Below are positions 1 through 39,421 of a DNA stretch of 39,421 nucleotides, one piece after another. Made by a program: the position numbers and the translations under genes. Below the pieces are notes generated by a model. That model was not told the DNA's origin, did not search any database, and saw nothing but the letters and a program-made list of their open reading frames with translations. The stretch comes from a virus: the IMG/VR virus record IMGVR_UViG_3300046008_000639, positions 1-39,421 of that record. One strand, 5' to 3'. Each line of letters begins with the position of its first letter. The first letter of the stretch is position 1.

Positions 1-57
1 GGATGCTTGTTCTGCTGTCATGGTTGTAGTTGGTGGCATACGGATTAGATTGGTCAT
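1..57 (-). CDS. Partial hypothetical protein, N-terminus only
   Basis: The last gene of the leftward unit, cut by the window edge. ATG at 57 is preceded by an excellent ribosome binding site (AGGAGGGAGC, minus strand), and the start overlaps the stop of the upstream gene by ATGA. Only 19 residues are visible (beginning MTNLIRMPP), so no function can be given. Confidence 0.7.
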   Translation of the reverse strand, partial: MTNLIRMPPTTTMTAEQAS

Positions 58-296
58 GCTCCCTCCTTCTGCTGTGCGCCGGGTGCGAGATAGACATCAA
101 CGAGGTCGTTGCAGCGGTCATCTGCACACTTGCAAATCCCTGCACCTTCAATATTGCACCGAGGCATTGCCGCGCATGGCTCCTGATTCTTGAGCGCAGC
201 AAGTTCTGCACGAAGCTCATCAATCTCACAGTGCGGGCACTTCTTTGAGGTATCGTTAAAAATCCCTGTAAGGAAGTGGCGGCAAGGTGATGTCAT
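54..296 (-). CDS. Hypothetical Cys-rich small protein
   Basis: An 80-residue protein with seven cysteines, including CPHC near residue 20 and a C-terminal set (CNIEGAGICKCADDRC), so it may bind a metal. No family is recognised. The start overlaps the stop of the preceding gene by ATGA, and its own stop overlaps the next start in the same way, so it lies in a translationally coupled accessory operon. Confidence 0.65.
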   Translation of the reverse strand: MTSPCRHFLTGIFNDTSKKCPHCEIDELRAELAALKNQEPCAAMPRCNIEGAGICKCADDRCNDLVDVYLAPGAQQKEGA

Positions 297-1057
297 GATG
301 CCTCCTTTAGCTTCGCCAGTTCAAGGGCTGCGTGTTGGTAGAAGTTGTGCCTGCCTGTCGTTATGCGGTGCATCTCGTACAGCCGACTCATGCAGGCTTC
401 AATACCTCTGTTGAACTCATCTTCCGCATCTTTCGTATCGTCCCTCCCTGCCTGATACCCCTTGTCATATGTGATGTGCGCAGCGAGGTGCTCTGCCGAG
501 CGTTCAGCTAACTTTGCTCTGAGGTCGGCGTTTACATCTTGAAGGGCTTGTGCGCGTTTAGCTATCGCATCCCTCCCTTTCTCACAACGTACCAAGTCGG
601 TCAACGCTTGGTCACGCTCACACCCAGGCTTCTTGCAGAATCCGCCGCATGATGGGCATTGGTGTACTACCATGTCGCGCCACTGACTCGGCTCCTGCTC
701 TGGCTGTGCTGGTGCTGTTGGTGGGATTGGTAATGCGTCTATCCACTCTCGTACCAGTGCATCGTCAAGCGACAAGTTCCGCTTCTTTGCGAAGTCTCTG
801 ATGGCATCTACGGCTGGTGCTGCGTCATCAGATGCCGACAACACGATACGTTCTGTGCGTGATGTAAGGTAGCCCATGAAGTCAAACAGCGCACCAGCAA
901 TGATGGCGTGTGCCACAGGCTCCACCGCCTCAGCCTGTTCGATGGCGTGGCGTAGGGCTGTGATCGCGTTGTATGCTTCTTTGTGATACGGTTTTAGGTC
1001 GTCCGGCACCAGTTGTTCCAGCGCCTCAAGCGCCTGTTGCATTACTTGTTTGCTCAT
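293..1057 (-). CDS. Hypothetical phage protein with coiled coil and Cys cluster
   Basis: 254 residues. The N-terminal third is helical and Glu/Ala rich (residues 1-45). A short zinc-ribbon-like cluster (CPSCGGFCKKPGC) sits near residues 134-146, followed by a predicted coiled coil (residues 150-200). It resembles the mosaic accessory proteins that phages of Gram-negative bacteria often carry at operon ends; that comparison is from general knowledge, not a search. It overlaps both neighbours by ATGA. No enzymatic motif is visible. Confidence 0.65.
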   Translation of the reverse strand: MSKQVMQQALEALEQLVPDDLKPYHKEAYNAITALRHAIEQAEAVEPVAHAIIAGALFDFMGYLTSRTERIVLSASDDAAPAVDAIRDFAKKRNLSLDDALVREWIDALPIPPTAPAQPEQEPSQWRDMVVHQCPSCGGFCKKPGCERDQALTDLVRCEKGRDAIAKRAQALQDVNADLRAKLAERSAEHLAAHITYDKGYQAGRDDTKDAEDEFNRGIEACMSRLYEMHRITTGRHNFYQHAALELAKLKEAS

Positions 1058-1404
1058 TTGGCTTCCTTCATGGCTTCAATTTCACCTATCACATTGCAGA
1101 TAGGGCAGTCACAGCCACTCAAGCCTTCTGGCTTTGTCATATCGCTGGCGTACTCCAGTGCGTACAAGGATTTATCAAGCAGAGCAGCCAGAGCATCACG
1201 CTCAACCTTATGCTTTGCTGCCATGCCATCGGCTTCACGTTGGTACTCATCTCGGTTTGCGGTCATTGCTGTCAGTGCAAGTGCATCATTCTCAATCCGC
1301 AGAGTCGCAGCCAGTGCCTCAAGCTCAAGGCGCTCGATGGTGGCTTTGGTTTCTGTGCATACGGCGCAATCGTGCTGCACACACCCGATAAGTTCTGTTG
1401 TCAT
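1054..1404 (-). CDS. Hypothetical protein, helical with terminal Cys pairs
   Basis: 116 residues, mostly one long helix rich in Ala, Glu, Leu and Arg (about residues 20-95). Cysteines cluster near both ends (CVQHDCAVC at residues 8-16, CDCPICN near residue 100), which suggests a coiled coil capped by metal-binding turns. ATGA overlaps on both sides place it in the same coupled operon. Function unknown. Confidence 0.6.
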   Translation of the reverse strand: MTTELIGCVQHDCAVCTETKATIERLELEALAATLRIENDALALTAMTANRDEYQREADGMAAKHKVERDALAALLDKSLYALEYASDMTKPEGLSGCDCPICNVIGEIEAMKEAK

Positions 1405-1589
1405 GATTCGTCCTTAATTTTGTTGGTGCAAACCCCATCGGCTACCACGCCCTGCATCCAGGGTTGTCGCTCTCCGGTGCTCTTGTCGGTTCTGCGCTGG
1501 CAGTCAATGCAAGTGGCGTGCAGCTCTACGCCGAACGGCTTGGTCATCAGTTGGCCGTGGCATCTGGCGGTGTCGTAGCTGAGGCTCAT
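1401..1589 (-). CDS. Hypothetical small protein
   Basis: 62 residues with CxxC (CIDC) near residue 27 and two other cysteines. No family recognised. Its start at 1589 overlaps the stop of the upstream zinc-ribbon gene, and its stop overlaps the next start. The tight coupling is the main evidence that it is translated. Confidence 0.55.
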   Translation of the reverse strand: MSLSYDTARCHGQLMTKPFGVELHATCIDCQRRTDKSTGERQPWMQGVVADGVCTNKIKDES

Positions 1590-1852
1590 GTCAACATCTC
1601 CAAAACGGTCAGCCTTTTTTCGGTGGGTATGCCGGCAACATGCTTGACTGTCAGATCGATCTTTTGTGGCTTGGCCACTTTGATCTTTCTTGTGGTGTTG
1701 TGCTTACGCTTATCTTTCGGCATGGGCGCATCAAAAAACTCGCGTGTGGAGAATGTATGACCGCTCTCGCAGCGTCTGATTCGGCTGACTTCTGACGTGC
1801 GTTGTGAGGTCATCATGACGCGCATAGGTGCGTTGCAGGTGGGGCAGTTCAC
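1586..1852 (-). CDS. Zinc-ribbon protein, Ogr/Delta- or NrdR-like N-terminus
   Basis: 88 residues from a GTG start that overlaps the previous stop (GTGA). The N-terminal 40 residues have the pattern CPxCxAPMR ... RRCESGHTFSTREFF, the layout seen in Ogr/Delta-type phage activators and in the NrdR zinc ribbon: CxxC, a basic segment, then C..GH.F.T.E. The third and fourth ligands would be the later Cys and His. The C-terminal half is basic (KDKRKHNTTRKIKVAKPQK), which fits nucleic-acid binding. A regulatory role is inference. Confidence 0.6.
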   Translation of the reverse strand: MNCPTCNAPMRVMMTSQRTSEVSRIRRCESGHTFSTREFFDAPMPKDKRKHNTTRKIKVAKPQKIDLTVKHVAGIPTEKRLTVLEMLT

Positions 1853-1953
1853 TTGTCAGCCCTGGATAAGATCCATCCAATCAGCAGGCCAACACCGCCG
1901 ATCAGCAGGCAAATGAGCTTGAGCAAGGTCACCAAGCCTGATGAATCACTCAC
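1849..1953 (-). CDS. Small single-pass membrane protein (34 aa)
   Basis: A longer reading from 2031 exists, but the better start is GTG at 1953. It overlaps the upstream stop by GTGA, the same coupling used throughout this operon, and gives 34 residues. Residues 8-29 (LVTLLKLICLLIGGVGLLIG) form one clear transmembrane helix, followed by a short charged tail. Possible roles include a holin-like or exclusion protein, but nothing in the sequence decides this. Confidence 0.55.
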   Translation of the reverse strand: MSDSSGLVTLLKLICLLIGGVGLLIGWILSRADK

Positions 1954-2120
1954 GCGAACAACCCTGACACAATGTAGGATGCCATGTAGGCAAGAGAAAC
2001 AACAGCCACAATGGCGCCAACCATGTACCACTTCCAGTCGGTTCCAGGGTATTGCTCTTCAGCTTCTTGCTCTTTGCGTAGGGTGCCGCGCCTGATGTAT
2101 GCCTGGTCAAATTCTGTCAT
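1950..2120 (-). CDS. Small membrane protein (56 aa)
   Basis: An in-frame upstream Met at 2189 would lie upstream of the promoter at 2157-2185. ATG at 2120, with AAGGAA about 8 nt ahead, is the likely start. The first 30 residues are polar and charged. A hydrophobic helix follows (WYMVGAIVAVVSLAYMASYIV), giving an N-in single-pass protein. It is the first gene of the leftward unit driven by the operator-overlapping promoter. Confidence 0.6.
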   Translation of the reverse strand: MTEFDQAYIRRGTLRKEQEAEEQYPGTDWKWYMVGAIVAVVSLAYMASYIVSGLFA

Positions 2121-2156
2121 CTGTATTCCTTGTGTGTTGCTAAACTGTAAAGTCAA

Positions 2157-2185
2157 AGTATAGCATATAGCAAACAGATTGACAA
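2157..2185 (-). promoter_or_regulatory. Sigma70 promoter with embedded operator (site A)
   Basis: The minus strand reads TTGTCA (2185-2180), a 17-nt spacer, then TATACT (2162-2157). The dyad GTTTGCT-ATAT-GCTATAC (2175-2158) fills the spacer and overlaps the -10 box, so a bound repressor would block RNA polymerase. It drives the 1950-2120 gene and those beyond it. Confidence 0.7.
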
Positions 2186-2198
2186 ACAAATGGCTAGC

Positions 2199-2549
2199 TT
2201 AGAATCCGCGGCTTGGCAGTGCAAACGCATCATTGCAGCCGACACGGCCTGTGAATGGCTTGAGATCTTCACCCATGTAGCTACCCTCTGGCACATGCAG
2301 GCGGCCGCGCACGATGCCTTTGCGCTCGGTCTCGATGCCGCATGACTGCCGGCCGGCATTGGTGACGCGCCAGGTGGTGTCGCCGTACTCGATTGAGCGC
2401 TTGATGAAGCCGCTGCGCTCCATGGTGCTCAGGTATCTGGAGTCGATGCCGGTCATGGATTGGATGTCTTTTTGCAGCATGGGGCCAAGCCGATGCAGGG
2501 CGGTGATGACGTTGAGTCGGAGTTCTGCCAGGGGTTTGTCTTGCTTCAT
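2199..2549 (-). CDS. Putative winged-helix DNA-binding protein
   Basis: 116 residues. Residues 10-65 read as a helix-turn-helix/winged-helix unit: LNVITALHRLGPMLQKDIQSM, then GIDSRYLSTMERSGFIKR, then a wing-like strand pair (SIEYGDTTWRVTNAGR). This pattern is common in small phage MarR- or DnaT-like regulators. The C-terminal part has no known motif. The start overlaps the upstream stop by ATGA and has no strong ribosome site of its own, so translation is probably coupled. A regulatory role is inferred. Confidence 0.6.
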   Translation of the reverse strand: MKQDKPLAELRLNVITALHRLGPMLQKDIQSMTGIDSRYLSTMERSGFIKRSIEYGDTTWRVTNAGRQSCGIETERKGIVRGRLHVPEGSYMGEDLKPFTGRVGCNDAFALPSRGF

Positions 2550-2731
2550 GCGTTACCGTAGATGATGTTTGTTTTGTTGAGCGCGCCAACCAGTTCAGCC
2601 ATGCTGAGATTTCGCTTGCCGAGGAATTTGTGCATCTCTGAATGCTGCTTCTTGTAAGCGATGACATCCTGCACACTGGCGGTGGCCATGCGGGATGGCA
2701 CCTTCTTCCATGTGTCTTTGACGGATGCCAT
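2546..2731 (-). CDS. Hypothetical 61-aa basic protein
   Basis: The frame stays open to 2899, but the promoter at 2781-2809 would start transcripts near 2774. ATG at 2731 has GAGG 7 nt upstream and fits best; ATG at 2773 is an alternative. The protein is helical and basic (ASVQDVIAYKKQHSEMHKFLGKRNLSMAELVGAL) and may be a small nucleic-acid-binding protein. It is the first gene after promoter B and is coupled by ATGA to the winged-helix gene. Confidence 0.55.
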   Translation of the reverse strand: MASVKDTWKKVPSRMATASVQDVIAYKKQHSEMHKFLGKRNLSMAELVGALNKTNIIYGNA

Positions 2732-2780
2732 GATGACCTCGCGTTGGTCTGGTTCTTTGTTTGTATTTTGCATGAACTGC

Positions 2781-2809
2781 ATTATGCCATAAGGCAAACA
2801 ACACGGCAA
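2781..2809 (-). promoter_or_regulatory. Sigma70 promoter with embedded operator (site B)
   Basis: The minus strand reads TTGCCG (2809-2804), a 17-nt spacer, then CATAAT (2786-2781). The dyad GTTTGCC-TTAT-GGCATAA (2799-2782) lies in the spacer and runs into the -10 box. The -35 box falls inside the 10-bp hairpin at 2799-2826. Confidence 0.65.
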
Positions 2810-2826
2810 ATAAAAATGCCGTGTTG
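2799..2826 (-). terminator. Terminator-like hairpin after the SPFH gene
   Basis: A perfect 10-bp inverted repeat (CAACACGGCA / TGCCGTGTTG) with an 8-nt A/T loop lies 10 nt past the stop of the SPFH gene. Only a short T-run (TTT) follows on the minus strand, so it may be a weak or bidirectional terminator. It separates the recombination operon from promoter B. Confidence 0.5.
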
Positions 2827-2835
2827 TGGTGGTAC

Positions 2836-3642
2836 TTACTTGAGGTTGATGAACGGCATGGCGCCGCCGGCCTGCGTCACAGGCATCACGCCATCCCATT
2901 TGGCGATAGCCTGCAGCTGCACGTACTCGGCACCGCCATTGGCCGAGATGGCGGAGGCACGCAGCTTGATGGCATCGGCATCACCCTGGGCTTCAGCGCG
3001 CTTGCGGTCGGCTTCAGCAATGGCCAAGATCACTTCCTTCTTTTTGGATGCAATCTCGAAGTCACGGGCCGCAGCTTCCTTGATGGCTTTCTCAAGCGCC
3101 GGGTCAGTCACCAGGTTGCGCACGTTGGCACTGCGGACAAAGAACCAGCCCTTGCCAGCAGAGGCATCCAGGTCAGCCTGCAGTGACTTGACAACCTCGG
3201 CCGAGATGGCGGTGCGCTCTGTGTGCACCGTGCTTGAGGGGTACTTGGTCACCGTGTTGTAGATGGCTTCGCGGGCCTGGCGCGTGACGTAGTTGAGACC
3301 CACACGCATGCCGTCTTCACCCTTGACTTCAGACAAGTCACCGGGCCAGCGCATCATGATGTCGGCCGCTTTGGCGGGGTCGATCTGCACGTAGATGTCA
3401 ATGTCGAGGTCGGCCAGGTTGATCTTGTCGCTGGTCTGCGGCTTGAGGTCAGTGAGCTGCAGCGCCAGTTCTTTGGCGGACACCTCGGTGAGTTTCTTGA
3501 ACAGAGAAAAATAGACGCCAGGCGGAAGGATCTCTTTCTTGACCTGGCCCATGGTTGATTCAACGGCCACATTTCCAGTGTCAATCTGCGTACATGCAGC
3601 AAGTGATGTGATAAAAAGTGCGAGTATTAATAAGCGTTTCAT
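2836..3642 (-). CDS. SPFH / band 7 (prohibitin, HflC-like) lipoprotein
   Basis: 268 residues from ATG at 3642; a TTG at 3657 overlapping the upstream stop is a possible alternative. A lipoprotein signal is visible: basic MKRLL, a hydrophobic core and lipobox SLAAC, so the protein is probably anchored facing the periplasm. The rest has the SPFH/band-7 layout: GNVAVESTMGQVKKEILPPGVYF near the start, a beta-rich domain, then a helix with charged heptads (ALEKAIKEAAARDFEIASKKKEVILAIAEADRKRAEAQGDADA) typical of prohibitin and HflK/HflC coiled coils. In E. coli HflK/HflC bind FtsH and affect lambda lysogeny. A matching role here is inference. Confidence 0.8.
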   Translation of the reverse strand: MKRLLILALFITSLAACTQIDTGNVAVESTMGQVKKEILPPGVYFSLFKKLTEVSAKELALQLTDLKPQTSDKINLADLDIDIYVQIDPAKAADIMMRWPGDLSEVKGEDGMRVGLNYVTRQAREAIYNTVTKYPSSTVHTERTAISAEVVKSLQADLDASAGKGWFFVRSANVRNLVTDPALEKAIKEAAARDFEIASKKKEVILAIAEADRKRAEAQGDADAIKLRASAISANGGAEYVQLQAIAKWDGVMPVTQAGGAMPFINLK

Positions 3643-3653
3643 GGGTTTGATTT

Positions 3654-3845
3654 TCAAAGTAAGTTGGTAGCAGGGAGATAAACGGCTGCGGCTACCAGGA
3701 GCAGCAGCAGCAGGATGAGGGCGCCCAGGCGCAGGCCGTGGCGGGTGATGGCGGATGTCGCGGCGGCCACATCCTTTTTGCTGGCCATGGTGAAGAACCC
3801 ATAGCCAGCCACCACCAAAACAATCAGCAGCAGCAGGTGTTTCAT
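3654..3845 (-). CDS. Small two-helix membrane protein next to the SPFH gene
   Basis: 63 residues: helix 1 (MKHLLLLIVLVVAGYGFF, possibly a signal anchor), a polar link with KKDVAAATSAITRHGLR, then helix 2 (LGALILLLLLLVAAAVYL). It lies 2 nt after the RdgC stop and 11 nt before the SPFH ATG (or overlaps the alternative TTG), so the two membrane genes are co-transcribed and may form a pair. Function unknown. Confidence 0.6.
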   Translation of the reverse strand: MKHLLLLIVLVVAGYGFFTMASKKDVAAATSAITRHGLRLGALILLLLLLVAAAVYLPATNLL

Positions 3846-3847
3846 GC

Positions 3848-4732
3848 TTATTGCGCGACGGGTGCGTCGGTCAAATCAAACATCAGGTCATCGAGCATGA
3901 GGGTCATCTCGGTGGTCAACAGGAACACATCCACGTCGTAGCTGTCCATGTCACCGGCATCACTGGGGGGCGGGGTCTCGAATGCCAGCTTTTTCAGGAC
4001 CATGGTGTCGGTCAGTGCAAATGAGATCCGGTTCTGCCAGGAGAGGGCCAGGCTGGCCACGTCCATGCCAGCCATCAGGTGGTCCTTGATCTCTGGTACA
4101 TCCAAATTGTGGTGGGTGTACTTGACCTTGGTTTTTGATTCGTCGGTGGACTTGAGCTCGCAGCTGGTCTCGATGCCAAAGGAGGCAGGGCTCAGCGCAC
4201 CAGACAGCCAGGACTTCATGGTGGCGCCAGGCTGCACATCGGTTGCCATGGTGAGCGTCAGGCCAGGCAGTGAGTTCACCAGCAGGCGGCAGGCATCATC
4301 GGCCTGGGCTTGTGAGGCGGTGTCGATCACCACACGCTTGTTGACCGGGTCCACCCAGACCTTGATGGCCACGCGCGCCGGGAAGGCTGCGGGCAACAGG
4401 TCAAACAGGATCTCGTCCTTGAGCTCGCGGGATTCTTTCTTGCCAGGCTTGCGGCCGGTGGCATCCTCGATGGCCTTGACGCGCTCGACCAGCTTGGCAG
4501 CAATCACGGCCGCCGGCACCTTCTTGGTTTCCTTGGTGGCCACCAGCATCATGTGGCCATTGATGGCTTCACACAGCGGGCCATGGGCTTCGCCGCGGGG
4601 CTCGGTCCAGCCCAGGCTCTCGGGCTGGCTTGGCAGGCACGGCGCAAAGCGGGCCGGCTCAAGGGATTCCAGCACATTCAGGGATGCGTCTGGCATGGTG
4701 GCGATGGTGTAAATGATGGCGTTTTTGAACAT
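3848..4732 (-). CDS. rdgC: RdgC-like recombination-associated protein
   Basis: 294 residues, close to the usual 300 of RdgC. Family marks: FKNAIIYTI at the start; FAPCLPSQPESLGWTEPRGEAHGPLCEAINGHMML; the helix KLVERVKAIEDATGRKPGKKESRELKDEILFDLLPAAF; VWVDPVNKRVVIDTAS; and LTMATDVQPGATMKSWL. RdgC forms a ring-shaped dimer on double-stranded DNA and limits RecA loading. The start is ATG at 4732 with AGGAAAA upstream, not the longer in-frame Met at 4783. It lies in one leftward operon with SSB, exonuclease and ERF, so the phage carries both annealing functions and a possible RecA modulator. Confidence 0.88.
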   Translation of the reverse strand: MFKNAIIYTIATMPDASLNVLESLEPARFAPCLPSQPESLGWTEPRGEAHGPLCEAINGHMMLVATKETKKVPAAVIAAKLVERVKAIEDATGRKPGKKESRELKDEILFDLLPAAFPARVAIKVWVDPVNKRVVIDTASQAQADDACRLLVNSLPGLTLTMATDVQPGATMKSWLSGALSPASFGIETSCELKSTDESKTKVKYTHHNLDVPEIKDHLMAGMDVASLALSWQNRISFALTDTMVLKKLAFETPPPSDAGDMDSYDVDVFLLTTEMTLMLDDLMFDLTDAPVAQ

Positions 4733-4733
4733 G

Positions 4734-4826
4734 TTATTTTCCTGGTGTGCTGTGTTTGAATTTGCCAACGATGTTGGTGGCATTGCTAGACTTGGCCTGG
4801 GTGAATTTGAAGTCAGGCGTTTTCAT
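4734..4826 (-). CDS. Possible 30-aa basic peptide
   Basis: ATG at 4826, with a purine-rich AGAAAGAAG ahead, gives 30 residues (MKTPDFKFTQAK ... GKFKHSTPGK) ending one base before the RdgC start. It overlaps the upstream gene by 14 nt. Seven lysines make it basic. Support is the ribosome site and close packing only; it may simply be a coupling leader for RdgC. Confidence 0.4.
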   Translation of the reverse strand: MKTPDFKFTQAKSSNATNIVGKFKHSTPGK

Positions 4827-5220
4827 GAGCTTCTTTCTTTGAAAATGTGCGAACGGTGACCAGCTTCTCTTCTTCAGTGACATCCAACAGGTAGGCGCCT
4901 CCCATCCAGTCAACGGCCTCTGGCTCGCCATGCTTGCCGCCGCCATACCAATAGTCCCAACCCACCCATGCGCCGTCGTTCAACTTGCGGCCAACTGCAA
5001 TGCATTCATAGTGGCGCGAATGCGGGGATGGAAGGCTTGTGTCTGCACCTGATTCCCTAAACTCTGACAAGTGATCCTGCATGCCGGACCCGTCTTCTCC
5101 TTCGGCCTCCTCCCACATGTCATCGATGTTTTCCTCTGTGATTTCAATGCGCTCTCCATTTGTTGCATGAAGGTCTGCCTCAACCAGCAGGTGGCGTTTG
5201 ATGAGTTGTTCTGGCGTCAT
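4813..5220 (-). CDS. Hypothetical acidic phage protein
   Basis: 135 residues, rich in Asp and Glu, with an aromatic Gly-rich centre (WVGWDYWYGGGKHGEPEAVDWMGGAYLLDVTEEEKLVTVRTF) suggesting a small beta fold. No family is recognised with certainty. A weak GAAAG ribosome site precedes the ATG, and the gene lies 8 nt after its upstream neighbour in the recombination operon. Confidence 0.6.
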   Translation of the reverse strand: MTPEQLIKRHLLVEADLHATNGERIEITEENIDDMWEEAEGEDGSGMQDHLSEFRESGADTSLPSPHSRHYECIAVGRKLNDGAWVGWDYWYGGGKHGEPEAVDWMGGAYLLDVTEEEKLVTVRTFSKKEAHENA

Positions 5221-5228
5221 GGTGTCTT

Positions 5229-5423
5229 TCAGTTTGGCTTGCGCATCTCAGCGAGCGCGCGGGTTAAATCCATGCTGGCACGTTTGACGGCGCCGCTTTG
5301 TTTACTGGCCCAGTAGTAGCTGTGCGAGGTGCTCTCATTGGCATCAGACTTCTCCAGCTCCTTGACTTTCTCAAGGAACCGGAGAGCCTCACCCTTGGCT
5401 TTGGCGAGGTTGGCGTGGGTCAT
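5229..5423 (-). CDS. Hypothetical small helical protein
   Basis: 64 residues, charged and helical (AKAKGEALRFLEKVKELEKSD ... SGAVKRASMDLTRALAEMRK). It overlaps the SSB stop by ATGA, so it is probably translated together with SSB. Function unknown; a partner of SSB is possible from position only. Confidence 0.55.
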   Translation of the reverse strand: MTHANLAKAKGEALRFLEKVKELEKSDANESTSHSYYWASKQSGAVKRASMDLTRALAEMRKPN

Positions 5424-5935
5424 GCGCAGGCGAGGCAGAAGGCGCGTGAGGACATAGGGTCATTGAATGGAATATCGTCATCCATGTTTTCAAATCCGCT
5501 GCCACCGCGGCCGGCCGGTGCCTGTGCTTGGCGCTGTGCTGGTGCAGCCTGGCGCTGGGGTGGCGCCTGACGGCTTTGCTGAGGCGCGGCCTGGCGCTGT
5601 GGCTGCTGTGGTACATCGCGCCGGTCGGTCAGCTCAATGTCCTCAATGCGACCGACCAGGCTGACGCCCTCGCCACCTTCCTTTTTCTGATACGTTTCCA
5701 CATGGCAGTCTGCAAGGTGGAACACATGCTGGCTTCCTTTGAGCAGCATGGGGGCCAGGGTTTCAGCGCGTGCACCAAACAGGGATGCGTCAATCCACTG
5801 TGTTTTGCGATTGCCTTCCTGATCCTTCATGCCATGGTTGAATGCCAATGCAACTTTTGCAACAGCCGTACCATCGTTGAGGTAGCGAAGCTCGGCATCA
5901 CGGCCGAGGCGAAAGAGTCCAGAGGTTTTTGACAT
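5420..5935 (-). CDS. ssb: Single-stranded DNA-binding protein
   Basis: 171 residues. Residues 1-105 match the OB-fold SSB pattern: GRDAELRYLNDGTAVAKVALAFN, then TQWIDASLFGARAETLAPMLLKG, then ETYQKKEGGEGVSLVGRIEDIEL. A Gln/Pro/Ala-rich linker follows. The acidic DDDIPF tip, which normally ends SSB and recruits partner proteins, is present near residue 152 but is followed by about 14 more residues (NDPMSSRAFCLACA). It starts with AAAGGAAA spaced well before ATG 5935. In the operon it would protect single strands made by the exonuclease and cooperate with ERF. Confidence 0.92.
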   Translation of the reverse strand: MSKTSGLFRLGRDAELRYLNDGTAVAKVALAFNHGMKDQEGNRKTQWIDASLFGARAETLAPMLLKGSQHVFHLADCHVETYQKKEGGEGVSLVGRIEDIELTDRRDVPQQPQRQAAPQQSRQAPPQRQAAPAQRQAQAPAGRGGSGFENMDDDIPFNDPMSSRAFCLACA

Positions 5936-6063
5936 GGTGATTTCCTTTTGGGTGGTTGAAATTGGTGACCGTCTTTCCGATCTGCCAGATGCACTGTGCT
6001 TTAACGACCAACTTTCTGCATCATTCCAGTCGGGGCCAGCTTATGGCGCTGTGCCCATGCCAA

Positions 6064-6216
6064 TCATTGGAACCAGAGATAAAAGCCGTGCAGAATTCCG
6101 ATGGGGAAGACCAGGGCGCCTGCAATCAGGAAGCCCCACAAGCCATCAGAAAAGCAGGTGAAGATGTGGGTCAGCCAGGCGACGAAGAAAGTGATGAGAA
6201 TGAGTGGCGCAACCAT
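6064..6216 (-). CDS. Small two-helix membrane protein (50 aa)
   Basis: ATG 6216 has AAAGGAC 6 nt upstream and opens a 50-codon frame ending at TGA 6064. The product (MVAPLILITFFVAWLTHIFTC, then GLWGFLIAGALVFPIGILHGF, then YLWFQ) is almost entirely hydrophobic, with two likely membrane helices. It sits between the exonuclease and SSB in the same operon. Function unknown; phage recombination operons often carry such small membrane proteins. The 128 bp after it (5936-6063) hold no further credible gene, only the SSB leader. Confidence 0.6.
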   Translation of the reverse strand: MVAPLILITFFVAWLTHIFTCFSDGLWGFLIAGALVFPIGILHGFYLWFQ

Positions 6217-6245
6217 GATGAGTCCTTTAAAAGTTGGGATGATGT

Positions 6246-8003
6246 TCAGGCTGCCTGCTTGACGAAAGTCGTCTGCAGATACTCAAGGACATACTGCATG
6301 TCTGCCTCAGACAAGGTATCAAGAATGTTGTCGACAAGCGACCGGGTAGAGGCGCGCTGATATGTTCGGACGTTCTTTCCTGTGGATTCATCCGCGCGGT
6401 TTATGACAAGCAGCTCGTTTGTCACAAATGGCACCACGGGCTGGGCTTCAACAAACTCAGCAACATGCACAGCCTCAACAACCATGCTGCTGTTCAGCTT
6501 GGCCAGGCGCCGCATCTCAGCGACCTCAAGCGCTGCAAATTCACGGGCCTGCTCAGCTGAGCGCGCGGCAAAGTCAGCGGCCGCCTTGGCCTCAGCCTTG
6601 ATGCGTTCCTGCTCTGCAATGCGGGCGGTCTCGGCTTCGATGCGGGCTACCTCTTTGGCCTGGTGGTCACCGACACGCAGGGACACCTGGGCCAGGAAGT
6701 CGTCCGCCTCTTTCAGGCACAGCACCGCCAGGTCACTGAACAGGAAGTTGAATTCCTTCGCCATGGGCACACTGATGTTTTGCAGGATGCGGTCGGCTGT
6801 GGCATTGGCTTCGATCTTGGCATTGGCCAGCAGGGTGTCAACCGCGTCTTGCAGGCTGCTGATGGTGCGCTTGCCCTTGATGGCCGTGGCAAAGTCAGGG
6901 TACTGCACACCCAGGTAAGAGACGCCGTTGCGCTTGTTCAGGTCGGCAATGTGGCTGGCGTACTTGTTCTTGGCCGCGGTGATGATCTCGATGCGGATAG
7001 CCTCCTTGCGAGCAGTGACTGCCTTTTCTTTTTCCAGGCGGACGGTGCGAGACAGTGTCCGCAGCTCACCCACCAGGCGGCGCATGGCTTCCACATCGGT
7101 GACCTGGGCCATGGCATTTTCTTCGGCAGCGGCCAAGGCATCTTCAGCTTTCTTGAGTGACTTGCAGGCTGCTTCACAGTCGGCAAACTCCTGGTCTGTA
7201 CTTGGGTTGGCTGGGATGTTTTTGATAAAGGCGCGCAGGGCAACATCGAACTCAGGCAGATTGGTGGCCACGGCCAGCTGGCCATTCAGGCGTACCGAGA
7301 CGGCTGGCAGTGATTCGGTGTGGGTGGCCACCACGGGAAGTGGTGCCTCGACGTGCTGGTAGGCAGCCAAGTCCAGTGCGAACTGAGCCCAAGCATCCAC
7401 GATCTGCTTGCGCAAAAAGCCATTGGGTGTGTACCAGCAGTGGCGCTCTTCGATCAGCTCATGAAAGTTATATGGCACACCTTCATCACTCAGTAGGTAG
7501 TGAGGTGTTGGGTGGTTGGCTGGCACCCACTTGCTGGCCATGAACAAAACCTTGTCGCATCCTGACACCAAGCACTGCTGCTCCATCTGGATCTGGTACT
7601 CCATTGGCAGGTCGGCGCCAGTGCAGCCTGGGACAAGCACGCTGCGAAGTTTTTCATTCAAGGTTTTGTGCTCGAAGTCGATGTCTTCAGCAAGCGTCAA
7701 ACCGTCGAATGATGCCGAGTATTTGCCAAGTGACCCAGTGACTGGGAACAGGTCTTCACCAATGATGGCTTCAGCCAGCGGCCTGGCAAAGGCTTCAAAG
7801 AGGTGGCCATTGTCAAAGATGCGCTGCACTGAAGAATCGACCTCTGGCTTGATGCCGGTGGCGCGCTGCTTCAGCAGGTCATTGCGTGAGGTGTAGGACG
7901 AGTAGCCCATGACGGCCGGCGCATCGCTTGCGTTGTCATGCTCGGCGCGGTAGGCCTTCCATTCTGGTGTGCCCTGGATGAGTGTGTGGGTGATCATGTT
8001 CAT
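6246..8003 (-). CDS. YqaJ-type viral recombinase / exonuclease with long C-terminal region
   Basis: 585 residues; AAGGAGC precedes the ATG. The N-terminal 215 residues are a lambda-exonuclease-like PD-(D/E)xK domain: GTPEWKAYR (11-19), DAPAVMGYS (27-35), GHLFE (66-70), active-site SFDG (Asp 100) and DFEHK (Glu 111, Lys 113), then MEYQIQMEQQ. It would resect one strand of double-stranded DNA. Residues about 260-560 form a long Ala/Glu/Lys-rich helical region, similar in flavour to coiled-coil phage recombination proteins, so this is an extended form compared with the usual 200-350 residues. Its stop codon region follows ERF by ATGA overlap, the classic exonuclease plus annealing-protein pair. 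Confidence 0.85.
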   Translation of the reverse strand: MNMITHTLIQGTPEWKAYRAEHDNASDAPAVMGYSSYTSRNDLLKQRATGIKPEVDSSVQRIFDNGHLFEAFARPLAEAIIGEDLFPVTGSLGKYSASFDGLTLAEDIDFEHKTLNEKLRSVLVPGCTGADLPMEYQIQMEQQCLVSGCDKVLFMASKWVPANHPTPHYLLSDEGVPYNFHELIEERHCWYTPNGFLRKQIVDAWAQFALDLAAYQHVEAPLPVVATHTESLPAVSVRLNGQLAVATNLPEFDVALRAFIKNIPANPSTDQEFADCEAACKSLKKAEDALAAAEENAMAQVTDVEAMRRLVGELRTLSRTVRLEKEKAVTARKEAIRIEIITAAKNKYASHIADLNKRNGVSYLGVQYPDFATAIKGKRTISSLQDAVDTLLANAKIEANATADRILQNISVPMAKEFNFLFSDLAVLCLKEADDFLAQVSLRVGDHQAKEVARIEAETARIAEQERIKAEAKAAADFAARSAEQAREFAALEVAEMRRLAKLNSSMVVEAVHVAEFVEAQPVVPFVTNELLVINRADESTGKNVRTYQRASTRSLVDNILDTLSEADMQYVLEYLQTTFVKQAA

Positions 8004-8776
8004 GCTCCTTTGATTTGGTTGATCTGGCTGGCGGTCAGGGTGACTTTTGTTTGCAGAAAAGAAATCAGGGTGTCAGGCGTTTTCTTGCCGGATTCGATGA
8101 TTGCTTTCCAGCCGCCGAGCTTGGATGTGAACTCTTCATCGCTGTACTCAGGCAGACCAGCGGGCTGGCGTGGCTCAGGCTGGCGGTCGTTCTGGAACAC
8201 GCGGTCTGGTTCAGGCTGCCATCCGCGGCCATCGTCATCCGGCAAGTCCATGGTGGCCAGTCCGCAGGCAGCCAGCAGGGTGTAGCGCTGCAGGTAGGTT
8301 TGGGCTGAGGCAATCGCCTGGATGCTGTTCTTTTTGCCACTGACATCGGGTGAGGACTGCAGGCTGGTGGACTCGCTGTGTCCCATGCGGTGAGTGATTT
8401 TGCAGATGACGGTGATCAAGCTGGCATCCTGGCGCGTCTCCCAGCTGTGGGAAAAACCATGGCTGGCCAACGCTTCCACGATGGCTTTGGTCACATCGCC
8501 AATGGTGGCGTGCATGTACTCGGTGCCACTGAAGGCGACGAGCTTGGTCTTGTAGATCTCGGGTGGGTTGAGTTTGAACTCAGCCATGTCGGCCACGTAA
8601 CTTTTACGGGCTTCATTGGCCTCCCAATCTTTCTGCAGCTCCATGATGCCCTTGAGGCTCTCAATGGTCATGCCGGCTTGCAGCGCGGCAATGGCATTGG
8701 CCATGGGTCCAGCGGAAAGCTGGTGGGTTGATGCGGCCGAGACGGCGCGCTGACTGACTTCAGTGATTGCATTCAT
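8000..8776 (-). CDS. erf: ERF-family single-strand annealing protein
   Basis: 258 residues from ATG 8776, with AGGAGA upstream; a longer frame to 8827 would run into the promoter. Family marks: AIAALQAGMTIESLKGIMELQKDWEANEARKSYVADMAEFK, YMHATIGDVTKAIVEALASHGFSHSWETRQDASLITVICKITHRMGHSESTSL, and AIASAQTYLQRYTLLAACGLATMDLPDDDG. ERF anneals complementary strands and works with an exonuclease and SSB, both of which follow in this operon. It is the first gene downstream of operator-controlled promoter C. Confidence 0.9.
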   Translation of the reverse strand: MNAITEVSQRAVSAASTHQLSAGPMANAIAALQAGMTIESLKGIMELQKDWEANEARKSYVADMAEFKLNPPEIYKTKLVAFSGTEYMHATIGDVTKAIVEALASHGFSHSWETRQDASLITVICKITHRMGHSESTSLQSSPDVSGKKNSIQAIASAQTYLQRYTLLAACGLATMDLPDDDGRGWQPEPDRVFQNDRQPEPRQPAGLPEYSDEEFTSKLGGWKAIIESGKKTPDTLISFLQTKVTLTASQINQIKGA

Positions 8777-8798
8777 AGTTTCTCTCCTGTTGAACGAA

Positions 8799-8827
8799 AG
8801 TATACCATAAGGCAAACTCTCATGCAA
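8799..8827 (-). promoter_or_regulatory. Sigma70 promoter with embedded operator (site C) for the recombination operon
   Basis: The minus strand reads TTGCAT (8827-8822), a 17-nt spacer, then TATACT (8804-8799). The best copy of the dyad, GTTTGCC-TTAT-GGTATAC (8817-8800), fills the spacer and -10. The transcript would start near 8792, giving a short leader with AGGAGA before the ERF start. A 7-bp hairpin (8820-8839) covers the -35 box. Confidence 0.75.
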
Positions 8828-8860
8828 GAGTCTGCATGATTTGTTGCCAAATGGTTACGC

Positions 8861-8914
8861 CTATGCGTAGCTGAGGATGCGGTCGACCAGGTCGCGCAGC
8901 TCGCGCTCGGTCAT
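8861..8914 (-). pseudogene. C-terminal remnant of an interrupted phage gene
   Basis: Immediately after the endonuclease stop, a frame continues with MTERELRDLVDRILSYA and a stop. Read back through the endonuclease 3' end in the same frame, it gives FHLLQHVYAGAMTERELRDL, which looks like ordinary GC-rich phage protein and is unlike the endonuclease around it. The 3' end of an older gene probably survives here after insertion of the endonuclease. A 17-residue peptide starting at the ATG is the alternative. Confidence 0.4.
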
Positions 8915-9603
8915 GGCCCCGGCGTAGACGTGCTGCAGGAGGTGGAATTTAGGGATTTGACTGCATTGCTCAGCCTTGAAAAGATTACATCTTGACACTC
9001 ATTGCTCCACCTTCTTGGGGTGGTTAAGCATTTGAAATCATCCCATCCAATACGAAGCCTACTGGCAATCACATGATGGGGCCAACCAATAACATCCGAC
9101 CACCAGATTACTGGTTGTCTAATTCCTTCATACTCAACAATTCTGTTGCTTGCTCTGTTCCTTGCTTGCGTTTTGTCGTCGACCCATCGACAGTTTTCCT
9201 TGCTGTATCCTGCATCGTTATCTCTCCTATCAAGAGTCATTCCGTCAGGCCTATCTCCCATATCATCAAGAAAATTACTGAACGATAGCCACCTTTCATC
9301 TACAGTTATTCCGCGTCCTCCATATCTTGAAAAAGCATCGGAATTCTTATTGGCACATCTTGATAGCATTGATCCCCATGTCATATAGGTTGGCGTCCGC
9401 TCAATTGCCGCACCATTGACAGATCTAGATATGCATCCGCAAGACTTCGTTCGACCGCCTCGCAAGCTAACACCTCTAGTTGTCAAGCTACCACCGCAGT
9501 CGCATATGCAATCCCATGCGACAGACGTTCCAATATTCTCCTTACTCCTTTTGATAACCGTAAGTCTTCCAAATCGCATTCCCGTCATGTCAATTCTTGC
9601 CAT
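8911..9603 (-). CDS. HNH-like homing endonuclease
   Basis: 230 residues from ATG 9603, with GGGAGG upstream; it overlaps the NinB stop by 14 nt. The N-terminal part has a zinc-ribbon-like CICDCGG ... SCGC segment and GMRFGRLTV. The core has the signature of phage seed-type HNH enzymes: MTWGSMLSRC, RYGGRGITVDERW, FLDDMGDRPDGMTLDRRDN, and YSKENCRWVDDKTQARNR. A C-terminal DNA-binding part follows. Codon use is clearly more AT-rich than the flanking genes, a sign of recent acquisition. Such genes spread by cutting alleles that lack them. Confidence 0.8.
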   Translation of the reverse strand: MARIDMTGMRFGRLTVIKRSKENIGTSVAWDCICDCGGSLTTRGVSLRGGRTKSCGCISRSVNGAAIERTPTYMTWGSMLSRCANKNSDAFSRYGGRGITVDERWLSFSNFLDDMGDRPDGMTLDRRDNDAGYSKENCRWVDDKTQARNRASNRIVEYEGIRQPVIWWSDVIGWPHHVIASRLRIGWDDFKCLTTPRRWSNECQDVIFSRLSNAVKSLNSTSCSTSTPGP

Positions 9604-10051
9604 ACAAAACCTCCCCTGTATCTTCATCTACCCATGCTGGCAACCTGACATTTCTGTCAGACGCAGTTGCATATAAGAACTCAATCCATTCTGAGAACTG
9701 AGGCTTTGTGAATCGACTGGTGCGCTGGCCAAGCATCACAACGCCACCATCCAGTCCCATGGCAATCTTTACTGTCTCGCCTTTGAATGCAGCAGTAAGA
9801 ACATCCTTCCAGTCCTCTGAATCCATATTCACCAGCTTGCCATTGATTGGCCACTGAAGTTGCCTGGAGAAGGCTGTGAGCAACGGCCACATCAGCCGGT
9901 TCTGAGCCATCGTCCTCGTCTCCAATCGGATGGTCAGAACCCATCTCCTTCCACCGTCAAATGCCTTAGCAAGAAACGGGAACAGCCTTCCTTGAATAGT
10001 TGACCATGCCTGCTTTCTGTCAAGCAGGTTGAATGTGATGCTCTCACTCAT
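9590..10051 (-). CDS. ninB: NinB-like recombination protein
   Basis: 153 residues, about the size of lambda NinB (Orf). Family marks: RRWVLTIRLETRTMAQNRLMWPLLTAFSRQLQWPINGKLVNMDSEDWKDVLTAAFKGE and GLDGGVVMLGQRTSRFTKPQFSEWIEFLYA. NinB binds single-stranded DNA and SSB and can stand in for RecFOR. AAGG lies 9 nt before ATG 10051. It is the first gene after operator D, and its 3' end is overlapped by the homing endonuclease. Confidence 0.88.
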   Translation of the reverse strand: MSESITFNLLDRKQAWSTIQGRLFPFLAKAFDGGRRWVLTIRLETRTMAQNRLMWPLLTAFSRQLQWPINGKLVNMDSEDWKDVLTAAFKGETVKIAMGLDGGVVMLGQRTSRFTKPQFSEWIEFLYATASDRNVRLPAWVDEDTGEVLYGKN

Positions 10052-10111
10052 CAGGAAACCTTCTTATATTTTTTGCCATGCTGTCTTTCTTTTGTATATG
10101 GTTTAATCATT

Positions 10112-10129
10112 GTATGCCGTATGGCAACA
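10112..10129 (-). promoter_or_regulatory. Operator-like dyad upstream of ninB (site D)
   Basis: The minus strand reads TGTTGCC-ATAC-GGCATAC, matching the other operators in 13 or more of 18 positions. A TACAAT box follows at once, but no good -35 box is seen at 16-18 nt, so the promoter itself is uncertain. Confidence 0.5.
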
Positions 10130-10140
10130 TGTAGGAGAAA

Positions 10141-10524
10141 TTAATACTCTGGATATTCGCGGTGATCTTCGTTGTAGGACTTCCAGAATTCCTTGCAGGC
10201 TTCTTTGAAAGTCCAATATCCCTGATCTCTGTCGTCTGTTATCCATGTGATGTCTGGATGGCTTTTGTAGAACTGACGCTGCGCAGCCAGGATGCAGGCT
10301 GGGCAGTGATGGGCTGCCTCTTGAAGCGCTTTGAACCCTTTGCTGAAAAATGCCTCCTGCAACTCAGTCATGGTGAGCTGAGCCTCTCCGAGCCGGTCAC
10401 GCATGGAGCACACCCGGTCAGGATTGGCAGTGCATGCCTTCTCGTGCTTGACCATGGCCGGCTTGGTGCCGGTGGACTTCTTGCAGTGGTCACAGTAGTG
10501 ACGCATTCTCATTTGGCTTCTCAT
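10141..10524 (-). CDS. Hypothetical zinc-finger-like phage protein
   Basis: 127 residues. Residues 8-32 read HYCDHCKKSTGTKPAMVKHEKAC, a C2H2/C2HC-like finger. A second CPAC occurs near residue 75, and the C-terminus is aromatic and acidic (YWTFKEACKEFWKSYNEDHREYPEY). No family is named with confidence. ATG 10524 overlaps the upstream stop by ATGA. Confidence 0.6.
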   Translation of the reverse strand: MRSQMRMRHYCDHCKKSTGTKPAMVKHEKACTANPDRVCSMRDRLGEAQLTMTELQEAFFSKGFKALQEAAHHCPACILAAQRQFYKSHPDITWITDDRDQGYWTFKEACKEFWKSYNEDHREYPEY

Positions 10525-10802
10525 GCTGTGATCTCCTTGTTCACTTCGGTCTTGTTGGTTAATGCTGGTGGCTCAATTTTCCTGAGCCAATCCTGGGCAA
10601 AATCTGTGAGGCCCATCGGGATGTGGGCGCGTGGCTGCAGGCGCTCCCCATACTCGGCTTCGCAGCGCCATATTTTTCCGATGTCTTCACGCTCGCCAAC
10701 CAGCTGCTTGACCAGCACAATCAAGCCAATGTTTGGACTGTCTTTTCCAAGCAGTCCATCAATGACGATGCAGAGGTCGCCAGATTTGATTGGTTCTCTC
10801 AT
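10521..10802 (-). CDS. Hypothetical phage protein with SH3/KOW-like motif
   Basis: 93 residues. GDLCIVIDGLLGKDSPNIGLIVLVKQLVGE followed by WRCEAEYGERL resembles a small beta-barrel (KOW or SH3-like) seen in many unnamed phage proteins between thyX-type and replication genes. This is pattern resemblance only. It is coupled by ATGA overlaps on both sides. Confidence 0.6.
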   Translation of the reverse strand: MREPIKSGDLCIVIDGLLGKDSPNIGLIVLVKQLVGEREDIGKIWRCEAEYGERLQPRAHIPMGLTDFAQDWLRKIEPPALTNKTEVNKEITA

Positions 10803-11485
10803 GCCTGGTCTTTCAACTGGTGGCGCTTGAGTGCTGCCACAGCCACCGGCACGATGGGCTCGATCAGCTCCAGCATGGCCTGGGCATAAACGCGGATTTC
10901 ATATTGGCTGTGCTCGTGCAGGCGCAGGCGCAGGAAGTGGGCCAGGTTATGCAGGTCAACTGTGGCGAACATGTGGCTGTACGTGTTCACCGGCAAGACG
11001 CCACGGGCCAACTCACGGGGGCAGCCTTTAGAGATCAGGTCTTGGTACGTCCAGAATGACGAAGCACACGCCGTGGATATCCAATCCTGCATGTGGGGCG
11101 CCATTGGGTGCTCCACATCCGTACGCATCTGCTTGTTGCTCGCAGACTGCGTGGTGATCTGACTGACTTCCGGGATGTAGAACTCTTCCGGCAGCTCTGA
11201 GTACCGGGCTGACACCTCGTTGAAGCTCCAGGTCCGATGGCGGTGCCACTGGCGGAACACGAAGATTGGCGCCTTCACCTCGAAGGTGAACTGTACGCAC
11301 TCGAGCGGGCTGGTATGGTGGTTCTTGATGAGGTAGTCGATGAGTTTGGCATCCTTCCCCTCATCATTACCAGCGCGCCACTCGGCGTCATACGAGACCC
11401 GAGCGGAGCGCACGATGGATAGGTCAGACCCCATGTGGTCGACAAGCCTGACAAGGCCGTGGTTGAGAACTTTGATTTCATTCAT
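10799..11485 (-). CDS. thyX: Flavin-dependent thymidylate synthase
   Basis: 228 residues. The signature RHRTWSFNEVSARYSE (residues 82-97) matches the ThyX motif RHRxxSxNxxSxR. Flanking segments also fit: HHTSPLECVQFTFEVKAPIFVFRQW before it, and ARGVLPVNTYSHMFATVDLHNLAHFLRLR later. It converts dUMP to dTMP using FAD, NADPH and methylene-tetrahydrofolate, supporting phage DNA synthesis in the cytoplasm. It is coupled by ATGA to the genes on both sides, downstream of the helicase. Confidence 0.95.
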   Translation of the reverse strand: MNEIKVLNHGLVRLVDHMGSDLSIVRSARVSYDAEWRAGNDEGKDAKLIDYLIKNHHTSPLECVQFTFEVKAPIFVFRQWHRHRTWSFNEVSARYSELPEEFYIPEVSQITTQSASNKQMRTDVEHPMAPHMQDWISTACASSFWTYQDLISKGCPRELARGVLPVNTYSHMFATVDLHNLAHFLRLRLHEHSQYEIRVYAQAMLELIEPIVPVAVAALKRHQLKDQA

Positions 11486-11676
11486 TGGTTTTCTTTCAGT
11501 TGTTTGATTCGTTTCAGCTCCACCCGCAGCACCGGACCCATGGTCTCGCGGTCTTCCGGGTTGTCCTCGAAGTGGCGCTGGATGGCGTCGGTGATGTACT
11601 CTTGGTGCTTGGCCATGTGTGTGAGCCAGTGCGCTGTCAGCTTGTCGCGCACCGGTTGCATGACATCAGAAGTCAT
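11482..11676 (-). CDS. Hypothetical small helical protein
   Basis: 64 residues from ATG 11676, which overlaps the helicase stop by 11 nt; ATG 11661 is an alternative start. The sequence is helical and charged (MQPVRDKLTAHWLTHMAKHQEYITDAIQRHFEDNPEDRETMGPVLRVELKRIKQL). Its position between dnaB and thyX suggests a replication accessory role, which is inference. Confidence 0.55.
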   Translation of the reverse strand: MTSDVMQPVRDKLTAHWLTHMAKHQEYITDAIQRHFEDNPEDRETMGPVLRVELKRIKQLKENQ

Positions 11677-13036
11677 CGCTGTACTTGGCCCGGCTGGTGG
11701 GCTTTTTCTCGGCACTCAGGTTTTCGGTGGACTCGCCCCAGCGCTGGTGCTTGCCCTCAAAGTGCATGGCCAGCTCACCGGTGCGGCCTTGCCGGTTCTT
11801 GGCCACATCGATGCCGATCACCTGGTGACCCTCATGCACGGCGTGGCGCCACATCAGGATGGCGACGTCGGCATCTTCCTCAATGGCACCGGACTCCTTC
11901 AGGTCGGACAGCTGCGGGCGGCCGCTGACACGCTTCTCGACCTCGCGGGAAAACTGGCTGAGCTCGATGATGGTCAGGTCCAACTGGCCAGCCAGGGTTT
12001 TCAGGCCACGCGACAGGGTTTCGATCTGGTGGTGGCGGCTGTCTTTCTGGTTGGCGCTGCCGCAGAGCTGAAGGTAATCCACCACCAGCACCTTGATGCC
12101 GTGTTTGCGCTTGAGCACGCGGGCACGGCTGGCAATGTCTTGCAGGGTCATGGCTGGCTGGAACAGGAAGTGAAGCGGCATGGCGCGCATGCGCTCGATA
12201 GCCTCGGCCAGGCGCGACCACTCACCATCTTCGAGCTTACCGGTCTCCATGTGGTCGAGGTTGATGCGGCCGATGTTGCAAGCGGCCCGATTGGTCATCT
12301 CCTGCTCGGTCATCTCCATGCTGAACATGGCGCAGGCATGGCCGTCGAGCGCCAGGTTGATGCAGATTTGCTCGGCAATTGATGACTTGCCCACCGAGGG
12401 TCTGGCGGCAATCACCATCAGCTTCTTTGGCTTGAGGCCACCGCCGAGCATGCGGTCCAGCGTGGGGATGCGTGTGGGGATGCCGGCCTGCACCGTGCCG
12501 TCCGCCAGGGCTTGCAGGTGGTCCAGCATGCCGACGACAAATTCCTCGATGGGCTTGGGCTGGTTGGCACCCTTGCGTGCCTCGATGGCTTCGAGCACCG
12601 CCTGGGCCTGGCCGACACGGTCCAGAACGGCCGTGGCTGCGTCCCCGGCAATTTCCTGCACCTGGTCAGCAGCCAGCTTCAGACGGCGCGCCAGGGCGTG
12701 GTCTGCCACCGTGGCGGCGTATTGCCTGGCATTGCGTGCGCTCGGTGCGGCATGCGACAGGGCCAGGATGTCGGACAGGTCGGTGCCCTCGGCCTTGTTC
12801 ATCAGCTGCAGCTGGGAGAATGTGGTGATGACATCCGCCTGCTTGCCGGCATTGATCAGTGCACCCATGGCAGCGAAGACATCCTTGTGGCGTGCCCGGA
12901 AAAAGGACTCGTCGGTGATCAGGTCGGCAACCGAATCCCAGACGTTGTTGTCGTACAAAATTGTGCCGATGACACCGGCCTCGGCCTCGGCGGAGTAAAG
13001 GGTTAGCTCGGGTGCGTAGTCAAATAGTGTGGTCAT
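11666..13036 (-). CDS. dnaB: DnaB-type replicative DNA helicase
   Basis: 456 residues from ATG 13036 (GAGGAGGCACC upstream); the longer frame to 13141 is not needed. Residues 12-110 are the N-terminal helical domain (SAEAEAGVIGTILYDN ... FFRARHKDVF). The RecA-type motor has Walker A ARPSVGKSS (211-219), FSMEMTEQEMTNR, LVVDYLQL as Walker B near residue 310, and ESGAIEEDADVAI. It forms a hexamer that unwinds DNA at the fork. It overlaps the O-like gene by ATGA, the usual initiator/loader-helicase pair. Walker A has Ser-Val in place of the usual Gly-Met. Confidence 0.93.
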   Translation of the reverse strand: MTTLFDYAPELTLYSAEAEAGVIGTILYDNNVWDSVADLITDESFFRARHKDVFAAMGALINAGKQADVITTFSQLQLMNKAEGTDLSDILALSHAAPSARNARQYAATVADHALARRLKLAADQVQEIAGDAATAVLDRVGQAQAVLEAIEARKGANQPKPIEEFVVGMLDHLQALADGTVQAGIPTRIPTLDRMLGGGLKPKKLMVIAARPSVGKSSIAEQICINLALDGHACAMFSMEMTEQEMTNRAACNIGRINLDHMETGKLEDGEWSRLAEAIERMRAMPLHFLFQPAMTLQDIASRARVLKRKHGIKVLVVDYLQLCGSANQKDSRHHQIETLSRGLKTLAGQLDLTIIELSQFSREVEKRVSGRPQLSDLKESGAIEEDADVAILMWRHAVHEGHQVIGIDVAKNRQGRTGELAMHFEGKHQRWGESTENLSAEKKPTSRAKYSDDF

Positions 13037-13833
13037 GGTGCCTCCTCTGGGTGTTGTTCGCTGAGCTCGACGTCGGCCACTTTGCGGGCGGCGATGCCTT
13101 TGGATGACCAGGTGGCCGGTCCGTCGGAGTTGACGTACCACAGGCCGTACCAGGAATCCTTGATGCAGTTGCTGAAGGCGGCTGGCCAGTCGGAGTAGCG
13201 CTTGGACTTGCGGGTGCCGCTCAGGTGCTCTTCACGAAACCGCATCCAGGCCAGGCGCGTCATGTCGATGTCAATGCCGGCGCCATCGCAGTAGCGGAAC
13301 AGGGCATGGTCTTTCGGGATGGGTGAAGTCCCGCTGGCCTTGCAGGCTTCCAGGTAGGCACGCAGCCCAGTGGATGAAGATTTTGAAGAGGACGCTGACT
13401 TGTCAGCGGGTGTCTCTTTATCTTCTTCTCTTCTCTTCTCTTCTCTAGCTAACGCTGAGGTAACGGTGACAGCGTTACCTTTTGCGTTACCTTTGTGTTT
13501 TGCCACGCGTTTTGCGGTCTGGGAGCGGCTTTTTGCGGTGTGCCCGTTGTGCAAATCGAAGTTTGGCAGGCTGATTCCATCGTCTGTGATGGTGAGCCAA
13601 CCCACTTCAGACAGCGATTGACAGAACCCGCTAACGCCAACAATGCGATCCAGTAACGCTGCGGTAACGCCACGAGCGTTACCTTCTTCTGTTTGCTGAT
13701 CGAACCAGCGCCACAACCTGAAGAGTTTTCCGACTGTCAGGTCGGTGTCTTCCCAGCCCATCTTCACAGTTAAGGCCAGCACTTCTGATTTTTCTGGAGT
13801 GCAGCACTCCATCTTTATCCAATCACCGGCCAT
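13033..13833 (-). CDS. Phage replication protein, lambda O / DnaT-like initiator
   Basis: 266 residues; AAAAGGAG precedes ATG 13833. The N-terminal half looks like a winged-helix domain of the type found in phage replication proteins: WIKMECCTPEKSEVLALTVKMGWEDTDLTVGKLFRLWRWFDQQ, then VGVSGFCQSLSEVGWLTITDDGISLPNFDLHNG. A basic/Ser-rich linker (residues 98-155) follows, then a C-terminal domain with FSNCIKDSWYGLWYVNSDGPATWSSKG that probably contacts the helicase. Two clusters of GGTAACGC-like repeats lie inside the coding sequence (13448-13491 and 13630-13683), as the lambda origin lies inside gene O. Confidence 0.78.
   Translation of the reverse strand: MAGDWIKMECCTPEKSEVLALTVKMGWEDTDLTVGKLFRLWRWFDQQTEEGNARGVTAALLDRIVGVSGFCQSLSEVGWLTITDDGISLPNFDLHNGHTAKSRSQTAKRVAKHKGNAKGNAVTVTSALAREEKRREEDKETPADKSASSSKSSSTGLRAYLEACKASGTSPIPKDHALFRYCDGAGIDIDMTRLAWMRFREEHLSGTRKSKRYSDWPAAFSNCIKDSWYGLWYVNSDGPATWSSKGIAARKVADVELSEQHPEEAP
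13448..13491. repeat. Iteron-like repeat module 1 inside the O-like gene
   Basis: Four 8-bp repeats: GCTAACGC (13448-13455), GGTAACGG (13459-13466), inverted GCGTTACC (13472-13479) and a second inverted GCGTTACC (13484-13491). The gaps of 3 and 5 nt between the first three recur exactly in the other two modules. A candidate origin-binding site for the gene that contains it. Confidence 0.65.
13630..13683. repeat. Iteron-like repeat module 2 inside the O-like gene
   Basis: GCTAACGC (13630-13637), then 14 nt, then the fixed triplet AGTAACGC (13652-13659), GGTAACGC (13663-13670) and inverted GCGTTACC (13676-13683) with 3- and 5-nt gaps. Same orientation and spacing as modules 1 and 3. Confidence 0.65.
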
Positions 13834-13921
13834 AACTTTTCTCCTTTTGGCAACAAATGGGCGTGCGAATCCTGTAGGGAGTTGTCAACACTTGTCGAAT
13901 TTTGTTAAATTTACTCTGAAT

Positions 13922-13939
13922 GTTTGCTAAAAACCAAAC
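13922..13939. promoter_or_regulatory. Operator-like dyad between the Cro-like and replication genes (site I)
   Basis: GTTTGCT-AAAA-ACCAAAC is a near-perfect 18-bp dyad with the same half-site as the promoter operators. A weak minus-strand promoter (TTTAGC, 17 nt, TTAACA) would overlap it and could drive the replication genes. The 105 bp between the genes are AT-rich and hold no other gene. Confidence 0.5.
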
Positions 13940-14202
13940 TACTTTGCTGGTTTTGCAATAGACTTGGCCTTGAGAGCACGAGCCTTCATCTTCTTAAGTC
14001 GATGGATCTCGCGCTCTTCAACTAGGACTTTGTGGGTTAACTCATTATTCGAGAGCTTGATGATGGTTTTCATCCATGCCGTTGGCATCAGGAGGTGACC
14101 TTTTTTAGCATTTGAAATGTTGGTGGGGTTGATCTTCAGGGTTCGAGCCAAGTGGGCTGCCATCCCTGGGTTGGCGCTTAGCCAGGCTGTAAATTTTTTC
14201 AT
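13939..14202 (-). CDS. Cro-like / YdaS-type DNA-binding protein
   Basis: 87 residues. Residues 1-50 read as a helix-turn-helix of the YdaS/Cro type: FTAWLSANPGMAAHLARTLKINPTNISNAKKGHLLMP. The C-terminus is very basic (HRLKKMKARALKAKSIAKPAK). It is divergent from the S24-type repressor across a 73-bp operator region, the standard Cro/CI arrangement. It probably represses the repressor promoter and is the first gene of the leftward replication unit; that regulation is inferred. Confidence 0.72.
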   Translation of the reverse strand: MKKFTAWLSANPGMAAHLARTLKINPTNISNAKKGHLLMPTAWMKTIIKLSNNELTHKVLVEEREIHRLKKMKARALKAKSIAKPAK

Positions 14203-14216
14203 GTGAGAAGTTTTCT

Positions 14217-14250
14217 GTTTGGTTAATTACAATTCAATTGTACAGCAAAC
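14217..14250. promoter_or_regulatory. Divergent operator region of the repressor switch (site E)
   Basis: Outer half-sites GTTTG (14217-14221) and CAAAC (14246-14250) enclose an inner dyad TACAATT-c-AATTGTA (14228-14242). GTTTGGT and AGCAAAC match half-sites of the other operators, while the inner arms differ. Promoters for both divergent genes must lie here, but no -35/-10 pair is clear enough to assign. Confidence 0.55.
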
Positions 14251-14275
14251 AGTGTTATCAATTTAGGAGCACGAA

Positions 14276-14977
14276 ATGACAGCAGCAATGGATAGAGCAG
14301 CTATACGCCGGATAAATCTGCGCGCATGGATGGATCGTTACGGAATGACTCAGACCGACCTGGCTATGAAAATGGACAAGAGCCGCTCTTATGTGTCTCT
14401 GCTGCTCAGTGACGATTCAGACCGACCGTTTGGCGAAAAAAGCGCCCGTTATATCGAGGGCATGCTGCACATGCCCAGCGGCTACCTGGATGCGCCCATT
14501 GACAATGGCTCAAACAAAAAGACTGTGATGCTCTGGTCTGTGCCATCCGACTTGCAGGATGATGTCTATGCCATGGTGCCCAGGGTTGCTGTGAGCCTTG
14601 CGGCCGGCAATGGCGGGCGGATTGTTGAGACTGAGCAGGAGCTTCCACCGCTGGCGTTCCGTCGGGACTGGATGCAAACCAAGTGCGTTACAAGTAAAAA
14701 GAACCTCAAAGTCTTAGAGGTCAGGGGTGAGTCGATGACGCCCTATTTGCAGGATGGTGACTCGGTGCTGATTGACATGGGGCAGGGCGACATTCAGGAC
14801 AACCAGATCTATGCAATCTGGTATGGCGATGAGTTGCGAATCAAGCGTCTGTCAAAACGCTTTGATGGCGGCATCTTGATTCGCTCGGATAACCCAGCGT
14901 ACCAGGATGAGGTGCTGTCACAAGAGGAGGCCAGGCACATCACTGTGCTTGGGAAACTCCTCTGGCGTGGCGGCTAG
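14276..14977 (+). CDS. CI/LexA-like phage repressor (HTH plus peptidase S24)
   Basis: 233 residues; AGGAG lies 8 nt before the ATG. An XRE-type helix-turn-helix covers residues 20-66 (MTQTDLAMKMDKSRSYVSLLL). The S24 domain has a possible Ala-Gly cleavage site (A110-G111 in SLAAGNGG), nucleophile Ser 153 in GESMTPYL and general base Lys 190 in ELRIKRL. Such repressors hold a prophage silent and cut themselves when RecA filaments form. It would be the natural ligand of the GTTTGCC-N4-GGTATAC operators in this window. Its TAG stop shares CTAG with the stop of the convergent gene. Confidence 0.88.
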   Translation: MTAAMDRAAIRRINLRAWMDRYGMTQTDLAMKMDKSRSYVSLLLSDDSDRPFGEKSARYIEGMLHMPSGYLDAPIDNGSNKKTVMLWSVPSDLQDDVYAMVPRVAVSLAAGNGGRIVETEQELPPLAFRRDWMQTKCVTSKKNLKVLEVRGESMTPYLQDGDSVLIDMGQGDIQDNQIYAIWYGDELRIKRLSKRFDGGILIRSDNPAYQDEVLSQEEARHITVLGKLLWRGG

Positions 14978-15147
14978 ATTTCCCCGCGCTGCGCCAGGCG
15001 CAACGAGTCAATCAAGGTGCCAACCATTTGCGCAGGCAGGGTGATGCATTTGTCTTCTTGACGTATCTCAATCACGTCCAAGATGCTGCTCACATACATG
15101 GCCGAAAAGGATTGGAAAATTTGACTAAGGGAATCAGAGTCTTTCAT
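14974..15147 (-). CDS. Possible small protein convergent with the repressor
   Basis: 57 residues (MKDSDSLSQIFQSFSAMYV ... LIDSLRLAQRGEI) from ATG 15147. The stop shares the palindrome CTAG with the repressor stop, a neat convergent join. No clear ribosome site is visible, so support is moderate. The protein is helical and acidic. Transcription through it would be antisense to the repressor gene. Confidence 0.45.
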   Translation of the reverse strand: MKDSDSLSQIFQSFSAMYVSSILDVIEIRQEDKCITLPAQMVGTLIDSLRLAQRGEI

Positions 15148-15354
15148 TTACTGTACCAGGTGTTTCGCTGCGCAAGCCCGGCATCAGCAGGCTTCTTTAA
15201 GGACGGTAAGGGGTCTTGCGCTTGGAAATTTGCGGGGTGGGGGGGGGTAGCTGTGCACGTTCATGTTTTCCAAAGAGCAATCATTAGACCATACATTGTT
15301 CAGCTTTAACTCATCAAATTCCACTGGATCGACATGCTTTGATGGAGATCAAAT
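15148..15354. other. Gene-free interval with inverted repeat and G-tract
   Basis: No convincing gene. It contains a 7-bp inverted repeat GCGCAAG / CTTGCGC (15170-15176, 15215-15221), a nested AAGCC/GGCTT hairpin (15174-15194), and a run of nine G at 15239-15247. It may separate the leftward cluster from the repressor. Confidence 0.4.
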
Positions 15355-15603
15355 TTATCCAGAATAATGACCCGGCGATCTTGCGCGCTCGCAGAGTGTG
15401 GCAGCCAGCCAGCATTCCCACAGCGTCTGTGCATGCGAGCCTGGGTAGCTGCAGCCAGGTGGTGGGGTTTGTTGCCGCAGATAGCCCTGCGCGTCAACCA
15501 GGTAGGCATGGAAGGCCTCACGCAGGGGCAGCAGCCAGGCGGCGTTGTCGGTGTCGTACTGGATGCGGCGCTGCTTGGCCGCCTCGATGGGGTGGGGTGT
15601 CAT
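15355..15603 (-). CDS. Hypothetical phage protein
   Basis: 82 residues; ATG 15603 overlaps the deacetylase stop by ATGA. The C-terminal stretch LWECWLAATLCERAR resembles a short Trp-rich helix found in several unnamed phage proteins. PPPGCSYPGSHAQT is a flexible middle. No function can be assigned. Confidence 0.55.
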   Translation of the reverse strand: MTPHPIEAAKQRRIQYDTDNAAWLLPLREAFHAYLVDAQGYLRQQTPPPGCSYPGSHAQTLWECWLAATLCERARSPGHYSG

Positions 15604-16496
15604 GGCATGGCTTTCAGTGACCGCAAAGCAACACTCTTGTCTGCTTCGCGGATGGTGTTGTGGTGGATCTGCAGGACCGGGTCGTCAAAGATGTCGTTGC
15701 CAGCCTGGTAGCCTCCGGCAAGGTTCCAGGCAATGGGCGCGCGGATGTGTTTGAACACGATGGCGTCTCGCTCTGCAAGCTGTGCAGTTGTCAGGAAGCC
15801 ACCCAGCGGGTCATTAACATGCGGGTCGGCGCCGGCTTGGTAGAGCACCAGGTCAGGGCTGAAGGCGTTGACATCATTGATGGCGTCGGACAGCCAGAAC
15901 TTGAATTCAATGGACTCACGCACCGGGTTGTCCCCATAGAACTTTGCACCCTGGGTGATGTGCAGCACATTGCCAGCCAGGCCAGGCATCTTCTTGAGGA
16001 TGTCCTGGGTGCCGTTGCCGGTGTGCATGTCGCAATCCAGGATAGCAATCTTCATGACCGGGCTCTCAGAGATGAGCTTGGCGGCCACCACCATCAAGCC
16101 GTTGAAGGTGCAGAAGCCACCACCAAAGTCATGGCCGGCGTGGTGGAATCCGGAGGTTGGCGAGCACACCGGGAGCTCTGGGTACTGGATGGCATGGCGC
16201 GCCGCTGACAGCAGGCTGCCAATGGTCCACAAACATGACTCAGGCACCCGCGGGTCAAAATTGCCGTGGCCATTTTGTTCACGAAGTGCAAACACGTTGT
16301 CAACATAGTCAGCAGTGTGCACCAGCTTCAGGTCATCCTGGGTGACCGGGTCAACCCGGCCCAGCTTCTGCGGCCCGTAGGCATGGAAGGCAAAGTGCTG
16401 AAGCAGTTCCACCAGGCGCGCAGGCTTGCCGGCCGATGGGCTGTAGCTGTCAAGGCCGGTGACGTTCTGACGCGGGTCGTAAAAAACAGGGGTCAT
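15600..16496 (-). CDS. Histone-deacetylase-family (arginase/deacetylase fold) amidohydrolase
   Basis: 298 residues, within the family range of 300-380. All catalytic positions of class I/II-type zinc deacetylases can be placed: tandem His 118-119 in SGFHHAGHDFGGGFCTFNG, zinc ligands Asp 156 and His 158 in ILDCDMHTGNGTQ, third ligand Asp 224 in QAGADPHVNDPLGG, and the transition-state Tyr 263 in LAGGYQAG. The enzyme should therefore be active on an acetyl-amide substrate: acetyl-lysine, an acetylated polyamine or similar. It sits in an operon of unknown small genes with ATGA overlaps on both sides, so it is part of the phage and not a stray insertion. The substrate is unknown. Confidence 0.88.
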   Translation of the reverse strand: MTPVFYDPRQNVTGLDSYSPSAGKPARLVELLQHFAFHAYGPQKLGRVDPVTQDDLKLVHTADYVDNVFALREQNGHGNFDPRVPESCLWTIGSLLSAARHAIQYPELPVCSPTSGFHHAGHDFGGGFCTFNGLMVVAAKLISESPVMKIAILDCDMHTGNGTQDILKKMPGLAGNVLHITQGAKFYGDNPVRESIEFKFWLSDAINDVNAFSPDLVLYQAGADPHVNDPLGGFLTTAQLAERDAIVFKHIRAPIAWNLAGGYQAGNDIFDDPVLQIHHNTIREADKSVALRSLKAMP

Positions 16497-17137
16497 TGGG
16501 TCGCCTTCTTATGGTTGTCGTATTGCAGAATACCCCATGCAATGGCGTAACAATTCCACAGAAAGTGGAATGTGTATCGCTCAAAGTCATATTCAAACAA
16601 GTCTTGAAAATAGAAGTTTTCTTGATTGTTGAGGCGATGGCTGAAGTCGTATGCATTTCCTTGCTTTCGGCTTTCATTCGTGTCAATCACATCTTGCTGG
16701 ATGGAGTTCCAAAGATCTCGGCGCTCCTCATGTGTCGTCGTGTCTCGTCTGTCTTTGATCCATTCAATGACATATTGCTTGATGATTTGATCAAAGGCAT
16801 CGCTGTCAAACTCTGTGAATTTTTCGTGCTTGCCAATGGATGTGAGTTTTTCACCCCAGTACGATGGGTTGATGGCCAGATCGGCGACGTCTTTTCGATA
16901 GTTGCGATCCGCGCGAAAAAACTCGAACATGTCATCCAGCCGTCGGAACACGTAAGTGCCGCAGTCGCCGTCAATGCACAGCGATCCATTCCAGGTGATC
17001 AAATCGAACCAGTAACTGCTTGAGTCTTGGCGCTTGAACCTGATGTGGCGATTGACGCCATCATCACGCAGGATGGTCATGATATGGCAGTTGGCGTCTT
17101 TGACGAAGCGCTCAGCTGTGCATTCGAGTTTTTTCAT
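16493..17137 (-). CDS. Hypothetical phage protein, aromatic-rich
   Basis: 214 residues, coupled by ATGA to the deacetylase gene. It starts MKKLECTAERFVKDANCHIMTILRDDGVNRHIRFKRQDSSSYWFDLITWNGSLCIDGDCGTYVFRRLDDMFEFF, a beta-rich N-terminus; the C-terminus is rich in Phe, Tyr and Trp (YFQDLFEYDFERYTFHFLWNCYAIAWGI). It recalls a widespread unnamed phage family, but no function is known to me. Confidence 0.65.
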   Translation of the reverse strand: MKKLECTAERFVKDANCHIMTILRDDGVNRHIRFKRQDSSSYWFDLITWNGSLCIDGDCGTYVFRRLDDMFEFFRADRNYRKDVADLAINPSYWGEKLTSIGKHEKFTEFDSDAFDQIIKQYVIEWIKDRRDTTTHEERRDLWNSIQQDVIDTNESRKQGNAYDFSHRLNNQENFYFQDLFEYDFERYTFHFLWNCYAIAWGILQYDNHKKATQ

Positions 17138-17322
17138 TGGGCTACTCCTTCAGTGTATTTTTGCAGCCGGGCAATTTGTGTCTTGCGGTAGAGGATGATG
17201 CCATTGGCATATTCAGCAGCGGATTGTGCCGCCAGCAGCTGACGCCTGGCTTCTTCGAGCTCGGCCTGGGCGATGATGTCGGCGCTGGGTTTGCGGAAGG
17301 TTTGGATGAGTTCTTTGATCAT
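17134..17322 (-). CDS. Hypothetical small helical phage protein
   Basis: 62 residues from ATG 17322 with AAGGAAAC upstream. The pattern FRKPSADIIAQAELEEARRQLLAAQSAAEYANGIILYRKTQIARL is a familiar small phage protein type with one long amphipathic helix; function unknown. It overlaps its neighbours by ATGA. Confidence 0.65.
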   Translation of the reverse strand: MIKELIQTFRKPSADIIAQAELEEARRQLLAAQSAAEYANGIILYRKTQIARLQKYTEGVAQ

Positions 17323-17654
17323 GATGTTTCCTTGGTTGTAGATTCCATCCATCGTTCGATGTCTGACAGCCTCCATCGCTTTTGCGGCGCCTTAGCAAGC
17401 GCGTTCCCGATGTTCATTGGCCTTGGCAGCGATCCGGAATTTGTGAGGTTATCCACATGGGCTGAACTGCAACCAAGATACTCCGCCAGTTGGCTTCTGG
17501 ACAGCAGTTGCGCACCTCTTGATACGGTAAAGCCGCGACTCTCAAGAAACTTTGTTGCAATGCGAATTTTTTCGCCGTCAGTTTTTTGAATCGCTGGAAT
17601 TGGCTTGACTCCGGCGGCTGGGTAGCACCATGGGTGCGTGCTTGCATTCGTCAT
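17319..17654 (-). CDS. AlpA / MerR-type helix-turn-helix protein
   Basis: 111 residues; GGAGAC precedes ATG 17654. Residues 52-104 form an excisionase-like winged-helix unit: LLSRSQLAEYLGCSSAHVDNLTNSGSLPRPMNIG, then KRWRLSDIERWMES. AlpA, Xis and HTH_17 proteins share this layout and act as DNA-bending regulators or excisionases. No integrase is in the window, so a regulatory role is at least as likely. Confidence 0.7.
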   Translation of the reverse strand: MTNASTHPWCYPAAGVKPIPAIQKTDGEKIRIATKFLESRGFTVSRGAQLLSRSQLAEYLGCSSAHVDNLTNSGSLPRPMNIGNALAKAPQKRWRLSDIERWMESTTKETS

Positions 17655-17866
17655 GTTGTCTCCAAGAGGTGCAGGCTGATGATGTCGCGCAGCTTGGTGA
17701 GCTGTTCGCGGCTCAAGGTGGTGGCGAACGGTGTGTGGCGCTCATAAGGGAACCGGGTGCCCAGCAGCTGGGTGGTGAACTTCAGGTGGAAGCTGTCGGC
17801 CAAGGTTTCAACCTTGGAGATCTCCGCTCGCTGGGTGAAGTTGTCGGTGGTGATGAATTTGTTCAT
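17651..17866 (-). CDS. Hypothetical small phage protein
   Basis: 71 residues: beta-rich N-terminus (FTQRAEISKVETLADSFHLKFTTQLLGTRFPYERHTPF) followed by a helix (SREQLTKLRDIISLHLLE). The layout suggests a small host-takeover or regulator protein, but no family is recognised. ATGA overlaps on both sides. Confidence 0.6.
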   Translation of the reverse strand: MNKFITTDNFTQRAEISKVETLADSFHLKFTTQLLGTRFPYERHTPFATTLSREQLTKLRDIISLHLLETT

Positions 17867-18105
17867 GCTGCCATTCTTTCTTGGTACTGGGATTCCCCGA
17901 TGTCGATCTGGATCTCTTTGGCCTCATTTGCCATGTGCTTTTGGTACTGGAACCTGATGTCGTCCAGCTGGGTGTCCGTCAGGATGTCCATGACCTCCTG
18001 GCCATTGAATGTGACGGTGTCGATGCAGATGTCTTCGTCATGGTAGAAGCTGTAGCCGATGCTGACAATGCCGCGGCCCTCTCCGATAAGTGCAAGAAAA
18101 TTCAT
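17863..18105 (-). CDS. Hypothetical small phage protein
   Basis: 80 residues with an acidic centre (YHDEDICIDTVTFNGQEVMDILTDTQLDDIRFQYQKHM). No family recognised. Start and stop both overlap neighbours by ATGA, continuing the coupled operon. Confidence 0.6.
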   Translation of the reverse strand: MNFLALIGEGRGIVSIGYSFYHDEDICIDTVTFNGQEVMDILTDTQLDDIRFQYQKHMANEAKEIQIDIGESQYQERMAA

Positions 18106-18200
18106 GGCGTCCTCCAGATTTGCAGGTCAAGGTACAGGATGAAAAATGCCGTCATGTAGACGGCAGCAGCGAAGGCTTGAAGCAGGCGGTGCAGGTTCAC
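18102..18200 (-). CDS. Small single-pass membrane protein (32 aa)
   Basis: GTG 18200 overlaps the upstream stop (GTGA), and TGA 18102 overlaps the next ATG. The 32-residue product (MNLHRLLQAFAAAVYMTAFF, then ILYLDLQIWRTP) is one hydrophobic helix with an N-terminal positive charge. The perfect coupling at both ends is the evidence for a real gene. Confidence 0.55.
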   Translation of the reverse strand: MNLHRLLQAFAAAVYMTAFFILYLDLQIWRTP

Positions 18201-18388
18201 AGCGTGGCCTTTTCTGCGAGGCGCTCGCTGATGTCGCCGGCGCGGCGGGTGGACTCGACAAAGTCACACCAGGCCATGCGGATGTCAACTGGGTAGTCGT
18301 TTTGCTTGCGCCGGCCGTGGCGCTTGAGCTGTGGGTTGGATGTCCAGAAGCTGCAGCGCAGGTCTTTCAGTGTGCTTATGTTGATCAT
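18197..18388 (-). CDS. Hypothetical basic phage protein
   Basis: 63 residues with a basic centre (QLKRHGRRKQNDYPVDIRMAWCDFVESTRRAGDISERLAEKATL). It could bind nucleic acid. ATGA and GTGA overlaps join it to its neighbours. Function unknown. Confidence 0.6.
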   Translation of the reverse strand: MINISTLKDLRCSFWTSNPQLKRHGRRKQNDYPVDIRMAWCDFVESTRRAGDISERLAEKATL

Positions 18389-18762
18389 GCTGTTGCTCCA
18401 AAGATGTCTATGGCTGCTGAGTTGTCCGTGTAGACCAATCCGTTGGTGCCGGCTCGGCCAGAGGCGCTGTCCAGGATGTGGGCCTTGAGCAGCAGCAGCT
18501 CCTCGGCCTCCAGTGTGCTGACCCTGGCCACGGCTGGAAGGTGGTGGAAGTAGGCACCGCCTTGCCGGCTTGGCGTCAGGTCGACTTTGCCGGAGGCCAG
18601 GCAGATGTAGCCAATGCGCTTGTTAGACTGGACCACGATGCGGTCAACCTGGTCGCCGGCATGCAGTGGGTAGACGATGAAGTCTTGAGGCTTGCGCATG
18701 CCTGTGAATTGGCCGTCAAAGCTGACGGTGCCCATGCGGTTTCGGTGAAGGTTGGTGATCAT
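18385..18762 (-). CDS. Hypothetical phage protein
   Basis: 125 residues, beta-rich (GTVSFDGQFTGMRKPQDFIVYPLHAGDQVDRIVVQSNKRIGYICLASGKVDLTPSRQGGAYFHHL), with a helical C-terminus (TLEAEELLLLKAHILDSASG). No known family. Coupled by ATGA on both sides. Confidence 0.62.
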   Translation of the reverse strand: MITNLHRNRMGTVSFDGQFTGMRKPQDFIVYPLHAGDQVDRIVVQSNKRIGYICLASGKVDLTPSRQGGAYFHHLPAVARVSTLEAEELLLLKAHILDSASGRAGTNGLVYTDNSAAIDIFGATA

Positions 18763-19127
18763 GGCTGGCTCCAGGATGGGAAGGTGGCAAGAAATTTCTG
18801 CGTGTAGCGGTCAGCAATGAAGGCGCGCTCTTCAGGGGTGATGGGCAAGCTCCACTTCAGGACGTTTTGGATGTAGATGTCACGCACATCGTTGTCGCTG
18901 TCAAAGTCATCATCGACGTGGTCAGAATAGATATCGACCCAGCGACGGGCATCGTGGTAACCCATGCGGCTGAGCTGGCAACTGGTGGACTCGTTGCGGC
19001 GCTGGTTGCTAGGGCGCTCACGAACCCAGCCACCGACGTTGTAATCAGACTCCAGCTGGGCATGCGCCTGGCAGACATCGAAAATGGACACGGGTGAGTC
19101 CATGTGTGGGAGCTTGATGTAGTCCAT
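18759..19127 (-). CDS. Hypothetical acidic phage protein
   Basis: 122 residues with a strongly acidic middle (WVDIYSDHVDDDFDSDNDVRDIYIQNVL) and a helical C-terminus (TPEERAFIADRYTQKFLATF). The acidity could fit a DNA mimic, but that is speculation. It ends with an ATGA overlap and starts 8 nt after its upstream neighbour. Confidence 0.6.
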   Translation of the reverse strand: MDYIKLPHMDSPVSIFDVCQAHAQLESDYNVGGWVRERPSNQRRNESTSCQLSRMGYHDARRWVDIYSDHVDDDFDSDNDVRDIYIQNVLKWSLPITPEERAFIADRYTQKFLATFPSWSQP

Positions 19128-19135
19128 GGTGATCC

Positions 19136-19330
19136 TTACAAAATGAATTCAGGGTGCTTGACAACAGCAGGAAGGCCGGCGGCATACAGCATGATTTGGT
19201 TCTTGCTGGTGGCTGTGCGGGCAGCCCGGTGCAGTGCCGAGTAAGACCGGGCAATCAATGCAATGTCCGGGTCTTTGAATTTGCACCAGGCCTGCAACTT
19301 CAGGCATTCACGAGATTCTGATTTTGTCAT
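19136..19330 (-). CDS. Hypothetical small phage protein
   Basis: 64 residues (MTKSESRECLKLQAWCKFKD ... SALHRAARTATSKNQIMLYAAG). It starts just after a strong intrinsic terminator (19349-19372), with GGAGACATC before the ATG, so it depends on read-through or a promoter not seen here. Function unknown. Confidence 0.58.
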   Translation of the reverse strand: MTKSESRECLKLQAWCKFKDPDIALIARSYSALHRAARTATSKNQIMLYAAGLPAVVKHPEFIL

Positions 19331-19348
19331 GATGTCTCCTTTGGGCGT

Positions 19349-19372
19349 AAAAAAACCCGCTGGGTGCGGGTT
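19349..19372 (-). terminator. Intrinsic terminator inside the leftward cluster
   Basis: The minus strand reads CCCGC-ACCCA-GCGGG followed by seven T: a compact rho-independent terminator between two genes of the same strand. Confidence 0.8.
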
Positions 19373-19393
19373 GGTTGGTGAGGTTGAGGTGGG

Positions 19394-19582
19394 TCAGCTT
19401 TCTATTTTCTTGATGAGCGCTAAGCCGTCTTGCTTTGCCTTGTCCACTTGATCGTCCCAGTCATCTTGACTCATGTCTGAGTCGATCCATGCTCGCCCCA
19501 AGTCATCAAGCAATAAATTTTTCAGAACTGCCAGCAGCTCTGGGGCGGCGTCAATCAACTTCTCTTGTGTTGTGCGGCTCAT
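19394..19582 (-). CDS. Hypothetical small acidic phage protein
   Basis: 62 residues from ATG 19582 (AAGGTAG upstream). Pattern TTQEKLIDAAPELLAVLKNLLLDDLGRAW then DDQVDKAKQDGLALIKKIES: the 'aaPeLL..L' helix is common in small phage proteins of unknown role. It is followed by the terminator at 19349-19372, so it ends a transcription unit. Confidence 0.62.
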   Translation of the reverse strand: MSRTTQEKLIDAAPELLAVLKNLLLDDLGRAWIDSDMSQDDWDDQVDKAKQDGLALIKKIES

Positions 19583-19584
19583 GA

Positions 19585-19896
19585 TCAATCTACCTTGACG
19601 GTGGCATCAATCTCAGCCTCGGCATAGACCTCTTTGGCGGCATCGCTGAAGCCCAGGAAATAGCGGACATCAGCCTCATCTGCGCAGACCTTGGCGGCGT
19701 AGCGTGTGTGCTCACCATCCCACTGTGAATACCCGATGGTCTGGGCCACAAAGGTGCCGCCTTTGGTTCGGTAGAGTTTGTAGACTGTCCAGCGGGTGGC
19801 CCGGCGCATGCTGTCACGGGTGCTGTATGAGCCGATGAGCTCACCGTCAAATTCAATGTTGGCAGAGTCGTCGTTTTCAATGATGAAGTGTTCCAT
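19585..19896 (-). CDS. Hypothetical phage protein
   Basis: 103 residues from ATG 19896 with AAGGAAA upstream; the frame stays open to 20034 but without a better start. Beta-rich and acidic (EHFIIENDDSANIEFDGELIGSYSTRDSMRRATRWTVYKLYRTKGGTFVAQTIGYSQWDGEHTRYAAKVC). No known family. Confidence 0.62.
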   Translation of the reverse strand: MEHFIIENDDSANIEFDGELIGSYSTRDSMRRATRWTVYKLYRTKGGTFVAQTIGYSQWDGEHTRYAAKVCADEADVRYFLGFSDAAKEVYAEAEIDATVKVD

Positions 19897-20165
19897 GATT
19901 TTCCTTAACCACCAGAGACAGCGCTGATGAACCACTTTGGCCAACGGGCCAGGTGCATTGTGCACCGGAAGTTGCTGGTGACGTTTCCAGCGCACCAGAG
20001 TCAGGTGCCGCGAGATGCCTGTAGGTTGGATCACACCCCGATGACCAATCGGTAGCGGGCAACTGCTTTGGATGGAGGTGCTTGCCAGACCTCACGACTT
20101 TGTGGCAGTCGCCGCCTAGAGAGTGCAAAAGTACACTGGCAAGGCCGGAGCCTTGACGCTGTGCT
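19897..20165. other. Gene-free interval, 269 bp
   Basis: No credible gene on either strand. Short dyads are present, including a GTGCA..TGCAC palindrome near 19960 and a GGCC-AAC-GGGCC-like stem near 19945 just ahead of the ribosome site. It may be a long leader for the 19585 gene. No tRNA fold or good promoter is seen. Confidence 0.35.
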
Positions 20166-20399
20166 TTAGATCTGTGCGTTGTAGTAACTATCGGGAAAGT
20201 CAAACCAGGTGTTCTGGTCATTGGTCTGGTCATCAATCACGATCTTCCCGGTAGCCAGCAGGGCGTCGACCGCGGCAGCGAAGATCAGGTTGTCATAAGG
20301 CACTGCCTGGGTGCGGCATTCACGGCGCAGATCCTGGCGGGTCTGTGGGCCGCTGGCGGCCATGTGATCCAGGATGCAGTCGGTGCAGGGATAGGTCAT
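20166..20399 (-). CDS. Hypothetical winged-helix-like phage protein
   Basis: 77 residues; AAGGAGCCCACC precedes the ATG. CTDCILDHMAASGPQTRQDLRREC ... FAAAVDALLATGKIVIDDQ resembles the short helix-turn-helix plus wing proteins found in phages. Function unknown. Confidence 0.62.
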   Translation of the reverse strand: MTYPCTDCILDHMAASGPQTRQDLRRECRTQAVPYDNLIFAAAVDALLATGKIVIDDQTNDQNTWFDFPDSYYNAQI

Positions 20400-20409
20400 G
20401 GTGGGCTCC

Positions 20410-20751
20410 TTAGTAGTTGCGAGATGTGGAGAGGAGAACGCTGAACACGCCCTTGCGGACCTTGGTCACGCTGGCAGAGGCCGACCAGCAGCCGCAGCAG
20501 TCATGCTCGTGAGAGCACCCGCCATACGACATGTTTTGCGAGATGGTGCGCTGCAGCACCTTTTGATCTGCACCCTTGGGGCCAATCACACGGAACCGCG
20601 TGGTTGGCCCGACGTCATAACCATTACCCTCGTCAAGCAGCTTGTCGCCAAGCACTTTGATCTCGAAGGATTGACCCCATTGGTCAAGGTGGCTGCACGA
20701 ATCAACGTAACGGCTGGTGAGGCGCTCTTCAATGAATTGCTTTGTGGCCAT
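20410..20751 (-). CDS. Hypothetical Cys-rich phage protein
   Basis: 113 residues from ATG 20751, with AAGGAG upstream; a longer frame to 20796 would start inside the terminator hairpin. Beta-rich, with a metal-site-like cluster (GGCSHEHDCCGCW near residue 80). No family is recognised. The terminator at 20774-20803 lies directly upstream, so it needs its own promoter or read-through. Confidence 0.6.
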   Translation of the reverse strand: MATKQFIEERLTSRYVDSCSHLDQWGQSFEIKVLGDKLLDEGNGYDVGPTTRFRVIGPKGADQKVLQRTISQNMSYGGCSHEHDCCGCWSASASVTKVRKGVFSVLLSTSRNY

Positions 20752-20773
20752 GATGATCTCCTTGGTTGAGAAA

Positions 20774-20803
20774 CAAAAAAGCCGCCTGGGTTGCAAGCGG
20801 CTT
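20774..20803 (-). terminator. Intrinsic terminator ending the minus-strand non-coding RNA
   Basis: The minus strand reads AAGCCGC / GCGGCTT (7 bp, 11-nt loop) followed by six T. It closes the 440-nt gene-free transcript that begins near 21,211. Confidence 0.75.
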
Positions 20804-21211
20804 GTGTGGGTTGTTCAGTTGATATGGACCCCTATTCGCATATAGCTTTCGAGGTGCTGCCAGACTTTGTTAGCTTCGGTGAACCGTCGCATTTCGCCGT
20901 TTGTTTCGAGTTCCTTGTTTAAGGGATGGTGTACTACCTCTGGGCGTTATCCTTCCTGACCGTCAATCAACCAAACACATAAGCTTCCTGGTTGCAAGCG
21001 GCTTATGTGTTTCGCCAGCTTCACAGCTAGCTAACAACGGGTCTTATATTCATCCCCGTATCAAAGGACCGGCTTCAGGTGGCGGTCAGACCTCGTTTCA
21101 CACCGTCTAGGCTGGATTTATTCAGCGTCAAGGGCGTCAACTCTTTTGTATTCCGCCGTTGAGAGCGGTTCGGCTTGTTGGCTGCCTGTCGAAGCGACGA
21201 TCCGTTTCGAT
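20774..21211 (-). ncRNA. Candidate structured non-coding RNA (about 440 nt)
   Basis: No open frame of note on the minus strand. The unit has its own operator-bearing promoter (21218-21247) and an intrinsic terminator. Potential structures: a perfect 12-bp stem AAACACATAAGC / GCTTATGTGTTT (20973-20984 with 21001-21012), a 7-bp stem with a GTGA tetraloop (GCTAGCT-GTGA-AGCTGGC, 21031-21014), and an ACGGG/CCCGT stem (21060-21036 area). A 23-24-nt near-identical repeat occurs twice (20785-20808 and 20987-21009), once in the terminator loop and once in the 12-bp hairpin loop. It matches no RNA family I recognise. Confidence 0.55.
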
Positions 21212-21217
21212 GGGTGA

Positions 21218-21247
21218 AGTATAGCTGTTTAGCAAACATTGATGCAA
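21218..21247 (-). promoter_or_regulatory. Sigma70 promoter with operator (site H) for the non-coding RNA
   Basis: The minus strand reads TTGCAT (21247-21242), an 18-nt spacer, then TATACT (21223-21218). Half-sites GTTTGCT and GCTATAC (21237-21219) are identical to those of site A, here with a 5-nt instead of 4-nt centre. Confidence 0.65.
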
Positions 21248-21292
21248 CCGTTTGATTGAATGACCTTTAGTCTTTGTCGGGTATTGCATGGC

Positions 21293-21667
21293 TCAGCTCT
21301 TGTAAGCCTCGGTCATTCCCACGCCTTCCAGAGCAGCCATGGACTCCCGGTTGGCTTCTTTCACCAGGTGCTCCAGTCCAGCGGCCTTGACCTTGTGAAT
21401 CAAGATGTCCAGCATGGAACTGGACTTGATCTTTTGAGCCTCCTCTTTTGCCAGCTTTTCCGCGGCGTTGATCTTGTGCAGCTCAAGCGTGACCGCCTTG
21501 AAGTCTGCCCAGATCTCGGCGCGGTAGGCCGGGGACTCTGGTTTGCCATCCACCAGCCAGGCTCGGTTCATTTCGGCGATGTCGGCATCCAACTGGAAAT
21601 GTTCGAGCCTGAGCGCGGCGCGGCGCGCCTTGATTTCCTCTAGCTTGGTGTACATGACAGCGCTCAC
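21293..21667 (-). CDS. Hypothetical helical phage protein
   Basis: 124 residues from GTG 21667, overlapping the upstream stop (GTGA); ATG 21655 is an alternative. Highly helical (KLEEIKARRAALRLEHFQLDADIAEMNRAW, then HKINAAEKLAKEEAQKIK). It may be a coiled-coil accessory protein. Function unknown. Confidence 0.6.
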   Translation of the reverse strand: MSAVMYTKLEEIKARRAALRLEHFQLDADIAEMNRAWLVDGKPESPAYRAEIWADFKAVTLELHKINAAEKLAKEEAQKIKSSSMLDILIHKVKAAGLEHLVKEANRESMAALEGVGMTEAYKS

Positions 21668-22143
21668 AGATTGACTTTGATGACGAGCTTGCCATCGATC
21701 ATCTCGATGTCGGCTCCCTGGGCCAGCATGCCGGTCACCAGCTTGTCATGAGTCAGCATCCACTCTGGGGCATTGAACTTGACAGAGGCCATGGTGGAGC
21801 GACCCACCGCGGCAGCCCGGTTTGCTGTGCTTGTGCCGTAGCCGGACAGGGTCCAGTGGCCGGCTGGGTTGCGCTCAATCACCATGACTGAGTGGTCTGG
21901 GTTGATCATGACGTTGACCTTGTCGCCGCAAACAAAGCGCGCAAACTCCATGGCCTTGGTGTTGAGCTTGATGCCGAGCTGCTTGCGAGAGACATTCTTG
22001 ACCACGCCGCCACCTGCCTGGAGGATGAAATGGACACCAGGCGCTGGGTCTGTGCGGAAATTGGTGTGGGCAGGCTTCTGCTTGCGTGACGGTGATTTGT
22101 CTGAGATGAGTGAGAAGCTGGAGAAGTCGAAAGTTGATTGCAT
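21664..22143 (-). CDS. Hypothetical phage protein, first gene of the leftward cluster
   Basis: 159 residues. A Ser/Lys-rich start (FDFSSFSLISDKSPSRKQKP) precedes a beta-rich region (VSRKQLGIKLNTKAMEFARFVCGDKVNVMINPDHSVMVIERNPAGHWTLSGYG) recalling small DNA-binding barrel proteins such as AbrB-like folds; this is shape resemblance only. It faces the 800-bp control region, and operator-like site F lies 58 bp upstream. Confidence 0.6.
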   Translation of the reverse strand: MQSTFDFSSFSLISDKSPSRKQKPAHTNFRTDPAPGVHFILQAGGGVVKNVSRKQLGIKLNTKAMEFARFVCGDKVNVMINPDHSVMVIERNPAGHWTLSGYGTSTANRAAAVGRSTMASVKFNAPEWMLTHDKLVTGMLAQGADIEMIDGKLVIKVNL

Positions 22144-22200
22144 GGAAGATCCTGTGAGCCCTTGTCGGGGGCGGTAATTGACAGGACGAATTCTAGACTT

Positions 22201-22218
22201 GTTTGGCTTATGGTTAAC
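22201..22218. promoter_or_regulatory. Operator-like dyad (site F)
   Basis: GTTTGGC-TTAT-GGTTAAC matches the site C operator at all but four positions. It lies upstream of the 22143 gene, at the edge of an AT-rich stretch (22195-22252). No strong promoter boxes accompany it. Confidence 0.5.
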
Positions 22219-22262
22219 TAAAAGATTGCATAAATTTGCTATTTATTTTTTTGGCTGGAAAG

Positions 22263-22466
22263 CTTCGGTTTGAAACCGGACCTTCAGGCCAGGTGTGTGG
22301 ATGCAAATTCTGGGGCTGTGCCGGGTAACGCCTGGGTAACGCTGTGAGCGTTACTTTTGCGTTAGCAGTTTGTTGACCATAGCGTTAACGACTGGTGCAC
22401 GAAGCGTGCACGGTTCGTGTGGGCGTGTGCACATCAGGTTGATTACTTCGGTTTGAAACGGAAGTA
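22263..22466. repeat. Pair of palindromes sharing CTTCGGTTTGAAAC
   Basis: A 14-nt direct repeat occurs at 22263-22276 and 22446-22459. Each copy is the core of a palindrome: CGGTTTGAAACCG (22266-22278), and a 23-bp imperfect dyad with arms TACTTC / GAAGTA (22444-22466). They bracket the iteron module and a 7-bp GTGCACG / CGTGCAC hairpin (22395-22411). Confidence 0.5.
22324..22389. repeat. Iteron-like repeat module 3 in the control region
   Basis: GGTAACGC (22324-22331), GGTAACGC (22335-22342) and inverted GCGTTACT (22348-22355) with the same 3- and 5-nt gaps as modules 1 and 2. Further inverted copies GCGTTAGC (22359-22366) and GCGTTAAC (22382-22389) follow. It lies next to an AT-rich stretch and palindromes, as expected for an origin. 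Confidence 0.65.
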
Positions 22467-22781
22467 TTCACCAGCCCAATGGGAGGCCACTGGCTTTTTC
22501 TGGACGAGGCTACAGCAGGGTGACCAGGGGAGGTCTCCCACTCCAGCTTCACCCATCTTCTGCGGGTGAGGCCCAAGTGCCAATGAGGGGTCGTTGATCT
22601 CCGGTGGTGCTACTCAGTCACATTCACCACCAGATTGCTGCAGTCGCCGTACCAACGCTGCGCCGGGTCACGTTTGGTTGTGCGTTCCCTGTGTTTCATT
22701 CCAAGCGCCCCATGCAAGGCCACTGCTGACGGGTGGAGTCCGGTCAGGCAATGCGGAAAACAAAAAAACCCTTTGGTCCTA

Positions 22782-22867
22782 GTTCTCCGCCTGGCAGCAA
22801 AACATTGAAATCAATGTCTAAAGAGAACCAAGGCCAAAAGGCTTTGGGTGTTGTCTTGCTGCCAGGC
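22782..22867 (+). ncRNA. Potential three-way-junction RNA element
   Basis: A perfect 12-bp outer stem GCCTGGCAGCAA / TTGCTGCCAGGC (22789-22800, 22856-22867) encloses two hairpins: ACATTG/CAATGT (22802-22817) and CCAAGGCC-AAAA-GGCTTTGG (22828-22847, with one G-U pair that favours the plus strand). GTTCTC just 5' of the outer stem (22782-22787) can pair with GAGAAC in the junction (22823-22828). It lies 75 bp before NinG. Could be a leader RNA element or a protein-bound DNA cruciform. Confidence 0.45.
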
Positions 22868-22885
22868 TTGACGAAAAGTATTTTA

Positions 22886-22903
22886 GCATACTGTCAAGCA
22901 AAC
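22886..22903. promoter_or_regulatory. Operator-like dyad upstream of ninG (site G)
   Basis: GCATACT-GTCA-AGCAAAC has the common AGCAAAC half and a weaker second half. A TTGACG box lies at 22868-22873, but no -10 box stands at the right distance, so the rightward promoter is not located. Confidence 0.4.
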
Positions 22904-22941
22904 GGCAAAATCAGGGTTGATGGTACTGTAAAATTGCGCCA

Positions 22942-23532
22942 ATGGCAAACACGATCAAACAACTCAAGGCAAAAAGGTGCCGGTCATGTAAGACTTTGTT
23001 CACACCACGCAACAGTATGACGGTGGCCTGTTCACCCATCTGCGCCCAGGCAGTAGCAGCCACCAAGAGAGCCAAGGACGAGAAGGCCGCCAAGACGGTG
23101 GAGCGCAAGGAAGATGCCGTCAAGCGCGAGAAGCTAAAGACGCGCAGCGACCACATGAAAGCGGCTCAAGTTGCATTCAATGCATTTGTTCGCGCCAGGG
23201 ACATGGATAAGCCATGCATTTGCTGCGGGAAGCCATTGCAAACAAACGCGGTTGGCGGCGGATTTGATTGTGGCCATTACCGGAGCGTTGGGTCGGCGCC
23301 GCATTTACGCTTTCATGAGGACAACGCCCATGGTCAAACAAAGCAATGCAACCGCTACGGCGCAGGCCGGGCGGTCGATTACAGGATTGGCCTGATTGCC
23401 AGGATTGGCCTTGATGCTGTTGAGGTGCTTGAGGCGGACCAGTCTATGCGCAAGTACACCATAGACGAACTCAAAGAAATCAAGTCTTACTACCGCACGC
23501 TGACGCGCGAGCTCACCGCCACTTACCAATAA
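22942..23532 (+). CDS. ninG: NinG (Rap)-like recombination protein
   Basis: 196 residues, similar in length to lambda NinG. Features: N-terminal zinc-ribbon Cys pattern (CRSCKTLFTP ... ACSPICA), a Lys/Glu-rich helix (residues 40-72), then the nuclease-like core FNAFVRARDMDKPCICCGKPL, FDCGHYRSVGSAPHLRFHEDNAHGQTKQCN, and YRIGLIARIGLDAVEVLEADQSMRKYTIDELKEIKSYYR. Rap acts on branched DNA to help recombination. No ribosome site is visible before the ATG. It starts the rightward operon and complements the NinB/ERF module on the other strand. Confidence 0.9.
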   Translation: MANTIKQLKAKRCRSCKTLFTPRNSMTVACSPICAQAVAATKRAKDEKAAKTVERKEDAVKREKLKTRSDHMKAAQVAFNAFVRARDMDKPCICCGKPLQTNAVGGGFDCGHYRSVGSAPHLRFHEDNAHGQTKQCNRYGAGRAVDYRIGLIARIGLDAVEVLEADQSMRKYTIDELKEIKSYYRTLTRELTATYQ

Positions 23533-23543
23533 CTGGAGACCTC

Positions 23544-23918
23544 ATGACCGAGAAGAAGCACAGTCACTATTTCCGCGATGTCTCCAAGCTGGAGTCCATC
23601 GATGTCTACCGCATCCTGGAGCTCTTTGATGTGAGCTGCCCGATTGCGCAGCACATTGTGAAAAAAGCCCTGGCGGCCGGCAAGCGTGGCGCCAAGAGCT
23701 CGGCGCGAGACATGCAGGACATTGCCGACAGCGCCAACCGCTGGCTGGAGATGCGCCAGGAGGATGCGAGCACCATTCTGGAAGACCCAACCGTCAAGCC
23801 AAATGCATCGCTATGGGGTGATCCGACATACAAAATCAGTGAGCAGGCAAACATGCAGTACCGGCGCCACCTGGATGCCATGCCACTGGTTGACAACGCG
23901 ATGATCGTCCCGAAATGA
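23544..23918 (+). CDS. Conserved phage protein downstream of NinG
   Basis: 124 residues. HYFRDVSKLESIDVYRILELFDVSCPIAQHIVKKALAAGKRGAKSSARDMQDIADSANRWLEMRQEDA is a pattern I associate with a widespread phage family of unknown function lying near recombination genes. It is helical, starts 11 nt after ninG, and its stop overlaps the next start by ATGA. Confidence 0.7.
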   Translation: MTEKKHSHYFRDVSKLESIDVYRILELFDVSCPIAQHIVKKALAAGKRGAKSSARDMQDIADSANRWLEMRQEDASTILEDPTVKPNASLWGDPTYKISEQANMQYRRHLDAMPLVDNAMIVPK

Positions 23919-24469
23919 CCAGCAGACGCTCAATGCAAGAGCGCTACATGAGCGCGCGCAACACCAGTAGCCTGGTGCTGTCATCGCGCACTGTCGGCAG
24001 CGCTGACGTGATGATTGCTGCGGGGCGTGTCGCCAAGCGCAGTGAACGCAAGGCCATGGCGCTGGCGGTGTGGGGTGTGCTGACGACGGAGAACATGCGC
24101 GGCGCCAATGCGGTGGCTGATGTGATGGCCAGGTGGATTCGTGAGCACGCATACCAGATGGGAGAGCGCATCAAGCCACCAATGCCAATGGCATTCGATG
24201 TGGCGATGGCTGTGCTCAAGTGGTGGCGCGCACCGGCTTGCTTGACATGCGGCGGCCACGGCCACCCAAATATTTTGAATTCGCCGGTGATTGATGAACT
24301 GCGTGACTGCCCGGATTGCCGCGGCACCGGACGAATACCGCTGGAGCGCCTGGTGCGCAGTGAGTATGTGGCGCACGCCCACTGGCTGAGTGGTGAGATT
24401 GACACGCTGTGCGCGCTGGTTTTTGGCGAGATGGCGCGCGAGCTCAACGATTCGATGGACCTTCTTTGA
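23915..24469 (+). CDS. Zinc-motif protein, possible late regulator
   Basis: 184 residues. Two CxxCxGxG-type knuckles (CLTCGGHGHPN near residue 108 and CPDCRGTGR near residue 132) resemble those in DnaJ and in some lambdoid Q antiterminators. The N-terminal region (SERKAMALAVWGVLTTENMRGANAVADVMARWIREHAY) and C-terminal helix are otherwise unassigned. Its place between ninG and the terminator-rich late genes matches that of a late regulator, but the identification rests on motif and position only. Confidence 0.55.
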   Translation: MTSRRSMQERYMSARNTSSLVLSSRTVGSADVMIAAGRVAKRSERKAMALAVWGVLTTENMRGANAVADVMARWIREHAYQMGERIKPPMPMAFDVAMAVLKWWRAPACLTCGGHGHPNILNSPVIDELRDCPDCRGTGRIPLERLVRSEYVAHAHWLSGEIDTLCALVFGEMARELNDSMDLL

Positions 24470-24491
24470 TTTTTAACCCAACAGGAAACTT

Positions 24492-24923
24492 ATGACAAAT
24501 ACCGTTCACCCCATGAAGCGCCTGGCTGCCTTGATTGCTACGTTGTCAAAAACACAAGCCAACCCGGAGCTGCTGCGCGAGATGGTTCATGCCTTTCATG
24601 ACCTGGAGCGCAACGAGGTATGCCCCGATGCCGACAAGACGCTGACCAATCTTCTAGGGAAGGATTGGAACCTCAAGCCAGAGGCTCAGGAGCAAGGGTG
24701 TGGCGGATGCGAGTCTTGCGATTGCGACGGTGATGAGGATGGCGAAGATGACGGCCTTAGCATTGACGAAGACATTGCCATCACGATCGAAAAAGCCTAC
24801 GAGGAATCTGATTCTGCGGGTGATGTGATTGTGGCCCTGGCTGCCGCGCTGCAGATTGCCGCCAAGGAACTGGGCTGGAAGCACACCAGCACGGCCGCTC
24901 ACCACATCTGGTTTGAGGCCTGA
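24492..24923 (+). CDS. Hypothetical protein, paralogue of the 32989 gene
   Basis: 143 residues. Segments HAFHDLERNEVCPDADKTLTNLLGKDW and VALAAALQIAAKELGWKHTSTAAHHIWF align with HAYMSLAKGEVCEDTAILLAKMLGDDW and STLASALMIACRELGWLEASRAAHDQWF of the later gene, so both descend from one gene. The middle here has a Cys- and Asp-rich insert (CGGCESCDCDGDEDGEDD) absent from the other copy and likely to bind metal. Function unknown. Confidence 0.65.
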   Translation: MTNTVHPMKRLAALIATLSKTQANPELLREMVHAFHDLERNEVCPDADKTLTNLLGKDWNLKPEAQEQGCGGCESCDCDGDEDGEDDGLSIDEDIAITIEKAYEESDSAGDVIVALAAALQIAAKELGWKHTSTAAHHIWFEA

Positions 24924-24924
24924 G

Positions 24925-25203
24925 ATGTCACAAATACGCGATGACTTGACTGAGTGCTACGGGGATGAGCTGCTGTTCCTGGACCCTGGCATCCAGTTTG
25001 ACAGCTGCATTGTTGGCGTGGCCACACGCTGCGGCATGAACGACTGCGTGGTGTACCAGACCGACAAGGTGCTCAACTCCCTGGTGCAGGCCGGCATGAC
25101 ACACGATGATGCCCAGGAGCACTTCGACTTCAACATCATCGGCGCCTATGTGGGGCCGGCGACACCGCTGTTCATGGACTCAATCGAGCCGGAGGCCATC
25201 TGA
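24925..25203 (+). CDS. Hypothetical small phage protein
   Basis: 92 residues from ATG 24925, 1 nt after the previous stop. Pattern LDPGIQFDSCIVGVATRCGMNDCVVYQTDKVLNSLVQAGMTHDDAQEHFDFNIIGAYVGPATPLFMD resembles a small conserved phage protein of unknown role. It overlaps the next start by TGATG. Confidence 0.62.
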   Translation: MSQIRDDLTECYGDELLFLDPGIQFDSCIVGVATRCGMNDCVVYQTDKVLNSLVQAGMTHDDAQEHFDFNIIGAYVGPATPLFMDSIEPEAI

Positions 25204-25385
25204 TGTTTGGCTTTCTTGAAGATCTGGCCAATGCCGCGGTGGGCGTGGTGATTCAGACACCGGTGGCCATCGTGGCCGATGTGCTGACGCTTGGTGGCGC
25301 ACTGAATGACCGCGACGATACCTACACCGGTGAAGCCATCGGCAAGGTGGTGGATAACCTGAACAATGCAGTGAGGCCAAAATGA
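25203..25385 (+). CDS. Hypothetical small phage protein
   Basis: 60 residues: an amphipathic, mildly hydrophobic N-terminus (FLEDLANAAVGVVIQTPVAIVADVLTLGG) and a short charged tail. Membrane association is possible. Joined to both neighbours by TGATG and ATGA overlaps. Confidence 0.58.
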   Translation: MFGFLEDLANAAVGVVIQTPVAIVADVLTLGGALNDRDDTYTGEAIGKVVDNLNNAVRPK

Positions 25386-25474
25386 AGCTTGTCTGGCAAA
25401 GCCCCAAGTTTTACCGCAACTCTGGCCTGTTTTTGCGCACCAGGACAGCATGGATCAGGCTGCTCCCGTGGTGA
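25382..25474 (+). CDS. Small basic peptide (30 aa)
   Basis: ATG 25382 overlaps the previous stop by ATGA and gives a Trp- and Arg-rich 30-residue product (MKLVWQSPKFYRNSGLFLRT, then RTAWIRLLPW). It overlaps the following gene by 25 nt. Support is the coupled start only. Confidence 0.42.
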   Translation: MKLVWQSPKFYRNSGLFLRTRTAWIRLLPW

Positions 25475-25680
25475 AGGTGTATGGGTGTCACAACCGGGAT
25501 GATTATCACGAGGCTTACCTGGCGATGGATGGCCTCACCGACATTATGCCAAGGCGTGCGGTGATCAACCTGGTGCGAATTCCATTCACTGGGTCAAGGA
25601 GCTGCCAGTATCGATTGACTGAGCTGGGTAAGTGTGACCCCAAGTGCAATGACTGCGCACGAAAGAAAGAGCCGCAATGA
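25450..25680 (+). CDS. Hypothetical Cys-rich small protein
   Basis: 76 residues with a C-terminal CDPKCNDCARKK cluster and CQYRL, probably metal binding. The first half is neutral (VVKVYGCHNRDDYHEAYLAMDGLTDIMPRRAVINLVRIPF). Function unknown. It overlaps the next gene by ATGA. Confidence 0.58.
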   Translation: MDQAAPVVKVYGCHNRDDYHEAYLAMDGLTDIMPRRAVINLVRIPFTGSRSCQYRLTELGKCDPKCNDCARKKEPQ

Positions 25681-25865
25681 TTCATCGGTCATCGCGCGAG
25701 GTGGATGATGCATGTATCTGGTGCCACACGCCAGAGCACCGGCTGCTGCTGCCAGACGACGTGGCCGACCAGGATTTTTACAGCTGCAGAACCTGGGACC
25801 GGTCAACGCGCGAGCAGGGCCGGTGCCCGCCGCTGCTGGGTCATTATGGCGATGAGCTGGAATGA
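25677..25865 (+). CDS. Hypothetical small Cys/Asp-rich protein
   Basis: 62 residues with CIWC, a later Cys in FYSCRTW and another in GRCPPLL: a possible zinc site. It ends the run of coupled small genes; 125 bp of AT-rich DNA without a gene follow before the HNH endonuclease. Confidence 0.55.
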   Translation: MIHRSSREVDDACIWCHTPEHRLLLPDDVADQDFYSCRTWDRSTREQGRCPPLLGHYGDELE

Positions 25866-25990
25866 AAATATATTTTTCAACCGTTGTGAAAACAACTTGT
25901 CAAGTGTTACATTAACGGCAGCAATAAATGTGGACAGACAGACCCACAATTACAAAAAGCGGTATTTTCAGGGTAAACGCACGTCACATC

Positions 25991-26497
25991 ATGTCTGATT
26001 CAATGATCAACGCCGAGATTCTTCGGAAGAATTTTTCATACAACCCAGAAACTGGTGTGTTTGTTCGGGTTATTGGTGGCATAGGCCCGAATGCAAGGGC
26101 TGGGTCTATTGCCGGGTCAAATGATTCCAAAGGCTATAGAAAAATTACATTTATGCAAGAGTTTCATAGAGCCCACAGGCTGGCTTGGCTTTATGTTTAC
26201 GGAGAGTGGCCAAAACATGAAATTGACCACATAAACGGGATCAGAAGCGATAACAGAATTTCAAATCTTCGTGACATACCAAGGGCGCGCAATGCAGAAA
26301 ATACGCGAACCCCAAGGAAAAACAACAAGTCTGGACTTCTTGGTGTATCAAGTCCATGTAAGCATGATAAAAAATTCACAGCATCAATCTCAATTTCTGG
26401 AAAAGATGTAAAGCTTGGCAGATTTGATAGCGCTGAAGATGCCCATGATGCTTATATTAGCGAAAAAAGAAGGCTCCATGCTGGGTGTGTAATCTAA
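25991..26497 (+). CDS. HNH homing endonuclease with AP2 domain
   Basis: 168 residues from ATG 25991. Residues 10-60 precede the HNH_3-type core: HRAHRLAWLYVYGEWPKHEIDHINGIRSDNRISNLRD, with catalytic His in EIDHINGIRSDNRISNLR. An AP2-like DNA-binding domain follows (KSGLLGVSSPCKHDKKFTASISISGKDVKLGRFDSAEDAHDAYISEKRRLHAG). This domain pair is typical of mobile phage endonucleases. Codons are much more AT-rich than in the neighbours. It sits at the junction of the regulatory genes and the late genes, directly before a structured non-coding stretch. Confidence 0.85.
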   Translation: MSDSMINAEILRKNFSYNPETGVFVRVIGGIGPNARAGSIAGSNDSKGYRKITFMQEFHRAHRLAWLYVYGEWPKHEIDHINGIRSDNRISNLRDIPRARNAENTRTPRKNNKSGLLGVSSPCKHDKKFTASISISGKDVKLGRFDSAEDAHDAYISEKRRLHAGCVI

Positions 26498-26931
26498 TCA
26501 ACTAGCTGCCAAACGCATGGTGATTGCAACTGATCGCAAGTCAGGGCTTCGTTGGTGAGCCTGCAGTCTCCAGCCGTTTGGTTATCGTTAAGCAGAGCTC
26601 CACAAGAGCACGAGGACAGTGGCAGGGTAGCGTTTACGTCCGTGTCACACATGCTGTCAGTAGACACAAGCTGGGTCAAGCCAGACGACACAACTCTGTG
26701 AAAGTGCAGGGTGCCAAATAAGGACTCGCCACGCCTAGAACGCTGGGGTCACCCGGTTACGCTGGATCGAAAGGTCGACGCGCACCAGGCGAGTCAGTTC
26801 CATTGGGGCGTCACGCTCGATCAGCCGCTTGTACCGGTAACCCGCAAGGGTTGTGACACACATTGTTTCTCCCTGTGGTTGCGCAAGCAGCCTTTAGACC
26901 CTTTGATGCGCAAGCTCAGGGTCTTTTTTTT
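26498..26931 (+). ncRNA. Candidate structured non-coding RNA (about 430 nt) ending in a terminator
   Basis: The stretch has no credible gene. Hairpins with GNRA tetraloops recur: CTGA(T)C-GCAA-GTCAG (26530-26544), GATC-GAAA-GGTC (26765-26776), AACCC-GCAA-GGGTT (26839-26852), GGTTGC-GCAA-GCAGCC (26877-26892) and the terminator stem itself. A perfect 8-bp long-range stem joins GACTCGCC (26723-26730) with GGCGAGTC (26788-26795). Several G-U pairs fit the plus strand only. It could be a long leader of terS, a free RNA, or part of a mobile unit with the HNH gene. I recognise no known RNA family. Confidence 0.55.
26896..26931 (+). terminator. Intrinsic terminator upstream of terS
   Basis: Stem AGACCCT / AGGGTCT extended by TGA/TCA and GC/GC pairs to a GCAA tetraloop, followed by eight T. 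It lies 29 bp before the TerS start, so late transcription must begin after it or read through it. Confidence 0.8.
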
Positions 26932-26959
26932 CGCCTGCTCACAGCAGAGTGAGGTCGAT

Positions 26960-27595
26960 ATGCAAGTTAATAAACCCGAGGTTGACTGGGAGATCATTGA
27001 GAAGCATTACCGCGCAGGTGTCATGACATTGCGTCAGATTGCCTCTGAAGGTGGTGTGGTTGAGAGTGCCGTCCGCAAGCGAGCCAAGCGTGATGGCTGG
27101 CCACGAAACCTCAATGCAAAGATCCAAGCCAGGGCTGAAGATCTGGTGCGCAAAGATGCGGTGCGCAAGATCAGTGCGCAAAAGAACGCACCATCTGAAA
27201 AAGAGGTGGTTGAGGTCAATGCGCAGGCAGCGGCCATTGTTCTGATCGTCCAGAAGGACAGCATCAAGCGCAGCCACACGCTGTTCAAGAAGCTCATGGA
27301 TGAGCTGGAGCTGACCACTGACAACAAAGACCTTTTCGGCAAGCTCGGTGAGCTGCTTGACAAGTCGGGTCCGGATGAGAACGGCAAGATGGTGCAGGAC
27401 AAGATCAATGAGATCTACCGCAAGGTCATCAGCATGCCAGGTCGCGTTGATGCGGCCAAGAAGATGACCGAGATTTTGGAGAAGGTTGTCAAGCTGGAGC
27501 GTGAAGCTTTCGGTTTGGACGATGGCAATGCCACCGACAACCCGGTGGACGCATTGCTTCGCAAGATTTACAAAGAGCGCATCAGTGGCAATTGA
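26960..27595 (+). CDS. Terminase small subunit
   Basis: 211 residues from ATG 26960, with GAGGTCG ahead; the frame stays open upstream through non-coding DNA. The N-terminus is a helix-turn-helix (WEIIEKHYRAGVMTLRQIASEGGVVESAVRKRAKRDGWPRN) as in DNA-recognising small terminases. Then come a long charged helix region and a C-terminal segment (MTEILEKVVKLEREAFGLDDG). It recognises the phage DNA and hands it to TerL, whose gene overlaps its 3' end. Confidence 0.82.
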   Translation: MQVNKPEVDWEIIEKHYRAGVMTLRQIASEGGVVESAVRKRAKRDGWPRNLNAKIQARAEDLVRKDAVRKISAQKNAPSEKEVVEVNAQAAAIVLIVQKDSIKRSHTLFKKLMDELELTTDNKDLFGKLGELLDKSGPDENGKMVQDKINEIYRKVISMPGRVDAAKKMTEILEKVVKLEREAFGLDDGNATDNPVDALLRKIYKERISGN

Positions 27596-29111
27596 TTCGG
27601 CCGAGCTGATGCAGGTGGCCTTGGAAGAGGTGATCGGCAACTTGGAAGTGCACGCCGCTTACTGCGCCAAGATCAAGGACAAGGGCGGCAAGATTGTGCC
27701 TTTCCTTTTCAACAAGGCACAGAGACACATCCACAAGCTGCTGGAGAAGCAAAAGGCTGAGACCGGCAAGGTCCGCGCACTGATTCTCAAAGGCCGCCAA
27801 CAAGGTGCCAGCACTTACATTGGCGAGCGCTTCTACCACCAGGTTTCTACCCGCGGCATGAGCGCCTTTGTGGTGGCGCACGAGGACAAGGCCACAGCCA
27901 ACTTGTATGAGATGGTTAAGCGGTACCAGGACCACAACCCACTGGCGCCGAGCACCAAGGCAACGAACGCCAAAGAGCTGGTGTTTTCGGTCATGGATTG
28001 TGGCTACAAGCTGGCCACCGCGGGATCTAAAGACGTGGGGCGCTCGAACACGGCGCAGCTGTTGCATGGCTCTGAGTTCGCCTTCTGGGCCAACGCACAG
28101 AGTCACCTGGCTGGCCTGGGCAACACGATTGCCGACATGGCGGACACAGAGATCATTCTGGAGTCCACTGGCAACGGGATTGGCAACGCCTTTCACTTGA
28201 TGTGGCAAGAGGCTGAGGCTGGCAAGGGTGACTTTCAGGCCATCTTTGTGCCCTGGTTCTGGCAAGACGAATACCGGGCGACGGTCAAGAAAGACCTGGA
28301 GCTCACGCAGGAAGATTTGAAGTACCAGCAGGCGTATGGCCTGGACCTGGAGCAGATGCAGTGGCGGGCCAGCAAGATTTCCACTTACGGCCAAGGCTTT
28401 GAGTGGCTGTTTGAGCAGGAATACCCGGCAACGGCGGCATTGGCGTTCCAGAGCAGCACGGTCAACCCGCTACTGAACCCATCCGATGTGATGGCCGCGG
28501 TGAACAGCACTTACCTGGACATGAATGCGCCGCTGGTGATTGGCTGCGACCCGGCAGGTGATGGTGTCAATGATGCCGACCGGACCGCGATTGCATTCCG
28601 CAGAGGTCGGGTGTGTTTCCGTTTGGAATACCACTCGCAGATGAACACGATGCAGATTGCCGGCCTGCTGGCTGAGTACAACCGCGACATGGCGCCAGAC
28701 ATGATCTTTGTCGATAAGGGCGGCCTGGGTGCTGGTGTGTATGACCGGCTGCTGGAGCTGAGCGTGCCGGTGATTGGTGTCAACAACGCCACCAAGGCGA
28801 CAGATTTTGAGCGCTACGAGAACAAGCGAGCGGAGATGTGGTGGACCATGGCTGAGTGGTTTGCTGACCAGCCGTCTCGCATCCCGAACAACGCCGCGTT
28901 GATCAGTGACCTGACAGCGCCGCAACCCAAGACCAGCTCCAACGGCCGCAAGCTGCTGGAGAAAAAAGAAGACATGGTCAAGCGTGGTGTGCGCAGCCCA
29001 GACGGCGCTGATGCACTGAGCCTGACCTTTGCTGAGCCGGTGAGCTTCCGGCAAAACCGAATCCCTGGGCACCAAGCCTCCAAACCAGCCGCCACCAGCG
29101 CGGGCTACTGA
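27585..29111 (+). CDS. Terminase large subunit
   Basis: 508 residues from GTG 27585, overlapping terS by 11 nt; ATG 27609 is an alternative. The ATPase part has LILKGRQQGASTY (variant Walker A, without the classical GKS/T, as in many phage terminases), then LLHGSEFAFW and IILESTGNG. The nuclease part has VIGCDPAGDG (Asp), MIFVDKGGLGAGVYDRL (Asp) and SPDGADALSLTF (Asp), the three metal ligands of the RNase H-like fold. It powers packaging and cuts the concatemer. Confidence 0.93.
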   Translation: MAIDSAELMQVALEEVIGNLEVHAAYCAKIKDKGGKIVPFLFNKAQRHIHKLLEKQKAETGKVRALILKGRQQGASTYIGERFYHQVSTRGMSAFVVAHEDKATANLYEMVKRYQDHNPLAPSTKATNAKELVFSVMDCGYKLATAGSKDVGRSNTAQLLHGSEFAFWANAQSHLAGLGNTIADMADTEIILESTGNGIGNAFHLMWQEAEAGKGDFQAIFVPWFWQDEYRATVKKDLELTQEDLKYQQAYGLDLEQMQWRASKISTYGQGFEWLFEQEYPATAALAFQSSTVNPLLNPSDVMAAVNSTYLDMNAPLVIGCDPAGDGVNDADRTAIAFRRGRVCFRLEYHSQMNTMQIAGLLAEYNRDMAPDMIFVDKGGLGAGVYDRLLELSVPVIGVNNATKATDFERYENKRAEMWWTMAEWFADQPSRIPNNAALISDLTAPQPKTSSNGRKLLEKKEDMVKRGVRSPDGADALSLTFAEPVSFRQNRIPGHQASKPAATSAGY

Positions 29112-29120
29112 AAGACCATC

Positions 29121-29741
29121 ATGGAAGATACCTACGAAAAAGCCTGGCTCGACACTGAGCCAAAGGTTGAAGCCCCCGCTGTGACCAAAGACGAGCCCAT
29201 GGCTGAGCCATCTGCTGAGGCCAAGGCCATGGCAACTGGCGCCTCAGCTGCGCGTGATGCGGATGCCAGCGAGTTCAGCAAGGCTTTCCATGGCGATGCA
29301 CCGGCAGCCAAGCCTGCGACGTTCAAGGAAGCCTTCGCCGCGGCCCGTGCAAAAAATATCGAGGATGGAACAAATGCGCCATTCGAGTTCAACGGCAAGA
29401 AGTTCACAACGGCACTGAAGTCAGACATCAAGGCCAAGGCCAAGGCTGCTGTGGCCCCGCGTGCTGCGTCAAAATCACCAGCTGCACCAGCTGTGGCTGA
29501 CACTCCCAAAGGCATGCTGGCAGAGCTCGCAGCCACGGCTGACAAGGGTATCGCTGCGGATGGCGCGAAAGACAAGATCCAGCTGCCGCACGAGGCGTCT
29601 CGACCTGGGATGCGCGAGCGCATGCGGGCTGAGGATGCCAAGATCACCGGTGTGCGCGATGCTGACGGCAACGTCATGGGCGCGCCTAAGCCGACTGCTG
29701 ACATCAGCAAGGTGGGCAGCGTGCGGATGGCGGCACGGTAA
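29121..29741 (+). CDS. Ala/Lys-rich hypothetical protein between terminase and portal
   Basis: 206 residues, very rich in Ala, Lys, Asp and Pro, probably largely disordered (AEPSAEAKAMATGASAARDADASEFSKAFHGDAPAAKP). A possible structured segment is FEFNGKKFTTALKSDIKAKAK. The stop overlaps the portal start by TAATG. It may be a minor head protein; no family is recognised. Confidence 0.65.
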   Translation: MEDTYEKAWLDTEPKVEAPAVTKDEPMAEPSAEAKAMATGASAARDADASEFSKAFHGDAPAAKPATFKEAFAAARAKNIEDGTNAPFEFNGKKFTTALKSDIKAKAKAAVAPRAASKSPAAPAVADTPKGMLAELAATADKGIAADGAKDKIQLPHEASRPGMRERMRAEDAKITGVRDADGNVMGAPKPTADISKVGSVRMAAR

Positions 29742-31984
29742 TGAGTGAATCAGTTCAGTACGCGCTGGCGGCTCACGAAGCCTTCCAGGACCAGGTGGCG
29801 CAAGTCACCCCGGATGCGCTCGGCCCCAAGCTGTTGGCTGAGTTTGCCAAGGCTGAGACCGACCGCCGTGTGACTGAACAACGCTGGCTGCAGGACTTGC
29901 GCCAGTACAAAGGACAGTACGACCCAGATGTGCTGTCGCTGATTGGACCCAAGCGCTCCAGGGCATTTGTCCGCAAGACCCGCGTCAAGGTCAAGACGGC
30001 CGACAGCCGGGTGCAGGATTTGTTGTTTCCTTCTGGCTCGGACAAGAACTGGGAAGTGTCAGCGACACCGATTCCCTCGGTCTCCAAAGAGGTGCGCCAG
30101 GGCATCATCAAGCAGATGCAGCAGCAGGCCAAGGCCATGCAAGCCCAGGGCAAGCAGATGCCAACGCCTCACATCACCAAGACCATGGTGGATGACGCAG
30201 TGCAAGAGCTCTGCAAGACGGCAGCCAAGGGCATGAGCAAGGTCATTGATGACCAGCTGAGCGAGATCCGCTACAAGCAAATCTGCAAGCAGGTGGTGCA
30301 CTCTGGCCACTTGTATGGCACCGGCATCCTGAAGGGTCCGCTGGTGGAGCGCAAGGTGCGCAGCAAGTTCGTTCAGGAGAACGGCAAGTGGATTCAGAAA
30401 AGCGAGAGCTACATCGTGCCATTCGTGGACTTTGTGCCGCTGTGGCGCTTCTATCCCGACATGGGCGCCGACACGCTGGCCACCTGCCGCTATGTCTATG
30501 AGCGCCACCAGATGTCGTACACCGACCTGGCTGAGCTGGCTGAGCGCAAGAGCTTTGACCGCGAGAAGATCATCTCTTACCTGAAGTCTCACCCGAATGG
30601 TGAGGTCCAGGCGCGACTGATTGACAACGAGTTGAAGATCATTGGTGAGCGCCTGGCCAACCTGAGCGGCATGGATGGCAAGTACGAGGTGTTTGAGCGT
30701 TGGGGCTGGCTGCTTGGCAGTGAGCTGAAAGAAGCCGGCGTGAAGGTTGACGAGAAGCGCATCCATGAGAGCTTCTTTGGCAATGTCTGGTTCCTGCCCA
30801 ATGGCTCGGTGATCAAGGCGGTGCTGCAGCCCATCAACGGCGTGACTTGGCCGTACCACATTTATTACATGGACAAGGATGAGACGAGCATCTTTGGCGA
30901 GGGCTTGAGCGCCATCATGCGCGACGACCAAACGATGATGAATGCGTCAACCCGGCTGATGCTGGACAACGCTGCCATTACGTCGGGCGCCATGATTGAG
31001 GTGACCACAGGCTTGCTGTCCAACATGGACAACGCAACCGAGATCGAGCCCTGGAAAGTCTTCTACCGCAACGCCACTGCCCCAGGTGCAGCCGCGGTGC
31101 GCGCCATTGAGCTGCCATCACGTCTGAATGACCTGAGCGGCCTGGCCGACCGGTTTGAGAACAACGCCGACGAGGTGTCAGCGATTCCGCGCTACATGAC
31201 CGGTGAGAACGTGGCCAGTGGCGCCGGTGGCACAGCCTCTGGCATGAGCATGCTGATGGGTGCGGCGAACATCATGATCAAGGATTTGATCAGCAACTGG
31301 GACGAGGGTGTGACCCAGTCCTTTGTGGATGCCATGTACCGCTGGAACATGCAGTTTCATCCGGACAACGCCATCAAGGGCGACTTTGACACCAAGGCCC
31401 GCGGCACAGCCAGCCTGGTGGCGCGCGAGGTGCGAGCCCAGCAGCTGGACAACTTCAGCTCGATGGTGGCCAACCCGATGGATGCGCCCTTTATCAAGCG
31501 CGACAAGTTGCTGCGCCAACGCGCGGAAGCCCATGAGCTGAGCGATGTGATCAAGACCGAGGACGAGGTGGCTGCTGAGCAGAACGACGGCGCCATGCAG
31601 CAACAGCAACAGATGCAGCAGAAGCAGATGGAATTGACCATGGCCGAGCTGGCACAGAAGGTGGCCTTGCTGACAGCTCAGGCTGCCAAAGCCATGGCTG
31701 AGGTTCAGCTGGTTCAAGCCAAGGTGGTTGAGACCAATACCGCAACGGTTTACAGCGCGCTGCAAGCTGGTGGCGTGGCAACGACCAGCCCGCACATTGC
31801 CCCGGCCGGTGACGAGATCCTGCGCAGCTCAGGCTGGCGTGATGCGACACCGGACCCATCGATTGCCCAGCTCGGCGGCCCGCCGGTTCAGCCAGGCGAG
31901 ATCCCGCAGGCACCGTTTACTGCGCCAATGCAAGGCCCAACAGCTGGCATGCAGGCCGGCATTGAAACACCGGTGATTGAATGA
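29741..31984 (+). CDS. Portal protein (head-tail connector)
   Basis: 747 residues, the size of large podovirus portals. Landmarks: LQDLRQYKGQYDPDVLSLIGPKRSRAFVRKTRVKVKTADSRVQDLLFPSGSDKNWEV; HLYGTGILKGP; FVPLWRFYPDMGADTLATCRYVYERHQMSY; a region on dimer contacts (DDQTMMNASTRLMLDNAAI); YMTGENVASGAGGTASGMSMLMG; and a C-terminal Gln-rich coiled coil (MQQQQQMQQKQ). It forms the dodecameric gate for DNA entry. Position after terL and before the scaffold and capsid genes agrees. ATGA overlap with the next gene. Confidence 0.9.
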   Translation: MSESVQYALAAHEAFQDQVAQVTPDALGPKLLAEFAKAETDRRVTEQRWLQDLRQYKGQYDPDVLSLIGPKRSRAFVRKTRVKVKTADSRVQDLLFPSGSDKNWEVSATPIPSVSKEVRQGIIKQMQQQAKAMQAQGKQMPTPHITKTMVDDAVQELCKTAAKGMSKVIDDQLSEIRYKQICKQVVHSGHLYGTGILKGPLVERKVRSKFVQENGKWIQKSESYIVPFVDFVPLWRFYPDMGADTLATCRYVYERHQMSYTDLAELAERKSFDREKIISYLKSHPNGEVQARLIDNELKIIGERLANLSGMDGKYEVFERWGWLLGSELKEAGVKVDEKRIHESFFGNVWFLPNGSVIKAVLQPINGVTWPYHIYYMDKDETSIFGEGLSAIMRDDQTMMNASTRLMLDNAAITSGAMIEVTTGLLSNMDNATEIEPWKVFYRNATAPGAAAVRAIELPSRLNDLSGLADRFENNADEVSAIPRYMTGENVASGAGGTASGMSMLMGAANIMIKDLISNWDEGVTQSFVDAMYRWNMQFHPDNAIKGDFDTKARGTASLVAREVRAQQLDNFSSMVANPMDAPFIKRDKLLRQRAEAHELSDVIKTEDEVAAEQNDGAMQQQQQMQQKQMELTMAELAQKVALLTAQAAKAMAEVQLVQAKVVETNTATVYSALQAGGVATTSPHIAPAGDEILRSSGWRDATPDPSIAQLGGPPVQPGEIPQAPFTAPMQGPTAGMQAGIETPVIE

Positions 31985-32229
31985 AAAAGAACGAACAGCA
32001 ACTGATGCAAGAACGCCTGATTGAGGCGACACGCACGGTGCGCCAGTACGCCGGCTCCGATGCCTCGAATGCAGTGATCGAGATGCTCGATGGCCTGGCG
32101 CGCAGCTATTTGATTGACCTGGTGAATGTGGATGTGACTGGGCTGGTGAAGCTTCAGGCTGCCATTCAGCAGGTGTATGCCCTTCGCAATGTGTTAGCCA
32201 ACGATGGCCTGGATATTCCCAAGATTTAA
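31981..32229 (+). CDS. Hypothetical small helical protein after the portal
   Basis: 82 residues, one or two long helices (QQLMQERLIEATRTVRQYAGSDASNAVIEMLDGLARSYLIDLVNV). ATGA overlap with the portal gene suggests a virion or assembly role. No family known to me. Confidence 0.62.
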   Translation: MKKNEQQLMQERLIEATRTVRQYAGSDASNAVIEMLDGLARSYLIDLVNVDVTGLVKLQAAIQQVYALRNVLANDGLDIPKI

Positions 32230-32243
32230 CCAACTAGGTGACT

Positions 32244-32975
32244 ATGGCCAAAAGACCTGAGCGCACGCGCAAATCCACTGTAGCCAGCTACAGCATTGAT
32301 GCCGCATCTGATTCATCTTTTAAACCCAATCGCTTTACGGTCCGGCGCAAAAAAGCCGAACCACTCGAAGCTCAGACCCAGGCGCAAGGTCATTACATCT
32401 GTGCGCTGCAGAGCTCTGAGTTGATTTTTGCCATTGGCCCAGCCGGCACGGGCAAGACCTATGTGGCCTCTGCCTTTGCGGCTGACCTGCTGCAAAGCAA
32501 TGCGATTGAACGCATCATCATCACCCGGCCCAATGTCGAGGTCGGAGCCGGTTTCGGATTCTTGCCCGGTGAGTTGGAAGAAAAATATGCGCCTTACCTG
32601 GACCCCTTCCGGGAGGTCATGATTGAGCGCATGGGCTTGTCGCAGTATGAGTACGCACTCAAGGTGGAGACCATCCTGCCAAAGCCGCTTGCATTTATGC
32701 GCGGTGCCACTTTTAACAATGCATTTGTCATCCTGGATGAGGCGCAGAACTGCACCCCCAGCGAGATGAAAATGTTCCTGACCCGTATCGGAAAAAATTG
32801 CACGGTGGTGGTGGATGGTGACCCAGAGCAGTGTGACCTGCATGGCCCAAGCGGGCTCAATGATGCGGTCGACCGGCTGGAGAAGATCCCTGGCGTGGCG
32901 GTGGTGGAGTTCACCGAGGACGACATTGTGCGCTCGGGATTGATCAAAGACATCTTGATTGCGTATCGCAATTAA
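32244..32975 (+). CDS. phoH: PhoH-like ATPase
   Basis: 243 residues from ATG 32244 (AGGTGACT upstream); a GTG at 32238 is the alternative. The PhoH domain is complete: Walker A AIGPAGTGKTYVA near residue 63, IITRPNVEVGAGFGFLPGELEEKYAPYLDPFR, Walker B FVILDEAQNCTPSEMKMFLTRIG, VVVDGDPEQCDL, and EFTEDDIVRSGLI. PhoH proteins are common in phages. They bind RNA or act in phosphate or nucleotide stress, though their exact phage role is unsettled. Its location inside the morphogenesis cluster is typical of several podovirus-like genomes. Confidence 0.92.
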   Translation: MAKRPERTRKSTVASYSIDAASDSSFKPNRFTVRRKKAEPLEAQTQAQGHYICALQSSELIFAIGPAGTGKTYVASAFAADLLQSNAIERIIITRPNVEVGAGFGFLPGELEEKYAPYLDPFREVMIERMGLSQYEYALKVETILPKPLAFMRGATFNNAFVILDEAQNCTPSEMKMFLTRIGKNCTVVVDGDPEQCDLHGPSGLNDAVDRLEKIPGVAVVEFTEDDIVRSGLIKDILIAYRN

Positions 32976-32988
32976 GCGGGAGAAATTG

Positions 32989-33423
32989 ATGCTTCCTGTC
33001 AACAACATCACCAAGTCCGACCTGCTGCTGGCCAAGCTGACCAAGCTCATTGCGGCACAGACGGCGGGAGAGGTCTCTGGCTTCTCTACTGACAATTTGA
33101 ACCATGCCTACATGAGCCTGGCCAAGGGTGAGGTCTGCGAAGACACCGCCATCCTGCTGGCCAAGATGCTGGGCGATGACTGGGCTGAGGGCTGGGAGCC
33201 AGCCGTCACAGACGAGGAGATGGCAAGCCAGGCCATGAACCTGGCCGTCACTGAGACGGTGGAGCAGATTGACATCACCGACCCGCACGATGCGGTGAGC
33301 ACGCTGGCGTCGGCACTGATGATTGCCTGCCGTGAGCTGGGTTGGCTCGAAGCAAGCCGGGCAGCGCATGACCAGTGGTTTTATGCGGTAAGCGTGACGC
33401 ACCTGGAAGACACCGCGCCCTGA
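32989..33423 (+). CDS. Hypothetical protein, paralogue of the 24492 gene
   Basis: 144 residues from ATG 32989 (GGGAGAA upstream). It shares the EVCxDxxxLLxxMLGDDW-like and LxSALxIACRELGWxxxSxAAHxxWF segments with the 24492 product but lacks that protein's Cys/Asp-rich insert. It lies between phoH and the scaffold gene and is followed by a terminator. Two copies so far apart suggest an old duplication or two acquisitions. Confidence 0.66.
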   Translation: MLPVNNITKSDLLLAKLTKLIAAQTAGEVSGFSTDNLNHAYMSLAKGEVCEDTAILLAKMLGDDWAEGWEPAVTDEEMASQAMNLAVTETVEQIDITDPHDAVSTLASALMIACRELGWLEASRAAHDQWFYAVSVTHLEDTAP

Positions 33424-33432
33424 CAGTTTTTC

Positions 33433-33457
33433 AAAAGCACCCAGAGGTGCTTTTTTT
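33433..33457 (+). terminator. Intrinsic terminator after the 32989 gene
   Basis: Stem AAAAGCACC / GGTGCTTTT with loop CAGA and seven T. It ends the terminase-portal-phoH unit. Confidence 0.85.
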
Positions 33458-33478
33458 ACACCCATAAATTCTCAAACC

Positions 33479-33527
33479 CCTGGCGCAAGCCAGGACAGTC
33501 CTGAGTCCCGCAAGGGCTCTTTTGCCC
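33479..33527 (+). promoter_or_regulatory. Leader with GNRA hairpins upstream of the scaffold-like gene
   Basis: CCTGGC-GCAA-GCCAGG (33479-33494) is a 6-bp stem with a GCAA loop. CCC-GCAA-GGG (33507-33516) can form, or GGGC can instead pair with GCCC (33514-33527): two mutually exclusive hairpins ahead of the ribosome site. Related hairpins precede the capsid gene and the 35863 gene. Confidence 0.45.
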
Positions 33528-33540
33528 CAAAGGAAACACC

Positions 33541-34524
33541 ATGGCAACACCCGACCAAATGCAGCAAGATGCTGACGAATTCGCTTCGGCTTACGCTGAA
33601 GACGCACCGCAACAAGCGGCGCAAACCGACGACGAGGCTTTTGGCCTGGCCGACACCGAGACACCCGACGAAGACCAGGCTGAAATGGCTGAAGAGCCAG
33701 GCGAGCCCTCTGCGGCTGAAGCCGGTGGCGAGCCTGATGCCGAGGCGCCATCTGTGGTGATCGAGCCCGATGCTGTGTCTGGTGGTGATGTGGCCAGCGA
33801 TGAGCCCATGGACCCCAAAGAATTGCAGCGCGAGAAGTCCTGGGAAGGCCGCCTGCGCGCCAAGGAAGCCGAGCTCAAGGCGCGTGAAGATGCACTTAAG
33901 TCTGGCACCACCGGTGAACCTGGTGAGCCTGGCGAGACGCTTGCCGAGGAGGCTGCTGAGCCCGCGATGACTGAGGCCATTGAAGACGCAGCCGAGAAAG
34001 TGGAGAGCGGCGAGATGACCTATGACCAGGCCATGGCCACGTTGTCCAACGACTTCGGCCCTGACTTCACCAAGATGCTTGGCGTGTTGATCAATTCCAA
34101 GGCGCAAGAGATTGCCGGCCAGATGGATGAGAAGGTTGGCAGCGTGAATCGTGACCTCGATGGCATCGTCAGCGAGCTGGTGAGCGAGAAGGAAAAGATG
34201 CACTTCGAGTCCATCTCGGACGCACACCCCGACTTCGCTGATGTGGCCGGCAGTGCCGAGTTCAAGGAATACGTGGACGCCTTGCCGGCTTCGGAAAAAG
34301 AAGCGGCACTCAACGTCATTGGCTCAGGCAGTGCCAAGCAGATCAATGGCCTGCTGACCGCCTACAAAGACACCCTGGCCAATGGCGATGAGCCTGATGC
34401 CGCACCCGATGAGATGGATGACTCTGCTGCCAGCGCAGCCGAGGGTGTCCGCTCCAAGGGCATGCAGATCCCTGAGCAGCCCAACAAGTCCCAGGACTAC
34501 GAGGCTGCGTGGAACGATTTCTGA
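33541..34524 (+). CDS. Scaffolding-like acidic protein
   Basis: 327 residues; AAAGGAAACACC precedes the ATG. The first 100 residues are highly acidic and disordered (SAYAEDAPQQAAQTDDEAFG). A charged helix follows (QREKSWEGRLRAKEAELKAREDALKSG), then Gly/Glu repeats, a folded region (YDQAMATLSNDFGPDFTKMLGVLINSKAQEIAGQMDEKVGSV) and an acidic tail. Acidic, helical proteins directly before the major capsid gene are usually scaffolds; position and composition are the evidence. Confidence 0.78.
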   Translation: MATPDQMQQDADEFASAYAEDAPQQAAQTDDEAFGLADTETPDEDQAEMAEEPGEPSAAEAGGEPDAEAPSVVIEPDAVSGGDVASDEPMDPKELQREKSWEGRLRAKEAELKAREDALKSGTTGEPGEPGETLAEEAAEPAMTEAIEDAAEKVESGEMTYDQAMATLSNDFGPDFTKMLGVLINSKAQEIAGQMDEKVGSVNRDLDGIVSELVSEKEKMHFESISDAHPDFADVAGSAEFKEYVDALPASEKEAALNVIGSGSAKQINGLLTAYKDTLANGDEPDAAPDEMDDSAASAAEGVRSKGMQIPEQPNKSQDYEAAWNDF

Positions 34525-34763
34525 TGATTCTGGCGTAAGCCAAACCGTTGCCAGTTGGTTACCGGCCGCTTCGCGCAGTGAGCGTCATCACTGCGTACTT
34601 TTCGGAGCTCGACATCAGTCGCGCTGACAGTGTGCCATGGGACAAGTCATCAAGACTCCCCGCATTGGCATGCTTGGTCAGCATACGGCACCCAGAGTCA
34701 CTTTGCTCCTTTTGATCCTGGCTTCTTCGGAAGCCTTTTTTGTTTTTATCTCAAGGAAAAATC
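34525..34763 (+). promoter_or_regulatory. 239-bp untranslated leader of the major capsid gene
   Basis: No gene. It contains TGGC-GTAA-GCCA (34531-34542), a perfect 8-bp hairpin CGCAGTGA-GCGTCA-TCACTGCG (34574-34595), and a UUCG-loop terminator 22 nt before the capsid start. No clear sigma70 promoter was found. The length and structure suggest special control or RNA processing for the most abundant product. Confidence 0.5.
34720..34742 (+). terminator. UUCG intrinsic terminator just before the major capsid gene
   Basis: GGCTTC-TTCG-GAAGCC followed by TTTTTTG: a textbook stable terminator. It lies 22 nt upstream of the capsid ATG, leaving little room for a promoter between them. Confidence 0.82.
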
Positions 34764-35762
34764 ATGGCACAAACTGCTTATGGCGATATTTCGCCCCGTA
34801 CCGCTGCCTACGCAGCCAAAGAGCTGCTCAAGCGCGGCCTCCCTTACTTGGTGTTCGAGAAATTTGGCCAGGCCAAGACTCAGCCAAGCTCCTCCAGCAA
34901 GGTTCAAATCTTCCGTCGCTACACCGCACTGCCTTTGGCAACTGTGGCGCTGACTGAAGGCGTGACTCCTGTTGGTCAAGTGTTGGCAAAGACCGACATC
35001 ACTGCCAACCTGGTCCAGTACGGCGACAAGATCACCATCTCCGATGTGATCCTTGACACCCACGAAGACCCGGTGCTCAACGAATCCATCGAACTCCTGG
35101 GTGAGCAAGCTGCTCAGACCATCGAGCAAATGCGTTTCGGTGTGCTCAAGGCCAACGTGAACCCCATCTACGCCAATGGCGTGGCGCGCTCTGCCGTGAA
35201 CACCCCGTTCACTCTGGCATTGCAACGTACTGCGGTGCGTAACCTGAAGCGTCAGAATGCACGCCCCATCACCACCATCGTCCGCTCGACGCCGTCTTTC
35301 GGCACCGAGAACGTGGCGCCTGGTTATGTGTGCGTTTGCCATCCTGACTTGGAAGGCGGCATCCGTGGCTTGGTGGGCTTCACGCCTGCTGAGAAATACG
35401 GCACCATCACCCCTTGGGAAAATGAAATCGGCAAGATCGATGACGTGCGCTACCTGACCACCACGGTCTGCGGCGCATACCCCGACACCGGTGACAAGGG
35501 TGGTACTGTTGGCTTGATGGTTCCCAATGCGGCCACGCCAGCCAATGCTGCTGTGTACCCGATGGTGTTCCTGGGCCGTGACGCCTACGGCATTGTGGCC
35601 CTCAAAGGCCAGTACGCCGTCACACCCATGGTGACAAACCCCACCCCATCTGACTCCGATCCTCTGGCTCAGCGCGGCCATGTGGCATGGAAGACGATGC
35701 AAACCTGCGTGATCTTGAACGACAAGTTCATGACCATCGTTGAGGTTGCTGCTACCAACTGA
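34764..35762 (+). CDS. Major capsid protein, N4-gp56 family
   Basis: 332 residues from ATG 34764 (AAGGAAAAATC upstream). Marks of the N4-gp56 family: an N-terminus followed by LLKRGLPYLVFEKFGQAKTQPSSSSKVQIFRRYTALPLATVALTEGVTPVGQVLAKTDITANLVQYGDKITISDVILDTHEDPVLNESIELLGEQ; central EQMRFGVLKANVNPIYANG; and C-terminal GYVCVCHPDLEGGIRG, ENEIGKIDDVRYLTTT, PMVFLGRDAYGIVALKG, and GHVAWKTMQTCVILNDKFMTIVEVAA. It builds the HK97-fold shell. Very regular codon use and its own leader fit high expression. Confidence 0.93.
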   Translation: MAQTAYGDISPRTAAYAAKELLKRGLPYLVFEKFGQAKTQPSSSSKVQIFRRYTALPLATVALTEGVTPVGQVLAKTDITANLVQYGDKITISDVILDTHEDPVLNESIELLGEQAAQTIEQMRFGVLKANVNPIYANGVARSAVNTPFTLALQRTAVRNLKRQNARPITTIVRSTPSFGTENVAPGYVCVCHPDLEGGIRGLVGFTPAEKYGTITPWENEIGKIDDVRYLTTTVCGAYPDTGDKGGTVGLMVPNAATPANAAVYPMVFLGRDAYGIVALKGQYAVTPMVTNPTPSDSDPLAQRGHVAWKTMQTCVILNDKFMTIVEVAATN

Positions 35763-35769
35763 TAGCAGC

Positions 35770-35783
35770 CTGGCGCAAGTCAG
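35770..35783 (+). promoter_or_regulatory. GNRA hairpin after the capsid gene
   Basis: CTGGC-GCAA-GTCAG, a 5-bp stem with one G-U pair and a GCAA loop, lies 7 nt after the capsid stop and just before the terminator. Same element as at 33479 and 34531. Confidence 0.4.
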
Positions 35784-35786
35784 CAC

Positions 35787-35820
35787 AAGCCCACCAGAGC
35801 AATTTGGTGGGCTTTTTTTT
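35787..35820 (+). terminator. Strong intrinsic terminator after the capsid gene
   Basis: A 9-bp stem AAGCCCACC / GGTGGGCTT with a 10-nt loop and a run of T. A further GGCCC / GGGCC hairpin follows at 35821-35836. Confidence 0.88.
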
Positions 35821-35862
35821 GGCCCTTTGCTGGGCCATTTTCACGTCTAAAGGTAACCAAAA

Positions 35863-36183
35863 ATGGCAACGAAATCTGAAATCACAACCCTTGAATCGGC
35901 TCCTGTTGAAGCTGCTGTTGAAGCCCCCAAGTTGGCCACTGGCCTGCCCGGTGCATCAGGCGAGCGCGCCATCCTGACCATCTTCTCTGGCCAAGGCGAA
36001 GAAGGCTTGCAGGATGTGGACTGCGGCATCAACGGTTATCCATTCCAAATCAAGCGCGACATGCCGGTCAATGTGCCGATTGAGTTGGTGCAGGTGTTCA
36101 AGAACGCCGTGGTCACCACCTACAACGCATTGGGTGTGCCGCAGAACCGCCCCCGCTTCGCGTACTCAGCCGTCCCAGTCTAA
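35863..36183 (+). CDS. Hypothetical capsid-associated protein
   Basis: 106 residues; AAAGGTAACC precedes the ATG. An Ala/Glu/Pro-rich start (EITTLESAPVEAAVEAPKLA) is followed by a compact region (GLQDVDCGINGYPFQIKRDMPVNVPIELVQVFKNAVVTTYNALG). The latter resembles short phage proteins encoded next to N4-gp56-type capsid genes; a head decoration or completion role is inference. Confidence 0.65.
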   Translation: MATKSEITTLESAPVEAAVEAPKLATGLPGASGERAILTIFSGQGEEGLQDVDCGINGYPFQIKRDMPVNVPIELVQVFKNAVVTTYNALGVPQNRPRFAYSAVPV

Positions 36184-36196
36184 GCCAGGGTAAGCC

Positions 36197-36826
36197 ATGA
36201 ACCTCGATGCTTTCAAACCCTTTGTGGCCACCGAGGTGATTGGCTGCCCTGACCCGCTGATCAGTCAGTCCTTGTTGATGGCTTGCGCAGAGTTTCTGCG
36301 GGCAAGCATGGGCTGGACTGTGACCCTTTCACCCATTGCCCTGGTCGATGGCCAGCGCGATTACCAGGTGCCTGTGCCACTTGATGCCAACCTGGTGGCA
36401 GTGCGCGATGTCTGGGTTGGCGCGCGCCGGCTGGATGCTGCGCCAATGGCCACGCTCCGCGCTTACCTGATTGAGGAATCGAGTGAGCCAACCTTTTACA
36501 ACATGGCTGCCGACCGCGGCACCCTGAGCGTCTACCCGATGCCCAATGGCGTGACCAGCCAGACTCTGGTGTTGCGGGTGGCTTACACGCCTATGCCGAG
36601 CGCCAGTGAGTTGCCAGACTTTGTGTGGCAGAACTACCTTGATGTGGTCGCAAGTGGCGCCAAGGCCCGCCTGATGATGATGCCAGGGGTTCCCTGGACC
36701 AACCCCCAGCTGGGCGCCTATTACCGGCAGATCTTTGATGCCGCCGTGGTGGATGCGCGCATTGAAGAGATGCATGACCGTGCACCAGGTCGATTGACCG
36801 TGCAGCCGCGCCGCTTCGGCTTCTAA
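36197..36826 (+). CDS. Head-tail connector / neck adaptor-like protein
   Basis: 209 residues. Layout fits a head-completion adaptor: helical N-terminus (CPDPLISQSLLMACAEFLRASMGWT), beta region (QRDYQVPVPLDANLVAVRDVWVGARRLDAAP), TFYNMAADRGTLSVYPMPNG, LVLRVAYTPMPSASELPDFVWQNYLDVVASGAKARLMMMPGVPWTNPQLGAYYRQIFDAAVVDARIE. It lies 13 nt after the 35863 gene and before a related adaptor gene. It would bind the portal exit. Confidence 0.75.
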   Translation: MNLDAFKPFVATEVIGCPDPLISQSLLMACAEFLRASMGWTVTLSPIALVDGQRDYQVPVPLDANLVAVRDVWVGARRLDAAPMATLRAYLIEESSEPTFYNMAADRGTLSVYPMPNGVTSQTLVLRVAYTPMPSASELPDFVWQNYLDVVASGAKARLMMMPGVPWTNPQLGAYYRQIFDAAVVDARIEEMHDRAPGRLTVQPRRFGF

Positions 36827-36843
36827 ACAAGATCACTCACCCA

Positions 36844-36863
36844 GCCCGCTTCGGCGGGTTTTT
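36844..36863 (+). terminator. UUCG intrinsic terminator between the two adaptor genes
   Basis: CCCGC-TTCG-GCGGG followed by five T, 20 nt before the next start. Confidence 0.82.
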
Positions 36864-36883
36864 GCATTTCTGGAGACCTCCCC

Positions 36884-37597
36884 ATGACCATTGCCGCCTC
36901 AGCCATCATTCGTCGGGCCACCGATCTATTGCAAGACCAGACCTCAGTGCGTTGGCCAGCCAACGAGCTGGTTCGCTGGCTCAATGATGCGCAGCGTGCC
37001 ATCATCAAGGTCCGCCCTGACTCCATGAACACCACGGCCACCATGCGGCTGTCGGCCGGCACACGCCAGAGCCTGACCAGCGCCACGGCCCAGGGTGGTT
37101 CAGCCGCCTTCACCATCGTTCCCTCCAAGCTGATTGAGATCACGCGCAACGTCGCAGTCAGCTCAGCCAAGAAAGCCGTACGCCTGGTGCCGCGCCAGAT
37201 CCTGGATGCGCAGACACCTGGCTGGCATGCCATCACACCGGTGGTTGACGTGCTGCATTACATGTTCGATGAGCGCGACCCGCGCACCTTCTATGTCTAC
37301 CCGCCGGCCACTGCTCTTGCTGAGTTGGAGGTGATGTATTCGGCCTACCCGACAGAAGTCTCCGAGAGTGTTGCTGATGGCGCACTCTATAGCGCGGTGA
37401 CGGGCAACATCGGCCTGCCCGACATCTATGCCGACGACATCCTGAACCTGATCATGTACCGGGCCTACTCCAAGGACAGTGAGTACGCCGGCAACGAGCA
37501 GCGCGCAGCAGGCTACCTGGCTGCTGCGGTGTCATCCCTTGGGGCTGAGATTGCAGCCACCATCTCCGTCAAGCCCAAGACTGCATCAGGAGCCTAA
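36884..37597 (+). CDS. Phage adaptor protein (DUF6682-like)
   Basis: 237 residues; GGAGACC precedes the ATG. Pattern IIRRATDLLQDQTSVRWPANELVRWLNDAQRAIIKVRPDS ... TIVPSKLIEITRNVAV ... HYMFDERDPRTFYVYPPATALAELEVMYSAYPTEVSE ... IGLPDIYADDILNLIMYRAYSKDSEYAGNEQRAAGYLAAA is the layout of small phage adaptor proteins that extend the portal in podovirus-like particles. Family name from memory. The stop is directly followed by the next ATG. Confidence 0.8.
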   Translation: MTIAASAIIRRATDLLQDQTSVRWPANELVRWLNDAQRAIIKVRPDSMNTTATMRLSAGTRQSLTSATAQGGSAAFTIVPSKLIEITRNVAVSSAKKAVRLVPRQILDAQTPGWHAITPVVDVLHYMFDERDPRTFYVYPPATALAELEVMYSAYPTEVSESVADGALYSAVTGNIGLPDIYADDILNLIMYRAYSKDSEYAGNEQRAAGYLAAAVSSLGAEIAATISVKPKTASGA

Positions 37598-37798
37598 ATG
37601 AACATCATCATTCAACGCCTTAAATCCAAGACGTTCTGGGCGGCGATGGCCGGCATTCTGTTGACCATCTTCGAGGTCAACAGCGGCTTCTTTGCATCCA
37701 TGCTGCCAGAGGCTTACCGCCCGGCACTTGTCATGTTCTGGCCGGTCGTCATGCTGTTCATGCGTGAGTTCACCAACAGCGCACTGGCTGACAAATGA
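37598..37798 (+). CDS. Holin-like small membrane protein
   Basis: 66 residues with two hydrophobic segments (TFWAAMAGILLTIFEVNSGFFASML and YRPALVMFWPVVMLFMREFT) and charged ends. It lies before the endolysin gene, which supports a class II holin-like role in lysis timing. It overlaps the next gene by ATGA. Confidence 0.68.
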   Translation: MNIIIQRLKSKTFWAAMAGILLTIFEVNSGFFASMLPEAYRPALVMFWPVVMLFMREFTNSALADK

Positions 37799-38100
37799 TG
37801 GCCGCACTCTACTTCCTGCTGGCCTATGTGCTGGTCATGCTGATACCGGGTGACCGACGCCAGCGCATTTTCATGTTGCTTCTGGCGCTGGACCATGCTG
37901 GGCTTGCCATTCTGACGCTCGGTGGTTGCAAGTCATACGAGATGATATCCAGTGCCTTATGGAGCCTTGAGCTCCAAGGAAAATTCTTTGGACGAATAGG
38001 TAGACCCATTGTTGATTTTGGCGCCTATCTTCTTGGTTCAAAAAACCACTGCAGAGCCAGCTACGTTTGGCAATCCTCACTCTACGAGGCGCTCACATGA
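37795..38100 (+). CDS. Hypothetical membrane protein of the lysis region
   Basis: 101 residues: helix 1 (LYFLLAYVLVMLIPG) and helix 2 (IFMLLLALDHAGLAILTLGG), then a soluble part with SALWSLELQGKFFGRIGRPIVDFGAYLLG. It may be part of the lysis system. Its 3' half is more AT-rich than the surroundings. ATGA overlaps on both sides. Confidence 0.6.
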   Translation: MMAALYFLLAYVLVMLIPGDRRQRIFMLLLALDHAGLAILTLGGCKSYEMISSALWSLELQGKFFGRIGRPIVDFGAYLLGSKNHCRASYVWQSSLYEALT

Positions 38101-38507
38101 GCGACGAACTACCCCGCAGACGCACCACAGACCACGGTGACCAACCCATGCCAGTCTTCCCGCCGCATCCAGTCTCCGAGGTCACGGTGCTGATTCATTT
38201 ACTGCATGACGACATCAAGACTGTCAAAAGCTGTGTGGCCACACTTGATGGCCGACTGAGCAAGCACATGACAGACGAGACACTGGAACTGGCTGAAGCG
38301 ATTGCCACCATCATGAACAAAAGTTTTCCTGAAGGCGACCCACACGGCCACCGCAGGCATCACGAGCTTTCAATCAAGGCCGCTGAGGACAAAGCCGCAT
38401 TCTGGAAAAAGATGCGCGACGAGATCAGCAAGTACGGGCTGATAGGAATCATCGGCTGGGTGGCGTTTGTCGCCTGGGCAGCGTTCGTCAAAGGGCCGCG
38501 GGCTTAA
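38097..38507 (+). CDS. Hypothetical tail-anchored membrane protein
   Basis: 136 residues from ATG 38097 (coupled by ATGA). A Pro/His-rich N-terminus is followed by a helical stretch (VTVLIHLLHDDIKTVKSCVATLDGRLSKHMTDETLELAEAIATIMNKSF). A single membrane helix sits near the end (LIGIIGWVAFVAWAAFV). The layout resembles proteins encoded next to phage holins and may be a lysis accessory. Confidence 0.62.
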   Translation: MSDELPRRRTTDHGDQPMPVFPPHPVSEVTVLIHLLHDDIKTVKSCVATLDGRLSKHMTDETLELAEAIATIMNKSFPEGDPHGHRRHHELSIKAAEDKAAFWKKMRDEISKYGLIGIIGWVAFVAWAAFVKGPRA

Positions 38508-38520
38508 CCACAAGGACACC

Positions 38521-38589
38521 ATGAGTGAAATCAACAACTACTTCAAGCGCCTGGCTGAGTTTGTGGCATTCTGGTGGCCGCTGCCATGA
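38521..38589 (+). CDS. Possible 22-aa peptide upstream of the endolysin
   Basis: AAGGACACC precedes ATG 38521. The 22-codon frame (MSEINNYFKRLAEFVAFWWP and two more residues) ends in an ATGA overlap with the endolysin start. It may be a small amphipathic membrane peptide, or just a leader for coupled translation of the endolysin. Confidence 0.48.
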   Translation: MSEINNYFKRLAEFVAFWWPLP

Positions 38590-39002
38590 TCAATTCTCGC
38601 AGCCTGGATGACCTGACGCCAGACACCCGCAGCAAGGCCAAGGCCTTCATTGCCGGCTGTCTGCTTGAAGGCATTGAGATTCTGATCACCTCGACCTACC
38701 GTGACAACGAGTCGCAGGCTTCGCTCTATGCGCAGGGCCGCACCAAGCCTGGCGCCATCGTCACCAAGGCTGGGCCTGGGCACAGCATGCACCAGTACCG
38801 ACTTGCCTTTGACTTTGTGCCCATCCGCGGCGGCAAGGCCTTGTGGGGCGACAGCCACTTGTGGCAAATCTGCGGCGATGTGGCAGGCAAGGCTGGCCTG
38901 GAGTGGGGTGGCACCTGGAAGTTTCAGGACAAGCCGCATTGCCAGAATGCCCAGGGTCACTCGATCACGACATTGCTTGCTGGTGGTGTAACGCTGGCAT
39001 GA
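38586..39002 (+). CDS. Endolysin, M15-family L-alanyl-D-glutamate peptidase-like
   Basis: 138 residues from ATG 38586, the typical length of phage M15C endolysins. Motifs: ITSTYRDNESQASLYAQGRTKPG (residues 34-56), the zinc site SMHQYRLAFDF (His 69, Asp 76) and the C-terminal KFQDKPHCQ (Asp 115, His 118). It cuts the peptide cross-links of peptidoglycan at the end of infection. No signal peptide is seen, so export would depend on the holin-like proteins upstream. Confidence 0.9.
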   Translation: MINSRSLDDLTPDTRSKAKAFIAGCLLEGIEILITSTYRDNESQASLYAQGRTKPGAIVTKAGPGHSMHQYRLAFDFVPIRGGKALWGDSHLWQICGDVAGKAGLEWGGTWKFQDKPHCQNAQGHSITTLLAGGVTLA

Positions 39003-39199
39003 AAACCTCGCCAATCTGCGCCGACGGCTGTGTAGCTCGCTCGATGCTTGAGCAACTGAATGCGCTTCGGCACGACCTGGAAAACGCCAGACTCGACATC
39101 AATGCTCTGTTTCGCCAGCGGCTTTTCACTGACCGACGCAGGCACTCCTTAGAACCAACACTAGACCGCAGAAATGATCCAATCAAAGATAACACCTGA
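38999..39199 (+). CDS. Hypothetical small helical protein after the endolysin
   Basis: 66 residues from ATG 38999, coupled to the endolysin by ATGA. A helix (MLEQLNALRHDLENARLDINALFRQRLF) precedes a basic tail. No signal peptide or membrane segment, so it is not an obvious spanin. Function unknown. Confidence 0.55.
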   Translation: MKTSPICADGCVARSMLEQLNALRHDLENARLDINALFRQRLFTDRRRHSLEPTLDRRNDPIKDNT

Positions 39200-39395
39200 A
39201 GCCAAGGCCAGATGTGCGGCCCATACCCTCGCTGAACAGCTTGAGCAGTTGCGTGGCATCCATGCCGTCGAGCTTGCTGCACTCAGGGTGCATCAGAAGC
39301 ATGACATGAAGGACATCAACCAGATGCTTGACGGTGACATGGCCTGGAGCAGCCAGCATGCGCGCCTGACGATGAAGATCGACGGGGCTGACTGA
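39174..39395 (+). CDS. Hypothetical small helical protein
   Basis: 73 residues, starting inside the end of the previous gene (26-nt overlap). Helical, Leu/His rich (KARCAAHTLAEQLEQLRGIHAVELAALRVHQKHDMKDINQML). It ends with a TGATG overlap with the next, truncated gene. Function unknown. Confidence 0.55.
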   Translation: MIQSKITPEAKARCAAHTLAEQLEQLRGIHAVELAALRVHQKHDMKDINQMLDGDMAWSSQHARLTMKIDGAD

Positions 39396-39421
39396 TGCTT
39401 GCCATTTTCAACCCACGCATC
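39395..39421 (+). CDS. Partial gene at the right edge
   Basis: ATG 39395 overlaps the previous stop (TGATG) and opens a frame (MLAIFNPRI) that runs off the window. Only nine residues are visible; virion or tail genes would be expected next. Confidence 0.5.

Follow-up and report, generated by a model that had tools for sequence, protein, structure and literature searches.

A conserved structured leader RNA in an early operon of a temperate phage, a candidate for put-like readthrough control

To our knowledge few processive antiterminators consist of RNA alone; the main phage case is put, which suppresses termination via the beta' zinc-binding domain and requires no phage protein. In the lambda pR'-6S RNA-tR' layout, a promoter is followed by a long non-coding leader, a terminator and the genes behind it; pR' is a constitutive late-gene promoter that relies on binding of Q to promoter DNA. 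In phage HK022, putL lies just past pL, spans about 70 nt, folds into two stem-loops and needs no phage protein to act on polymerase, and the phage carries two such elements, putL and putR (PMC9378689).

Here we compare with these systems a locus from the virus record of a temperate phage, analysed over its whole length of 39,421 bases (the window). Replication and recombination genes occupy the minus strand in the left part of the window, and NinG, a lambda-Q-like protein, terminase and portal are encoded on the plus strand in the right part; a ThyX-type thymidylate synthase (10799-11485, minus strand) lies inside the replication operon. The locus sits within a minus-strand operon spanning 22,143 to 15,600, where sequence and comparison with relatives show a promoter, an operator, a structured non-coding RNA and the position of a terminator, with the following features:

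21218-21247, minus strand: predicted leader promoter, -35 TTGCAT (21247-21242), 18-nt spacer, -10 TATACT (21223-21218)
21226-21238, unstranded: putative palindromic operator TGTTTAGCAAACA, inside the promoter spacer and overlapping the promoter
20774-21214, minus strand: structured leader RNA, +1 predicted at about 21211-21214; blastn matches to G003 (E=1e-11) and G001 (E=8e-10); covariance model R1
21203-21214, minus strand: 5'-terminal motif CCCATCGAAACG, 4 nt past the -10 box, kept with its spacing in all leader relatives
21189-21210, minus strand: hairpin HP1 (UCGAA...UUCGA), with a covarying pair
21172-21186, minus strand: hairpin HP2 (GGC AGCCAACAA GCC), with GCC/GGC, GGC/GCC and GACC/GGUC as alternatives across relatives
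21153-21168, minus strand: hairpin HP3 (CCGCUCUCAACGGCGG), whose stem relatives keep with different letters
21014-21031, minus strand: 7-bp stem with a GTGA loop and one G-U, read from the sequence and present in the fold
20973-21012, minus strand: perfect 12-bp hairpin
20773-20803, minus strand: intrinsic terminator, stem 20803-20779, T-run to 20773
20410-20751, minus strand: first gene of the leader operon (phrog_20892, function unknown), start ATG at 20751
15600-16496, minus strand: last gene of the leader operon, a histone-deacetylase-family protein (Pfam Hist_deacetyl, 4e-34), kept in G001, G003, L070 and L081
14276-14977, plus strand: CI-like repressor (HTH and S24 peptidase), 54-62% identity to G001, L070 and G003
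14239-14251, plus strand: operator-like site between CI and cro, two mismatches to the leader operator, position kept in relatives
13939-14202, minus strand: cro-like gene, named by position, 55-65% identity and the same place in relatives; a family match was looked for and none found
13921-13933, minus strand: operator-like site in the gap between the cro-like gene and a replication gene, one mismatch to the leader operator, position kept in relatives
23915-24469, plus strand: lambda-Q-like antiterminator candidate for late control, Foldseek match to lambda Q (7ubn_Q)

Another intergenic stretch of about 700 nt (22220-22910, minus strand), with a promoter-like site at 22908-22880 and a 16-nt inverted repeat at 22789-22867, is probably what an earlier note on this DNA listed as its first non-coding transcript. 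Leader positions 20855-20867 are almost identical to 22857-22869 of the window.

The same module occurs in seven other uncultivated phage contigs. Two of these, G001 and G003, were found by whole-record search among phages picked via a recombination protein, and match the window in promoter, 5' leader and terminator; the other five (L041, L070, L080, L081 and L082) were added by pattern scans of viral contigs, which returned 60 and 12 stretches, mostly chance. The leader promoter is present in all relatives and the terminator in most, the leader of L080 being cut by the contig end and the terminator of L082 weak. G001, G003 and L070 keep CI and cro as well as the last genes of the operon (15600-16496, 17134-17376 and 17651-17866). 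The genes flanking or directly behind the leader are unrelated among the phages that bear it, so the leader is conserved in its own right. L041 and L070 are a case in point: their leaders are nearly identical up to the terminator, after which different genes follow, and of the four base differences before the terminator stem three fall in stem P7, all three pair-preserving. The window and G003 form a second leader class, alike in the first ~90 nt and again in the terminator, and the 3' halves of the RNA differ between relatives. Copies elsewhere were sought in several ways. A pattern scan of genome contigs for prophage copies gave five stretches, none of which continued into the rest of the element, and the covariance model scored no more than 24 bits on the three of those genomes searched; a search of 369 genomes of one class, with strict filters and without a positive control, found no leader copy. 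No leader match was returned by blastn against known phages and plasmids; a match in Pectobacterium phage MA6 lay inside a coding gene, and one in Pseudomonas phage XD2 corresponded to the gene behind the L081 RNA.

The earlier note, made from the sequence, had proposed a minus-strand promoter and an intrinsic terminator bounding about 440 nt without a useful reading frame. Both signals held up, with the -10 box at 21223-21218, the terminator at 20803-20773 and the promoter aligned in relatives. The -10 box is good; the -35 box is weak and under the cut-off of a generic promoter scan, and the promoter call is supported because the aligned promoter of G001, G003, L041 and L070 has a full TTGACA at -35. 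That the promoter is repressible and under a control common to the early genes, as had also been suggested, is favoured by the match between the putative operator and sites in the CI/cro region. In each of four phages (the window, G001, L070 and G003) the half-site TGTTTGC is found at three places, namely the leader promoter, the CI-cro gap and the region behind cro, and the 13-mer AATGTTTGCTAAA of the leader operator is found again behind cro, at about 13918. By itself the heptamer is common in the window (14 sites versus about 5 expected), and the argument for shared control therefore rests on the repeated positions. L080, L081 and L082 probably use other repressors, because their promoter spacers differ from that of the window. 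Given an operator indicated by sequence and comparison, we infer that a repressor binds there.

Between promoter and terminator lie some 430-440 nt without a conserved reading frame. The longest minus-strand ORF (54 aa, 21075-21239) starts within the promoter, and a coding gene was rejected on the grounds that frames are shifted or stopped between relatives; the conserved coding frame that would have refuted the note's reading was looked for there and not found. Structure, by comparison, is retained. The first ~54 nt from +1 form two covarying hairpins, HP1 and HP2; in seven sequences of this 5' module 96.8% of pair cells are standard and the cells changed on both sides exceed 500 of 500 shuffles, a control subject to a relatedness caveat, while the pairs with changes on both sides number two, within chance. 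Structure over the whole RNA (~300 nt) was tested on class B, which comprises the four relatives G001, L041, L070 and L081, with the window and G003 outside it. The drawn structure has 55 pairs with 93.5% standard cells, and ten pairs changed on both sides versus 2.7 by shuffling (equalled in 0 of 500 shuffles); slid versions give 0-3, a control biased towards the structure, since this was drawn from one of the sequences of the class. RNAalifold independently predicts most of the class B helices and adds an invariant helix, CAUCC/GGGUG, closing HP1-HP3 into a cloverleaf-like domain. In the window, the whole-RNA fold energy has a z of -2.2, and the two hairpins that the note had picked out were recovered: the perfect 12-bp hairpin, equalled by 0 of 200 dinucleotide shuffles, and the 7-bp stem with its GTGA loop (21031-21014), by reading and by fold. 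The 12-bp hairpin shares a 20-nt repeat (95%, 201 nt apart) with the terminator (20779-20808), and looks like a second terminator copy with a changed 3' arm and a lost T-run. Rfam 15 gave no match at the gathering score in the window and relatives other than tRNA elsewhere, and at a relaxed cut-off the sole match was isrD (26.6 bits where 37 are needed) at the 3' end of the L070 leader. As its structure is conserved while neighbouring genes and reading frames are not, we conclude on comparative grounds that the module is a genuine structured non-coding RNA absent from Rfam. The covariance model from related phages that the note had called for was built and works, and what had been the layout of an RNA gene is confirmed, at the level of sequence comparison, as a structured RNA.

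Whether this RNA is a unit of its own depends on what lies behind it. The terminator ranks top among the listed terminator-like sites over 19 kb and both strands, and its stem in G003 carries a compensatory change relative to the window (GCCGC/GCGGC versus GCCAC/GTGGC). About 10 nt past the T-run is a ribosome-binding site, AAGGAG, which the note omitted, followed by the ATG at 20751. In five phages (the window, G001, G003, L041 and L070) the terminator stands immediately before the first ribosome-binding site with no space for a promoter. Since it lies between the leader promoter and the first gene, and space excludes another promoter, expression of the operon from the leader promoter needs readthrough, and most likely it is the leader that determines whether transcription reaches the downstream genes. 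Operon-strand terminators also occur past the leader (three in the window, two each in G001 and G003, four in L070 and three in L081), a weak enrichment at 14, besides the leader's own, versus 9 on the other strand there.

We favour, tentatively and with somewhat less than even confidence, the reading in which the untranslated leader of the early operon is a cis-acting device for processive antitermination or attenuation that works like HK022 put. The operon, from about 21,211 down to 15,600, would begin with the leader, and in a lysogen CI and/or Cro at 21226-21238 would shut its promoter. With the repressor gone, RNA polymerase would transcribe the leader, whose 5' three-hairpin domain and structured remainder would fold during emergence. 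By default transcription would end at the terminator ahead of the first gene, and the leader, once folded, would act on the polymerase in cis and permit passage through this terminator and later ones. Readthrough control would thus be the function and the RNA itself the cause. The anatomy suggests a cis RNA antiterminator or attenuator because the conserved part is the transcribed structure from +1 and not an adjacent protein gene, and a device of RNA only is favoured because no directly downstream gene is conserved and no N-like partner is seen there. Against put-like working, the conserved structure of ~300 nt is more than known antiterminator RNAs need.

That size, far larger than a minimal antiterminator, would suit a stand-alone RNA acting in trans after induction, as a regulator or decoy, the operon being expressed through leaky termination or from a promoter that lies upstream of 22,143. 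We consider this unlikely, though the best of the alternatives: the whole-RNA structure is conserved in four relatives, and every relative has a promoter for the RNA and most a terminator, but the RNA of L081 lacks a terminator and continues directly into the ribosome-binding site of a gene, elsewhere the terminator adjoins the first gene, and the 3' halves vary. The cis-acting leader is favoured over an independent RNA gene because of this placement in five phages, the lack of a terminator in L081 and the absence of promoter space. The description of the locus as a complete RNA gene accordingly stands for a non-coding, structured RNA with its own promoter and terminator, and finds no support on independence; a stand-alone RNA is less likely than an early-operon leader, and an additional role in trans is possible.

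An attenuator switched by a host factor or by a phage protein, be it an unknown early protein or the Q-like one (23915-24469), seems to us less probable again. The layout resembles lambda pR'-6S RNA-tR', and a Q-like gene is present in the window, L041, G003, L080 and L081, that is, in every leader-bearing phage with the region covered; its predicted fold matches 7ubn_Q with a Foldseek probability of 1.00 (E=6e-3, TM 0.4). However, the gene lies in the divergent late operon, and the late promoter is where Q normally works. Nor is any element visibly shared in the promoter DNA of the relatives, which have only the transcribed sequence in common. The Q-like protein is a zinc-finger protein without a usable family match, and constitutes a divergent Q-like family that five of the phages carry. 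A leader that serves 5' stability or translation and also insulates, its hairpins shielding the 5' end and its terminator mainly stopping transcription from upstream, is improbable: the 5' motif does by itself begin short leaders of unrelated phages, for which we know of no antitermination, but a terminator placed behind the promoter of the leader would shut off the very operon that this promoter serves, and ~300 nt of specific structure are needless for stability.

The leader RNA starts with CCATCGAAACG, 4-5 nt past the -10 box, and many unrelated phages have transcripts that begin in this way too. With the HK639 leader as query, blastn matched 243 phage records with E values up to 10, and in ten records inspected, from lambdoid phages, Drexlerviridae, Vequintavirinae, Straboviridae and Serratia phages, CCATCGAAAC lies 4-7 nt past a -10-like hexamer. 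It is often extended as CCATCGAAACGAAAC at the transcript start (L112-L129; L130, phi80 pL 401-449; window 21203-21214), and its occurrences include lambdoid pL, T1-like phages, Vequintavirinae before tRNA, T4-like phiAS5 and Serratia phages. A longer pattern of the motif was found in 0 of 369 bacterial genomes, and a search for the motif found no phage paper among the literature available. The leader covariance model, built from the leader-bearing phages only, weakly matches the pL transcript starts of KO-TP1, ENT1, phi80, CobraSix and HK639 (E 1e-4 to 0.7 for the four other than ENT1), loci chosen for carrying CCATCGAAAC; the matched starts precede nutL or putL in those phages for which either is annotated or recognised (nut type in phi80 and KO-TP1, putL behind in HK639 and CobraSix). 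Beyond CCATCGAA the similarity is marginal (17/500 shuffles for phi80, 17-21/500 for phi80 and KO-TP1, 107/500 for HK639), and kinship with the pL leaders of phi80, KO-TP1 and HK639 is suggestive, no more. Why unrelated phages, from lambdoid and T1-like to T4-like phages and Vequintavirinae, start transcripts with a shared motif is a question in its own right. A bolder possibility, which we hold doubtful, is a new family of structured phage RNAs of 300-440 nt that alone switch polymerase to a terminator-resistant state and are built on CCATCGAAACG as a common undescribed transcript start.

Set against described systems, the leader resembles put (HK022, HK75, HK639 and phiEt88) in being a cis RNA with which an early transcript under repressor control begins, where hairpins fill ~70 nt near +1, terminators follow and no dedicated protein gene is conserved alongside; its position is likewise put-like, with 4-5 nt from the -10 box to the element and operator half-sites common to CI-cro. 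In contrast to the two copies of HK022, one per early operon, it is single-copy in every record, several of which are fragments, and it comprises, besides three small hairpins, another ~220-350 nt. A put covariance model (R2, eight put sequences) matched none of the eight leaders, while the control Et88 putR, outside the training set, was detected at E 1.5e-11; because of this and the absent second copy, the leader is by sequence criteria not a put member. The phi80 pL leader/nutL likewise starts with (T)CCATCGAAACG 4 nt past the -10 box, followed by two small hairpins, at a CI-controlled early leftward promoter, but phi80 has an annotated boxA, nut core and N gene, none of which was recognised for the leader; judged by eye, the HP2 loop is 9 nt and AGC-A-rich, and a conserved boxA was not seen. 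With lambda pR' the locus shares the order of promoter, long non-coding leader, terminator and genes behind, yet the leader promoter is of repressor type and early, and what is conserved is RNA structure. If the preferred reading as a put-like device is true, the leader would be a second, larger RNA-only antiterminator and a new testable example outside enterobacterial phages.
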